Part shown: positions 1 through 37,262 of the stretch, in pieces | How positions within the stretch are numbered: position 1 is the stretch's first letter | How the letters are laid out: every line of letters begins with the position of its first letter | Assembly: GCA_938002955.1 (NCBI GenBank) | Contig: CALLAA010000082.1 | Coordinates: 1 to 37,262 of the forward strand | DNA: 37,262 nucleotides | Direction of reading: 5' to 3' | DNA from: an uncultured Acidimicrobiales bacterium | Lineage (GTDB): Bacteria > Actinomycetota > Acidimicrobiia > Acidimicrobiales > SHLQ01 | Program-made: the position numbers and the translations under genes | The notes under the pieces: model-generated | The model's input: only the letters and a program-made list of their open reading frames with translations | What the model was told of the DNA's origin: nothing | The model's database searches: none

Positions 1-1
1 G

Positions 2-148
2 ATCGACTGGGCGAACACCAGCAACACGCCCCTCGCCTTCACCGGCAGCGAAGCGACCCGATTGGTATGGCTTGCGTTCGTTCTATTGGGTGCTGGACTG
101 TTCGTTCTCGGCGCTCGGAACATGCTCCGGACAGAAACCGACGCCTAG
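2..148 (+). CDS. C-terminal end of a sortase-anchored surface protein (partial)
   Basis: The 48 residues before the TAG stop at 146-148 form a cell-wall sorting signal: an LAFTG pentapeptide, a short spacer (SEATR), a hydrophobic segment (LVWLAFVLLGAGLFVLGA) and a basic tail (RNMLRTETDA). LAxTG pentapeptides are the type recognised by class E sortases of high-GC Gram-positive bacteria, which cleave between T and G and link the protein to the wall. The rest of the protein lies upstream of the window, so its function cannot be said. The open frame runs from base 2 without a start codon. No sortase gene is present in this window. Confidence 0.72.
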   Translation: MDWANTSNTPLAFTGSEATRLVWLAFVLLGAGLFVLGARNMLRTETDA

Positions 149-159
149 CCGCTTCGGTG

Positions 160-612
160 CTACCCGGATTGCGCCACTCCGCGTATTCCGGGACGGTTCT
201 TGTACTCGTTGATCAGTTGCAACTCGACCCCGACGGCGAAGCCGTCGACATAGACCAGCAACCGGTGACCGTAGGCGCTCAACGTGGGCGCCCCAGGCGC
301 AATACCGGTAACCGTCGCCGGACCCCAATACTCGACCCGATCGACCCCGGGCCGATCCGTCAACTCCTCGATGAGCTCATCGAGCGCGGCGCTCTTGCCG
401 CCCTCGCCGTCGTCCGCGAAGTCGTCGTCCAGGAGCAGCGCGAGGTCCGCTCCCTGCAACAGCTCCGGCTCGTCTGGTCCGCCGTCTTCTCCGAAGGGCC
501 AGAACGCAACGATCGCGATGAGCGCCACCAGGACCCCCGCCGCGACCGTTCCGAGCAAGACCCGTTGATCGTCGCTCGTGCTCGGCTCGCCCTCGATGAC
601 CTCGTCCTGCAT
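160..612 (-). CDS. Small single-pass membrane protein, unknown function
   Basis: This encodes 150 residues starting at the ATG at 612 (MQDEVIEGEPST). The frame is open further upstream, but that part overlaps the preceding gene. A short acidic N-terminus of about 20 residues is followed by one transmembrane helix (about residues 20-42, VLLGTVAAGVLVALIAIVAF), an acidic linker rich in D, E and G, and a small C-terminal domain of about 85 residues (LDELIEELTDRPGVDRVEYW onward). The pattern suggests a membrane anchor with an outside domain. It lies 10 nt downstream of the broken SIMPL gene on the same strand and was probably co-transcribed with it. I do not recognise the family. Confidence 0.7.
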   Translation of the reverse strand: MQDEVIEGEPSTSDDQRVLLGTVAAGVLVALIAIVAFWPFGEDGGPDEPELLQGADLALLLDDDFADDGEGGKSAALDELIEELTDRPGVDRVEYWGPATVTGIAPGAPTLSAYGHRLLVYVDGFAVGVELQLINEYKNRPGIRGVAQSG

Positions 613-622
613 GGCGACGAGC

Positions 623-1227
623 TTAGGAGGCCTCGTAGACGAGCGTGACCGAGGCCCGCACATCCTGATCGGCAGCCTCGAGTGGCGCCGACTCGGACAT
701 CATTGCGGTGCGCATCATTGGCCCGCCGTGCGTCGAGCCACCTTCGATCAGCTCGATGAGGTTCCCGAGCGCAAGCCCAGCTGCATCGGCGAAACCTGCG
801 CCTTCCTGCGGGCATCCTCGACCGCCAGCCGTCGAGACGCATCGTGAGCGGGATTGTCGCTGCGAACCCTCCACTGTGGGCCGTGCACCGAAACGTCGGC
901 CAGTTCGGCCGAACGCTCGAGCAGATCGAAGGCCGCCACGGCGTCGTCGATCGTGCACTCGACCCCAGCGTGGGCATCCCAACCATCGCGGACCTCGCGG
1001 TCGTTAACCCACCGAGTTCTTGGGTGGACACGAGCGTGCTGCACGCCCCGTTGGTGCTCGTCTACCCCGACACTCTCAAGCAATGCAAGAACCGATTGGG
1101 CTGCCGCCGTCGCCTGGGCCAGTGCAGCGGGAGCCTCGTCGGCGTGCCCCGCACAGGAGAAGTTGAACGACGCCTCATCGGGCGCACTCGATGTGTGCCC
1201 GGTGCCGGTAACGCGAATCTGTGCCAT
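623..1227 (-). pseudogene. SIMPL-domain (DUF541) protein gene with a frameshift
   Basis: Starting at the ATG at 1227 (MAQIRVTGTGHTSSAPDEAS), the first ~144 codons read as a SIMPL/DUF541 protein, with the characteristic VxGxG start and the late motif DASRRLAVEDARRKAQ. After KAQ the frame degenerates and stops at about 748. The expected continuation (FADAAGLALGNLIELIEGG, then VRASVTLVYEAS, a typical SIMPL ending) is in another frame that stops with TAA at 623-625. The change falls near 790-800, in the stretch read on the minus strand as GCGCAGGTTTCGCC, and is consistent with one missing base. The combined length, about 201 residues, matches intact SIMPL proteins. SIMPL proteins are usually secreted or envelope-associated; no signal peptide is seen here. 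It could be a real pseudogene or a sequencing or assembly error. Confidence 0.78.
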
Positions 1228-1266
1228 CGATCGACCGTAGTGCAGGTGCTCGACCCTCGCCCACCT

Positions 1267-1279
1267 ACCAAATTTTGGT
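1267..1279. promoter_or_regulatory. Short palindrome in divergent promoter region
   Basis: ACCAAA-T-TTTGGT is a perfect 6+6 bp inverted repeat around one central base. It lies in the 111-bp gap between the divergent SIMPL gene and the membrane histidine kinase. It is AT-rich compared with its surroundings, as operator or promoter DNA often is. No regulator can be assigned. Confidence 0.22.
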
Positions 1280-1338
1280 GTAATTCGGCTCAGAAGCGCC
1301 GCTCTCTAAGTCGATCCGAGCGCCTCACCGATGGACTG

Positions 1339-3087
1339 ATGATGTCCACGAGCCCCTCTCACTTCCCGACGCGTCAGCGAGCTTCGCTCAGCCTGACGGT
1401 CGCGATTGCCGTCGTCGGTACGGTCGGGTTTCTCGTCACGGACGGATCGACCAAGACGACCATCTGGAACATCGCAACCGGCTTGTTGCTCGTCGGCATG
1501 GCCACGAACATCGTGCGCTTCCAGTCCGATCGGGCCCGGCCGTGGTGTCTGGTCTGGGCAGGCCTGGCACTCGCCTACGTCGCTGGGCTCTTGATGTCCT
1601 ATGGGACTCACATCGGGTACACGCCCGAGGCTCCCTCCATCGTCGATGCAATGCGGCTCTCGAACTACGTCCTCGCAACCATCGGCGCGCTGTTCGTCCT
1701 CGCTCGCTACGACCAACGAACCGGAGCCCGAGCAATGCTTGAGATCGTCATGGTGACGATTACCGGCGCCATGGTCATCTGGTTTTACGTCGGACTGCCG
1801 ACGATCGAATCCGTCGAGATGACGGTGGCCCAAACCCTCGTCGCGGCGGCATACCCACTCGGCAACGTGTTGCTGCTGGCCGTCATCGTCACCGTCGGTG
1901 TGCGACTCGTTCACCGACCCGGTTCCCTGCTGCTACTCACGCTCGGACTCGCCGGAAACCTCGCCGCCGACTTCTTGTTCAGCGTGCAAAACCTTCGAGG
2001 CACGTACGAGCCCGGTGGCTGGATCGATCTCGGGTGGTTACTCTGCTTCGCCGGGCTTTCGATGGGTCCCGCCTGGCCCGACCCACTGCATCGAGTCGAC
2101 CGAGAAACGCTCCTGCTCGCCGAGCAAGGCCACCTAACCATCGGACGTTTCTCGATGCTCGCCTTCGCACTGCTGGTCGGACCGATGATTCTCGTCGACC
2201 GAACCGTCAACATCGCCGACACCTCCGACGTACTGGTCGTGGTCGGATCCGCAATCGTGTCCAGCCTGGCCGTTGCACGGCTCGTGCTCCACAACTCTGA
2301 CCTCGCAGCGACCGAAGCCGAAGTCCGAGCCACGAGCGAGCAACTACTCCTTGCGAACGCCGAACTCGACGAGGCCAAGACCGAACGACAAAAGCTGCTG
2401 TGGCGGGTCCAACGTGCCGTCGAAGAAGAACGCAGTCGAATCGCCGCCGACATCCACGACCGGCCCATCCAAGAGCTCACCGTCGTCGGGTATCAACTCG
2501 AGCGCGTATCGCTGGCCCTCGCTCGCGGCGACATCGAACTCGCCGAAGAGATCATCGACGGCGCAGCCGACGGCCTCACCGCACAACTCGGCGAGCTCCG
2601 CACGATCATGACCGACATCCGTCCTCCCGTTCTCGATGAACGCGGACTCGTCGGAGCACTGGAAGATTCCGCAACACGGTTCATGAGGACCAACGAAGGA
2701 ACCACGGTCGCAATCACGTCATCGGTGAGCTCGCTCGAAGGTGAACTCGAAACAGCCCTCTACCGGGTCGCCCAAGAGTCTTTTGCGAACATCGCTCGAC
2801 ACGCTGGCCCCTGCACGGTTCAGGTCGACGTCGTCGAGATCGATGACAGCATCTCGATGACGATCACCGATTCGGGGCGAGGCTTCCGACATACCGACAT
2901 TGGTCGCCTCGTCGCCGACGGCGGGTACGGCATTGCCAGCATGCGCGAGCGGATCTCCATGCTCGATGGCGACCTGCAGATCGACTCGACGCCGGGCAAC
3001 GGAACGACCATCCGATTTACCGTGCCCTCGCCAACCCTCACAGTTACCCCGGACTCGACCGCTCAGCTCGCTGGAGCTACCCCATGA
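1339..3087 (+). CDS. Membrane sensor histidine kinase, NarL/HisKA_3 type
   Basis: This encodes 582 residues from ATG at 1339 (a second ATG follows at 1342). The frame is open upstream to 844, but that part is antisense to the SIMPL gene, so I reject it. The N-terminal ~330 residues hold about nine or ten hydrophobic helices. A coiled-coil-like stretch (ATEAEVRATSEQLLLANAEL) leads into a HisKA_3 domain with phospho-acceptor His373 in AADIHDRPIQE, preceded by EEERSRI. The HATPase domain has an N-box (ESFANIARHAG), a G1-like motif (DSGRGF) and a late GYGIASMRERI/GNGTTIRFTV. HisKA_3 kinases normally signal to receiver proteins with a LuxR-type HTH. Here the next gene, overlapping by ATGA, is a receiver without an HTH. 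The sensed signal is unknown, and the membrane part has no recognisable sensor domain. Confidence 0.9.
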   Translation: MMSTSPSHFPTRQRASLSLTVAIAVVGTVGFLVTDGSTKTTIWNIATGLLLVGMATNIVRFQSDRARPWCLVWAGLALAYVAGLLMSYGTHIGYTPEAPSIVDAMRLSNYVLATIGALFVLARYDQRTGARAMLEIVMVTITGAMVIWFYVGLPTIESVEMTVAQTLVAAAYPLGNVLLLAVIVTVGVRLVHRPGSLLLLTLGLAGNLAADFLFSVQNLRGTYEPGGWIDLGWLLCFAGLSMGPAWPDPLHRVDRETLLLAEQGHLTIGRFSMLAFALLVGPMILVDRTVNIADTSDVLVVVGSAIVSSLAVARLVLHNSDLAATEAEVRATSEQLLLANAELDEAKTERQKLLWRVQRAVEEERSRIAADIHDRPIQELTVVGYQLERVSLALARGDIELAEEIIDGAADGLTAQLGELRTIMTDIRPPVLDERGLVGALEDSATRFMRTNEGTTVAITSSVSSLEGELETALYRVAQESFANIARHAGPCTVQVDVVEIDDSISMTITDSGRGFRHTDIGRLVADGGYGIASMRERISMLDGDLQIDSTPGNGTTIRFTVPSPTLTVTPDSTAQLAGATP

Positions 3088-3491
3088 CCTCGGCATCCAC
3101 AATGAGCGAGACCATACGGGTCGTCATCGTCGACGACTCGGCGACCATTCGCACCATGCTCGGCGCCTTGTTCAACGAGATTCCGACGATCTCGGTCTGC
3201 GGGATGGCCGAGAACGGTTCCGAAGGCGTCAATCTGGTGCTCGCCGAGCGCCCCGACGTCGTCGTGATGGACATGCAGATGCCGCTGCTGAACGGTCTTG
3301 ACGCCGCACGGCAAATACTCGAGCACTGGCCCGATGCCCGCATCATCATGAACTCGGCATTCGGTGACCAAGCACTCATCGACGAAGCCAGCTCCGTCGG
3401 CATCGCCGACTACATCACCAAAGACCAACGACCATCAGCCTTGGTGCGAGCAGTCCTTGCGACCGGCACGACGTCGGGAGGAGCACGATGA
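3084..3491 (+). CDS. Single-domain response regulator (CheY-like receiver)
   Basis: This encodes 135 residues starting at an ATG that overlaps the kinase stop (ATGA, 3084-3087). It is a complete receiver domain: acidic pair in [10 protein letters not shown], phospho-acceptor Asp63 in [12 protein letters not shown], switch Ser in IIMNSAFGD, and conserved Lys in YITKDQRPS. After the last helix only about ten residues remain (TGTTSGGAR), so there is no DNA-binding or enzymatic output domain. The sequence around the Asp resembles CheB/NarL-class receivers. It overlaps the hybrid kinase gene by 4 nt. It may act as a diffusible phosphate carrier between the two kinases, or bind another protein. Confidence 0.92.
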
Positions 3492-6394
3492 CCCTCCAGT
3501 TCACCGCCCATCTGCTCGCAATGACCGAGATGAACACCGACCTCGCCGTCGTCCGCAAGGAACAGGACCTCATCGACATCGCATCGAGCTACATCACCCG
3601 CATCTTCGAGGCGAACCGGGTCAGCTTGCTGCTCCTCGACGAAGAACGGACACACTGGCGAATCGTGACCCTGAGCGGGCAGCGCAATGGCGACCACCTG
3701 CTCACCGAACTGCCCGTTGCAGGTTCGATCGTCGAGGCGTTCCGCAATGCCGAGGCCGGTGTCTGCCAGGTGGATGACCTGCTCGCGACACCGCTCACCG
3801 GATCAACGATTCTGACCGACCGTGGTTACCGCTCGTTAGTTGCGTGCAACCTGCAACTCGACGGCGAGTTTTGTGGCAGCCTCAACCTCGTATCACCCGA
3901 AGTCGAGGCGTTCAACGAAGAACAACTGCTGATTGCTCGCCACGCTGCTGCGTTTCTCTCTGCAGCCCTGCAAAACGTCGACCGTTTCACCAAGTCGCGG
4001 CGGCAGTACACCGATTCGGCCGTTCTCAATACCGTCGCCGACCGACTCACCAGGGGCAGGTCGTTCAGCGGTACTGCCGCCCACGCTCTCGCTGCGGTAG
4101 CCGACCACCTCAACGTCGAACACTGCACGCTCGTGACCGAAAATCTCGATGGGCTCGCGCCACTCGGTGATCTGGTCTATCCGCTCGGCTCCCTAGAGGA
4201 CCCGCTCGGGTACATCGTCTTGCGCTCATCGTCGCCGATCACCGAACACGCCCGAGAATTCGTTCCAAAGGTTGGACGTCAGATCGCCGCAGCGCTCGAA
4301 CGCGAGCAATTGATCCAGGCAACGAACGCCGCGCGAGAAGCCGCCGAGCAAGCAAACCACGCAAAGAGCACGTTCCTCGCAAATATGTCGCACGAGCTGC
4401 GGACCCCAATGAACGGCGTGATCGGCATGACGAGCCTGCTCCTCGAAACACCGCTCCAACCCGAACAGCTCGAGTTCGTCAAGACGATTCGAACCAGCGG
4501 CGACTCACTCCTCACGGTCATCAACGACATCCTCGACTTCTCCAAGATCGAAGCTGGCAAGCTCGACCTTTCGCCCTGCGTGTTCTCGCTCAGTCGATGC
4601 ATCGAAGACTCACTCGACATCGTCAGCCACCGCGCACACGAGAGCGAAATCAACCTCGCGTACTCGATGGACCCGGACATGGCGGACACCTTCGTCTCCG
4701 ACGTGACACGAATCGGCCAAATCCTGAACAACCTGCTGAGCAACGCCTGCAAGTTCACCGAGGAGGGCGAGGTGCTCGTCGAGGTCGACGGTTCGCCGGT
4801 CACCGCCGAAGACGGGACCGTGCACTACGACATGCGAATCGCGGTCGAGGACACCGGGATCGGCATCCCGGCCGAACGACTCGATCGTTTGTTCAAGTCG
4901 TTCAGTCAGGTCGATGCGTCGACGACACGACGCTTTGGAGGCACCGGGCTCGGTCTTGCGATCAGCCGCCAGCTCGCCGAGCTCCTCGGCGGAAGCCTGA
5001 CGGTCACGAGCGAAGAAGGCGTCGGGTCGCGTTTCGAGCTTCACATTCCCTTGCCGGCCGCGACGACCCAGATCCGCGAACGTCACCAAAGCGACCCGCC
5101 ACCGAAGATGATCGGCTCGTCTGTTCTCGTCGTCGATGACATTGCGACGAACCGGCGAATACTCCAGAAGCAGCTCGAATCATGGGAGATATTTCCCACG
5201 CTCGCTGCCACGCCGTACGCAGCGCTGGACTTTGTCGAGACACAGCCATTCGATGTTGCGATTCTCGACATGCAGATGCCGGGCATGGACGGACTCGAAT
5301 TGGCCTACAAGATCCGCGAGCTGCGGCCGACCATGCCGTTGCTCTTGCTGAGCTCACTCGGACTCACCGAGGTTCCAAATGACGAGGTCTTCACCGCGCG
5401 CATGAACAAACCGGTGAAGCCGTCGGCACTGTTCGATGCCCTGATCTCGATTTTCGACGCCACCACATCGACCGGCCAGACAGCGGCCGTGACAAGCCAG
5501 CTCGACGAGGATTTTGCCGAGCATCATCCACTGCGGATTCTGCTCGCCGAAGACAACGTCGTGAACCAGAAAGTGGCCGTCGGGTTGCTGTCACGACTCG
5601 GATACCTGACCGACGTCGTCGGCAACGGCCTCGAGGCGATCGAGGCCATTGGGCGGCAGCACTATGACGTCATCTTGATGGACATTCAGATGCCGGAGAT
5701 GGACGGAGAAGAAGCCACTGCGGTGATCCGATCCACGGTGGCATCGGACGATCAGCCTCGAATCATCGCGATGACCGCACACGCCTTGGCCGAAGATCGA
5801 GCTCGTTTCCTCGCCGCGGGCATGGACGACTACGTGAGCAAGCCAATTCGGGTCGAGCAGCTGTGCGAAGCACTAAGTCGAGCAGCCGAGCAGGTCGCCT
5901 CCCCAAGCATCGCCGACGGTTCGCCAACGCTGGGTTCCATCGACGAGCGGCCGCTTGTGCCGCCGCCGACACCCAATGCTGCGTCTGGTGCGCCGCCGCT
6001 GCCGAGCAATTTCCACCAGAGCAATGTCGACCAGAGCGTTATCGACCACGGCGTCCTCGACGAGTTTGCCGAGATGATGGGTGAGGGTGGCGCGGCCGTG
6101 GTCTCGGGTCTGGTCTGCACTTATGTTTCGGAATCGACCAAGCTCATCGAACAGATCGCGGAGGAAACCGACCTCGACACCGTTCGGATCGCGGCCCACA
6201 CACTGAAGTCCTCGAGCCGGTCGATGGGCGCCCTCCAGCTCGGCGAACTCGCCGAGACGATCGAACGCTCGATCCGCGAAGGGGCCGGCGAAAGAGTCTC
6301 GGCAGAACGGGCCCGCATACGCGACGAGTTCACGGCTGCGAGGAACGAACTGCTGGAGGCCCGTCCGCCCGACGACATGCCCCTCGCAAGCTGA
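3488..6394 (+). CDS. Hybrid histidine kinase: GAF, HisKA, HATPase, REC, REC, HPt
   Basis: This encodes 968 residues starting at ATG 3488 in a 4-nt overlap with the receiver gene. An N-terminal GAF domain covers about residues 20-160, and a second, weaker GAF-like region covers about 180-280. A short coiled coil leads to HisKA with His302 ([11 protein letters not shown]) and a HATPase domain ([28 protein letters not shown]). Next come REC1 (about 544-660, Asp594 in [10 protein letters not shown]), REC2 (about 680-800, Asp732 in [10 protein letters not shown], Lys in VSKPI) and a C-terminal HPt domain with His904 ([14 protein letters not shown]). All phosphotransfer residues look intact, so the protein carries a full His-Asp-His relay. 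No transmembrane segment is seen, so it is probably cytosolic and senses through GAF. BarA- and TorS-like kinases share this layout. Its partner is probably one of the two upstream proteins. Confidence 0.93.
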
Positions 6395-6398
6395 TAGG

Positions 6399-7259
6399 TC
6401 AGTCGATCAGCGCGTCGCTTCGAACACGGGCTTCCTCGGCGTCGATGTGCGCCTGCAAGACACGACCGAAGAGCTGTTCGGTTCGTTCCAGGCGCCCGAT
6501 CACGTTCGGCTTTTCGGTGTAGGCAAAGATCGCTGCATGCCGCGGTTTCGAATCTGCGGCGACGCGGCTCACCGCATGCAGCGAATAGCGACCTCGGAAG
6601 ATCTGCATGTCGCCCGGACGAAGGTCGAGCGTCTTCACGCCCGTGCGGCCGCCTTCGAGGACGTGCTGAATATGCGTGAACCCCTCGTCGCCATCGGAAC
6701 GAATCGCAGGCACGTACTCGAACAGGCCCCCGTCGTCGGCCTCCTCGACGAGCACCGTTACCGCGAACTCGTTCGTGTCGAAGTGCCACGTGAACTGCTG
6801 GCCTGGATCCAAAATGTTGGCGGTCAACCCAGCGAGCGGGTCGGCGTATGGATGCAACTCGGGGATCTCGAGGCAGTCGGCGAGGAACGTCGCGAGGTCC
6901 GGGTGTTCGAACATGTACCGCATTGCGGTCGTGTCCTCCCACGAGTCGCCGGGGATGAACCCGCTCGATCGTTCGAGAAACGTGTTCATTGGGTGGTCGT
7001 CGGGGTACTCCTCGTTGTGGTGAAAGTGGAAGTACGGGTTGATCACCTGCGTCGAGAAGTGCGTTGTTGACTTGCGCTCCCAGATCTCGGCACCGAGACG
7101 ATCGAGGGCCTCGGGGCGGACCAGGTCCTTGATCACGGCACAGCCGCTCTCGCGGAGGCCCTCGCGGGCGTGGTCGACGGCGGCGCGATAGCCGTCGGAG
7201 TTGGGCTGATCGATCGGATATCGGTCGAGGTCGATGAGTTCGTTCAGGCTGATGCTCAT
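6399..7259 (-). CDS. 2-oxoglutarate/Fe(II) oxygenase, BesD/ArpA-like
   Basis: This encodes 286 residues from ATG 7259. It has an iron-binding triad H159-x-D161 in TWHFDTNEFAVTVLV with distal His228 in RYSLHAVSRV, and Arg240 (SKPRHAAIFAY) as the likely 2-oxoglutarate clamp. The segments GGLFEYVPAIRS, VKTLDLRPGDMQIFRGRYSLH and the C-terminal IFAYTEKPNVI are, from memory, typical of the family that includes the free-amino-acid halogenase BesD and related hydroxylases. Halogenases of that family have Gly in place of the Asp. The Asp here predicts hydroxylation, not halogenation. Its start lies 2 nt after the dehydrogenase stop, so the two form an operon. The substrate is probably a small, amino-acid-like acid, but this is inference. 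Confidence 0.85.
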   Translation of the reverse strand: MSISLNELIDLDRYPIDQPNSDGYRAAVDHAREGLRESGCAVIKDLVRPEALDRLGAEIWERKSTTHFSTQVINPYFHFHHNEEYPDDHPMNTFLERSSGFIPGDSWEDTTAMRYMFEHPDLATFLADCLEIPELHPYADPLAGLTANILDPGQQFTWHFDTNEFAVTVLVEEADDGGLFEYVPAIRSDGDEGFTHIQHVLEGGRTGVKTLDLRPGDMQIFRGRYSLHAVSRVAADSKPRHAAIFAYTEKPNVIGRLERTEQLFGRVLQAHIDAEEARVRSDALID

Positions 7260-7261
7260 AG

Positions 7262-8173
7262 TTATGCCTCCCAGTGCGGTACCCAGTCCCCGTCGAGACG
7301 AAAGGACAGCTGGGCGTCATCTTCGATTCGCTTTGCGACGTGCAGTTCGCCAACGTCGGCGCCGTAACGCTCGGTTGCCCGGGCGAAGGTGGCCTGGGCC
7401 TGTTCGGTCATTGGAAGGTCCGTGCCGACGTTTTCGCTGAGTTCCATGGTCAGACCCAGGTCCTTCATGCAGAGGTCGAGGGTGAAGCTCGGGTCGTAGT
7501 GTCCAGCGAAGATCGATGGCGCGTCGTGGCGTGCCACGAAGCTGTCACCGACCGAGTCCTTGATTGCATCCCACAACACGTCGAGTTCGACGCCGTTCGC
7601 CATGCCGAGCGCAAACCCCTCGCCGATCGACGCGGCCGCGATGAACCACAGCTGATTGGTGACGAGTTTGGTGACGTTGCCGGTCCCGAGGGGTCCGCAC
7701 TTGATGGCGCGGCCAAGATGTTCGAGCACCGGTACGACCCGATCGAGATCGTCTGGGGTGCCTCCGGCGAATAGCGTGAGCTTGCCGTTGCGAGCCCCAT
7801 CGACGGCACCCGTCACCGGACTGTCGACCACGGTCACCCCTTCTGGGGTCTGGCCGGCGAGTTCGATGACGAAGTCCTTCCGGTTGGTCGTGAGGTCGAC
7901 CCAAATGTTGCCCGCCGAAAGCTCACCGAGCGCACCGCCGTCGACCATGACCGCCTGCACATGATCTGGTCGTGGAAGCGACGTCATGAGGAGGTCGGCG
8001 TGCCGGGCACACTCGTTGGCGTCACTCGCCGCCGTGCACCCACCGGCGACAGCAGCGGCCACCGCATCGGTGTTGATATCGAATGCCATGACGTCGTAGC
8101 CAGCCGCAGCGAGGCGGGTGGCCATTGGGCCTCCCATGTTGCCGAGCCCTACGAAACCGATTCGTTCTGCCAT
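7262..8173 (-). CDS. NAD(P)-dependent beta-hydroxyacid dehydrogenase (3-hydroxyisobutyrate dehydrogenase family)
   Basis: This encodes 303 residues from ATG 8173. The N-terminal Rossmann fold has the fingerprint IGFVGLGNMGGPMATRL. The family signature DSPVTGAVDGARNGKLTLFAGG follows, and the catalytic lysine is probably Lys169 in GTGNVTKLVTNQLWF. The C-terminal helical domain includes the family motif KDLGLTMEL. Members oxidise 3-hydroxyisobutyrate, glycerate or tartronate semialdehyde, or related beta-hydroxyacids; the substrate here cannot be read from sequence. The gene precedes the oxygenase by 2 nt and faces the LysR gene. One reading is that the oxygenase hydroxylates a small acid and this enzyme oxidises the product to a semialdehyde or keto acid. 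Family membership is solid; the pathway is a guess. Confidence 0.9.
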   Translation of the reverse strand: MAERIGFVGLGNMGGPMATRLAAAGYDVMAFDINTDAVAAAVAGGCTAASDANECARHADLLMTSLPRPDHVQAVMVDGGALGELSAGNIWVDLTTNRKDFVIELAGQTPEGVTVVDSPVTGAVDGARNGKLTLFAGGTPDDLDRVVPVLEHLGRAIKCGPLGTGNVTKLVTNQLWFIAAASIGEGFALGMANGVELDVLWDAIKDSVGDSFVARHDAPSIFAGHYDPSFTLDLCMKDLGLTMELSENVGTDLPMTEQAQATFARATERYGADVGELHVAKRIEDDAQLSFRLDGDWVPHWEA

Positions 8174-8222
8174 GTCACGTCCTTGATCGGGCCAGCGTTG
8201 CGGTTGGTCGCAGCGATGCAGT

Positions 8223-8239
8223 GGGGACAGGCCCCATTG
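8223..8239 (+). repeat. 17-bp direct repeat, copy 1 (GGGGACAGGCCCCATTG)
   Basis: This is an exact 17-bp match to 8333-8349, on the same strand and 110 bp apart. The core GGGG-ACAG-GCCCC can pair with itself as a short hairpin. It lies in the intergenic region upstream of the dehydrogenase start. It may be a remnant of a dispersed REP-like element or a regulatory repeat. I did not find a third copy in the window. Confidence 0.7.
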
Positions 8240-8274
8240 CAGCTGTTCTGGCGTGGAAGCACCGTAAATGTGGC

Positions 8275-8289
8275 TTGATCGATGGTCAA
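8275..8289. promoter_or_regulatory. Candidate LysR-type operator (TTGA-N7-TCAA)
   Basis: TTGATCGATGGTCAA in the divergent intergenic region has the partial dyad and T-N(x)-A form expected of LysR-type binding sites. It is 24 bp upstream of the LysR ATG at 8313 and about 100 bp upstream of the dehydrogenase start. LysR proteins usually control the divergent neighbour and themselves from such a region. The site is short and could occur by chance. Confidence 0.35.
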
Positions 8290-8312
8290 TCCCGTGATTT
8301 GCTCATGTTTAT

Positions 8313-9230
8313 ATGACTTCGATTAATACCGCGGGGACAGGCCCCATTGGCGATGTGAGCGACCGTTCGTTGCGGGTGTTCGCCACCGCTGCGCGGGCCG
8401 GCACCTTCACCCGCGCCTCGACAATTCTCGGCATTGGGCAACCGGCCGTCTCCCATGCTGTGCAACGGTTGGAGACCGCGCTCAACACTCGGCTGATGCA
8501 TCGGTCGCGGACCGGAGTTGAGCTCACCTCAGCGGGACAGTTGCTCCTCGACCAACTCGAACCCGCATTCGACCAAATCGACCTGGCCGTTGCACAGTTC
8601 GCGGCCGCCGAGCCGACCGCCGTCACCGTTTCGGTGTCTACCTCGTTCGCCAGCTGGTGGCTGCTCCCACGCTTACCTGACTTCAAGCGGGCACACCCAG
8701 CCATCTCCCTGCGACTCATGACAGCGGATTCCGACTTCACGACAGACCCAAACGATGTCGACCTCTGGATCCCGCTCGGGAGTATCGACCGGCCCGACCT
8801 CGACGTGGTCGAACTCTGTCGAGAAGCGCTCATTCCTGTCGCCGCGCCCGACGTTGCCGCGCACTATTCGGGCGACCCCGTATCGCTCCTCACAGCGCCA
8901 TTGCTACACCTCGAAGAGCAATACAAGTCCCGCTTCGACTGGCCGCAGTGGTTCGGCGCAAACAACATCGATGTCGTTGAGCGGCTCCCCGGCGACCGAT
9001 CGAACGACTACTCCCTCGTCGTGCAAGCTGCCCTCGACGGGCAGGGTGTAGCGCTCGGGTGGGAACACATCGTTGCCGACCTCATCGCCGACGGCCGCCT
9101 CGTTGCGATTGGCGAACCCATCGTGACCGACACGCCGTTCGTCGTGCTCAGCTCCAAACGGACACCGCTCTCCCCCAACTCTGCATCACTGCGGTCGTGG
9201 CTGGTCGACGAGCTCGCGACAACCCGATAG
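8313..9230 (+). CDS. LysR-family transcriptional regulator
   Basis: This encodes 305 residues from ATG 8313. The N-terminal winged HTH reads LRVFATAARAGTFTRASTIL then GIGQPAVSHAVQRLE, followed by the usual linker helix (LTSAGQLLLDQLEPAF). The C-terminal ~210 residues are a LysR substrate-binding domain, most like the GcvA branch (YSLVVQAALDGQGVALGWEH). A GTG at 8355 (VSDRSLRVFAT) is a plausible alternative start, because LysR proteins usually have only a few residues before the first helix; the first 14 residues would then be lost and the second 17-bp repeat would be wholly intergenic. It is divergent from the dehydrogenase-oxygenase pair, its most likely target. The inducer is unknown. Confidence 0.92.
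   Translation: MTSINTAGTGPIGDVSDRSLRVFATAARAGTFTRASTILGIGQPAVSHAVQRLETALNTRLMHRSRTGVELTSAGQLLLDQLEPAFDQIDLAVAQFAAAEPTAVTVSVSTSFASWWLLPRLPDFKRAHPAISLRLMTADSDFTTDPNDVDLWIPLGSIDRPDLDVVELCREALIPVAAPDVAAHYSGDPVSLLTAPLLHLEEQYKSRFDWPQWFGANNIDVVERLPGDRSNDYSLVVQAALDGQGVALGWEHIVADLIADGRLVAIGEPIVTDTPFVVLSSKRTPLSPNSASLRSWLVDELATTR
8333..8349 (+). repeat. 17-bp direct repeat, copy 2 (GGGGACAGGCCCCATTG)
   Basis: This is an exact second copy of the repeat at 8223-8239. With the ATG at 8313 it encodes residues of the LysR N-terminus (part of TAGTGPIG). With the alternative GTG start at 8355 it falls just upstream of the gene. That supports the later start, or implies that a repeat has been drawn into the coding region. 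Confidence 0.7.
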
Positions 9231-9235
9231 CGCGG

Positions 9236-9988
9236 TCAGCCCAACCCCAGCCGCGCCAGTCCCACAACCGAAATCGCCAACAACAACATGAGCGTGACCC
9301 GCTTGAACGCCTCCACCGACGTTCCGGCGAACGCACGCGAACCAATCAACACACCGATGATCATGAGCGGAAGCGCAAAGACGATCCGCCACGCGTAAAT
9401 CTGGTCGAGTTCGCCCCGCCACAACAGCAACGCCATCACCGCGATATCGCTCGCGAAGAAATAGGCGACGAGCGTGCCACGCATTTCGGCTGGAGCGACC
9501 CGCAAGGCGGTCATCGCCAGAACGAGCACGAGTCCCGACATTGCCGTCGCGCCGTTCACAACTCCCGCCACCACACCGACCACGAAGAACGCCGACAATG
9601 ACGCCGGGACCGACACGGTCTTACCGGCCAGCACGCCCACGGTCAGCACGGCCAACGTCACGAATGTGACCGCACGAAGCGGGTCAGCGTCAACGGTCGT
9701 CAAAATGAGCACACCGATCGGGTTGCCCACGACAGCGGCCGCCACCAACACCCCGAGCCGCCGCCAGTCGATGTCGTCCCACACACTCGATGCCTGCACA
9801 ACACTCGCAAGAACTTCGAGCCCGATCGCCAGCGAAACCGCCTCGACCGGGTCGACGAAGAACGCCATACCCGCAACCAGCACCGCAGAGAACCCAAAAC
9901 CCGAATAGCCGCGCACCACCGACGCGACGAACAAAACCATGCCCGCCCCGAGGACTTCGAACAGACCGAAGTCCAACAGCTCGGTCAT
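9236..9988 (-). CDS. TauE/SafE-family membrane permease
   Basis: This encodes 250 residues from ATG 9988. About eight hydrophobic helices are spread over the protein, arranged as two similar halves. The opening VVRGYSGFGFSAVLVAGMAFFVDPVEA and the mid-protein VVAGVVNGATAMSGLVLVLAM are the repeated G-F/G-A loops typical of the TauE/SafE family (sulfite, sulfoacetate or organosulfur-anion exporters, and uncharacterised transporters). The gene converges on the LysR gene (5-nt gap) and lies 3 nt downstream of the dienelactone-hydrolase-like gene, so it is probably the last gene of that minus-strand run. The substrate is not predictable. Confidence 0.85.
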   Translation of the reverse strand: MTELLDFGLFEVLGAGMVLFVASVVRGYSGFGFSAVLVAGMAFFVDPVEAVSLAIGLEVLASVVQASSVWDDIDWRRLGVLVAAAVVGNPIGVLILTTVDADPLRAVTFVTLAVLTVGVLAGKTVSVPASLSAFFVVGVVAGVVNGATAMSGLVLVLAMTALRVAPAEMRGTLVAYFFASDIAVMALLLWRGELDQIYAWRIVFALPLMIIGVLIGSRAFAGTSVEAFKRVTLMLLLAISVVGLARLGLG

Positions 9989-9991
9989 TGG

Positions 9992-10654
9992 TCAGTCGGT
10001 GTCGCCAGATGCCGGCTGAGCCGCACGGAGTGTGCTGGCCAAGAACTCGGTGGTTTGGCGCCACGCGACGACCTCGGCCTCGGCGTCAAACGCCGCGAGA
10101 CCATGCTCGGCAAAGCCGTCCGTCGTCCCCTCATGATGCTCGAACCGGAAATCGGCACCCGCCATCTGCAGGCTCAATCCAAGGTCGGCGACCTCGAGGT
10201 CCGAGACCATCGAATCGGTGGCCCAATGGTTGAGATAACTCGCTCGGGCACCATCCATTGGTATTGATTGAGACCCGTAGTAGGTAACGGTCGCGCCGAC
10301 CTCTTCGGTCAACCGGGCCGAGACCCAAAGCGCCCAGGACGCTCCCGAGCCATACCCGATGATGCCGACCGGGGCCGCGGCGTTCTTTTGGGCTCGCCGC
10401 AGGATGCCGATGCTGGACTGCACCAACGACGCGTTGACGTTCATGTCGGCTTCGGCGAGAGCGGTCATGGCCTCGTCCTCGTCCTCGTAAACAGCACCCG
10501 CAGCGAGGTCGGGGGCGAGCACGGTGAATCCGGCGTCGGCCAGACGGTTTGCGGTGTCTTTCACCTGCCGGTTCAGTCCCCAAAACGAATGCAGCAGGAG
10601 CACGCCTGGGCCGGGGCCAGCTTCGGGCGAAATGAAATATCCCTGGCCACTCAC
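9992..10654 (-). CDS. Dienelactone-hydrolase-like protein lacking the catalytic triad
   Basis: This encodes 220 residues from ATG 10654, which overlaps the DUF1737 stop by 4 nt. The fold is clearly the dienelactone hydrolase branch of alpha/beta hydrolases: GPGVLLLHSFWGLN near the start, FTVLAPDL, then IIGYGSGASWALW at the nucleophile elbow and a late HEGTTDGFAEH. Characterised dienelactone hydrolases have Cys in the elbow (GYCxGG), Glu in the early HExxGLN-like loop and His near the C-terminus (GHxF). Here these appear as Gly102, Ser and Asp, so no nucleophile is evident. It may be a binding or scaffold protein, or use a different mechanism. It lies in an operon with DUF1737 and the TauE permease. 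Confidence 0.82.
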   Translation of the reverse strand: MSGQGYFISPEAGPGPGVLLLHSFWGLNRQVKDTANRLADAGFTVLAPDLAAGAVYEDEDEAMTALAEADMNVNASLVQSSIGILRRAQKNAAAPVGIIGYGSGASWALWVSARLTEEVGATVTYYGSQSIPMDGARASYLNHWATDSMVSDLEVADLGLSLQMAGADFRFEHHEGTTDGFAEHGLAAFDAEAEVVAWRQTTEFLASTLRAAQPASGDTD

Positions 10655-10869
10655 GGCAGCACGACCGCCTGGGCCACGTAGGTCGTCGTGCCATCGAAGG
10701 TGATCGCCGGGGAACCGTGTAGCTCATAGCCCTCGGCGAGGGCATCGGAGACACGTTGGCAGAACGCTTCGGTATCGGGCCCGGTCAGCAGCCGATACCG
10801 CAGTCGCCCGTCGGCGCCGCTGGCAGAAGCCCCGTCCTGCACGTCCTGTGGGCTTTGGGTGTCGCTCAT
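10651..10869 (-). CDS. DUF1737-domain protein
   Basis: This encodes 72 residues from the ATG at 10869 (MSDTQSPQDVQDGASASG). In-frame ATGs farther upstream would run into the divergent rhodanese gene. After a ~20-residue low-complexity start, the body YRLLTGPDTEAFCQRVSDAL plus AEGYELHGSPAITFDG and AQAVVLP matches my memory of the small DUF1737 domain, in which a protein of unknown function ends in a hydrophobic strand. Its stop overlaps the start of the dienelactone-hydrolase-like gene (ATGA). Only 47 bp separate it from the divergent rhodanese gene, so both promoters must share that short space. Confidence 0.8.
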   Translation of the reverse strand: MSDTQSPQDVQDGASASGADGRLRYRLLTGPDTEAFCQRVSDALAEGYELHGSPAITFDGTTTYVAQAVVLP

Positions 10870-10916
10870 ATCACTCACGGTTACACGGTATCGGGCAACG
10901 TCCATAGACTCTTCAC

Positions 10917-11312
10917 ATGGCATACGCAGGAGACCTCTCACCGACCGACGCCCATCAGTTGTTGATGGACCGCTCTAACGCAATCCTGCTCGACTGTCGG
11001 ACCCAAGCCGAGTGGACCTTTGTTGGCATCCCGGTCATGGACAACAGCCGATTCGTCGAATGGACGACGTGGCCCGAGGGCACCCACAACGCCGACTTCA
11101 TTCGCGAGGTCGCCGGTGGTCTCGAGCCGTCGCAGCCAATCGTCGTGATCTGCCGAACCGGAGGCCGTTCCGAAGCAGCCGCGCACGCATTGACCGACGC
11201 TGGCTTTACCGAGGTGTACAACGTGCTCGACGGATTCGAAGGACACACCGACGCCGAAGGTCACCGCACCGGTGGCTGGCGCGGCGCGGGCCTGCCCTGG
11301 CGTCAGGGCTAA
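10917..11312 (+). CDS. Rhodanese-domain sulfurtransferase
   Basis: This encodes 131 residues, a single rhodanese domain: DAHQLLMDRSNAILLDCRT at the start and the catalytic loop VICRTGGRS with Cys79 as the persulfide-forming residue. The C-terminal WRGAGLPWRQG is a usual ending of the bacterial single-domain form. The stop is 3 nt before the metZ start, so the two are co-transcribed. Rhodanese-like proteins carry sulfane sulfur; next to a sulfhydrylase the obvious idea is delivery or detoxification of sulfide-equivalent sulfur during homocysteine synthesis, but the sequence does not prove it. Confidence 0.93.
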   Translation: MAYAGDLSPTDAHQLLMDRSNAILLDCRTQAEWTFVGIPVMDNSRFVEWTTWPEGTHNADFIREVAGGLEPSQPIVVICRTGGRSEAAAHALTDAGFTEVYNVLDGFEGHTDAEGHRTGGWRGAGLPWRQG

Positions 11313-11315
11313 CCC

Positions 11316-12494
11316 GTGGATGAGTTCACCGCCGAAGCAACGATTCTGGCCCGCGGCGGGCTGACCCGTACCGGCTTTCATGAAACCGCTGAGGCCATCT
11401 TTCCGACCTCAGGCTATGTCTATGGCTCGGCGGCCGAAGCCGAGGCAGCCTTCGCTGGCGATGCCGACCGCTTCATCTATTCCCGCTATGGAAACCCCAC
11501 GGTCGCAATGTTCGAGGAACGGTTGCGTCTGCTCGAAGGTGCCGAGGCGTGCATGGCGACCGCGAGTGGCATGGCGGCGGTGTTCGCATCGCTCGCCTCG
11601 TATCTGAGCGCCGGCGACCGGGTGGTTGCCTCACGTGCGCTGTTCGGCTCGTGCAGCGTGATCCTCACCGAGATCCTCCCCCGGCTCGGCATCGAATCGG
11701 TGTTGGTCGATGGACAGGACCTCGATCAGTGGGCCGACGCGCTCAAAACACCGACACGGGCGGTGTTCCTCGAGTCGCCATCAAATCCTGGCCTGCAGAT
11801 CGTTGATGTCTCCGCCGTGAGCAAAGTCGCACACGCTGCCGGCGCTCTCGTCATCATCGACAACGTCTTTGCAACGCCAGTCCTCCAAAAACCGCTCGAA
11901 CTCGGCGCAGACGTCGTCGTGTACTCGGCCACCAAGCACATCGACGGCCAGGGTCGAGTCCTCGGAGGAGCCGTGCTGTCAAGCCAGCAATACCTCGACG
12001 ACCACCTCATGCCGTTCTTGCGCCACACCGGACCGTCGATGAGCCCGTTCAACGCCTGGACGCTCGTCAAAGGCCTCGAAACGCTGCGACTTCGTGTCGA
12101 CGCATCGTGCGCCAGCGCCTCGTTGTTGGCGAGCAAGCTCGATGGCCACACCAAACTCTCCGACATGCGCTACCCGGGCCACCCATCGCACCCGCAGTTC
12201 GACCTGGCCATGAGCCAGATGTCCAAGGGCGGCACGGTGCTCGCGATCGAGATCGATGGAGGCAAGGACGAAACGTTCCGCTTCCTCGACGCCCTCTCGT
12301 TGTTCGACATCTCGAACAACTTGGGCGACTCGAAGAGCCTTGCGACGCACCCGGCAACAACGACACATCGTCGACTCGGCGAAGACGGTCGCGCTGCGGT
12401 GGGCATTGGCGAATCGATGGTCCGGCTCTCCGTCGGGCTCGAAGACGGCGAAGAACTCCTCGCCGACATCCTGACGGCCCTCGAATCCGTCTAA
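11316..12494 (+). CDS. metZ: O-succinylhomoserine sulfhydrylase (Cys/Met metabolism PLP enzyme)
   Basis: This encodes 392 residues from a GTG at 11316 (VDEFTAEATILARGG). It belongs to the Cys/Met-metabolism PLP family: FIYSRYGNPTVAMFEERL near the N-terminus, EACMATASGMAAVF for cofactor phosphate binding, IIDNVFATP, and the PLP lysine in VVYSATKHIDGQGR. The last motif with DGQGR, and the GDSKSLATHPATTTH segment, favour MetZ over MetB or gamma-lyases. MetZ replaces the activating group of O-succinylhomoserine with sulfide to form homocysteine in the cytosol. It follows the rhodanese gene by 3 nt. A large palindrome follows the gene. Confidence 0.9.
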   Translation: MDEFTAEATILARGGLTRTGFHETAEAIFPTSGYVYGSAAEAEAAFAGDADRFIYSRYGNPTVAMFEERLRLLEGAEACMATASGMAAVFASLASYLSAGDRVVASRALFGSCSVILTEILPRLGIESVLVDGQDLDQWADALKTPTRAVFLESPSNPGLQIVDVSAVSKVAHAAGALVIIDNVFATPVLQKPLELGADVVVYSATKHIDGQGRVLGGAVLSSQQYLDDHLMPFLRHTGPSMSPFNAWTLVKGLETLRLRVDASCASASLLASKLDGHTKLSDMRYPGHPSHPQFDLAMSQMSKGGTVLAIEIDGGKDETFRFLDALSLFDISNNLGDSKSLATHPATTTHRRLGEDGRAAVGIGESMVRLSVGLEDGEELLADILTALESV

Positions 12495-12499
12495 CCCGA

Positions 12500-12548
12500 G
12501 ATTTGTACAGAATTTGGACCCTCCTGGGTTCCAAATCCTGTACAAATC
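12500..12548. repeat. Long imperfect palindrome between metZ and greA
   Basis: The arms are 22-23 bp: the left starts GATTTGTACAGAATTTGG and the right ends CCAAATCCTGTACAAATC, with a TCCT loop, one mismatch and one bulged base. In RNA it would form a very stable hairpin, but no U-tract follows on either side, so it is not a standard intrinsic terminator. The AT-rich arms contrast with the GC-rich host DNA, suggesting a REP- or MITE-like inserted element. It could still end or insulate metZ transcription. Confidence 0.75.
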
Positions 12549-12592
12549 CTGGGCGTCGGTAGGCGGGTGCTGGTTCGCGGTATTGTGAACCA

Positions 12593-13060
12593 ATGGCTTC
12601 CAGCAAAGAACTCTCTCAAGAGACATACGACCGTCTCCACGCAGAGCACCTCGACCTCACCACCCGGGGCCGTATCGACATTGCCCGCAAGATCGAAACC
12701 GCCCGAGAACTGGGTGACCTCTCCGAGAATGGCGACTATCACGCCGCAAAAGAAGAGCAGGGCAAGATGGAAGGCCGGATCATGTTCCTGGCCAAAACGC
12801 TCGAAGAAGCCGTGATCGTCGAAGCCCAAAACGACGGGACCGTGCAGACCGGCAGCGTCGTCGAACTTCGCTACGAAGGCGACGACGACACCGAAAAGTT
12901 CCTGTACGGATCGATCGAAGAGCGCCAAGAAGGCATGGACAACCTGTCCCCTGGCTCGCCGTTGGGCGTTGCTTTGCTCGGCGCAAAGGCCGGCGACATG
13001 GTGTCGTTCGAAACCCCTGCGGGCGGTTCGCTGTCCGTTGAGGTGGTCAGCGTCGGGTGA
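12593..13060 (+). CDS. greA: Transcription elongation factor GreA
   Basis: This encodes 155 residues from ATG 12593. The N-terminal coiled coil includes the conserved tip region ARELGDLSENGDYHAAKEEQ, whose acidic residues act in RNA polymerase's secondary channel to stimulate cleavage of backtracked RNA. The C-terminal FKBP-like domain includes GSVVELRYEGDD, SPLGVALLGAKAGDMVSFE and a final LSVEVVSV. Length and motif order match GreA. It starts 45 bp after the palindrome and its stop overlaps the GTG of the hydrolase gene (GTGA). Confidence 0.96.
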   Translation: MASSKELSQETYDRLHAEHLDLTTRGRIDIARKIETARELGDLSENGDYHAAKEEQGKMEGRIMFLAKTLEEAVIVEAQNDGTVQTGSVVELRYEGDDDTEKFLYGSIEERQEGMDNLSPGSPLGVALLGAKAGDMVSFETPAGGSLSVEVVSVG

Positions 13061-13956
13061 CCCCAGCAGCGCATCCTCGCCGTGGGCTTCCGAGCCCGAC
13101 GCGGATTGCGCTGCCCGAACGCGGTGCAACGAGCGTCTGGGACTCGGGCCCTCCCACCGAATCCACCCGTGCGCCACTGCTGCTGCTGCACGGCTGGAAC
13201 ATCGACGCCCCGGCGAACTTCGGATACGCCTTCGACGCCCTGTCCGTCGATCGGCGCGTCGTGATGTTCGACCAACATGGCCACGGCGAAGGAGTCCGAC
13301 CAACGAGCCGATTCACCCTCGACGACGCTGCGGCCGATGCGATTGCGGTCCTCGACCAGCTCGATATCCATCGGGCGGTCATCGTTGGCTACAGCATGGG
13401 TGGAGCGATCGCCCAGCTCGTCGCCCGCCGCGCTCCACACCGATGTGCAGGCGCGATCCTGATGGCGACCGCCGATCGCTTCTGCGACTCGCGACGAGAC
13501 CAGCGCCAGTTCGCCGTGTTCCACAGAGGCGCACGGGTCCTCGACGCCCTGCCTGCTCCCGCCCGGGATCGGGCATTCGACCGCATCGCTGGCGCGGCGT
13601 GCAAAAAGTATCCGGACTGGGTTCTCGAAACCGTCAAACAGGCTGACCCCGTCGCACTTCTCGACGCCGCCGCTTCGCTCGGCACATTCGACTCCACCGA
13701 ATGGAGCGGGGCACTGACACCACCGGTTGCGTTCGTGTACACCTCGCGCGACAGCGTGGTGCCCCCACGGCGACAGATCAGACTCGCGAACGCCCTTGGG
13801 GTTGTGCATATGCACTCCGTCGATGCCGACCACGATCTGCCGATTCGTGACGACCCCCGATTCGCTCGTGCGATCCTCAAAACCGTCGCCGCCATCGACC
13901 AGAGCCACGATGCAACATCGCCGTGGTTACCCAGCACCGTCGACGCTGCTCACTAG
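13057..13956 (+). CDS. Alpha/beta hydrolase
   Basis: This encodes 299 residues from a GTG at 13057 that overlaps the greA stop. It is a classical alpha/beta hydrolase: oxyanion region LLLLHGWNIDAP, FDQHGHGEGVRP, nucleophile Ser in VIVGYSMGGAIAQLV, the Asp-bearing FVYTSRDSVVPP and the catalytic His in SVDADHDLPIRDD. The residues between (RFCDSRRDQRQFAVFHRG onward) form a cap domain. No signal peptide is seen, so it should be cytosolic. Its substrate is unknown; relatives include esterases and haloalkane- or lactone-type hydrolases. It is coupled with greA upstream and the lipoprotein 10 nt downstream. Confidence 0.9.
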   Translation: MTPAAHPRRGLPSPTRIALPERGATSVWDSGPPTESTRAPLLLLHGWNIDAPANFGYAFDALSVDRRVVMFDQHGHGEGVRPTSRFTLDDAAADAIAVLDQLDIHRAVIVGYSMGGAIAQLVARRAPHRCAGAILMATADRFCDSRRDQRQFAVFHRGARVLDALPAPARDRAFDRIAGAACKKYPDWVLETVKQADPVALLDAAASLGTFDSTEWSGALTPPVAFVYTSRDSVVPPRRQIRLANALGVVHMHSVDADHDLPIRDDPRFARAILKTVAAIDQSHDATSPWLPSTVDAAH

Positions 13957-13966
13957 TCTCTCTCCT

Positions 13967-15274
13967 GTGCCCCGAAGACTCCCCGCCCTCGCGCTCGTAT
14001 GCGCAGTCACGCTCGGCGCACTCAGTGCGTGTGCGGCGAAAGAGGGCGATGACATTGGTTCGCCGATCTTCAACGGCACAACGCCCGACGGGCAAACGGT
14101 AGACCCACCGCGCACAACCCTGCCGATCCCAACGATCGACGCCATTCGCGTTCCCCTCGACTCGTTCTCGATCCAAGGCGCCGTCGACATAGCCGAACCC
14201 GGAGATCTCATCCTGATCGACCCGGGGGTCTACACCGAAGAGGTCATCGTACGGACGAACGACATCGTGATCCGCGGTCGCGATCGAAACACCGTCTTTA
14301 TCGATGGAGTCCATTCGCTGAACGACGGCGTCACCGTTCTGGCAGATGGTGTCGCACTCGAGAACCTCACCGTGCGCAACTACCTCAACGATGGGGTCTC
14401 CGTAGGAACCGGTGACGATGTCGTTCCGGTCAACCGCTTCCGTGCATTCCACGTCACCACGTCGAACACGGGGGCAAATGGCATTGCACTCCGCAACGTC
14501 ACCAACGCCGAGATCCGCCAGGGGTGGCTGAGCGGCCATGCCGGATCCGGGGTGCTCGTCACCGACTGCACGCAGTGCAACACGCTGATCACCACCACCC
14601 TCGCCCAGTACTCGGCCCGAGGCTTCTCGGTCGTCGGCGCGTCCGAAGGTGTCGCGATCTTCTCGTCGACGAGTCAGAACAACCGGGTCGGGATCATGGT
14701 CGAGGACAGTCCCCGCCAACCAACCACGGGCGCCCTAATCGCCGCAAACCTGGTGCTCAACAACGGGTTCACGTCGACGCCGAGCGCTGACCCCTCAGAT
14801 GACCGAAGCTTTGGCGTCGGCATTCACGTCGGCGGCACGCTGAGCACCGAGGTCACGGCCAATCGCATTCGGGCGAACACTCGAACCGGCATCTTGCTGT
14901 CGACGAACAACGCCGGCACCTCGGGCGACCCAATCGCTCCGGTCGTCCAACGCAACGTCGTCGAAGCACACCCCGAGGCCGACATTGTGCTGGCGTTTGG
15001 TGACCGGATCGTCGATCCAAGCACGTGCGTACTCGACAACGGGACAGCCGTGATTGGCCCACCGGGAGCTGCCGAGGCCGCAGCGTGCTCGGACACGAAT
15101 GTCGCTCCACCCGAGTTTGTTTGGGAGGGCGAGCCTCGCTCGACGATTCCCTACGCAAACGGACCGGTGCCGCCGACGATCGATGGCTTGGTCGAGCCCG
15201 ACTCGATTCTGCCTCAGCCTGCTGGTCCAGTCATGCTCCCGAACCCCGCTACAGCTGCGGTCCCCGAGGGTTAA
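13967..15274 (+). CDS. Lipoprotein with right-handed parallel beta-helix
   Basis: This encodes 435 residues starting at a GTG (13967), 10 nt after the hydrolase stop. The frame is open upstream, but that part is inside the hydrolase gene. The start VPRRLPALALVCAVTLGALS plus AC is a lipoprotein signal with lipobox LSAC. After a disordered P/T-rich linker, IQGAVDIAEPGDLILIDPGV then YTEEVIV is the usual opening of a NosD/pectate-lyase-like beta-helix. Repeating Asn- and Gly-rich turns follow (NGIALRNVTNAEIR, GVLVTDCTQCNTLI, VGIMVEDS). Such proteins bind or cleave polysaccharides or act as surface scaffolds. No catalytic residues can be assigned. Its stop overlaps the convergent gene at TTAA. Confidence 0.85.
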   Translation: MPRRLPALALVCAVTLGALSACAAKEGDDIGSPIFNGTTPDGQTVDPPRTTLPIPTIDAIRVPLDSFSIQGAVDIAEPGDLILIDPGVYTEEVIVRTNDIVIRGRDRNTVFIDGVHSLNDGVTVLADGVALENLTVRNYLNDGVSVGTGDDVVPVNRFRAFHVTTSNTGANGIALRNVTNAEIRQGWLSGHAGSGVLVTDCTQCNTLITTTLAQYSARGFSVVGASEGVAIFSSTSQNNRVGIMVEDSPRQPTTGALIAANLVLNNGFTSTPSADPSDDRSFGVGIHVGGTLSTEVTANRIRANTRTGILLSTNNAGTSGDPIAPVVQRNVVEAHPEADIVLAFGDRIVDPSTCVLDNGTAVIGPPGAAEAAACSDTNVAPPEFVWEGEPRSTIPYANGPVPPTIDGLVEPDSILPQPAGPVMLPNPATAAVPEG

Positions 15275-16035
15275 GCCTCCGACTCGTCCTCGGCTGCTTG
15301 TTCGGCGCGGCGGGCGGCCCGTTGCGCTGCGTTGGCCTTTGCTTGTGCTGGCCCCTCGATCGTAACGATCATGAACAGCACGATCATGAGGATCGACGAG
15401 CCGACGACCCACCACCACCAGCGAAGGGCTGGTCTCTCGGTTGTCCATACGACGCGAAACTCGTCGGGGACGTCGCCGTCCATGTACCAAACGACGACGC
15501 GCCCTTGGATCTTGTCGCCGTTGTGCTCGACGACCAGGTCTGGAGTGGTGATTCGGAACTCGGCTGGTTCCCAACGTGAGAAGCGTCGCTGCTCGACGAT
15601 CGCTGGGTCGGTGGATGCGTCGAGCGCTGTTGCTGGAGTGTTGGCTGGAGAGAAGATGGCCTCGGTGCGCACGTCGTCAAGGGTGGAGATCTGCCCGCCG
15701 GATACGAGCACGCTCGAGAACTCGTCCGCGGTGCCCGACCACAATGCGTCGATGACACGCCGATCAGCCTCGCCGGTGCCGACCAGACTCACGCGGTTCG
15801 GATCGAGCTCGAAGTCGAATGGGAGCTCGCTGATCTCCCCGGTCCGAACGGCGTCGTCGATGACCCCGCATGGGTCTCCACCCCAGATAGCTTGCTGCAG
15901 TTCGTCGGTGCAAACAACGGTCGCGCGTGCGGCGAACTCGACCGTTCCGTCTCGTTGCACGCGAGCCTCTTCGATGTAGCCATCGCAGGCGGACAGCGAA
16001 AGCGCTGCAAGGACGAAAAGAAACAAACGACGCAT
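15271..16035 (-). CDS. Membrane-anchored lipoprotein, possibly LppM-like
   Basis: This encodes 254 residues from ATG 16035 (MRRLFLFVLAALSLSACDG). The short signal ends in lipobox LSAC. The outside part (GYIEEARVQRDGTVEFAARA) is a beta-rich domain of about 190 residues. A tryptophan-rich transmembrane helix near residue 210 (RWWWWVVGSSILMIVLFMIV) leads to an Ala/Arg/Glu-rich cytosolic tail. Lipobox, DG-rich domain and C-terminal helix recall the LppM/DUF3153 architecture of actinobacteria, but the match is from layout, not from a firm motif. The frame extends upstream over the riboswitch region; that extension is rejected because it has no lipoprotein signal. It converges with the beta-helix lipoprotein. 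Confidence 0.75.
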   Translation of the reverse strand: MRRLFLFVLAALSLSACDGYIEEARVQRDGTVEFAARATVVCTDELQQAIWGGDPCGVIDDAVRTGEISELPFDFELDPNRVSLVGTGEADRRVIDALWSGTADEFSSVLVSGGQISTLDDVRTEAIFSPANTPATALDASTDPAIVEQRRFSRWEPAEFRITTPDLVVEHNGDKIQGRVVVWYMDGDVPDEFRVVWTTERPALRWWWWVVGSSILMIVLFMIVTIEGPAQAKANAAQRAARRAEQAAEDESEA

Positions 16036-16131
16036 GGACTGGAGTGTTCCACGACCACCGCCAAAATGTCGGACTTTGGTCGGTGACTGATGACCGATCT
16101 GGTTATCCCAATTCGATGGCCGCAGCACGTT

Positions 16132-16262
16132 CACCGCAGCCGCAGCGCTACACTCTCGACGGCTACCAACCGAAGTCCGGTGAGATTCCGGCACTGTCCC
16201 GCAACGGTGATGTTTCCGCAAGGAAGCGAGTCCGGTCGAGTTGTGGCCAACAACTACACCAA
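16132..16262 (+). ncRNA. Cobalamin riboswitch (AdoCbl class)
   Basis: The conserved core is plain: AAGTCCGGTGAGATTCCGGC, then ACTGTCCCGCAACGGTGA, then GAAGCGAGTCCGGTCGA. This corresponds to the usual order GGTGnnAAnnCC, GCnGnCCCGCnACnGT and AGnCnG of B12 riboswitches. It lies upstream of the btuF-like gene at 16326, with about 60 nt between core and start where an expression platform could act. Binding of adenosylcobalamin is expected to reduce expression of the downstream uptake and salvage genes. The exact outer boundaries are approximate. Confidence 0.92.
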
Positions 16263-16325
16263 CACCCTCGAGGAAGGGGCTGGTCGTCACGGAACTCCTG
16301 TGTGCGATCGGCCAGGAGATATCCA

Positions 16326-17372
16326 ATGAAACTCATCAAACTGATCGCACTTCTTGCGACACTCACGATCGTGGCCGCCGCGTGCGGTAGCGATACCGCA
16401 GCGTCAGTCGAGGCCGCAGCCGAAGCTGCCGCGGCCGACGCCGGCGAGGCAATGGCCGATGACGACGCCATGGAAGACGAAGACGCAATGGCCGAGGACG
16501 CCATGGAAGAGGAGGAGCACTCCGAGGACGCCATGGAAGACGACGCTGCGATGGAAGAAGACGCTGCGATGGAAGACGAAGAGGCCATGGCCGACGACAC
16601 GATGCGCATTGTTTCGTTGTCGCCGACCGCTACCGAAATGCTCTTCGCCGTTGGCGCCGGCGACCTCGTCGTTGCGGTAGATGCGTTCTCGAACTTCCCA
16701 GCCGAAGCCCCCGTGACCGAACTCTCGGGTTGGGAACCAAACCTCGAAGCAATCGCCGGCTACGAGCCGACCCATGTCTTCTCCTCAGGTCCCATCGAAG
16801 GCCTCGACGCACTCAGCATCGAGAACGTCGTCTTGCCCGCAGCCGCGACCTTCGACGACGTATACGCCCAGATCGAACAGGTCGGCGCGGCTACCGGTCA
16901 TGTCGGAGATGCCGCCGAGGTCGTCGCGAACATGCAGACCGACATCCAGGCGGTACTCGACGCACTTCCCGAGCGCGAGACTGCATTGACCTATTACCAC
17001 GAGCTCGACAACACCCTGTACAGCGTCACGTCCGGCACGTTCATCGGCGAGGTCTATTCGTTGCTCGGCCTCGAGAACGCTGTCGACGCCGCAGATCCCG
17101 AGAACGCTGCATTCGGATACCCACAGGTCACCGAGGAATACTTGGTGACGGCGAACCCCGACATCATCTTCCTCGCCGACACCATCTGCTGCGGACAGAC
17201 GGCCGAGACGGTCGCTGCTCGTCCGGGCTGGGATCAGCTGAGCGCAGTGCAGAACGGCAACATCGTTGAGCTGAACGATGACATTGCGAGCCGCTGGAGC
17301 CCTCGACTGGTCGAGTTCATCCAGGCCGCTGGCGAAGCAATCGCCGCTATCGACGCCGTGCCGGCGAGCTAG
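16326..17372 (+). CDS. btuF: Corrinoid-binding lipoprotein of ABC transporter (BtuF-like)
   Basis: This encodes 348 residues from ATG 16326, behind the B12 riboswitch with an SD-like AGGAGA. The signal ends in VAAACGS (lipobox). Residues ~22-92 form an acidic Ala/Glu/Asp/Met linker made of repeats such as DAMEED. The binding domain begins at MRIVSLSPTATEMLFAVGAG, a start typical of the FecB/BtuF-type family, and includes GWEPNLEAIAGYEPTHVFSS and a DTICCGQTAE loop with paired cysteines. It should capture cobalamin or cobinamide outside the membrane and hand it to BtuCD. The riboswitch and downstream cobalamin genes support corrinoid over siderophore. The long linker before the binding domain is unusual. 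Confidence 0.9.
   Translation: MKLIKLIALLATLTIVAAACGSDTAASVEAAAEAAAADAGEAMADDDAMEDEDAMAEDAMEEEEHSEDAMEDDAAMEEDAAMEDEEAMADDTMRIVSLSPTATEMLFAVGAGDLVVAVDAFSNFPAEAPVTELSGWEPNLEAIAGYEPTHVFSSGPIEGLDALSIENVVLPAAATFDDVYAQIEQVGAATGHVGDAAEVVANMQTDIQAVLDALPERETALTYYHELDNTLYSVTSGTFIGEVYSLLGLENAVDAADPENAAFGYPQVTEEYLVTANPDIIFLADTICCGQTAETVAARPGWDQLSAVQNGNIVELNDDIASRWSPRLVEFIQAAGEAIAAIDAVPAS
16464..16600 (+). repeat. Degenerate coding repeats for the acidic linker of BtuF
   Basis: Imperfect short repeats (GACGCCATGGAAGA and the GCTGCGATGGAAGA variant) recur at about 15-30 nt spacing at least five times, encoding the DAMEE/AAMEE linker. Such low-complexity repeats can expand or contract by slippage, so the tether length may vary between strains. 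Confidence 0.7.
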
Positions 17373-17402
17373 TTCGCTCGCTCGGACAAAGCTGAGTATG
17401 TG

Positions 17403-18440
17403 ATGAACGTCCGTCCCGCCGCCGCCAGGGTCACCTGGTTGGTCGGCGCGGCGGCGTTCGTCATTTTTGCGTGCGCACTTGCGCTCCTGATCGGCCCGAC
17501 GTCGATCGATCGGACGAGCATCCTGCTCGAAGCACTCGACGCAGTTCTGCCCGTCGAGATCGATTCTGGGCTCAACGACCGTCAGGCATCGATCGTACGA
17601 ACGTTACGACTTCCGCGGGTCGCACTGGGCCTGCTCGTCGGGGCTGCCCTGTCAACCGCTGGCGCCACCTTCCAGGGTGTCTTTCGCAATCCGCTCGCCG
17701 ACCCGTACCTCCTCGGCGTCGCCGCCGGCGGAGGGTTTGGGGCCACGATCGCGTTCGTCTACAACCTTGGCGACGGCCGAGGGTTCCTCGACATGGTGCA
17801 GATCTTTGCGTTCATCGGAGCCTTGACAGCCGTCGGCCTCACCTGGACGATGGGAGTGCTCGGCGATCGGACAAGATCGGCGTCGTCGCTCATCCTGGCC
17901 GGGGTCGCAGTGGCGAGCTTCTTCACCGCCATGCAGACCTACTTGCAACAGGCGAACACCGACGACATCCGCCAGGTGTACTCATGGTTCCTCGGCGGAC
18001 TGAATACCTCGGGTTGGGTGGAGGTCACCCAGCTGCTGCCATTCGTCATCGTCGGCGTCGTCGTTCTTGTCCTCGCTAGTCGCTCGCTCGACGTGTTGGC
18101 GGTTGGCGACGACGAAGCGACCATGCTCGGCCTTTCGGTCGGGCGCACCCGCATCGTGCTCGTCGTGGTCGCCTCGTTGCTCACCGCATCGGCCGTAGCC
18201 GTGAGCGGCCTGATCTCCTTCGTGGGGTTGATCATTCCCCACACCGTGCGATTGCTCTTTGGTTCGAGCTACCGAATCGTCGTTCCGCTGTCGGTCGCTG
18301 TCGGGGCCGGCTTCCTCGTGCTTTGCGACCTGATTGCACGGACCGCCTTGTCGCCCGCAGAGCTACCCATCGGTGTCGTGACCGCCTTCTTCGGCGCCCC
18401 GTTCTTCGTGGTGATCTTGCGAACGGCGGCAGCACGATGA
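17403..18440 (+). CDS. btuC: Corrinoid ABC transporter permease (FecCD family)
   Basis: This encodes 345 residues from ATG 17403 (a GTG at 17400 would add one residue). About ten transmembrane helices are seen. Family motifs: RLPRVALGLLVGAALSTAGA and TFQGVFRNPLADPYLLGV near the first third, and SGLISFVGLIIPHTVRLLFG in the last third, where the coupling to the ATPase occurs. FecCD/BtuC permeases form a dimer that passes cobalamin or siderophore. The riboswitch and flanking genes point to corrinoids. It follows the binding protein by 30 nt and overlaps the ATPase gene by 4 nt. Confidence 0.93.
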   Translation: MNVRPAAARVTWLVGAAAFVIFACALALLIGPTSIDRTSILLEALDAVLPVEIDSGLNDRQASIVRTLRLPRVALGLLVGAALSTAGATFQGVFRNPLADPYLLGVAAGGGFGATIAFVYNLGDGRGFLDMVQIFAFIGALTAVGLTWTMGVLGDRTRSASSLILAGVAVASFFTAMQTYLQQANTDDIRQVYSWFLGGLNTSGWVEVTQLLPFVIVGVVVLVLASRSLDVLAVGDDEATMLGLSVGRTRIVLVVVASLLTASAVAVSGLISFVGLIIPHTVRLLFGSSYRIVVPLSVAVGAGFLVLCDLIARTALSPAELPIGVVTAFFGAPFFVVILRTAAAR

Positions 18441-19237
18441 CCGCCGTCTCTATCCACGATGTGTCCGTCCACGTGAAGAACGCAACTCTGCTCAACGGCG
18501 TCTCGGTCGATGTGGCTGCTGGCGAATGGCTATCGATCATCGGCCCGAACGGGGCGGGCAAGTCGACGCTGCTCCGTTCGATCGCCGGCGTGCTCGCATG
18601 CACCGGGACGGTCGAGATCGACGGCACCCCAATCGCCAACCTCTCGCCACGTCAACGCGCCGGGCTCGTCTCGTGGGTTCCCCAGACACCCACGATTCCC
18701 ATGGGCATGAACGTCCTCGACTATGTGTTGCTCGGCCGCACCCCACACCTGCATCCCCTGTCCTCACCGGGCAAGAACGACATCGACCTCGCTCGACGCG
18801 TGATCGACGAGCTCGACCTGACCGGGCTCACCGATCGGCTCGTCGAAACGCTCTCTGGCGGCGAACGCCAACGGGTCGTGATCGGCCGTGCGCTCGTCCA
18901 AGAGTCGCCAGTGATCCTGCTCGACGAACCAACGTCAGCGCTCGACCTCGGCCACCAACAAGAAGTTCTTCAACTCCTCGACCGCCTTCGCAGCACCGGC
19001 GGCCGGACGATCATTTCGACCATGCACGACCTGACCCTCGCCGGCCAGTTCGCCGATCGTCTCGTGCTGTTGGCGGCTGGCGAGATTGCTGCGATCGGAC
19101 CCGCAAGCACTGTGCTCACCTCCGAGCTCATCGAAACCCACTACCGGGCGTCGGTGAATGTCACGACCGTTGACGGCGCCGTGTTGGTCGTCCCCCGCAT
19201 CCACCAACCAGACTCATCTGCAACCAAGGAGCCCTAA
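18437..19237 (+). CDS. btuD: Corrinoid ABC transporter ATP-binding protein
   Basis: This encodes 266 residues from ATG 18437, overlapping btuC (ATGA). It has all ABC motifs: Walker A GPNGAGKST, Q-loop around VPQTPT, signature LSGGERQRVVIGRAL, Walker B VILLDEPTSALD, and switch His in ISTMHDLTLAG. Length and motif spacing match the FecE/BtuD ATPases. Frames open farther upstream lie inside btuC and are rejected. It powers the BtuC dimer at the inner face of the membrane. Its stop overlaps the cobA start by 1 nt. Confidence 0.95.
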   Translation: MTAVSIHDVSVHVKNATLLNGVSVDVAAGEWLSIIGPNGAGKSTLLRSIAGVLACTGTVEIDGTPIANLSPRQRAGLVSWVPQTPTIPMGMNVLDYVLLGRTPHLHPLSSPGKNDIDLARRVIDELDLTGLTDRLVETLSGGERQRVVIGRALVQESPVILLDEPTSALDLGHQQEVLQLLDRLRSTGGRTIISTMHDLTLAGQFADRLVLLAAGEIAAIGPASTVLTSELIETHYRASVNVTTVDGAVLVVPRIHQPDSSATKEP

Positions 19238-19803
19238 TGGCTATCGATCCACCGATGGACAACCCAGCCGAGAACAAATCTGGCGTCGCGAAATCACTCG
19301 TGGTGCTCAACACCGGGGACGGCAAAGGCAAGTCGAGCGCGGCGTTTGGCGTCATGCTCCGCGGGCTTGCCCGAGGCTGGAACGTCGCCGTCGTCCAGTT
19401 CGTGAAATCCGGAGACTGGAACGTTGGCGAGGAGAAGATTGGCCGCGAACTCGGTGTCGACTGGTTCAACGAAGGCCAAGGCTTCACCTGGAACTCCGAA
19501 GACCTTGAGCACGACAAGGCAATCGCCCAACAGGGCTGGGATCGCGCCCACGATCTCATCATGGCGGGCGACCACCAGCTGATCTTGCTCGATGAACTCA
19601 CCTACCTGATCAACTGGGGTTGGATCGAGCCCGAGCCCGTCTATGAGACCATCGGCAACCGCCCCGAGAAGGTCAGCCTCGTGATCACCGGACGCGATGC
19701 GCCGCAGGGCCTCATCGATGTATCGGACACCGTGAGCGAGGTCGTCAAGGTCAAGCACGCGTTCGACCGCGGAATCATTGCGAAGAAGGGCATCGACTAC
19801 TGA
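19237..19803 (+). CDS. cobA: Cob(I)alamin adenosyltransferase (CobA/BtuR/CobO type)
   Basis: This encodes 188 residues from ATG 19237 (TAATG overlap with btuD). The P-loop NTGDGKGKSSAAFG, VVQFVKSGDWNVGEE, LILLDELTYLINWGW and VITGRDAP are the conserved blocks of CobA-type adenosyltransferases. The enzyme transfers the adenosyl group of ATP to cob(I)alamin or cobinamide, giving the coenzyme form that also feeds the riboswitch. It is distinct from the PduO type. Position between the transporter and cobU fits corrinoid salvage. Confidence 0.95.
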   Translation: MAIDPPMDNPAENKSGVAKSLVVLNTGDGKGKSSAAFGVMLRGLARGWNVAVVQFVKSGDWNVGEEKIGRELGVDWFNEGQGFTWNSEDLEHDKAIAQQGWDRAHDLIMAGDHQLILLDELTYLINWGWIEPEPVYETIGNRPEKVSLVITGRDAPQGLIDVSDTVSEVVKVKHAFDRGIIAKKGIDY

Positions 19804-20348
19804 TGGCGACGATCGGGACCGGTTTCACCCTGCTGCTCGGCGGGGCCCGCAGCGGCAAGAGCGACCTTGCCGTCAAGCTTGGCGAATCCTGGGACGGCGA
19901 TGTCATCGTCGCCGCTACCGCTGAAGCTGGCGACGATGACATGGCGCGCCGGATCGCTCGCCATCGCTCCGAACGACCCTCCCGTTGGGGTGTCGTAGAG
20001 GCTCCGTTGCTCGGCGCTCATGAGATCGTCGACCTCGACCCTGGTGCCTTTGTCATTATCGATTGCATCACGCTGCTGGTCTCCAACCTGATGCACGCGG
20101 ACAAGACCGAAACCCAGATCGATGAGCACGCGTCGGTGTTGTCGCATGCGCTGGTCAGTCGAACCGCACCGACCATCGTGATCAGCAACGAGGTCGGGCT
20201 CGGCGTGCACCCGTCTTCGGAACTGGGGCGTCAGTACCGAGATGTTCTCGGCCGATACAACCGGCGCTTGGCCGAGCGAGCACAGACGGCCCTCTTTGTG
20301 GCTGCAGGCCGGGTGACGCCATTGGAGACGCTCGATACAACGTGGTGA
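19803..20348 (+). CDS. cobU: Adenosylcobinamide kinase / adenosylcobinamide-phosphate guanylyltransferase
   Basis: This encodes 181 residues. P-loop LLLGGARSGKSDLAVK, then IARHRSERPSRW, whose His is the expected GMP acceptor, DCITLLVSNL as Walker-B-like region and VISNEVGLGVHPSSELGRQY with the family's catalytic block. CobU/CobP phosphorylates adenosylcobinamide and adds GMP to make AdoCbi-GDP, the partner of alpha-ribazole in the last assembly step. The ATG overlaps the cobA stop by 1 nt. The next cobalamin gene, cobT, comes only after an unrelated lipoprotein gene. Confidence 0.95.
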   Translation: MATIGTGFTLLLGGARSGKSDLAVKLGESWDGDVIVAATAEAGDDDMARRIARHRSERPSRWGVVEAPLLGAHEIVDLDPGAFVIIDCITLLVSNLMHADKTETQIDEHASVLSHALVSRTAPTIVISNEVGLGVHPSSELGRQYRDVLGRYNRRLAERAQTALFVAAGRVTPLETLDTTW

Positions 20349-20415
20349 TCCCTTATGGATCTGCCCGGATGATCCGATGGATAGGGGTCTCGCTCTCGCG
20401 ACAAAGGACTCTCAT

Positions 20416-21150
20416 ATGACCACGTTCACTTCCCGTATCCTCACTGCGTTCGTTGCATTGACCCTCGTCCTCGGTGCATGTAGCTCCGACTCCGCCGAGA
20501 GCGAGTCGGCCACCGACGACGTCGAGGCTGCGGCAGCAACGGATGCAGCTGCGTCGACGGACGACGGCGAGAGCGATGCGGGCAGCGATGTCTCCGAAGA
20601 TGTCACCTCCGAGGAAGCTGCCGTAGAAGATTCGATGGAGGACGCCGACGAAGGCGATTCCATGGACGACGATGGTGAGCAGGCATCGGACAGCGGGCAG
20701 ACTTCCGAGGGAGGCGCAACAACGTCAGAGACCGAGTCGACGATGGGCGAAGCCGATCTCGCGGCGATGTTGCCATTCTTTGGCGTGACCGACCCGGCCG
20801 TCACCGCAACGTGCGTGCGCGAAGAGGCGGAGAACGAAGGCATGTCGCTCGATACGTTGATGGCCGGCGATGGCAGCTCAATGATGGTCGCTGTAGTTCG
20901 CTGCAGTCCCGAGGAGGTTCGAGCGTCGTTTGCCGTCGAGTTCGGCGACATCGACTCCAGCTCGATCGCGGCGAACCCTGGACAGATCGAATGCGCCTTT
21001 GACTCGATGCTCGAGTTCATTGCTGATATCGAGTTGGCAGAGGCCGAGGGTGTGCTGACCGGCGACGCGCCAGATGAGCTCGTCGAAAAGCTTGTGGGCG
21101 ATTGCGATATCAGCAGCGCTGATGCCGACTTCCTTTTGAACGAGGCCTAG
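20416..21150 (+). CDS. Unknown acidic lipoprotein inside the cobalamin cluster
   Basis: This encodes 244 residues from ATG 20416 (MTTFTSRILTAFVALTLVLG plus AC). The lipobox is LGAC. Residues ~22-120 are a low-complexity acidic S/D/E/A linker (SMEDADEGDSMDDDG). The C-terminal ~125 residues form a compact domain with four cysteines (TATCVREE, VVRCSPEE, IECAFDS, GDCDISS), possibly two disulfides. I do not recognise the family. It lies between cobU (67 nt) and cobT (30 nt) on the same strand, and shares the lipobox-plus-acidic-linker layout of the BtuF-like protein. A surface role linked to corrinoid capture is attractive but unproven; it could be an unrelated envelope protein. Confidence 0.85.
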   Translation: MTTFTSRILTAFVALTLVLGACSSDSAESESATDDVEAAAATDAAASTDDGESDAGSDVSEDVTSEEAAVEDSMEDADEGDSMDDDGEQASDSGQTSEGGATTSETESTMGEADLAAMLPFFGVTDPAVTATCVREEAENEGMSLDTLMAGDGSSMMVAVVRCSPEEVRASFAVEFGDIDSSSIAANPGQIECAFDSMLEFIADIELAEAEGVLTGDAPDELVEKLVGDCDISSADADFLLNEA

Positions 21151-21180
21151 TACCCGTTTCTCGGCCGATATCGTGCCGTG

Positions 21181-22200
21181 ATGGGAACCCACACGGCGCC
21201 TCGCTCCGAGGACCTCATCAACGAATTGCAGGTGGCCCCGTCGGCCGATCTGGAGTCCCGCGCCGCCGTTCAGGCTCGGGTCGACGACATCTTGCGACCC
21301 GTAGGCGCCATGGCCCGCTTCGACGAGGTAGCGGTGTGGATCGCCGGCTGGCAACGAAGTACCCAACCCACGGTCGAGACGCCCACAGCGATCATCTTCG
21401 CCGCTGATCACGGCGTGACCGCCGAAGGTGTAAGTGCTTACCCAGCCGAAGTGACCGGAGCCATGCTCGCTGCGTTCGACGCATCGAAGGCCAGCATTTC
21501 GGCTCTCGCCGCAGCAGCCGGCGCCGCTGTCCGAGCCATCGACGTCGGCGTGGGCCACCCGACCGGAAATCTCCGCATCGAACCAGCAATGTCTGCCGAA
21601 CGGTTCGCTTTGGCCTTCAACACCGGTCGCGAAGCCGTGACCGAACTCGATACCGACCTGCTCATCGTCGGCGAGATGGGTATCGGCAACACGACCGCTG
21701 CAGCTGCGGTTTCGGCGGCGATCCTTGGCCCGGACGCGTCGCCGTTTGTCGGGCGAGGCACGGGTGTTGATGATGATGCGCTGGCCAATAAGGCCGCCGT
21801 CGTCTCCGATGCGATCGCCCGAATCGCAGGAGTCACCGACCCGCTCGAGATCCTTCGCGAAGTCGGCGGCGCCGAACTTGCCGCTATGGCCGGAGCATTG
21901 TTCGAGGCCCGTCTTCGGTCGATCCCTGTTCTTCTCGACGGATACATTGCGACCTCGCCTGCACTCGTGCTCCACGCGATCGACCCCCGCCTGATCGACA
22001 ACTGTTGGGCAGGTCACTGCTCGGCCGAGCCCGGACATCGGGTTGTGCTCGATCATCTCGGCCGCGACCCACTGCTCACGCTCGATATGCGTCTCGGAGA
22101 GGCCTCGGGGGCAATGGCTGCCGTCCCGCTCGTCAAGATGGCCTGCGCGCTGGTGACCGACGTTGCGACCTTCGCCGAGTGGTTTGGCCAGGGTGAATAA
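21181..22200 (+). CDS. cobT: Nicotinate-nucleotide-dimethylbenzimidazole phosphoribosyltransferase
   Basis: This encodes 339 residues from ATG 21181 (a GTG at 21178 would add one residue). CobT blocks are present: IIFAADHGVTAEGVSAYP, LIVGEMGIGNTTAAAAV, FVGRGTGVDDDAL, and LDMRLGEASGAMAAVPLV containing the general-base Glu. The enzyme makes alpha-ribazole phosphate from nicotinate mononucleotide and a lower-ligand base such as dimethylbenzimidazole. No gene for dimethylbenzimidazole synthesis (bluB) is in the window. It overlaps cobS by 8 nt, indicating translational coupling. Confidence 0.96.
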   Translation: MGTHTAPRSEDLINELQVAPSADLESRAAVQARVDDILRPVGAMARFDEVAVWIAGWQRSTQPTVETPTAIIFAADHGVTAEGVSAYPAEVTGAMLAAFDASKASISALAAAAGAAVRAIDVGVGHPTGNLRIEPAMSAERFALAFNTGREAVTELDTDLLIVGEMGIGNTTAAAAVSAAILGPDASPFVGRGTGVDDDALANKAAVVSDAIARIAGVTDPLEILREVGGAELAAMAGALFEARLRSIPVLLDGYIATSPALVLHAIDPRLIDNCWAGHCSAEPGHRVVLDHLGRDPLLTLDMRLGEASGAMAAVPLVKMACALVTDVATFAEWFGQGE

Positions 22201-22939
22201 CCCACTCCATAGCCTGTGGGTCGCCATTGGCTTCCTGACACGCATTCCGGTTGGCGATGTCACCCGCGGCGGCCGAACCGAGGTCGATATGGCCCGTGCC
22301 GTGCCGTGGTTTCCCGTGGTCGGCGCGGCAATCGGGGCGGCGAGCGGCGGCATCTACGTCTTGGCCGACGAGTTTCTCAACGTGCGCGTTGCGGCCACGA
22401 TCGCTGTCGGCCTCGCCCTGCTCATTACGGGCGCCTTTCATCACGACGGGCTCGCCGACATCGCCGATGCATTCGGCGGAGGGTGGACCGTCGAGCGCCG
22501 ACTCGAGATACTGAAAGACTCTCGCCTGGGTACCTACGGGACGGCGGCGCTGTGCATGGCGTTGCTCACCGAGGTCCTGGCGATATCGGAGCTCAAGGGA
22601 TGGGAAGCCTTCGGCGCCATCATCGTTGCCCATAGCCTCGGCCGAGCCATGGCACTCACGGCCATGCTGCTCGCCCCGGCGGGAGGCAACGGCATGGGCG
22701 CCGACTACATGACGCGACTCTCACCGATCAGCGTGTTTTGCGGGATCCTCTTCGGCGTCATCATGACCCTCTTGTTCTCCCCCGTCTTTCCGCTCGCCAC
22801 GATCGGCGTCGCTGCCCTCCCAACGATCGCCGTCGTTGCGCTGTCGATTCGCAAGATCGGCGGCATCAACGGCGATGTGCTCGGAGCGATCACCGTTCTG
22901 AGCGGCATAGCCATCCTCATCATCGGTGGAGCAACCTGA
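22193..22939 (+). CDS. cobS: Adenosylcobinamide-GDP ribazoletransferase (cobalamin synthase)
   Basis: This encodes 248 residues from a GTG at 22193 (VNNPLHSLWVAIGFLTRIPV), which gives the normal CobS N-terminus and overlaps cobT. Six or so hydrophobic helices; family motifs GAFHHDGLADIADAFGGG (metal-binding D residues) and ILKDSRLGTYGTAAL. CobS is a membrane enzyme that joins AdoCbi-GDP and alpha-ribazole (phosphate) to form adenosylcobalamin (phosphate). With cobU and cobT it completes nucleotide-loop assembly. No cobC-type phosphatase is seen here. Confidence 0.95.
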   Translation: MNNPLHSLWVAIGFLTRIPVGDVTRGGRTEVDMARAVPWFPVVGAAIGAASGGIYVLADEFLNVRVAATIAVGLALLITGAFHHDGLADIADAFGGGWTVERRLEILKDSRLGTYGTAALCMALLTEVLAISELKGWEAFGAIIVAHSLGRAMALTAMLLAPAGGNGMGADYMTRLSPISVFCGILFGVIMTLLFSPVFPLATIGVAALPTIAVVALSIRKIGGINGDVLGAITVLSGIAILIIGGAT

Positions 22940-22964
22940 CGTCGCGAACCACCTGAATCTGCCA

Positions 22965-22982
22965 GCTGGCCGTAGCGCCAGC
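22965..22982 (+). terminator. Weak hairpin after cobS
   Basis: GCTGGC-CGTAGC-GCCAGC gives a 6-bp GC-rich stem 25 nt after the cobS stop. It is followed by GATTTC, not a run of T. It may help end the cobalamin transcript but is not a convincing intrinsic terminator. Confidence 0.28.
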
Positions 22983-23009
22983 GATTTCACCTGCAGTACT
23001 TTTCGACAC

Positions 23010-23038
23010 ACGGACGGGGGTCCGTCGAATCAAGGGGG
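23010..23038 (+). promoter_or_regulatory. Leader hairpin (ACGGAC-GGGG-GTCCGT) plus AAGGGGG ribosome site
   Basis: A perfect 6-bp stem with a GGGG loop (23010-23025) is followed 6 nt later by AAGGGGG (23032-23038), itself 6 nt before the ATG at 23045. The same design recurs before the next gene (24737-24766). The G-rich ribosome site next to a G-loop hairpin suggests shared post-transcriptional control, or a common promoter-proximal element. Confidence 0.5.
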
Positions 23039-23044
23039 CCTGCG

Positions 23045-24664
23045 ATGGGCAATATGACCAGCTATGTCGAGACGTGCGAAACCTTCCGCATCGACATTCC
23101 CGAGCACTTCAATTTCGTTCGAGACGTCATGCACGCTCGATCGGCCGAAACCCCCGACAAGGTGGCGCTTATCGGCATCGAGGCAGACGGCACAACGATC
23201 AACCGCTATACGTTCGCCGAGCTCACCGAGATGTCGAACCGGATGGCGCATCTGTTGCGCGCCAATGGGGTTGGCAAGGGCGACAAGGTCTTCGTGCAGG
23301 TTCCGCGAGTCGTCGAGTTCTATGCGGCGTTGCTCGGCTCCTTCCAGATCGGAGCGGTCCCAATGCCCGCAACAACCCAGCTCATGGGCAAGGACCAGCA
23401 GTATCGAATCAACCGTTCGGATGCGGTCGTGGTCATCTGCGACGAGGCTGGCGCCGAACGATTCGACACCGTCCGCAACTCATGCCCGACCGTTGCCACC
23501 GCGCTGATCACCGACGCCGAGCGCGACGGCTGGACCCACCTTGGCTCCGCCCTAGCCGCGCAAACCGCTGACGCCGCCGAAGTCGAGAACACCTTGGCGA
23601 CCGATCCGCTGTTGCTGTACTTCACGTCAGGAACAACCGGTGGTCCCAAGATGGTGCAGCACACCGGCAGCTACGCACTCGGCCACGAAATCACAGCTCG
23701 CTTCTGGCACGACCTCACCCCCGACGACGTGCATTGGACGGTGTCTGACACCGGTTGGGCGAAGGCCGCATGGGGCAAGCTCTTTGGCCAGTGGATCGTC
23801 GGCTGCACGATCGTGATGTGGAACATCGTCGGCAAGCCGGACTTCGACCGCATGCTCACGCTCATTCCCGAGCTCGGTGTGACGACCTTTTGCGCGCCGC
23901 CCACCCTGTACCGGGCCTTCGCGCAGATGGACCTCGCAAGCTACGACTGGTCGACGCTTCGTCATTGCACCAGCGCTGGCGAGCCGCTCAACCCAGAGGT
24001 CATCGAGACGTGGCGTAGTGCCACCGGAACCACGCCCTACGACGGATACGGCCAGACCGAAACGGTCTGTCTCGTGGCCAACTATCCGTCCGAACCTGTC
24101 AAGCCTGGTTCGATGGGGCTTCCGGCGCCAGGCATGCACGTCGATGTCGTTGACGATGACGGCAACGTGTGCGCCGATGACGTAGAGGGCAACATCTGTG
24201 TGCGAACCGAGCCCCGCCCGATCGGCCTGTTCGACGGCTACTGGCGCGACGAAGACAAGACTGCACAGGTGTTCCAGCACGGCTGGTACTACACCGGCGA
24301 CCGGGCAACACGTGACTCCGACGGTTACCTGTGGTTTGTCGGTCGTGCAGACGATGTGATCTTGTCGGCGGCGTATCGCATCGGCCCATTCGAGGTTGAG
24401 TCGTCGTTGATCGAGCATCCGGCGGTGATGGAAACCGCAGTTGTCGGCAAGCCCGACGCCGATCGCGGCAACATCGTGAAGGCGTTCATCATCCTGGCCG
24501 CTGGATACGAGCCATCTGACGAGCTAACCGCCGAGATCCAAGAACACGTGAAGACCACCACTGCGCCGTACAAGTACCCCCGCGAGATCGAATACGTCAC
24601 CGACCTGCCCAAGACGGTCTCGGGCAAGATTCGCCGTGTCGAACTACGCGAGCGGGACGCCTAG
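23045..24664 (+). CDS. Acyl-CoA synthetase, medium-chain (ACSM-like) type
   Basis: This encodes 539 residues from ATG 23045, with a strong AAGGGGG site 6 nt upstream. AMP-forming ligase motifs: LLLYFTSGTTGGPKMVQHT (ATP loop), YDGYGQTETVCLV, WYYTGDRATRDSDGYLWFVG and the C-terminal catalytic Lys in KTVSGKIRRVEL. The paired SDTGWAKAAWGKLFGQWIVG and APPTLYRAF segments are usual in the medium-chain/benzoate-type ACSM group. It would activate a carboxylic acid to its acyl-CoA through an acyl-adenylate. The substrate is unknown. It precedes a second ligase and a crotonase, so a fatty- or aromatic-acid catabolic route is likely. Confidence 0.92.
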   Translation: MGNMTSYVETCETFRIDIPEHFNFVRDVMHARSAETPDKVALIGIEADGTTINRYTFAELTEMSNRMAHLLRANGVGKGDKVFVQVPRVVEFYAALLGSFQIGAVPMPATTQLMGKDQQYRINRSDAVVVICDEAGAERFDTVRNSCPTVATALITDAERDGWTHLGSALAAQTADAAEVENTLATDPLLLYFTSGTTGGPKMVQHTGSYALGHEITARFWHDLTPDDVHWTVSDTGWAKAAWGKLFGQWIVGCTIVMWNIVGKPDFDRMLTLIPELGVTTFCAPPTLYRAFAQMDLASYDWSTLRHCTSAGEPLNPEVIETWRSATGTTPYDGYGQTETVCLVANYPSEPVKPGSMGLPAPGMHVDVVDDDGNVCADDVEGNICVRTEPRPIGLFDGYWRDEDKTAQVFQHGWYYTGDRATRDSDGYLWFVGRADDVILSAAYRIGPFEVESSLIEHPAVMETAVVGKPDADRGNIVKAFIILAAGYEPSDELTAEIQEHVKTTTAPYKYPREIEYVTDLPKTVSGKIRRVELRERDA

Positions 24665-24686
24665 CTACACGCCGGAAACGCTCGCC

Positions 24687-24715
24687 GTCCTCGTTGCCTT
24701 GGCTGGCACGAGGAC
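24687..24715 (+). terminator. Hairpin between the two acyl-CoA ligase genes
   Basis: GTCCTCGT(T)GCC pairs with GGC-ACGAGGAC across a TTGGCT loop: an 11-bp stem with one bulge, 22 nt after the first ligase stop. No T-run follows. It may be a partial terminator or an RNA-processing or stability element, separating expression of the two ligases. Confidence 0.42.
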
Positions 24716-24736
24716 TCGTGCGATAACTTCAGACCA

Positions 24737-24766
24737 CCGGCGGGGGCCGGGAAAAATCCAAGGGGG
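24737..24766 (+). promoter_or_regulatory. Leader hairpin (CCGGC-GGGG-GCCGG) plus AAGGGGG ribosome site
   Basis: A perfect 5-bp stem with GGGG loop (24737-24750) is followed 9 nt later by AAGGGGG (24760-24766) and, 6 nt further, the ATG at 24773. Stem sequences differ from the copy before 23045, but the loop, the ATCnAAGGGGG tract and spacing are alike, as expected for a conserved structure. Confidence 0.5.
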
Positions 24767-24772
24767 ACTCCA

Positions 24773-26308
24773 ATGAAGGTGCCATTGACGATCAATGACT
24801 ATTTGGATCGGGCGCTCACCGTCTATCCAGATCGGGTCGCCATCGTTGACGAGCCGGACCAGCCAGCCGCCCCGATGAAGACGATCACCTATCGGGAGAT
24901 GGCCGATATCCGTCGCCAGATGGGTGTCGCGATGGACAAACTCGGCATTCCAATGGGGGCTCGGGTCGCGATGGTGTCGCACAACTCGGCTCGGCTACTC
25001 ACGTCCTTTTGGGGCGTCGGTGGCAATGGCCGAATCTTCGTCCCGGTCAACTTCCGACTGAGCGCCGAAGAGGTCGCGTATATCGTCGACCACTGCGGTG
25101 CTGAAGCACTGCTCATCGACCCCGAACTCGAAGAGGCCCTCAACGATGTCGAGTGCAAGCACAAGTGGGTGCTCGGCGAAGAGAGCGACGCTGTGTGGCT
25201 TGGCCACGAAGGCGAGCCAGAGCCGTGGGTTCCCGACGAGGATGCCATTGCCTCGATCAACTACACGTCGGGCACGACCGCTCGACCGAAGGGTGTTGAG
25301 CAGACCCATCGTGCCCGCTGGATCAACGCAGCCACGTTTGGTTGGCACACCGGTGTCACGGATCGCGACGTATACCTCCACACGTTGCCGATGTTCCATT
25401 GCGACGGCTGGGGCATGGGATACGCCGTCACCGGCATGGGCGTGAAGCACGTCGTCATCCGCAAGGTCGATGGCGCCGAGATTCTCCGCCGGGTCGAGGA
25501 ACACGGCGTGACGATGATGTGCGGCGCTCCGGCCGTGGTTGCAGCGGTCCTCGATGCTGCTGCGGATTGGGACGGCGAGATTCCCGGCCGCGACAAGGTA
25601 CGGATTATCGTTGCTGGCGCTCCCCCACCGACGGCCACCATCGAACGAGTCGAAACCGAGTTGGGGTGGGAATTCATCCAGCTGTACGGACTCACCGAAA
25701 CGGCACCGCTGCTCACGATCAACCGGTGCCGCTCGGAGTGGGACGACCTCACCCCCGCCGACCGGGCGAAGAAGCTCGGACGACAAGGGGCCCCTGCGCT
25801 CGGCATCAAGATGAAGGTGTCCGAGACGGGAGAATTCCTGGCGCAGGGCAATGTCGTCCTGCAGAGCTACTGGGACAATCCAGAGGCCACCGATGAGGCG
25901 CTGGCCGGTGGCTGGTTCCACACCGGTGACGGCGGCCATGTCGACGAGGAGGGCTACTACTCGATCACCGATCGCAAGAAGGACGTGATCATCTCCGGTG
26001 GCGAGAACGTCAGCTCAATCGAGGTCGAGGACGTGGTGTTTAGCCACCCGGCCGTCACCGAAGTCGCGGTGATCGGCGTGCCACACGAGAAGTGGGGCGA
26101 GACGGTCAAGGCACTCGTCGTGGTCGAGGCCGGCAGCGACGTCACCGAGCAGGACCTTATCGACCACTGCCGGGAGAAGATGGCGCACTACAAGTGCCCG
26201 ACATCGATCGAGTTCCGTGACGAACTCGCTCGCACCGCTACCGGCAAGCTCCAGAAGTTCAAGCTCCGTGCTCCGTATTGGGAGAACATGGACAAGGCTG
26301 TGAATTGA
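24773..26308 (+). CDS. Fatty-acyl-CoA synthetase (AMP-forming ligase)
   Basis: This encodes 511 residues from ATG 24773 with AAGGGGG 6 nt upstream. ATP loop INYTSGTTARPKGVEQTH (Ala in place of the usual Gly after TT), PMFHCDGWGMGYAV, IQLYGLTETAPLL, GWFHTGDGGHVDEEGYYSI then DRKKDVIISGGENVSSIEVE, and C-terminal Lys in TATGKLQKFKLR. The last blocks place it in the medium/long-chain fatty-acyl or methylmercaptopropionyl-type CoA ligases rather than the ACSM type upstream. The DmdB branch (DMSP demethylation) has a similar layout, but I cannot separate them by eye. It overlaps the crotonase gene by TTGA. Confidence 0.92.
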   Translation: MKVPLTINDYLDRALTVYPDRVAIVDEPDQPAAPMKTITYREMADIRRQMGVAMDKLGIPMGARVAMVSHNSARLLTSFWGVGGNGRIFVPVNFRLSAEEVAYIVDHCGAEALLIDPELEEALNDVECKHKWVLGEESDAVWLGHEGEPEPWVPDEDAIASINYTSGTTARPKGVEQTHRARWINAATFGWHTGVTDRDVYLHTLPMFHCDGWGMGYAVTGMGVKHVVIRKVDGAEILRRVEEHGVTMMCGAPAVVAAVLDAAADWDGEIPGRDKVRIIVAGAPPPTATIERVETELGWEFIQLYGLTETAPLLTINRCRSEWDDLTPADRAKKLGRQGAPALGIKMKVSETGEFLAQGNVVLQSYWDNPEATDEALAGGWFHTGDGGHVDEEGYYSITDRKKDVIISGGENVSSIEVEDVVFSHPAVTEVAVIGVPHEKWGETVKALVVVEAGSDVTEQDLIDHCREKMAHYKCPTSIEFRDELARTATGKLQKFKLRAPYWENMDKAVN

Positions 26309-27189
26309 GCGACTTTCAGCAGATTTCCTATGAGGTCGAAGATCGCATTGCGACGCTGACGCTCAACCGCCCAGACAAGCTCAATGCGTTCACCTCTCGG
26401 ATGGTGCACGAAGTCTGCGGTGCGTTCGATCTCGCTGATGCCGATGACGATGTGCGTGCCGTGATCGTGACTGGCGCCGGGCGAGCCTTTTGTGCCGGCG
26501 CCGACATGAGCGAAGGCGGAGCGACCTTCCAGAAGACCTCAGGGGCCGACATCGACCCAGACAGCGAACAGAGTTCGCTGAAGGGCCGCGATGGTGGCGG
26601 CATTGTGTCGTTGCGGATTTTCAACAGCCTCAAGCCGGTCATTGCGGCAGTGAACGGCCCGGCGGTCGGGGTGGGTTCGACGATGCTGTTGCCCATGGAC
26701 ATTCGCCTGGCCTCGAACACCGCTCGCTTCGGGTTTGTGTTCACCCAGCGAGGCATCGTGCCCGAAGCAGCGTCGAGCTGGTTCCTTCCCCGGGTGGTCG
26801 GCATTAGCCAAGCGCTTGAATGGAGCTTTCTCGGTGATGTGTTCGAAGCCGACGAAGCCCTCTCGGGCGGACTCGTGCGAAGTCTCCATGAACCCGACGA
26901 TCTGATGCCCGCTGCGCGTGCGATCGCCACCCGCCTCGCCGAGAAGACGTCATCGGTATCGGTCGCAATGGCTCGTCAACAGCTGTGGCGAATGCTCGGC
27001 GCCAGCCACCCAATGGAAGCCCATCGAGTCGAATCCAAGGCGGTGCCGCAACTCGGGGCAGCAGCCGACGCCATCGAAGGTGTGACCTCGTTCCTCGAGA
27101 AGCGGCCGGCCGAGTTCACCCTCGGCCCAGCCAACGACATGCCCGAGGTATACCCCTGGTTCGACGAGCCAGGTTTCGTCGAGGAGTAA
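26305..27189 (+). CDS. Enoyl-CoA hydratase/isomerase (crotonase) family protein
   Basis: This encodes 294 residues from a TTG at 26305 (LSDFQQISYEVEDRIATLTL), in TTGA overlap with the ligase stop. An upstream start would lie in the ligase gene. Oxyanion-hole segments TGAGRAFCAGADMSE and GPAVGVGSTMLLPMD are conserved. At the catalytic region the sequence is FVFTQRGIVPEAASSWFLP. The later Glu of the usual hydratase pair seems kept (QALEWSFLG), but the earlier one appears replaced, with a new Glu in VPEAAS. The reaction may therefore be an isomerisation or hydrolysis rather than plain hydration. It acts on an acyl-CoA made by the neighbouring ligases. Confidence 0.9.
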   Translation: MSDFQQISYEVEDRIATLTLNRPDKLNAFTSRMVHEVCGAFDLADADDDVRAVIVTGAGRAFCAGADMSEGGATFQKTSGADIDPDSEQSSLKGRDGGGIVSLRIFNSLKPVIAAVNGPAVGVGSTMLLPMDIRLASNTARFGFVFTQRGIVPEAASSWFLPRVVGISQALEWSFLGDVFEADEALSGGLVRSLHEPDDLMPAARAIATRLAEKTSSVSVAMARQQLWRMLGASHPMEAHRVESKAVPQLGAAADAIEGVTSFLEKRPAEFTLGPANDMPEVYPWFDEPGFVEE

Positions 27190-27303
27190 GCCGGCTGGCG
27201 ATCGCCCGTTTTCGTTGAGGTGTGAGACCTCGTCGTGGAAGGATGGTCGAGGAAGCAGACATTTCAGCCGCCGTCGAACGGAGGCCTGACGTTAGGAGCG
27301 ACT

Positions 27304-27564
27304 ATGTGCCGGAACATCACCACGTTGCGAGGGCTTGAACCGAGCGCCACCGACGAAGAGATCGAAGCTGGTGCGCGCCAGTACGTTCGCAAGGTCACGG
27401 GTGTGCAAAAGACATCCGCTGCGACTGAAGACGCGTTCGAGCGGGCGGTGGCGATCATTGCTCAGGCCACACACGAAGTGCTCGCTGAGCTACCGCCTCG
27501 CAAGGTTCCGCCAAAGACCGTTCCTCCCCTGCGACGAGCATCGGTGATTGCACGCCAAGCGTGA
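27304..27564 (+). CDS. DUF2277 family protein
   Basis: This encodes 86 residues from ATG 27304, with a TAGGAG site upstream. The start MCRNITTLRGLEPSATDEEI plus EAGARQYVRKVTGVQKTS and AFERAVAIIAQATHEVL is the signature of DUF2277, a small helical family common in actinobacteria. The family's function is unknown to me. The Pro-rich C-terminus (PPRKVPPKTVPP) is a species-specific tail. Its stop overlaps the GTG of the next gene (GTGA), so the two are translated together. Confidence 0.92.
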   Translation: MCRNITTLRGLEPSATDEEIEAGARQYVRKVTGVQKTSAATEDAFERAVAIIAQATHEVLAELPPRKVPPKTVPPLRRASVIARQA

Positions 27565-28271
27565 TCGCCGACGAAATCGCCGACCTTCTCAAACCCGGCC
27601 GGGTGGTTCTGGTTGGCGAGCAGCACGGAACCAATGAGTACCCAAAGCTGATCGCCGATGTCGTCGACCGTGTCCTGACGTCGGTCGACGAAGTCATCGT
27701 CGGGCTCGAAATTCCGCTGAGCGAAGACGTATCGACGCCGTCGTTCGGTGCGTTCTTCGACCGCCCACCCGAGCTCCTCGACGGACGGTCGAGCACCGCA
27801 ATGGCCGACCTCATTACCCATCTCGCCACCGCTGAGGGCGCACGAACCGTGGCGATGGACGGGCCTTGGGTCGGGCCGGGCGCACCGATTCCGCTCGAAC
27901 ACATTGGGCTGCTCGATCAGCCGAGGGACGCGGTGATGGCCGGTCGGCTGCTGGCGGAGATCGACCTGGTCCCCAAAGCCCCGGTCATTGTTCTGGCCGG
28001 TGGCGAACACACCCGTGTCGACCGGCAACAGCGAACCCTCGGCGGCCTACTCTTCCCATGGTTCCCTCGCCTCGTATCCGTCAAGACACTCGCGCCCGGT
28101 GGGTCCGCGTGGACCCTCACAGCCAATGGACCAGGCATTCACGATGTTGTGGCATCACCGGGGCTTCCGATAGGCCTCGAGTGGACCAGCGAACGTGGAG
28201 CCGACGGTTTCCACGGCTACCTCAACGTCGGCCCGGTCTCGGCTTCGCCACCGCTGCGGCCGCCTGTGTGA
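27561..28271 (+). CDS. EreA/ChaN-like fold protein
   Basis: This encodes 236 residues from a GTG at 27561. Two distant motifs recall the EreA/ChaN/TIKI superfamily: VVLVGEQHGTNEYPKLI (GExH-type, residues 18-31), EVIVGLEIPLSEDV, and a late VIVLAGGEHTRV. ChaN binds haem with similar residues; EreA is a macrolide esterase; other members are proteases. The expected first Glu-His pair is present as E20-Q-H22. No signal peptide or membrane segment is seen. Coupling to DUF2277 is tight (GTGA). Function cannot be given; a haem-related or hydrolytic role is possible. Confidence 0.65.
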   Translation: MIADEIADLLKPGRVVLVGEQHGTNEYPKLIADVVDRVLTSVDEVIVGLEIPLSEDVSTPSFGAFFDRPPELLDGRSSTAMADLITHLATAEGARTVAMDGPWVGPGAPIPLEHIGLLDQPRDAVMAGRLLAEIDLVPKAPVIVLAGGEHTRVDRQQRTLGGLLFPWFPRLVSVKTLAPGGSAWTLTANGPGIHDVVASPGLPIGLEWTSERGADGFHGYLNVGPVSASPPLRPPV

Positions 28272-28286
28272 CCTACGATCACCACC

Positions 28287-29294
28287 ATGAAACCCACTCG
28301 CTTTGGACGCACAGGCCTCTATGTATCTCCGCTGTGTCTCGGCACCATGACCTTCGGAGTCCAAGCAGATGAAACCGAGGCCCATCGGATTCTCGATACT
28401 GCATTCGACGCCGGCGTTACGTTCATCGACACCGCCGATATGTATCCGTTGGGTCACGACGGCGAACTCGCTGGACTGACCGAGGAGATCATCGGCCGGT
28501 GGCTGCCAGCTCACCGCGCCGACACCATCATTGCCACCAAGTTCTTCTACCCAATGGGCGCCAACCCGTGGGACCGTGGCGGCAGCCGCAAGCACATCAT
28601 GGATGCCGTCGATGGTTCGCTCCGCCGTCTGCAGACCGACTACATCGACCTCTACCAAATCCACAGCTTCGACGAGCACACCACACTCGACGAAACACTC
28701 ACCGCACTCGACGACATCGTCCGCGCTGGCAAGGTCCGCTACCTCGGCTGCTCGAACTACGCCGCCTGGCAGCTCAGCCGGGCGATCGGCCGTAGCGAAG
28801 CGCTCAGCATCAGCCGCTACGAGTGCGTTCAACCTCGATACAACCTGCTGTTCCGAAATATCGAACGGGACATACTTCCCGCAGCCGAGCACGATGGCCT
28901 CGCCGTCATCCCCTACAACCCGCTCGCCGGCGGCATGCTCACCGGCAAGCACCGCGGCGGGTCGAGTCAGGATGCGGCACCAGCGGGTGGGCGCTTTAGC
29001 GCCGAACTCGGTGGGGCCGGTGACATGTATCGGGGCCGCTACTGGGCCGATGACAAGTTCGACCTGATCGAGGAGATCGCAGTGGTCGCCGACGAGCTCG
29101 GCGTACCGATGACGACGCTCGCCGTTGCTTGGGTGGCAGCAAACCCGGCCGTGACCGCGCCGATCATCGGCGCAAGCCGGAGCGAACAGCTCGCAGACTC
29201 GATCGCTGGGGCCGACCTCGTGCTCGATGACGATGTGCTCGAACGCCTCGATGCACTCACCCGCCAGTATCGGACCGTCGACGTCGATCGATAG
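28287..29294 (+). CDS. Aldo/keto reductase
   Basis: This encodes 335 residues from ATG 28287. The AKR catalytic tetrad is visible: Asp48 (FIDTADMY), Tyr53 (DMYPLG), Lys85 (IIATKFF) and His126 (YQIHSFDEH). LRRLQTDYIDLYQIH and the C-terminal VTAPIIGASRSEQL are standard NADP-binding blocks. The group resembles the YajO/YccK-type and potassium-channel-beta-like reductases that act on aldehydes or ketones. It begins 15 nt after the EreA/ChaN-like gene, so it may belong to that operon. It converges with cobQ. Confidence 0.94.
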   Translation: MKPTRFGRTGLYVSPLCLGTMTFGVQADETEAHRILDTAFDAGVTFIDTADMYPLGHDGELAGLTEEIIGRWLPAHRADTIIATKFFYPMGANPWDRGGSRKHIMDAVDGSLRRLQTDYIDLYQIHSFDEHTTLDETLTALDDIVRAGKVRYLGCSNYAAWQLSRAIGRSEALSISRYECVQPRYNLLFRNIERDILPAAEHDGLAVIPYNPLAGGMLTGKHRGGSSQDAAPAGGRFSAELGGAGDMYRGRYWADDKFDLIEEIAVVADELGVPMTTLAVAWVAANPAVTAPIIGASRSEQLADSIAGADLVLDDDVLERLDALTRQYRTVDVDR

Positions 29295-29302
29295 CGAGCG
29301 CC

Positions 29303-30766
29303 TTATCGACCGGCGGAGATCTCGAGCATCCGGTCGAGATCGAGCTCGGTCTCGAGTTGCGCCGCCCATGCGTCGAGGGCTGCGTCGACGCGCTCGGCGT
29401 AACGGAGTTCCGACGAGTGGCGTCCCGGTCGGAGCTCGGCGAGGTATGCCGAACGAAATTCATCGCTCGCAAAGAGCCCATGAACATAGCTGCCAACGAT
29501 TCGACCATCGGCAGAGACCGACCCACTCGGCTCGCCATCGATCGTCAACCAGGGCCGATCGGTGCCTGGCCCGACCGTGCGACCGACGTGGATCTCATAA
29601 CCCGCAACGCCAGCCCCCGATGCCACATGCCTGCCGGCGACCGGACGCGTGATCTTGTCGGCGTGCAACGTAGTGGAGACGTCGAGTAGGCCGAGCCCGT
29701 CGACGTCGGCGATGGGTCCTTCGACACCATCGGGGTCGACTACCCGACCACCGAGCATCTGGTAGCCGCCACACACCCCAACGACCCGACCGCCTCGGCG
29801 AACGTGGGCAGCGAGATCGACGTCCCACCCTTGACGAGCGAAGAAGTCGAGGTCGGCAATCGTGGATTTGGTTCCCGGCATCAACACGACGTCGGCGACC
29901 GGCAACGGCTGGCCCGGCGGCACCATCGTCACGGTGACATCAGGTTCGAGCCCGAGCGGATCGACGTCATCAAAGTTCGCGATTCGGCTCAGCATGGGCA
30001 CCGCTACGTGAATGTCGCCAGCACCTCGATCGAGTGCTTCGAGTTCGACGGCGTCCTCGGCTGGCAGCGCCGCCAGATCTCGAGACCACGTCACCACACC
30101 AAGCGACGCCCAACCGGTGCGAGTAGAGATATCGGTGAGTCCAGCGTCGAAGAGGCCAACATCGCCTCGGAACTTGTTGATGAGGTACCCACGAATCATC
30201 GACCGATCCGCATCGTCGAGCACCACATGAGTGCCCACCAACGAGGCGATCACCCCGCCTCGATCGATGTCGCCGGCCAAAACGACCGGAACCTTCGCTG
30301 CGAGAGCGAACCCCATGTTTGCAATGTCGCCGACACGAAGGTTCGTCTCCGCTGGGCTTCCAGCACCTTCGATGACAACGATGTCGGCATTGGCCCTGAG
30401 CTGATCGAAACTCGTCAGCACCGGTTCGAGAAGACTCGACCGGTCCTCGGTGAAGCGGGACGCTTCGAGGGTGCCGACCGGGTGTCCGTGGACCACGATC
30501 TGCGCTCGACGATCAGACTCTGGCTTGAGCAGCACCGGGTTGTGATGCACCGAAAGCGGGACTCGCGCCGCGAGTGCCTGCAGCGCCTGAGCACGACCGA
30601 TCTCCCCACCGCCGGGAACCGCAGCTGCGTTATTCGACATGTTCTGCGGCTTGAAGGGCTGGACCGACATCCCCCGGTTAGCGAACGCTCGACACAACCC
30701 GGCAACGAGCACGGACTTGCCCGCATTGGAGTTTGTGCCCTGAATCATCAGCGATGGTGTCGTCAC
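29303..30766 (-). CDS. cobQ: Cobyric acid synthase
   Basis: This encodes 487 residues from ATG 30766. The N-terminal ATP-binding domain starts SLMIQGTNSNAGKSVLVAGL and has FKPQNMSNNAA; the C-terminal glutaminase has the nucleophile Cys in VVGVCGGYQMLGG and His in SYVHGLFASDEF. CobQ/CbiP amidates adenosylcobyrinic a,c-diamide at four side chains with glutamine as nitrogen donor. It is the only de novo corrin-ring modification gene in the window and lies apart from the salvage cluster, on the other strand. Either more de novo genes exist elsewhere, or the enzyme serves partial intermediates. No riboswitch core was seen before it. Confidence 0.96.
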   Translation of the reverse strand: MTTPSLMIQGTNSNAGKSVLVAGLCRAFANRGMSVQPFKPQNMSNNAAAVPGGGEIGRAQALQALAARVPLSVHHNPVLLKPESDRRAQIVVHGHPVGTLEASRFTEDRSSLLEPVLTSFDQLRANADIVVIEGAGSPAETNLRVGDIANMGFALAAKVPVVLAGDIDRGGVIASLVGTHVVLDDADRSMIRGYLINKFRGDVGLFDAGLTDISTRTGWASLGVVTWSRDLAALPAEDAVELEALDRGAGDIHVAVPMLSRIANFDDVDPLGLEPDVTVTMVPPGQPLPVADVVLMPGTKSTIADLDFFARQGWDVDLAAHVRRGGRVVGVCGGYQMLGGRVVDPDGVEGPIADVDGLGLLDVSTTLHADKITRPVAGRHVASGAGVAGYEIHVGRTVGPGTDRPWLTIDGEPSGSVSADGRIVGSYVHGLFASDEFRSAYLAELRPGRHSSELRYAERVDAALDAWAAQLETELDLDRMLEISAGR

Positions 30767-30834
30767 CTGGGCAGTCTAGGAATCGACCGCCCATCCCGCA
30801 GTGTTCACGACCCGCCGGCTACTACTCTCCTGCA

Positions 30835-31464
30835 ATGGTGAACGAGCATCGCGGAACACAGTGGAACGTGCTCATTGAGTGGTCGGGCCACACGGCGCTG
30901 GAACCACTCTCGCGAACCAAAATGGATGATCGGCGCCAGGACTACACCGACGCAATCACGCGGGACCCGGAAAGCTGGGTAGACCTTGGAACAGATCTGA
31001 ACCCAATCTCCATTCTCTTCTCGTTAGCGCTCGGGCTCGTCATGGTCATGCTGCTTCCGGTCTTTGGTCCCGTGTTTGCAGTAATCGGCACAGTCATTGT
31101 GGCCCTCGCTGAAGTGGCAGTCCTGCTCGTGCTCGCCGCCGTGACCTTCGGCGCGAAGGTTCTGTTCGGCCGACCGTGGCGAGTTCTCGCCGTGAACGAA
31201 TACGGCGAGACGTGGGTGTGGAATCAGTCCGGCTGGCGCAATGCACGTGCACTCGCCGAGCGAATTCGACGCGAGCTCGATGCCGGAGCTCTCCCCGATC
31301 AGATTCCGCCAGGCTCAGCAGAACCGATTGGTCAAGGCCGCCGCTATAACCCCAACGACACCGACCTGACCAGAAAATTCGGGGTGCGAGTAGCGGCCAA
31401 GGTCGTTGCGATAGCCCTCACCGTTTACATACTGTTCGCCGCCCTTGCCGCCGTCTTTGGTTGA
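30835..31464 (+). CDS. Membrane protein of unknown function
   Basis: This encodes 209 residues from ATG 30835 (MVNEHRGTQWNVLIEWSGHT). Longer in-frame starts would overlap the divergent cobQ gene. A soluble N-terminal ~60 residues is followed by two strongly hydrophobic helices (SILFSLALGLVMVMLLPVFG and VFAVIGTVIVALAEVAVLLV), a conserved-looking cytosolic patch (WRVLAVNEYGETWVWNQSGW, ALAERIRRELDAG) and a last C-terminal helix (VVAIALTVYILFAALAAVF). I do not recognise the family. It ends 5 nt before the convergent peroxiredoxin stop. Confidence 0.85.
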   Translation: MVNEHRGTQWNVLIEWSGHTALEPLSRTKMDDRRQDYTDAITRDPESWVDLGTDLNPISILFSLALGLVMVMLLPVFGPVFAVIGTVIVALAEVAVLLVLAAVTFGAKVLFGRPWRVLAVNEYGETWVWNQSGWRNARALAERIRRELDAGALPDQIPPGSAEPIGQGRRYNPNDTDLTRKFGVRVAAKVVAIALTVYILFAALAAVFG

Positions 31465-31469
31465 CGTCG

Positions 31470-32102
31470 CTAGCTCGACGGGTCGGCCACGTAGCGAAGG
31501 TATGGCTTTACCTTGTCGAAGCCACCGAACTTTGCGGTCGCTGCATCATCGTCGAGTCCCGGTGAGACGATGACGCGTTCGCCGCTCGTCCAGTTCGCTG
31601 GCGTCGCGACCGAATGGTTCGCCGTCAGCTGCAAGCTGTCGATCACACGCAGCACCTCGTCGAAGTTGCGGCCGGTCGACGCCGGGTAGGTGATCATGAG
31701 CTTGACCGTGTGGTCAGGAGCGATGATGAACAGCGACCGCACCGTAAGGGTGTCGTTCGCGTTTGGGTGGATCATGTCGTACAGCCCGGCAACGACGCGG
31801 TCGGGGTCGCCAATGATCGGAAAGTTGACCGCAGCTCCCTGGGTCTCTTCGATGTCACCAATCCAGCCGTTGTGGTCCTCGACCGTGTCGACGCTGACCG
31901 CAATGGCCTTGACGTTGCGCTCGGCGAACGCTTCGCCGAGCTTTGCGGTCATACCGAGCTCGGTCGTGCACACAGGCGTGTAGTCCTTCGGGTGCGAGAA
32001 CAGGACAACCCATGCGTCGCCTTGCCAATCGTGAAAGTCGATGTCGCCGTGGGTCGTCGGTGCGGTGAAGTTCGGTGCGATATCGCCAAGCCTAAGTGCC
32101 AT
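31470..32102 (-). CDS. 1-Cys peroxiredoxin (Prx6/AhpC-TSA family)
   Basis: This encodes 210 residues from ATG 32102. The peroxidatic Cys45 is in SHPKDYTPVCTTELGMTA, with the Prx6-type Pro-Val-Cys-Thr-Thr-Glu loop. The later segments DTVEDHNGWIGDIEE, FPIIGDPDRVVAGLYDMI and the long C-terminal RVIVSPGLDDDAATAKFGG are characteristic of Prx6. No resolving Cys is seen. It reduces peroxides to alcohols or water with an outside thiol donor, in the cytosol. It follows the signal-peptidase-like gene (reading on the minus strand) by 114 bp, enough for its own promoter. Confidence 0.96.
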   Translation of the reverse strand: MALRLGDIAPNFTAPTTHGDIDFHDWQGDAWVVLFSHPKDYTPVCTTELGMTAKLGEAFAERNVKAIAVSVDTVEDHNGWIGDIEETQGAAVNFPIIGDPDRVVAGLYDMIHPNANDTLTVRSLFIIAPDHTVKLMITYPASTGRNFDEVLRVIDSLQLTANHSVATPANWTSGERVIVSPGLDDDAATAKFGGFDKVKPYLRYVADPSS

Positions 32103-32216
32103 GAGTTGCTCCTTATCGAGGGGACTTCCTTCCTACCGCTCTCGATGTTGCAGACCGATCACGTACGACGAAAAGTCCGTCCTGCGGATCGCGAACGTCC
32201 GTACAACAAGATCTCC

Positions 32217-32795
32217 CTACTCGCCGCTCCGCCACACCCAGGCGTGGTTAGCGACAACGCTGTCGATCGGTATTGGTCCGAACGAACGAGAGTCAGCACT
32301 TCGATTTCGGTTGTCGCCGAGCACGTAGACATATCCCGTTGGGACCGTGACTTCTTGCGCAATTTCACCCCGTGGCACGCCCGTCGAGAGATCTTGTGGC
32401 AGGTACGGTTCGGGCAAGACGTCGCCGTCGACCAGGACCTGACCGTTCTCGATCGCCACCGTTTCACCTTCGAACGCGACAACACGCTTGATGAGTTCTG
32501 TAGTTGGTCCAGCAATGTCCAGGTCGCTCGTCTCAATCACGACAATGTCGCCACGTTCAATAGCGCCAAGGCTCCACGTGACCACTCGCGATCCTTGCGG
32601 AATAGCTGGCTCCATCGCCTCGCTCGGAATCCACCACGATTGGACGCCGAGCACCTGCCACAAGATCAACCAAACGAGGACCAGTAGACCAATCGCCACT
32701 CCAAGCGCCCGTAGTGCTTTCGACCGGCGCGTGAGGATCGATTCTCTCTCGCCTACTCCGATGTGAGAAACGGCACCCACCGGCGATTCATCCAT
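32217..32795 (-). CDS. lepB: Signal peptidase I homologue with Ser-to-Ala at the nucleophile
   Basis: This encodes 192 residues from ATG 32795. One N-terminal membrane helix (about 28-50) precedes WWIPSEAMEPAIPQGS. In E. coli LepB the catalytic serine is the second Ser of PSxSM. Here that position is Ala60 (codon GCG); Ser58 is the first Ser of the motif. The general-base Lys103 (ELIKRVVAFEGE) and the GDNRNRSADSRSFGPI box (160-175) are intact. The single-base difference (TCG to GCG) would remove the nucleophile, so it may be inactive, may use another residue, or may act as a chaperone-like pseudoprotease. Upstream starts are rejected because they enter the divergent promoter. Confidence 0.88.
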   Translation of the reverse strand: MDESPVGAVSHIGVGERESILTRRSKALRALGVAIGLLVLVWLILWQVLGVQSWWIPSEAMEPAIPQGSRVVTWSLGAIERGDIVVIETSDLDIAGPTTELIKRVVAFEGETVAIENGQVLVDGDVLPEPYLPQDLSTGVPRGEIAQEVTVPTGYVYVLGDNRNRSADSRSFGPIPIDSVVANHAWVWRSGE

Positions 32796-32861
32796 ATATG
32801 AACCGTACTGACTGCGCACCGACCGACACTCGATGCCATATCCGATACGGATCTGACCAAG

Positions 32862-32881
32862 AACTGAACGAGTGTTCAGTT
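32862..32881. promoter_or_regulatory. Operator-like palindrome upstream of the TauD-MOSC-RdhA run
   Basis: AACTGAAC-GAGT-GTTCAGTT is a perfect 8+8 bp inverted repeat with 4-bp spacer, centred about 40 bp upstream of the TauD-family start (32911) and 77 bp upstream of the signal-peptidase start. TGAAC(N4)GTTCA-type sites are typical of TetR-family regulators in actinobacteria. No TetR gene is in this window. Confidence 0.55.
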
Positions 32882-32910
32882 TTCGCTGTCGGTGATCTAC
32901 GATTGTGATC

Positions 32911-33744
32911 ATGTCGCTGAGCATTGATCGTCTCTCCCCAGCCCTCGGTGCCGAGATCTCCGGCCTCGATTCGAACACCGAGATCACCGCTGACCTCGCC
33001 GATCAACTGCACGCCCTCCTCATGGAGCATCAGGTGATCTTCATGCGAGACTTCGACCTCGCTCCGGCCAAAATGACCGAGCTCGGGCAGGCGCTCGGCA
33101 CCCTCGGGGCTCGCCATCACTCCTATGTGACCCATCCCGACAGCGACGACGTCGTGATCATCGAATGGAAAGACGACGACCTTCCCGACGCAGCCGAATG
33201 GCACAGCGACATGACCTATCGGGAGACCCCTCCCTTCGCTTCGATTCTCAAGGGGGTCGTGATTCCGCCCGCTGGCGGCGACACCCTCTGGGCCAGCATG
33301 TATTCGGTCTACGACTCGCTTCCAGCGGGCATGAAAGCCGACCTCGCAGAACTCGAAGCCGTGCACGACATGGGCGCCTTCCGCACCCCTGCCTATCGAG
33401 AAGGCGGCAACGACGGAATCCTCGAGGCATACACAAACGCAAAGACCGCCGTGCATCCAATGGTGTCGCACCACCCGGTCACCGGCCGGCCGTACCTAAA
33501 TGTGAGCGAGTCGTTCACTCGCTTCATCATCGGCCTGTCGGCGCCTGAAGGTGGCCGACTGCTCACCGAACTATTCGATCGGATCAACCGACCCGAACAT
33601 CACGTGCGCCTGCGCTGGAAGCCGAACACGATGGCGATCTGGGACAACCGAGGCACCCAGCACTACGCGGTGATCGACTATCTCCCGAACCGCCGGGTCA
33701 TGCACCGCGTCGCCGTCGTTGAGGACGCTCGCCAGCCCGTGTGA
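32911..33744 (+). CDS. TauD/TfdA-family 2-oxoglutarate-dependent dioxygenase
   Basis: This encodes 277 residues from ATG 32911. The 2-His-1-carboxylate iron site is H98-x-D100 (AEWHSDMTYRETPP) and His251 (WDNRGTQHYAVIDY), with Arg261/Arg262 after it for 2-oxoglutarate. The N-terminal LGAEISGLD and GARHHSYVTHPD are family-typical. Relatives hydroxylate the carbon beside sulfonate, aryloxyacetate (TfdA) or alkyl sulfate and release sulfite, phenol or sulfate. Which substrate applies here is not readable. It is followed 12 nt later by a MOSC gene and then a dehalogenase-like gene, so it may be the first step of a small catabolic unit. A TetR-type palindrome precedes it. Confidence 0.93.
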   Translation: MSLSIDRLSPALGAEISGLDSNTEITADLADQLHALLMEHQVIFMRDFDLAPAKMTELGQALGTLGARHHSYVTHPDSDDVVIIEWKDDDLPDAAEWHSDMTYRETPPFASILKGVVIPPAGGDTLWASMYSVYDSLPAGMKADLAELEAVHDMGAFRTPAYREGGNDGILEAYTNAKTAVHPMVSHHPVTGRPYLNVSESFTRFIIGLSAPEGGRLLTELFDRINRPEHHVRLRWKPNTMAIWDNRGTQHYAVIDYLPNRRVMHRVAVVEDARQPV

Positions 33745-33756
33745 CAAGATCGCCCG

Positions 33757-34470
33757 ATGGACCTACGAATTCGTTCCATCTGGCGCTACCCGGTGAAGTC
33801 GATTGGCGGCGAGCAGCTCGACTCCGCCCCGGTTGCCACGACCGGCATTGTCGGCGATCGCTCATTCGGCATACGCGATATCGAGACCGGCCTCACCCTG
33901 ACGGCGCGGCGCCAGCCCGAGCTGCTCTTCGCCTCAGCTACATGGTCGGCTGGTTCGGTCCAGATCACGCTGCCAGATGGCACAACGACAGATAGCGACG
34001 CCGACCTATCGAACTGGCTGGGCAAGCCCGTCGAGCTCGTCGAAGCAGGCGCAGGCCCGGGTCGGTATGAGAACCCGATGGACGTCGAGAACGACGCCGA
34101 CTGGGTGCAATGGGACGGACCGGAGGACACCTTTCACGACAGTGGACGAACCCGAGCATCTTTGGTGAGCACGTCGAGCCTTCGAGCGTGGGCTCCCGAG
34201 CGGTTCCGCAAGAACTTCATCTGTGACGGCATGGGCGAGGACGAACTCGTGGGCGCGCACATCACCATTGGTGACGCAGCATTCGCCGTGACCAAACGTG
34301 TCGATCGCTGCGTGATGGTGACGAGGCCCCAGCCAGGAATCGAACGAGACCTCTCGGTTTTGAAGACCATCAACGCCGAAAGCCAATCCGCACTCGGCAT
34401 TGGTCTGACGGTCGACCGGGCCGGAAGTGTCACCATCGGCGATGCTGTTGCTAGCGCTTCTGGTTCCTGA
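33757..34470 (+). CDS. MOSC-domain protein (MOSC_N + MOSC)
   Basis: This encodes 237 residues from ATG 33757. The N-terminal beta-barrel (IRSIWRYPVKSIGGEQLDSA then VGDRSFGIRD) is the MOSC_N region, and the C-terminal MOSC domain carries the conserved Cys in KRVDRCVMVTRPQPGIERD plus LSVLKTI. Related proteins (YcbX, MARC) bind molybdenum cofactor at this Cys and reduce N-hydroxylated or similar compounds; others act in sulfur-carrier reactions. No fused ferredoxin domain is present, so a partner must supply electrons. It sits between the dioxygenase and the dehalogenase-like gene (1-nt overlap). Confidence 0.92.
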   Translation: MDLRIRSIWRYPVKSIGGEQLDSAPVATTGIVGDRSFGIRDIETGLTLTARRQPELLFASATWSAGSVQITLPDGTTTDSDADLSNWLGKPVELVEAGAGPGRYENPMDVENDADWVQWDGPEDTFHDSGRTRASLVSTSSLRAWAPERFRKNFICDGMGEDELVGAHITIGDAAFAVTKRVDRCVMVTRPQPGIERDLSVLKTINAESQSALGIGLTVDRAGSVTIGDAVASASGS

Positions 34471-35603
34471 TGATCGACGACATCGTCAACGACGACTTCG
34501 AGCGATTTAGCCAGGTCGACGATGTCTTCTCACGTTCGATGTGGGACGACCGCATTCGCGACGAACGCAGCGACACGTTCTTCGCCACCTATCGACGACC
34601 CCTCACGAAGTGGCGCAAAGCGAACGGCTTCACCCAACGCGACTACGCCATTCGCAACGCGTCGTGGCACGTCGCCGACATCTTTGCCGAGATGTTCGAG
34701 GACGGCGATCGACGAGACGGCTTTCTCGATCCGCTGTCGATGTTGCGCGACGGGGCGAGCGAGAGAGTCGACGTTGGATCGCCCGAGCAGGCCAGCCGAG
34801 AACTCAAGCAGGTATCGAAAGTGTTCGGTGCCGACCTGATCGGCATTACCAATTTCGACGAACGCTGGGTGTACACCGAACGCTTCAGCGCCTCGGAGAA
34901 AGGCCCCAAGCCCAACGAGTTGCCCGACGGCCTCACCCATGTAGTCGTCATTGGCCAGGAGATGAACGACTCGCTGATCAAAACGGCGCCGTCGGCACTT
35001 TCTGGCACTGCCACGGGTCTTGGCTACTCCACCGATGCCACCGTGCTGCTCGGAATGGCCCAGTACATCCGCAACCTCGGCTACCAAGCGATCGCGTCGA
35101 TGAACGACACCGCACTGGCGATCCCCCTCGCCATGCAAGCTGGCCTCGGCGAATACGGGCGGCACGGTCTGGTTATCAGCCCCGAGCTCGGCCCGCGCTT
35201 TCGCATCGGCAAGATCTTCACGGACATGCCACTCGCGACCGACGCACCGCAGGCGTTCGGGGTCAAGGAGTTCTGCGAACAGTGCGATCGCTGCGCAGAC
35301 AAGTGCCCGGCCAAGGCAATCCCCCACGGCGAACCCAACTGGCAGCCCGTAAACATCTCGAGCATCAAGGGAGTCAAGAAGTGGTCCGTCGATGGCGAGA
35401 AGTGTTTCAGCTACTGGTCGAAGATCAACAGCGACTGTGCGGTCTGTGTCCGCGTCTGTCCGTACACACGTGACTACAGCAAGCGCCGCAACCGACTTTG
35501 GCGACGGTTGGCGGGAACCCGGTTCCGGGGCCTCGCAATGAAGATCCACGACGCGACGGGCGGCAGCGATCGCCTCAAGTCCAACGACTGGTGGGTCGGC
35601 TAA
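34470..35603 (+). CDS. rdhA: Reductive-dehalogenase-like corrinoid/2[4Fe-4S] protein, cytosolic
   Basis: This encodes 377 residues from ATG 34470 (1-nt overlap with the MOSC gene). Two cluster motifs: C269-x2-C272-x2-C275-x3-C279P (FCEQCDRCADKCPAKAIP) and C312-x10-C323-x2-C326-x3-C330P. The spacing in the second is that of reductive dehalogenases. The preceding FGADLIGITNFDERWVY, LGEYGRHGLVISPELGPRFR and IGKIFTDMPLATDAP are also RdhA-like. Epoxyqueuosine reductase (QueG), the related cobalamin enzyme, has AGLGWIGKNS-type sequence instead. There is no twin-arginine signal and no RdhB-type anchor, so it resembles cytosolic catabolic RdhA. The fused flavin/ferredoxin reductase of some catabolic forms is absent. 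It likely binds cobalamin, supplied by the salvage system. A halogenated substrate is predicted, not shown. Confidence 0.8.
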   Translation: MIDDIVNDDFERFSQVDDVFSRSMWDDRIRDERSDTFFATYRRPLTKWRKANGFTQRDYAIRNASWHVADIFAEMFEDGDRRDGFLDPLSMLRDGASERVDVGSPEQASRELKQVSKVFGADLIGITNFDERWVYTERFSASEKGPKPNELPDGLTHVVVIGQEMNDSLIKTAPSALSGTATGLGYSTDATVLLGMAQYIRNLGYQAIASMNDTALAIPLAMQAGLGEYGRHGLVISPELGPRFRIGKIFTDMPLATDAPQAFGVKEFCEQCDRCADKCPAKAIPHGEPNWQPVNISSIKGVKKWSVDGEKCFSYWSKINSDCAVCVRVCPYTRDYSKRRNRLWRRLAGTRFRGLAMKIHDATGGSDRLKSNDWWVG

Positions 35604-35636
35604 GACGCCAGGCGCCCCTGATCGAGTTATGAACGA

Positions 35637-35692
35637 ACCTGGCACCTTTTCGCCAAAAGGTACCAGGTACCTTTTTGGCTATTGGTACCTGG
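35637..35692. repeat. Pair of overlapping palindromes (REP-like) before leuC
   Basis: Hairpin 1 (35637-35668): ACCTGGCACCTTTT-CGCC-AAAAGGTACCAGGT, 13 of 14 bp paired. Hairpin 2 (35663-35692): CCAGGTACC with GGTACCTGG around a loop TTTTTGGCTATT. The unit GGTACC(T/A)GGTACC is repeated in both orientations, the arrangement of REP/BIME-type elements mobilised by RAYT transposases. No RAYT gene is present here. It lies 34 nt after the rdhA stop and 58 nt before leuC, and could also end transcription. Confidence 0.75.
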
Positions 35693-35749
35693 TACCTGGC
35701 ATGCCGTTGGGGTGCCGCAGGCAAAAGCGAGCCAGATAGCCTGCAAGCC

Positions 35750-37159
35750 GTGAGCACCGAAGCCAGAACCCTCAGCCAGAAGGTGTGGGACGACCATGTC
35801 GTCCACTCCGAAGACGGCCAGCCAGATCTCCTCTACGTCGACCTGCACCTCGTGCACGAAGTCACGTCCCCGCAGGCCTTTGATGGTCTTCGGCAGAACG
35901 GCCGGACGGTTCGTCGCCCCGATCTGACGATCGCGACCGAGGATCACAACGTTCCAACCGAGAACATCGATCAGCCAATCGCCGACGAGATCTCCGCCAA
36001 GCAGGTCGAGACGCTTCGGGTCAACACCGACGAGTTCGGCATCACGAACTACCCCATGGGGCACGTCAACCAAGGCATTGTGCACGTCATCGGCCCCGAG
36101 CAGGGTCTGACCCAACCGGGAATGACCATCGTGTGCGGCGATAGCCACACGAGCACCCACGGTGCATTCGGTGCGCTGGCGTTCGGCATCGGCACCAGCG
36201 AGGTCGAGCACGTGCTCGCTACCCAGACGTTGATTCAGCCAGCGCAGGAGACCATGTCGATCACCGTCGACGGTGTGCTTCCTGAGGGCTCCACGGCCAA
36301 GGATGTCGTGCTCGCGATTCTTGCCGCGTGCGATACCGGCGGCGGCATCGGTGCCATTGCTGAGTTCCGTGGTCCGGTCATCGAGGCACTGTCGATGGAA
36401 GGCCGCATGACGGTCTGCAACATGTCGATCGAATTCGGTGCAAAGGCCGGACTCATTGCGCCAGACGAAACGACCTTCGAATACCTGAAGGGTCGCCCAA
36501 ACGCCCCGCAAGGTGCCGATTGGGATGCGGCCGTTGCCTACTGGCGCACGCTCAAGACCGACCAAGGCGCGGTCTTCGATCGCGAGGTCGTCATCCACGG
36601 CGAGGACATCACCCCGCACGTGACCTGGGGAACCAACCCCGGACAGGTCATCAAGCTTTCCGACAATGTGCCAACCCTCGACATGTTCGACGATCCGGTC
36701 GCCCGCGATGCAGCCGAACGAGCACTCGAGTACATGGGCCTCACCGCTGGCATGCCCATGAAGGACGTTGCCGTCGACACCGTCTTCATCGGAAGCTGCA
36801 CCAATAGCCGCATCGAAGACCTTCGGGCAGCAGCCGCTGTCGCACAGGGTCGATCGGTGAAAGACGGCATGCGCACACTCGTCGTACCCGGATCGGGTCT
36901 CGTCAAGAAACAAGCCGAGGCCGAAGGTCTCGACAAGATCTTCATCGACGCCGGTTTCGACTGGCGTGAACCGGGCTGCTCGATGTGCCTGGCAATGAAC
37001 CCGGACAAGCTCACCGAAGGCGAACGTTCGGCCTCTACGTCGAACCGCAACTTCGAAGGGCGCCAAGGCCGCGGTGGACGGACCCACCTGGTCTCCCCCG
37101 CCGTCGCTGCTGCCACCGCAATCGCTGGCACGTTCGCCACCCCAAAGGACTTAGCATGA
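35750..37159 (+). CDS. leuC: 3-isopropylmalate dehydratase large subunit
   Basis: This encodes 469 residues from a GTG at 35750 ([20 protein letters not shown]). A TTG in frame inside the upstream repeat would add 25 unrelated residues and is rejected. Aconitase-superfamily motifs: [55 protein letters not shown] and [13 protein letters not shown], with the three Cys that bind the 4Fe-4S cluster. With LeuD it isomerises 2-isopropylmalate to 3-isopropylmalate in leucine synthesis. Length matches LeuC. The TGA stop overlaps the ATG of the next gene (ATGA). Confidence 0.97.
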
Positions 37160-37262
37160 GCACACATCACCGCATTTCGGGGATCCGAGCGGAAGTCTCG
37201 GGAGAATCAAGCATGAGTATCCATCGCCGCATTTCGGGGATCCGAGCGGAAGTCTCGGGAGA
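37156..37262 (+). CDS. leuD: Start of probable leuD (3-isopropylmalate dehydratase small subunit), partial
   Basis: An ATG at 37156 overlaps the leuC stop and opens a frame running off the window end: [19 protein letters not shown] then [16 protein letters not shown]. The first 57 bp are a tandem duplication, so the second ATG at 37213 restarts the same peptide with a GGGAGA ribosome site 7 nt upstream provided by the first copy. LeuD normally follows LeuC, and an early RI-G-type strand fits its N-terminus, but the diagnostic VDTDQIIP region lies beyond the window. Which ATG is used is open; the second gives the shorter, more normal protein start. Confidence 0.6.
37156..37262 (+). repeat. 57-bp in-frame tandem duplication at the start of the gene after leuC
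   Basis: Unit 1 is 37156-37212; unit 2 starts at 37213 and is cut by the window end after 50 nt. The 37 bases from CCGCATTTCGGGGATCCGAG on are identical in both; four differences lie in the first 14 bases. The period is 57 bp, 19 codons. More copies may follow beyond the window. Confidence 0.92.

Follow-up and report, generated by a model that had tools for sequence, protein, structure and literature searches.

The last of three tightly packed genes in the 37,262-nucleotide stretch of DNA analysed here (the window) encodes a protein of the reductive dehalogenase family, RdhA, which is the only remarkable one of the three, with TauD and MOSC as probable local company. Taking sequence and structural models together, we think it probable that the three genes form a species-level neighbourhood in which a T7RdhA-like, TAT-less, cytosolic and non-respiratory corrinoid dehalogenase lies beside TauD and MOSC proteins that are not its pathway partners. 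As a trio the genes are unremarkable, and the interest lies in the RdhA family. The features concerned are as follows.

29303-30766, CobQ, a gene found in the window
31470-32102, minus strand, 1-Cys peroxiredoxin, presence confirmed
32911..33744, plus strand, TauD/TfdA-family Fe(II)/2-oxoglutarate dioxygenase, 277 aa from ATG 32911
33757..34470, plus strand, MOSC_N + MOSC domain protein, 237 aa
34470..35603, plus strand, RdhA, short reductive dehalogenase-family protein predicted to be cytosolic and to hold a corrinoid and 2x[4Fe-4S], T7RdhA-like, 377 aa
35274..35309, plus strand, first cluster motif of RdhA, C269-x2-C272-x2-C275-x3-C279-P280, four cysteines invariant in 76/76 family sequences
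35403..35462, plus strand, second cluster motif of RdhA, C312 and C323-x2-C326-x3-C330-P331, cysteines conserved in the family

RdhA scored 187.5 bits (5e-55) against the NCBIfam reductive dehalogenase model TIGR02486, over the curated cut-off of 160.35. That it is an RdhA rather than a QueG, as the initial annotation had assumed, was borne out by a score of 58.6 bits against the QueG model, far below the cut-off of 200, and by a tree in which a 100/100 branch splits RdhA from QueG; the window species has a separate QueG-like gene in its own genome (L002). RdhA falls with respiratory RdhAs in this tree and outside a 100/100 branch of NpRdhA-type catabolic enzymes, with the unity of its family against two long-branched respiratory rows being weak (57/96). 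For the AlphaFold2 model (mean pLDDT 91.8), Foldseek gave 8q4h_A as the best match (E 5.4e-26), followed by PceA (~1e-24), NpRdhA (~4e-17) and QueG (~1e-7). Tyr186, Asn212 and Arg245 align gaplessly to Tyr246, Asn272 and Arg305 of PceA, where we take the Asn and Arg to have active-site roles, and all three are invariant in 76/76 family sequences. Across these sequences 87 residues are invariant, and the second-motif cysteines C312, C323 and C326 are present in 76/76 and C330 in 75/76. The predicted fold and active site are those of a reductive dehalogenase.

The family comprises 331 confirmed stretches, of which the best 80 span six phyla, mostly as solitary genes, with 58-62% identity to the window RdhA retained in other phyla among these 80. 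A plasmid collection held 34 records matching RdhA, at no more than 33.9% identity among the matches listed. Gene clustering around the 80 loci, inspection of same-strand neighbours and Pfam searches on neighbours revealed no family-wide conserved partner: the widest neighbour clusters, of 17 and 9 loci, had no fixed position, and most others were confined to close relatives. Among the 25 commonest of 107 Pfam families found on 144 neighbours, the most frequent occurred in 7, TauD in 2 and PhyH in 2. Ten chosen adjacent genes yielded an ABC transporter, PhyH, aminotransferase, amino acid permease, helicase, FAD oxidoreductase and DUF4241, with three of the ten matching no Pfam family. The sole lineage-level pair was PhyH behind RdhA in L065, L066 and L069. 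At L053 a TauD (28% identity) lies beside RdhA on the opposite strand, supplying one of the two TauD-family neighbours counted by Pfam, the other not being matched by BLAST. A loose functional link between RdhA and Fe/2OG oxygenases is possible, given these four loci. Neighbour genes were called with a simple ORF picker that is weak on low-GC loci, and because the survey covered ORFs above ~80-90 aa and the 25 commonest families, small partners could be missed.

Could the protein be a corrinoid reductase acting on a non-halogen bond of some substrate other than a catabolite? QueG, for one, reduces an epoxide. A non-catabolite substrate would account for the solitary state and strong conservation of the gene, both the identity kept across phyla among the best 80 loci and the 87 invariant residues, and would fit the lack of a recurrent catabolic cluster nearby. 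Against this, the PceA Tyr/Asn/Arg set is kept in every family sequence compared, the tree places the protein with respiratory RdhAs and not with QueG, and the distribution is patchy, unlike that of a housekeeping gene, with a close orthologue in 14/117 other relatives. We therefore consider this reading unlikely and retain that of a dehalogenase.

The three genes are consecutive on the plus strand, and their junctions agree with those first described: a 12-nt gap between TauD and MOSC (33745-33756) and a 1-nt overlap between MOSC and RdhA (TGATG at 34468-34472). Matches to Pfam TauD, MOSC_N and MOSC and to NCBIfam likewise upheld the assignments as 2OG oxygenase, MOSC protein and RdhA-like protein. 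The gene block had been placed at 32862..35603; its end is right, whereas its start precedes the earliest codon from which TauD could begin (GTG 32905, an alternative to the ATG) by ~45 nt. RdhA is flanked by MOSC before and leuC after. The tight junctions make co-transcription plausible in the window species; counts of promoter-like (0) and terminator-like (1) sites were not above those in shuffled sequences.

The gene order did not recur in distant genomes. Among 15 genomes with a close RdhA (two of which have <1 kb of upstream sequence), the trio was found in two, the window genome and G008, a sibling 98-100% identical to it. The same pair (G008 being L048) was the only one with the trio among the best 80 of 331 RdhA loci, where contigs end early and 69/80 have 2 kb or more of sequence before RdhA. 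In six other genomes of the family (G003, G007, G013, G016, G017 and G018) all three genes are present with RdhA on a separate contig; the MAGs compared may be mis-binned. TauD and MOSC are adjacent, within ~50 nt, in G007 and G009; TauD adjoins leuC without MOSC or RdhA in G004 and G005; and MOSC, in a homologue with one in-frame stop, adjoins leuC without TauD or RdhA in G003. In sister species each of the three can lie upstream of leuC with neither of the others beside it, and this region, judged from these sequences, is variable rather than a conserved unit. As a unit, the neighbourhood is unsupported beyond the window species pair.

TauD is a confident member of its family (Pfam TauD 5.3e-56; best PDB match the E. 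coli-type TauD 1gqw, 2.2e-60) but falls below the NCBIfam taurine-dioxygenase equivalog cut-off (260.7 versus 313 bits). Residues H98, D100, H251 and R266 are invariant in 8/8 aligned sequences, the window's included. By hand count on the alignment, H70, Y73, W248 and R270 of E. coli TauD, which we take to be role-bearing together with N95, correspond to H69, Y72, W244 and R266, and N95 to A94. A TfdA-like (aryloxy) reading is not favoured, since the solved chains nearest to it are those of taurine dioxygenases; that the substrate is of the sulfonate type is a guess. MOSC (Pfam MOSC_N 2.4e-15, MOSC 3.3e-11) had no solved homologue in the PDB at E<=0.01. Its C185 is invariant in 4/4 aligned sequences, including the window's, at a position that presumably provides a Mo ligand in related proteins, and it may be a molybdenum-cofactor-type protein.

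The initial annotation had read the trio as one pathway, in which a halogenated compound of sulfonated or aryloxy type is first cleaved by TauD through oxidation and then dehalogenated by RdhA, with MOSC giving electrons or sulfur. The tight junctions, the adjacency of TauD and MOSC in G007 and G009 and the other Fe/2OG oxygenases beside RdhA at L053, L065, L066 and L069 speak for such a scheme. However, the order is essentially unique to one strain and its near-identical sibling, RdhA sits on another contig in the six genomes with all three genes, and TauD or MOSC alone can occupy the place next to leuC. Moreover, TauD-type genes are so common in these genomes, with up to 20 matches per genome, that adjacency to RdhA comes cheap. 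We regard the pathway as very improbable, and RdhA as a probable dehalogenase that most likely acts apart from its neighbours.

Aerobic life had been suggested for the host, an acidimicrobial bacterium, partly from the 1-Cys peroxiredoxin, and this is supported: two COX1-family matches over cut-off in its own genome point to an aerobe with heme-copper oxidases. COX1 was also present in 18/20 RdhA-carrying genomes searched. A profile search for the CbiC family, a single-gene marker of corrin ring synthesis, found none in the window species' own genome or in 14 relatives (0/14), so that a CbiC-type gene was absent in 15/15 RdhA genomes checked in the window's taxonomic order; the same search was positive in 7/14 control genomes. 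CobN was likewise not found in the own genome. Since CobQ is encoded while the searches for CbiC-type and CobN genes came up empty, the host probably salvages its corrinoid.

The window RdhA has no TAT-like motif, no membrane-spanning segment (highest 19-residue hydropathy 1.01) and, in the window, no adjacent membrane anchor gene (RdhB), there being no space for one before leuC. A TAT-like motif was seen in 1/81 inspected family N-termini, inside a doubtful long start, and 19-residue hydropathy exceeded 1.6 in 3/81 members (L113, L115 and L126), internally. The protein also lacks a vestigial duplicated core, its 377 aa forming a single one. The architecture, as read from sequence, is one corrinoid core with no TAT motif, anchor, vestigial domain, fused reductase or fixed partner. 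A role in organohalide respiration, to which the closeness to PceA-type enzymes in score and fold would point, is hard to reconcile with these features and with the host's heme-copper oxidases, and we give it little credence.

Equally remote is the idea that the protein is specialised in defluorinating PFAS, a role suggested for both A6RdhA and T7RdhA: the window RdhA shares pocket residues with T7RdhA, itself docked with PFOA (PMC10008544), and A6 rdhA expression correlated strongly with fluoride release while rdhA gene counts rose with defluorination in sediment columns (PMC13366567), but a review (PMC11022551) finds no empirical evidence for either enzyme acting on PFAS, and a family that reaches six phyla with 58-62% identity (best 80 of 331) seems too ancient and too widespread to have evolved for a man-made compound.

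For the preferred reading, a cytosolic non-respiratory dehalogenase, we infer reaction and substrate. RdhA would be a cytosolic protein folded about a corrinoid and two [4Fe-4S] clusters, as family, cysteines and modelled fold suggest; others have reported the same cofactors for T7RdhA. Electrons from a general low-potential donor, for example ferredoxin or flavodoxin (no donor gene is linked), would pass via the clusters and yield Co(I). Co(I) would then take the halide off a small halogenated substrate, presumably assisted by Arg245. Tyr186, the counterpart of PceA Tyr246, would donate the proton, a role taken from the literature. Characterised TAT-less RdhAs suggest natural halogenated, mostly brominated, phenolics as substrates, and the purpose would be detoxification or the opening of a carbon source, not respiration. 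TauD and MOSC may be co-transcribed with RdhA in the window species, most likely without a shared pathway.

It is quite possible, if short of probable, that RdhA represents an architecture outside the four subfamilies described in PMC10463259: a cytosolic single core, mostly encoded by a lone gene, in at least six phyla, with oxygen-respiring hosts and scavenged corrinoid, and with A6RdhA and T7RdhA as members rather than PFAS specialists. In that case many oxygen-respiring bacteria would reductively dehalogenate natural organohalides in their cytosol with the help of scavenged corrinoid, and both A6RdhA and T7RdhA would belong to an old family. The family would thereby bring dehalogenation that depends on B12 from specialist anaerobes into common oxygen-respiring bacteria, tie it to corrinoid exchange between cells and supply a natural context for two defluorination candidates of the PFAS literature. 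A search of open full texts without supplements turned up no description of the trio or of how widely this family occurs in aerobes.

Among the closest known systems is T7RdhA, a relative of A6RdhA. The 11 residues named for it in PMC10008544 map onto the window RdhA with a constant offset of 27, nine being identical and two conservative (F38 for Tyr65, R231 for Lys258), and the window protein has a shorter N-terminus. At least 10 of the 11 occur at the same absolute numbers in 18/81 family members; by this fingerprint of 11 named residues, the family includes T7RdhA. T7RdhA (named also in PMC11090348 and PMC12940359) comes from Acidimicrobiaceae TMED77 and A6RdhA from Acidimicrobium sp. A6; Acidimicrobiaceae are called anaerobic in PMC10008544, whereas the window host has heme-copper oxidases. 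Because that paper used 529 clade members, the family was already known as sequences.

TAT-less cytosolic RdhAs in aerobes are themselves already known (PMC10463259, PMC13101508). Ros_A3X954, a debrominase of Roseobacter sp. MED193 (PMC13101508), is described as TAT-less with one RdhA domain named, like the window RdhA, and its cluster motifs have similar letters and are likewise 54 residues apart (269 to 323 in the window), a spacing that does not discriminate because PceA also has 54 by our own alignment count. We compare it by description and do not claim it as a proven member; other TAT-less forms such as this one may prove to share the architecture. The characterised Roseobacter debrominase loses activity in oxygen, which is awkward for a dehalogenase of an aerobe, and A0A2E6VL94, labelled only as an 'Actinomycetes' RdhA, was inactive on the compounds tried (PMC13101508). 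QueG, the epoxyqueuosine reductase, has the class III corrinoid fold in common with the window RdhA. Respiratory RdhAs (PceA 4uqu, 8q4h) share the core fold, Tyr246/Asn272/Arg305 and both clusters, whereas the window RdhA lacks a TAT-like motif, is shorter in its insertion and at its N-terminus and leaves no room for an anchor gene before leuC. Catabolic RdhAs (NpRdhA, BhbA, JtRdhA) carry a duplicated core that is vestigial and, in many cases, a reductase at the C-terminus (PMC10463259), at ~700-1100 aa against the single core of the window protein; like it, they are cytosolic and found in aerobes, and the same chemistry would be expected.

The TauD, MOSC and RdhA genes lie on contig C82 of a 3.93-Mb genome that is 89.5% complete, and family models confirmed the initial annotation of their products as a TauD/TfdA oxygenase, a MOSC protein and an RdhA-like protein. 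TauD and MOSC are separated by 12 nt and MOSC and RdhA overlap by 1 nt; given this tight packing, one transcript may span the trio.

Upstream of the trio, − strand: signal peptidase I
Upstream of the trio, − strand: 1-Cys peroxiredoxin
29303–30766, − strand, upstream of the trio: cobyric acid synthase CobQ
32911–33744, + strand: TauD/TfdA-family gene
33757–34470, + strand: MOSC_N–MOSC gene
34470–35603, + strand: RdhA-family gene
Downstream of RdhA, + strand: leuC

The iron ligands H98, D100 and H251 of TauD, plus R266, are kept in all eight aligned sequences and C185 of MOSC in all four, and each protein looks functional independently. Between RdhA and leuC lies a palindromic repeat with GGTACC cores (35632–35701). 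A pattern derived from it had 38 matches (up to 3 mismatches) in the same genome versus 2 for the reversed control, often paired per place on opposite strands, and the repeat therefore resembles a dispersed REP-like element. The listed leuC ORF (35675–37159; 494 amino acids) starts at a TTG within this repeat; because the LeuC ORFs picked in L160, L161 and L164 are shorter (465–469 amino acids), the true start is probably further inward.

The proposal that the trio forms one pathway found no support. A close RdhA orthologue was present in 15 genomes (the window's own and 14 of the 117 other relatives searched; in two, L037 and L040, under 1 kb of contig remains upstream). Only the window and a close sibling, G008, had TauD and MOSC next to it; the trio proteins of G008 are 98–100% identical to the window's. 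We also scanned one genome per species (84,980 species), which yielded 331 stretches encoding relatives; among the best 80, 69 of them with at least 2 kb of upstream sequence, TauD and MOSC adjoined RdhA only in L048, the same sibling, and L053 carried a different TauD (28%) near RdhA on the opposite strand. Gene-by-gene searches showed that G003, G007, G013, G016, G017 and G018 each carry TauD, MOSC and RdhA, and that RdhA sits on a separate contig from the other two. TauD and MOSC were adjacent, within about 50 nt and without RdhA alongside, in G007 and in G009 (where TauD is a fragment at a contig end); leuC was adjoined by TauD alone of the trio in G004 and G005 and by MOSC alone in G003. 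In G006 and G010, RdhA alone of the trio was flanked by acyl-CoA ligase/hydratase genes on one side and leuC on the other. Because trio genes thus occur separately beside leuC in relatives, the stretch upstream of leuC is variable rather than a conserved unit, with trio genes gained and lost independently.

The reading of the third gene as RdhA-like and apart from QueG was borne out. Its product reached 187.5 bits against a cut-off of 160.35 for the reductive dehalogenase model, and the QueG model gave 58.6 bits against a cut-off of 200; in a 34-row tree, for which the program flags long branches, a 100/100 branch separated the eight QueG rows from window RdhA. A second 100/100 branch held the NpRdhA/BhbA type together with two long proteins from the order to which the window belongs, and window RdhA was placed with the other members of its family and the respiratory type (81/88), although the family formed one side of a branch against two respiratory rows at only 57/96. 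Other RdhA-like proteins of the order (L019, L020 and L021; 34–35% identical to window RdhA) belonged to neither the T7-like group nor the NpRdhA group. A separate QueG-like gene is present in the window's genome (L002).

The best Protein Data Bank sequence matches were tetrachloroethene dehalogenases (2.3e-53 and 1.5e-49), followed at lower rank by NpRdhA (1.2e-30) and QueG (3.3e-9). An AlphaFold2 model built from 76 sequences (mean pLDDT 91.8, pTM 0.91) retrieved 8q4h_A as the top Foldseek match (E 5.4e-26, TM 0.82 by query length), then PceA (about 1e-24, TM 0.65–0.73) and, further down, NpRdhA (about 4e-17) and QueG (about 1e-7). The alignment with PceA is gapless over residues 151 to 253 at an offset of 60 and places the PceA active-site residues Tyr246, Asn272 and Arg305 at Tyr186, Asn212 and Arg245 of window RdhA.

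These three residues are invariant in all 76 aligned RdhAs (the window's and 75 others, excluding four partial rows and L092, whose homologue at 4150–5265 has one in-frame stop), as are the eight cluster cysteines, with one exception at C330. The best 80 of the 331 relatives show 58–99% identity. Of these loci, 59 belong to Actinomycetota (Acidimicrobiia in nearly all cases), 10 to Gemmatimonadota, 7 to Binatia and one each to Trueperaceae, Neomarinimicrobiota and SAR324, and one is unplaced. Read from the first possible start, 81 proteins have a median length of 405 amino acids; a TAT-like motif was absent from the N terminus of window RdhA and occurred in 1 of 81, where the long start is itself doubtful. 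A simple hydropathy limit was exceeded, at internal positions, by 3 of 81. RdhA had no fixed neighbour, the commonest Pfam family occurring in 7 of 144 neighbours. In three related loci (L065, L066:9147–9959 and L069:9159–9971) an Fe/2OG oxygenase, assigned to PhyH by Pfam on L066, starts about 12–15 nt after RdhA; oxygenases thus sit beside RdhA in three separate settings (TauD in the window, TauD in L053 and the PhyH loci), a recurrence that may be due to chance.

The aerobic setting suggested for the host held up, with two COX1-family matches over cut-off in its genome. Such a gene was found in 18 of 20 RdhA genomes searched, including all eight listed as at least 90% complete; the misses were G008 (84% complete) and a small Neomarinimicrobiota genome. 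We found no CbiC-family gene in the window's genome or in 14 RdhA relatives searched, and no CobN in the window's genome; CobQ is encoded, and this gene content points to corrinoid salvage. CobQ and RdhA are about 4 kb apart in the window, and genes of the same blastp cluster as CobQ are near RdhA in G006 and G010.

PMC10008544 names 11 residues of T7RdhA, a candidate for PFAS defluorination, and all fall on window RdhA at a constant offset of 27: nine are identical, and the other two are conservative replacements (Tyr65 by F38, Lys258 by R231). Among 81 family members, 18 carry 10 or more of these residues at the very same numbers, and 11 of the 18 carry all 11. Because of this match, T7RdhA very probably belongs to the family, as judged from the named residues rather than its full sequence. 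In the same paper, T7RdhA produced in E. coli is reported to bind corrinoid and two clusters, and its binding of PFOA is modelled. A review (PMC11022551) reports no empirical support for a role in PFAS defluorination; expression of the rdhA of Acidimicrobium sp. A6 correlated strongly with fluoride release, as cited in PMC13366567.

The analysis shows for window RdhA its family, the ligands of both clusters, the residues of the active site, the fold as modelled and the lack of a TAT-like motif; by analogy with T7RdhA, whose cofactors others have reported, it would carry a corrinoid and two clusters. No linked electron donor gene was found in the window, and electrons might come from a general ferredoxin-type donor; the substrate may be of the halophenol type and the purpose detoxifying or catabolic.

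TAT-less RdhAs are known from several taxa, according to PMC13101508, where a Roseobacter enzyme converts 2,6-dibromophenol to 2-bromophenol and its activity is lost in oxygen. Its motif spacing of 54 equals that of window RdhA, but PceA shares this spacing, so kinship is not proven by it and the enzyme may serve by analogy as a lead to the substrate. PMC10463259 distinguishes respiratory RdhAs, transmembrane RdhAs and two catabolic subfamilies, one having a reductase and one lacking it, both of which carry a vestigial duplicated core. The architecture of window RdhA matches none of these four subfamilies as described there; it adds a new member to a family that is known but little studied.
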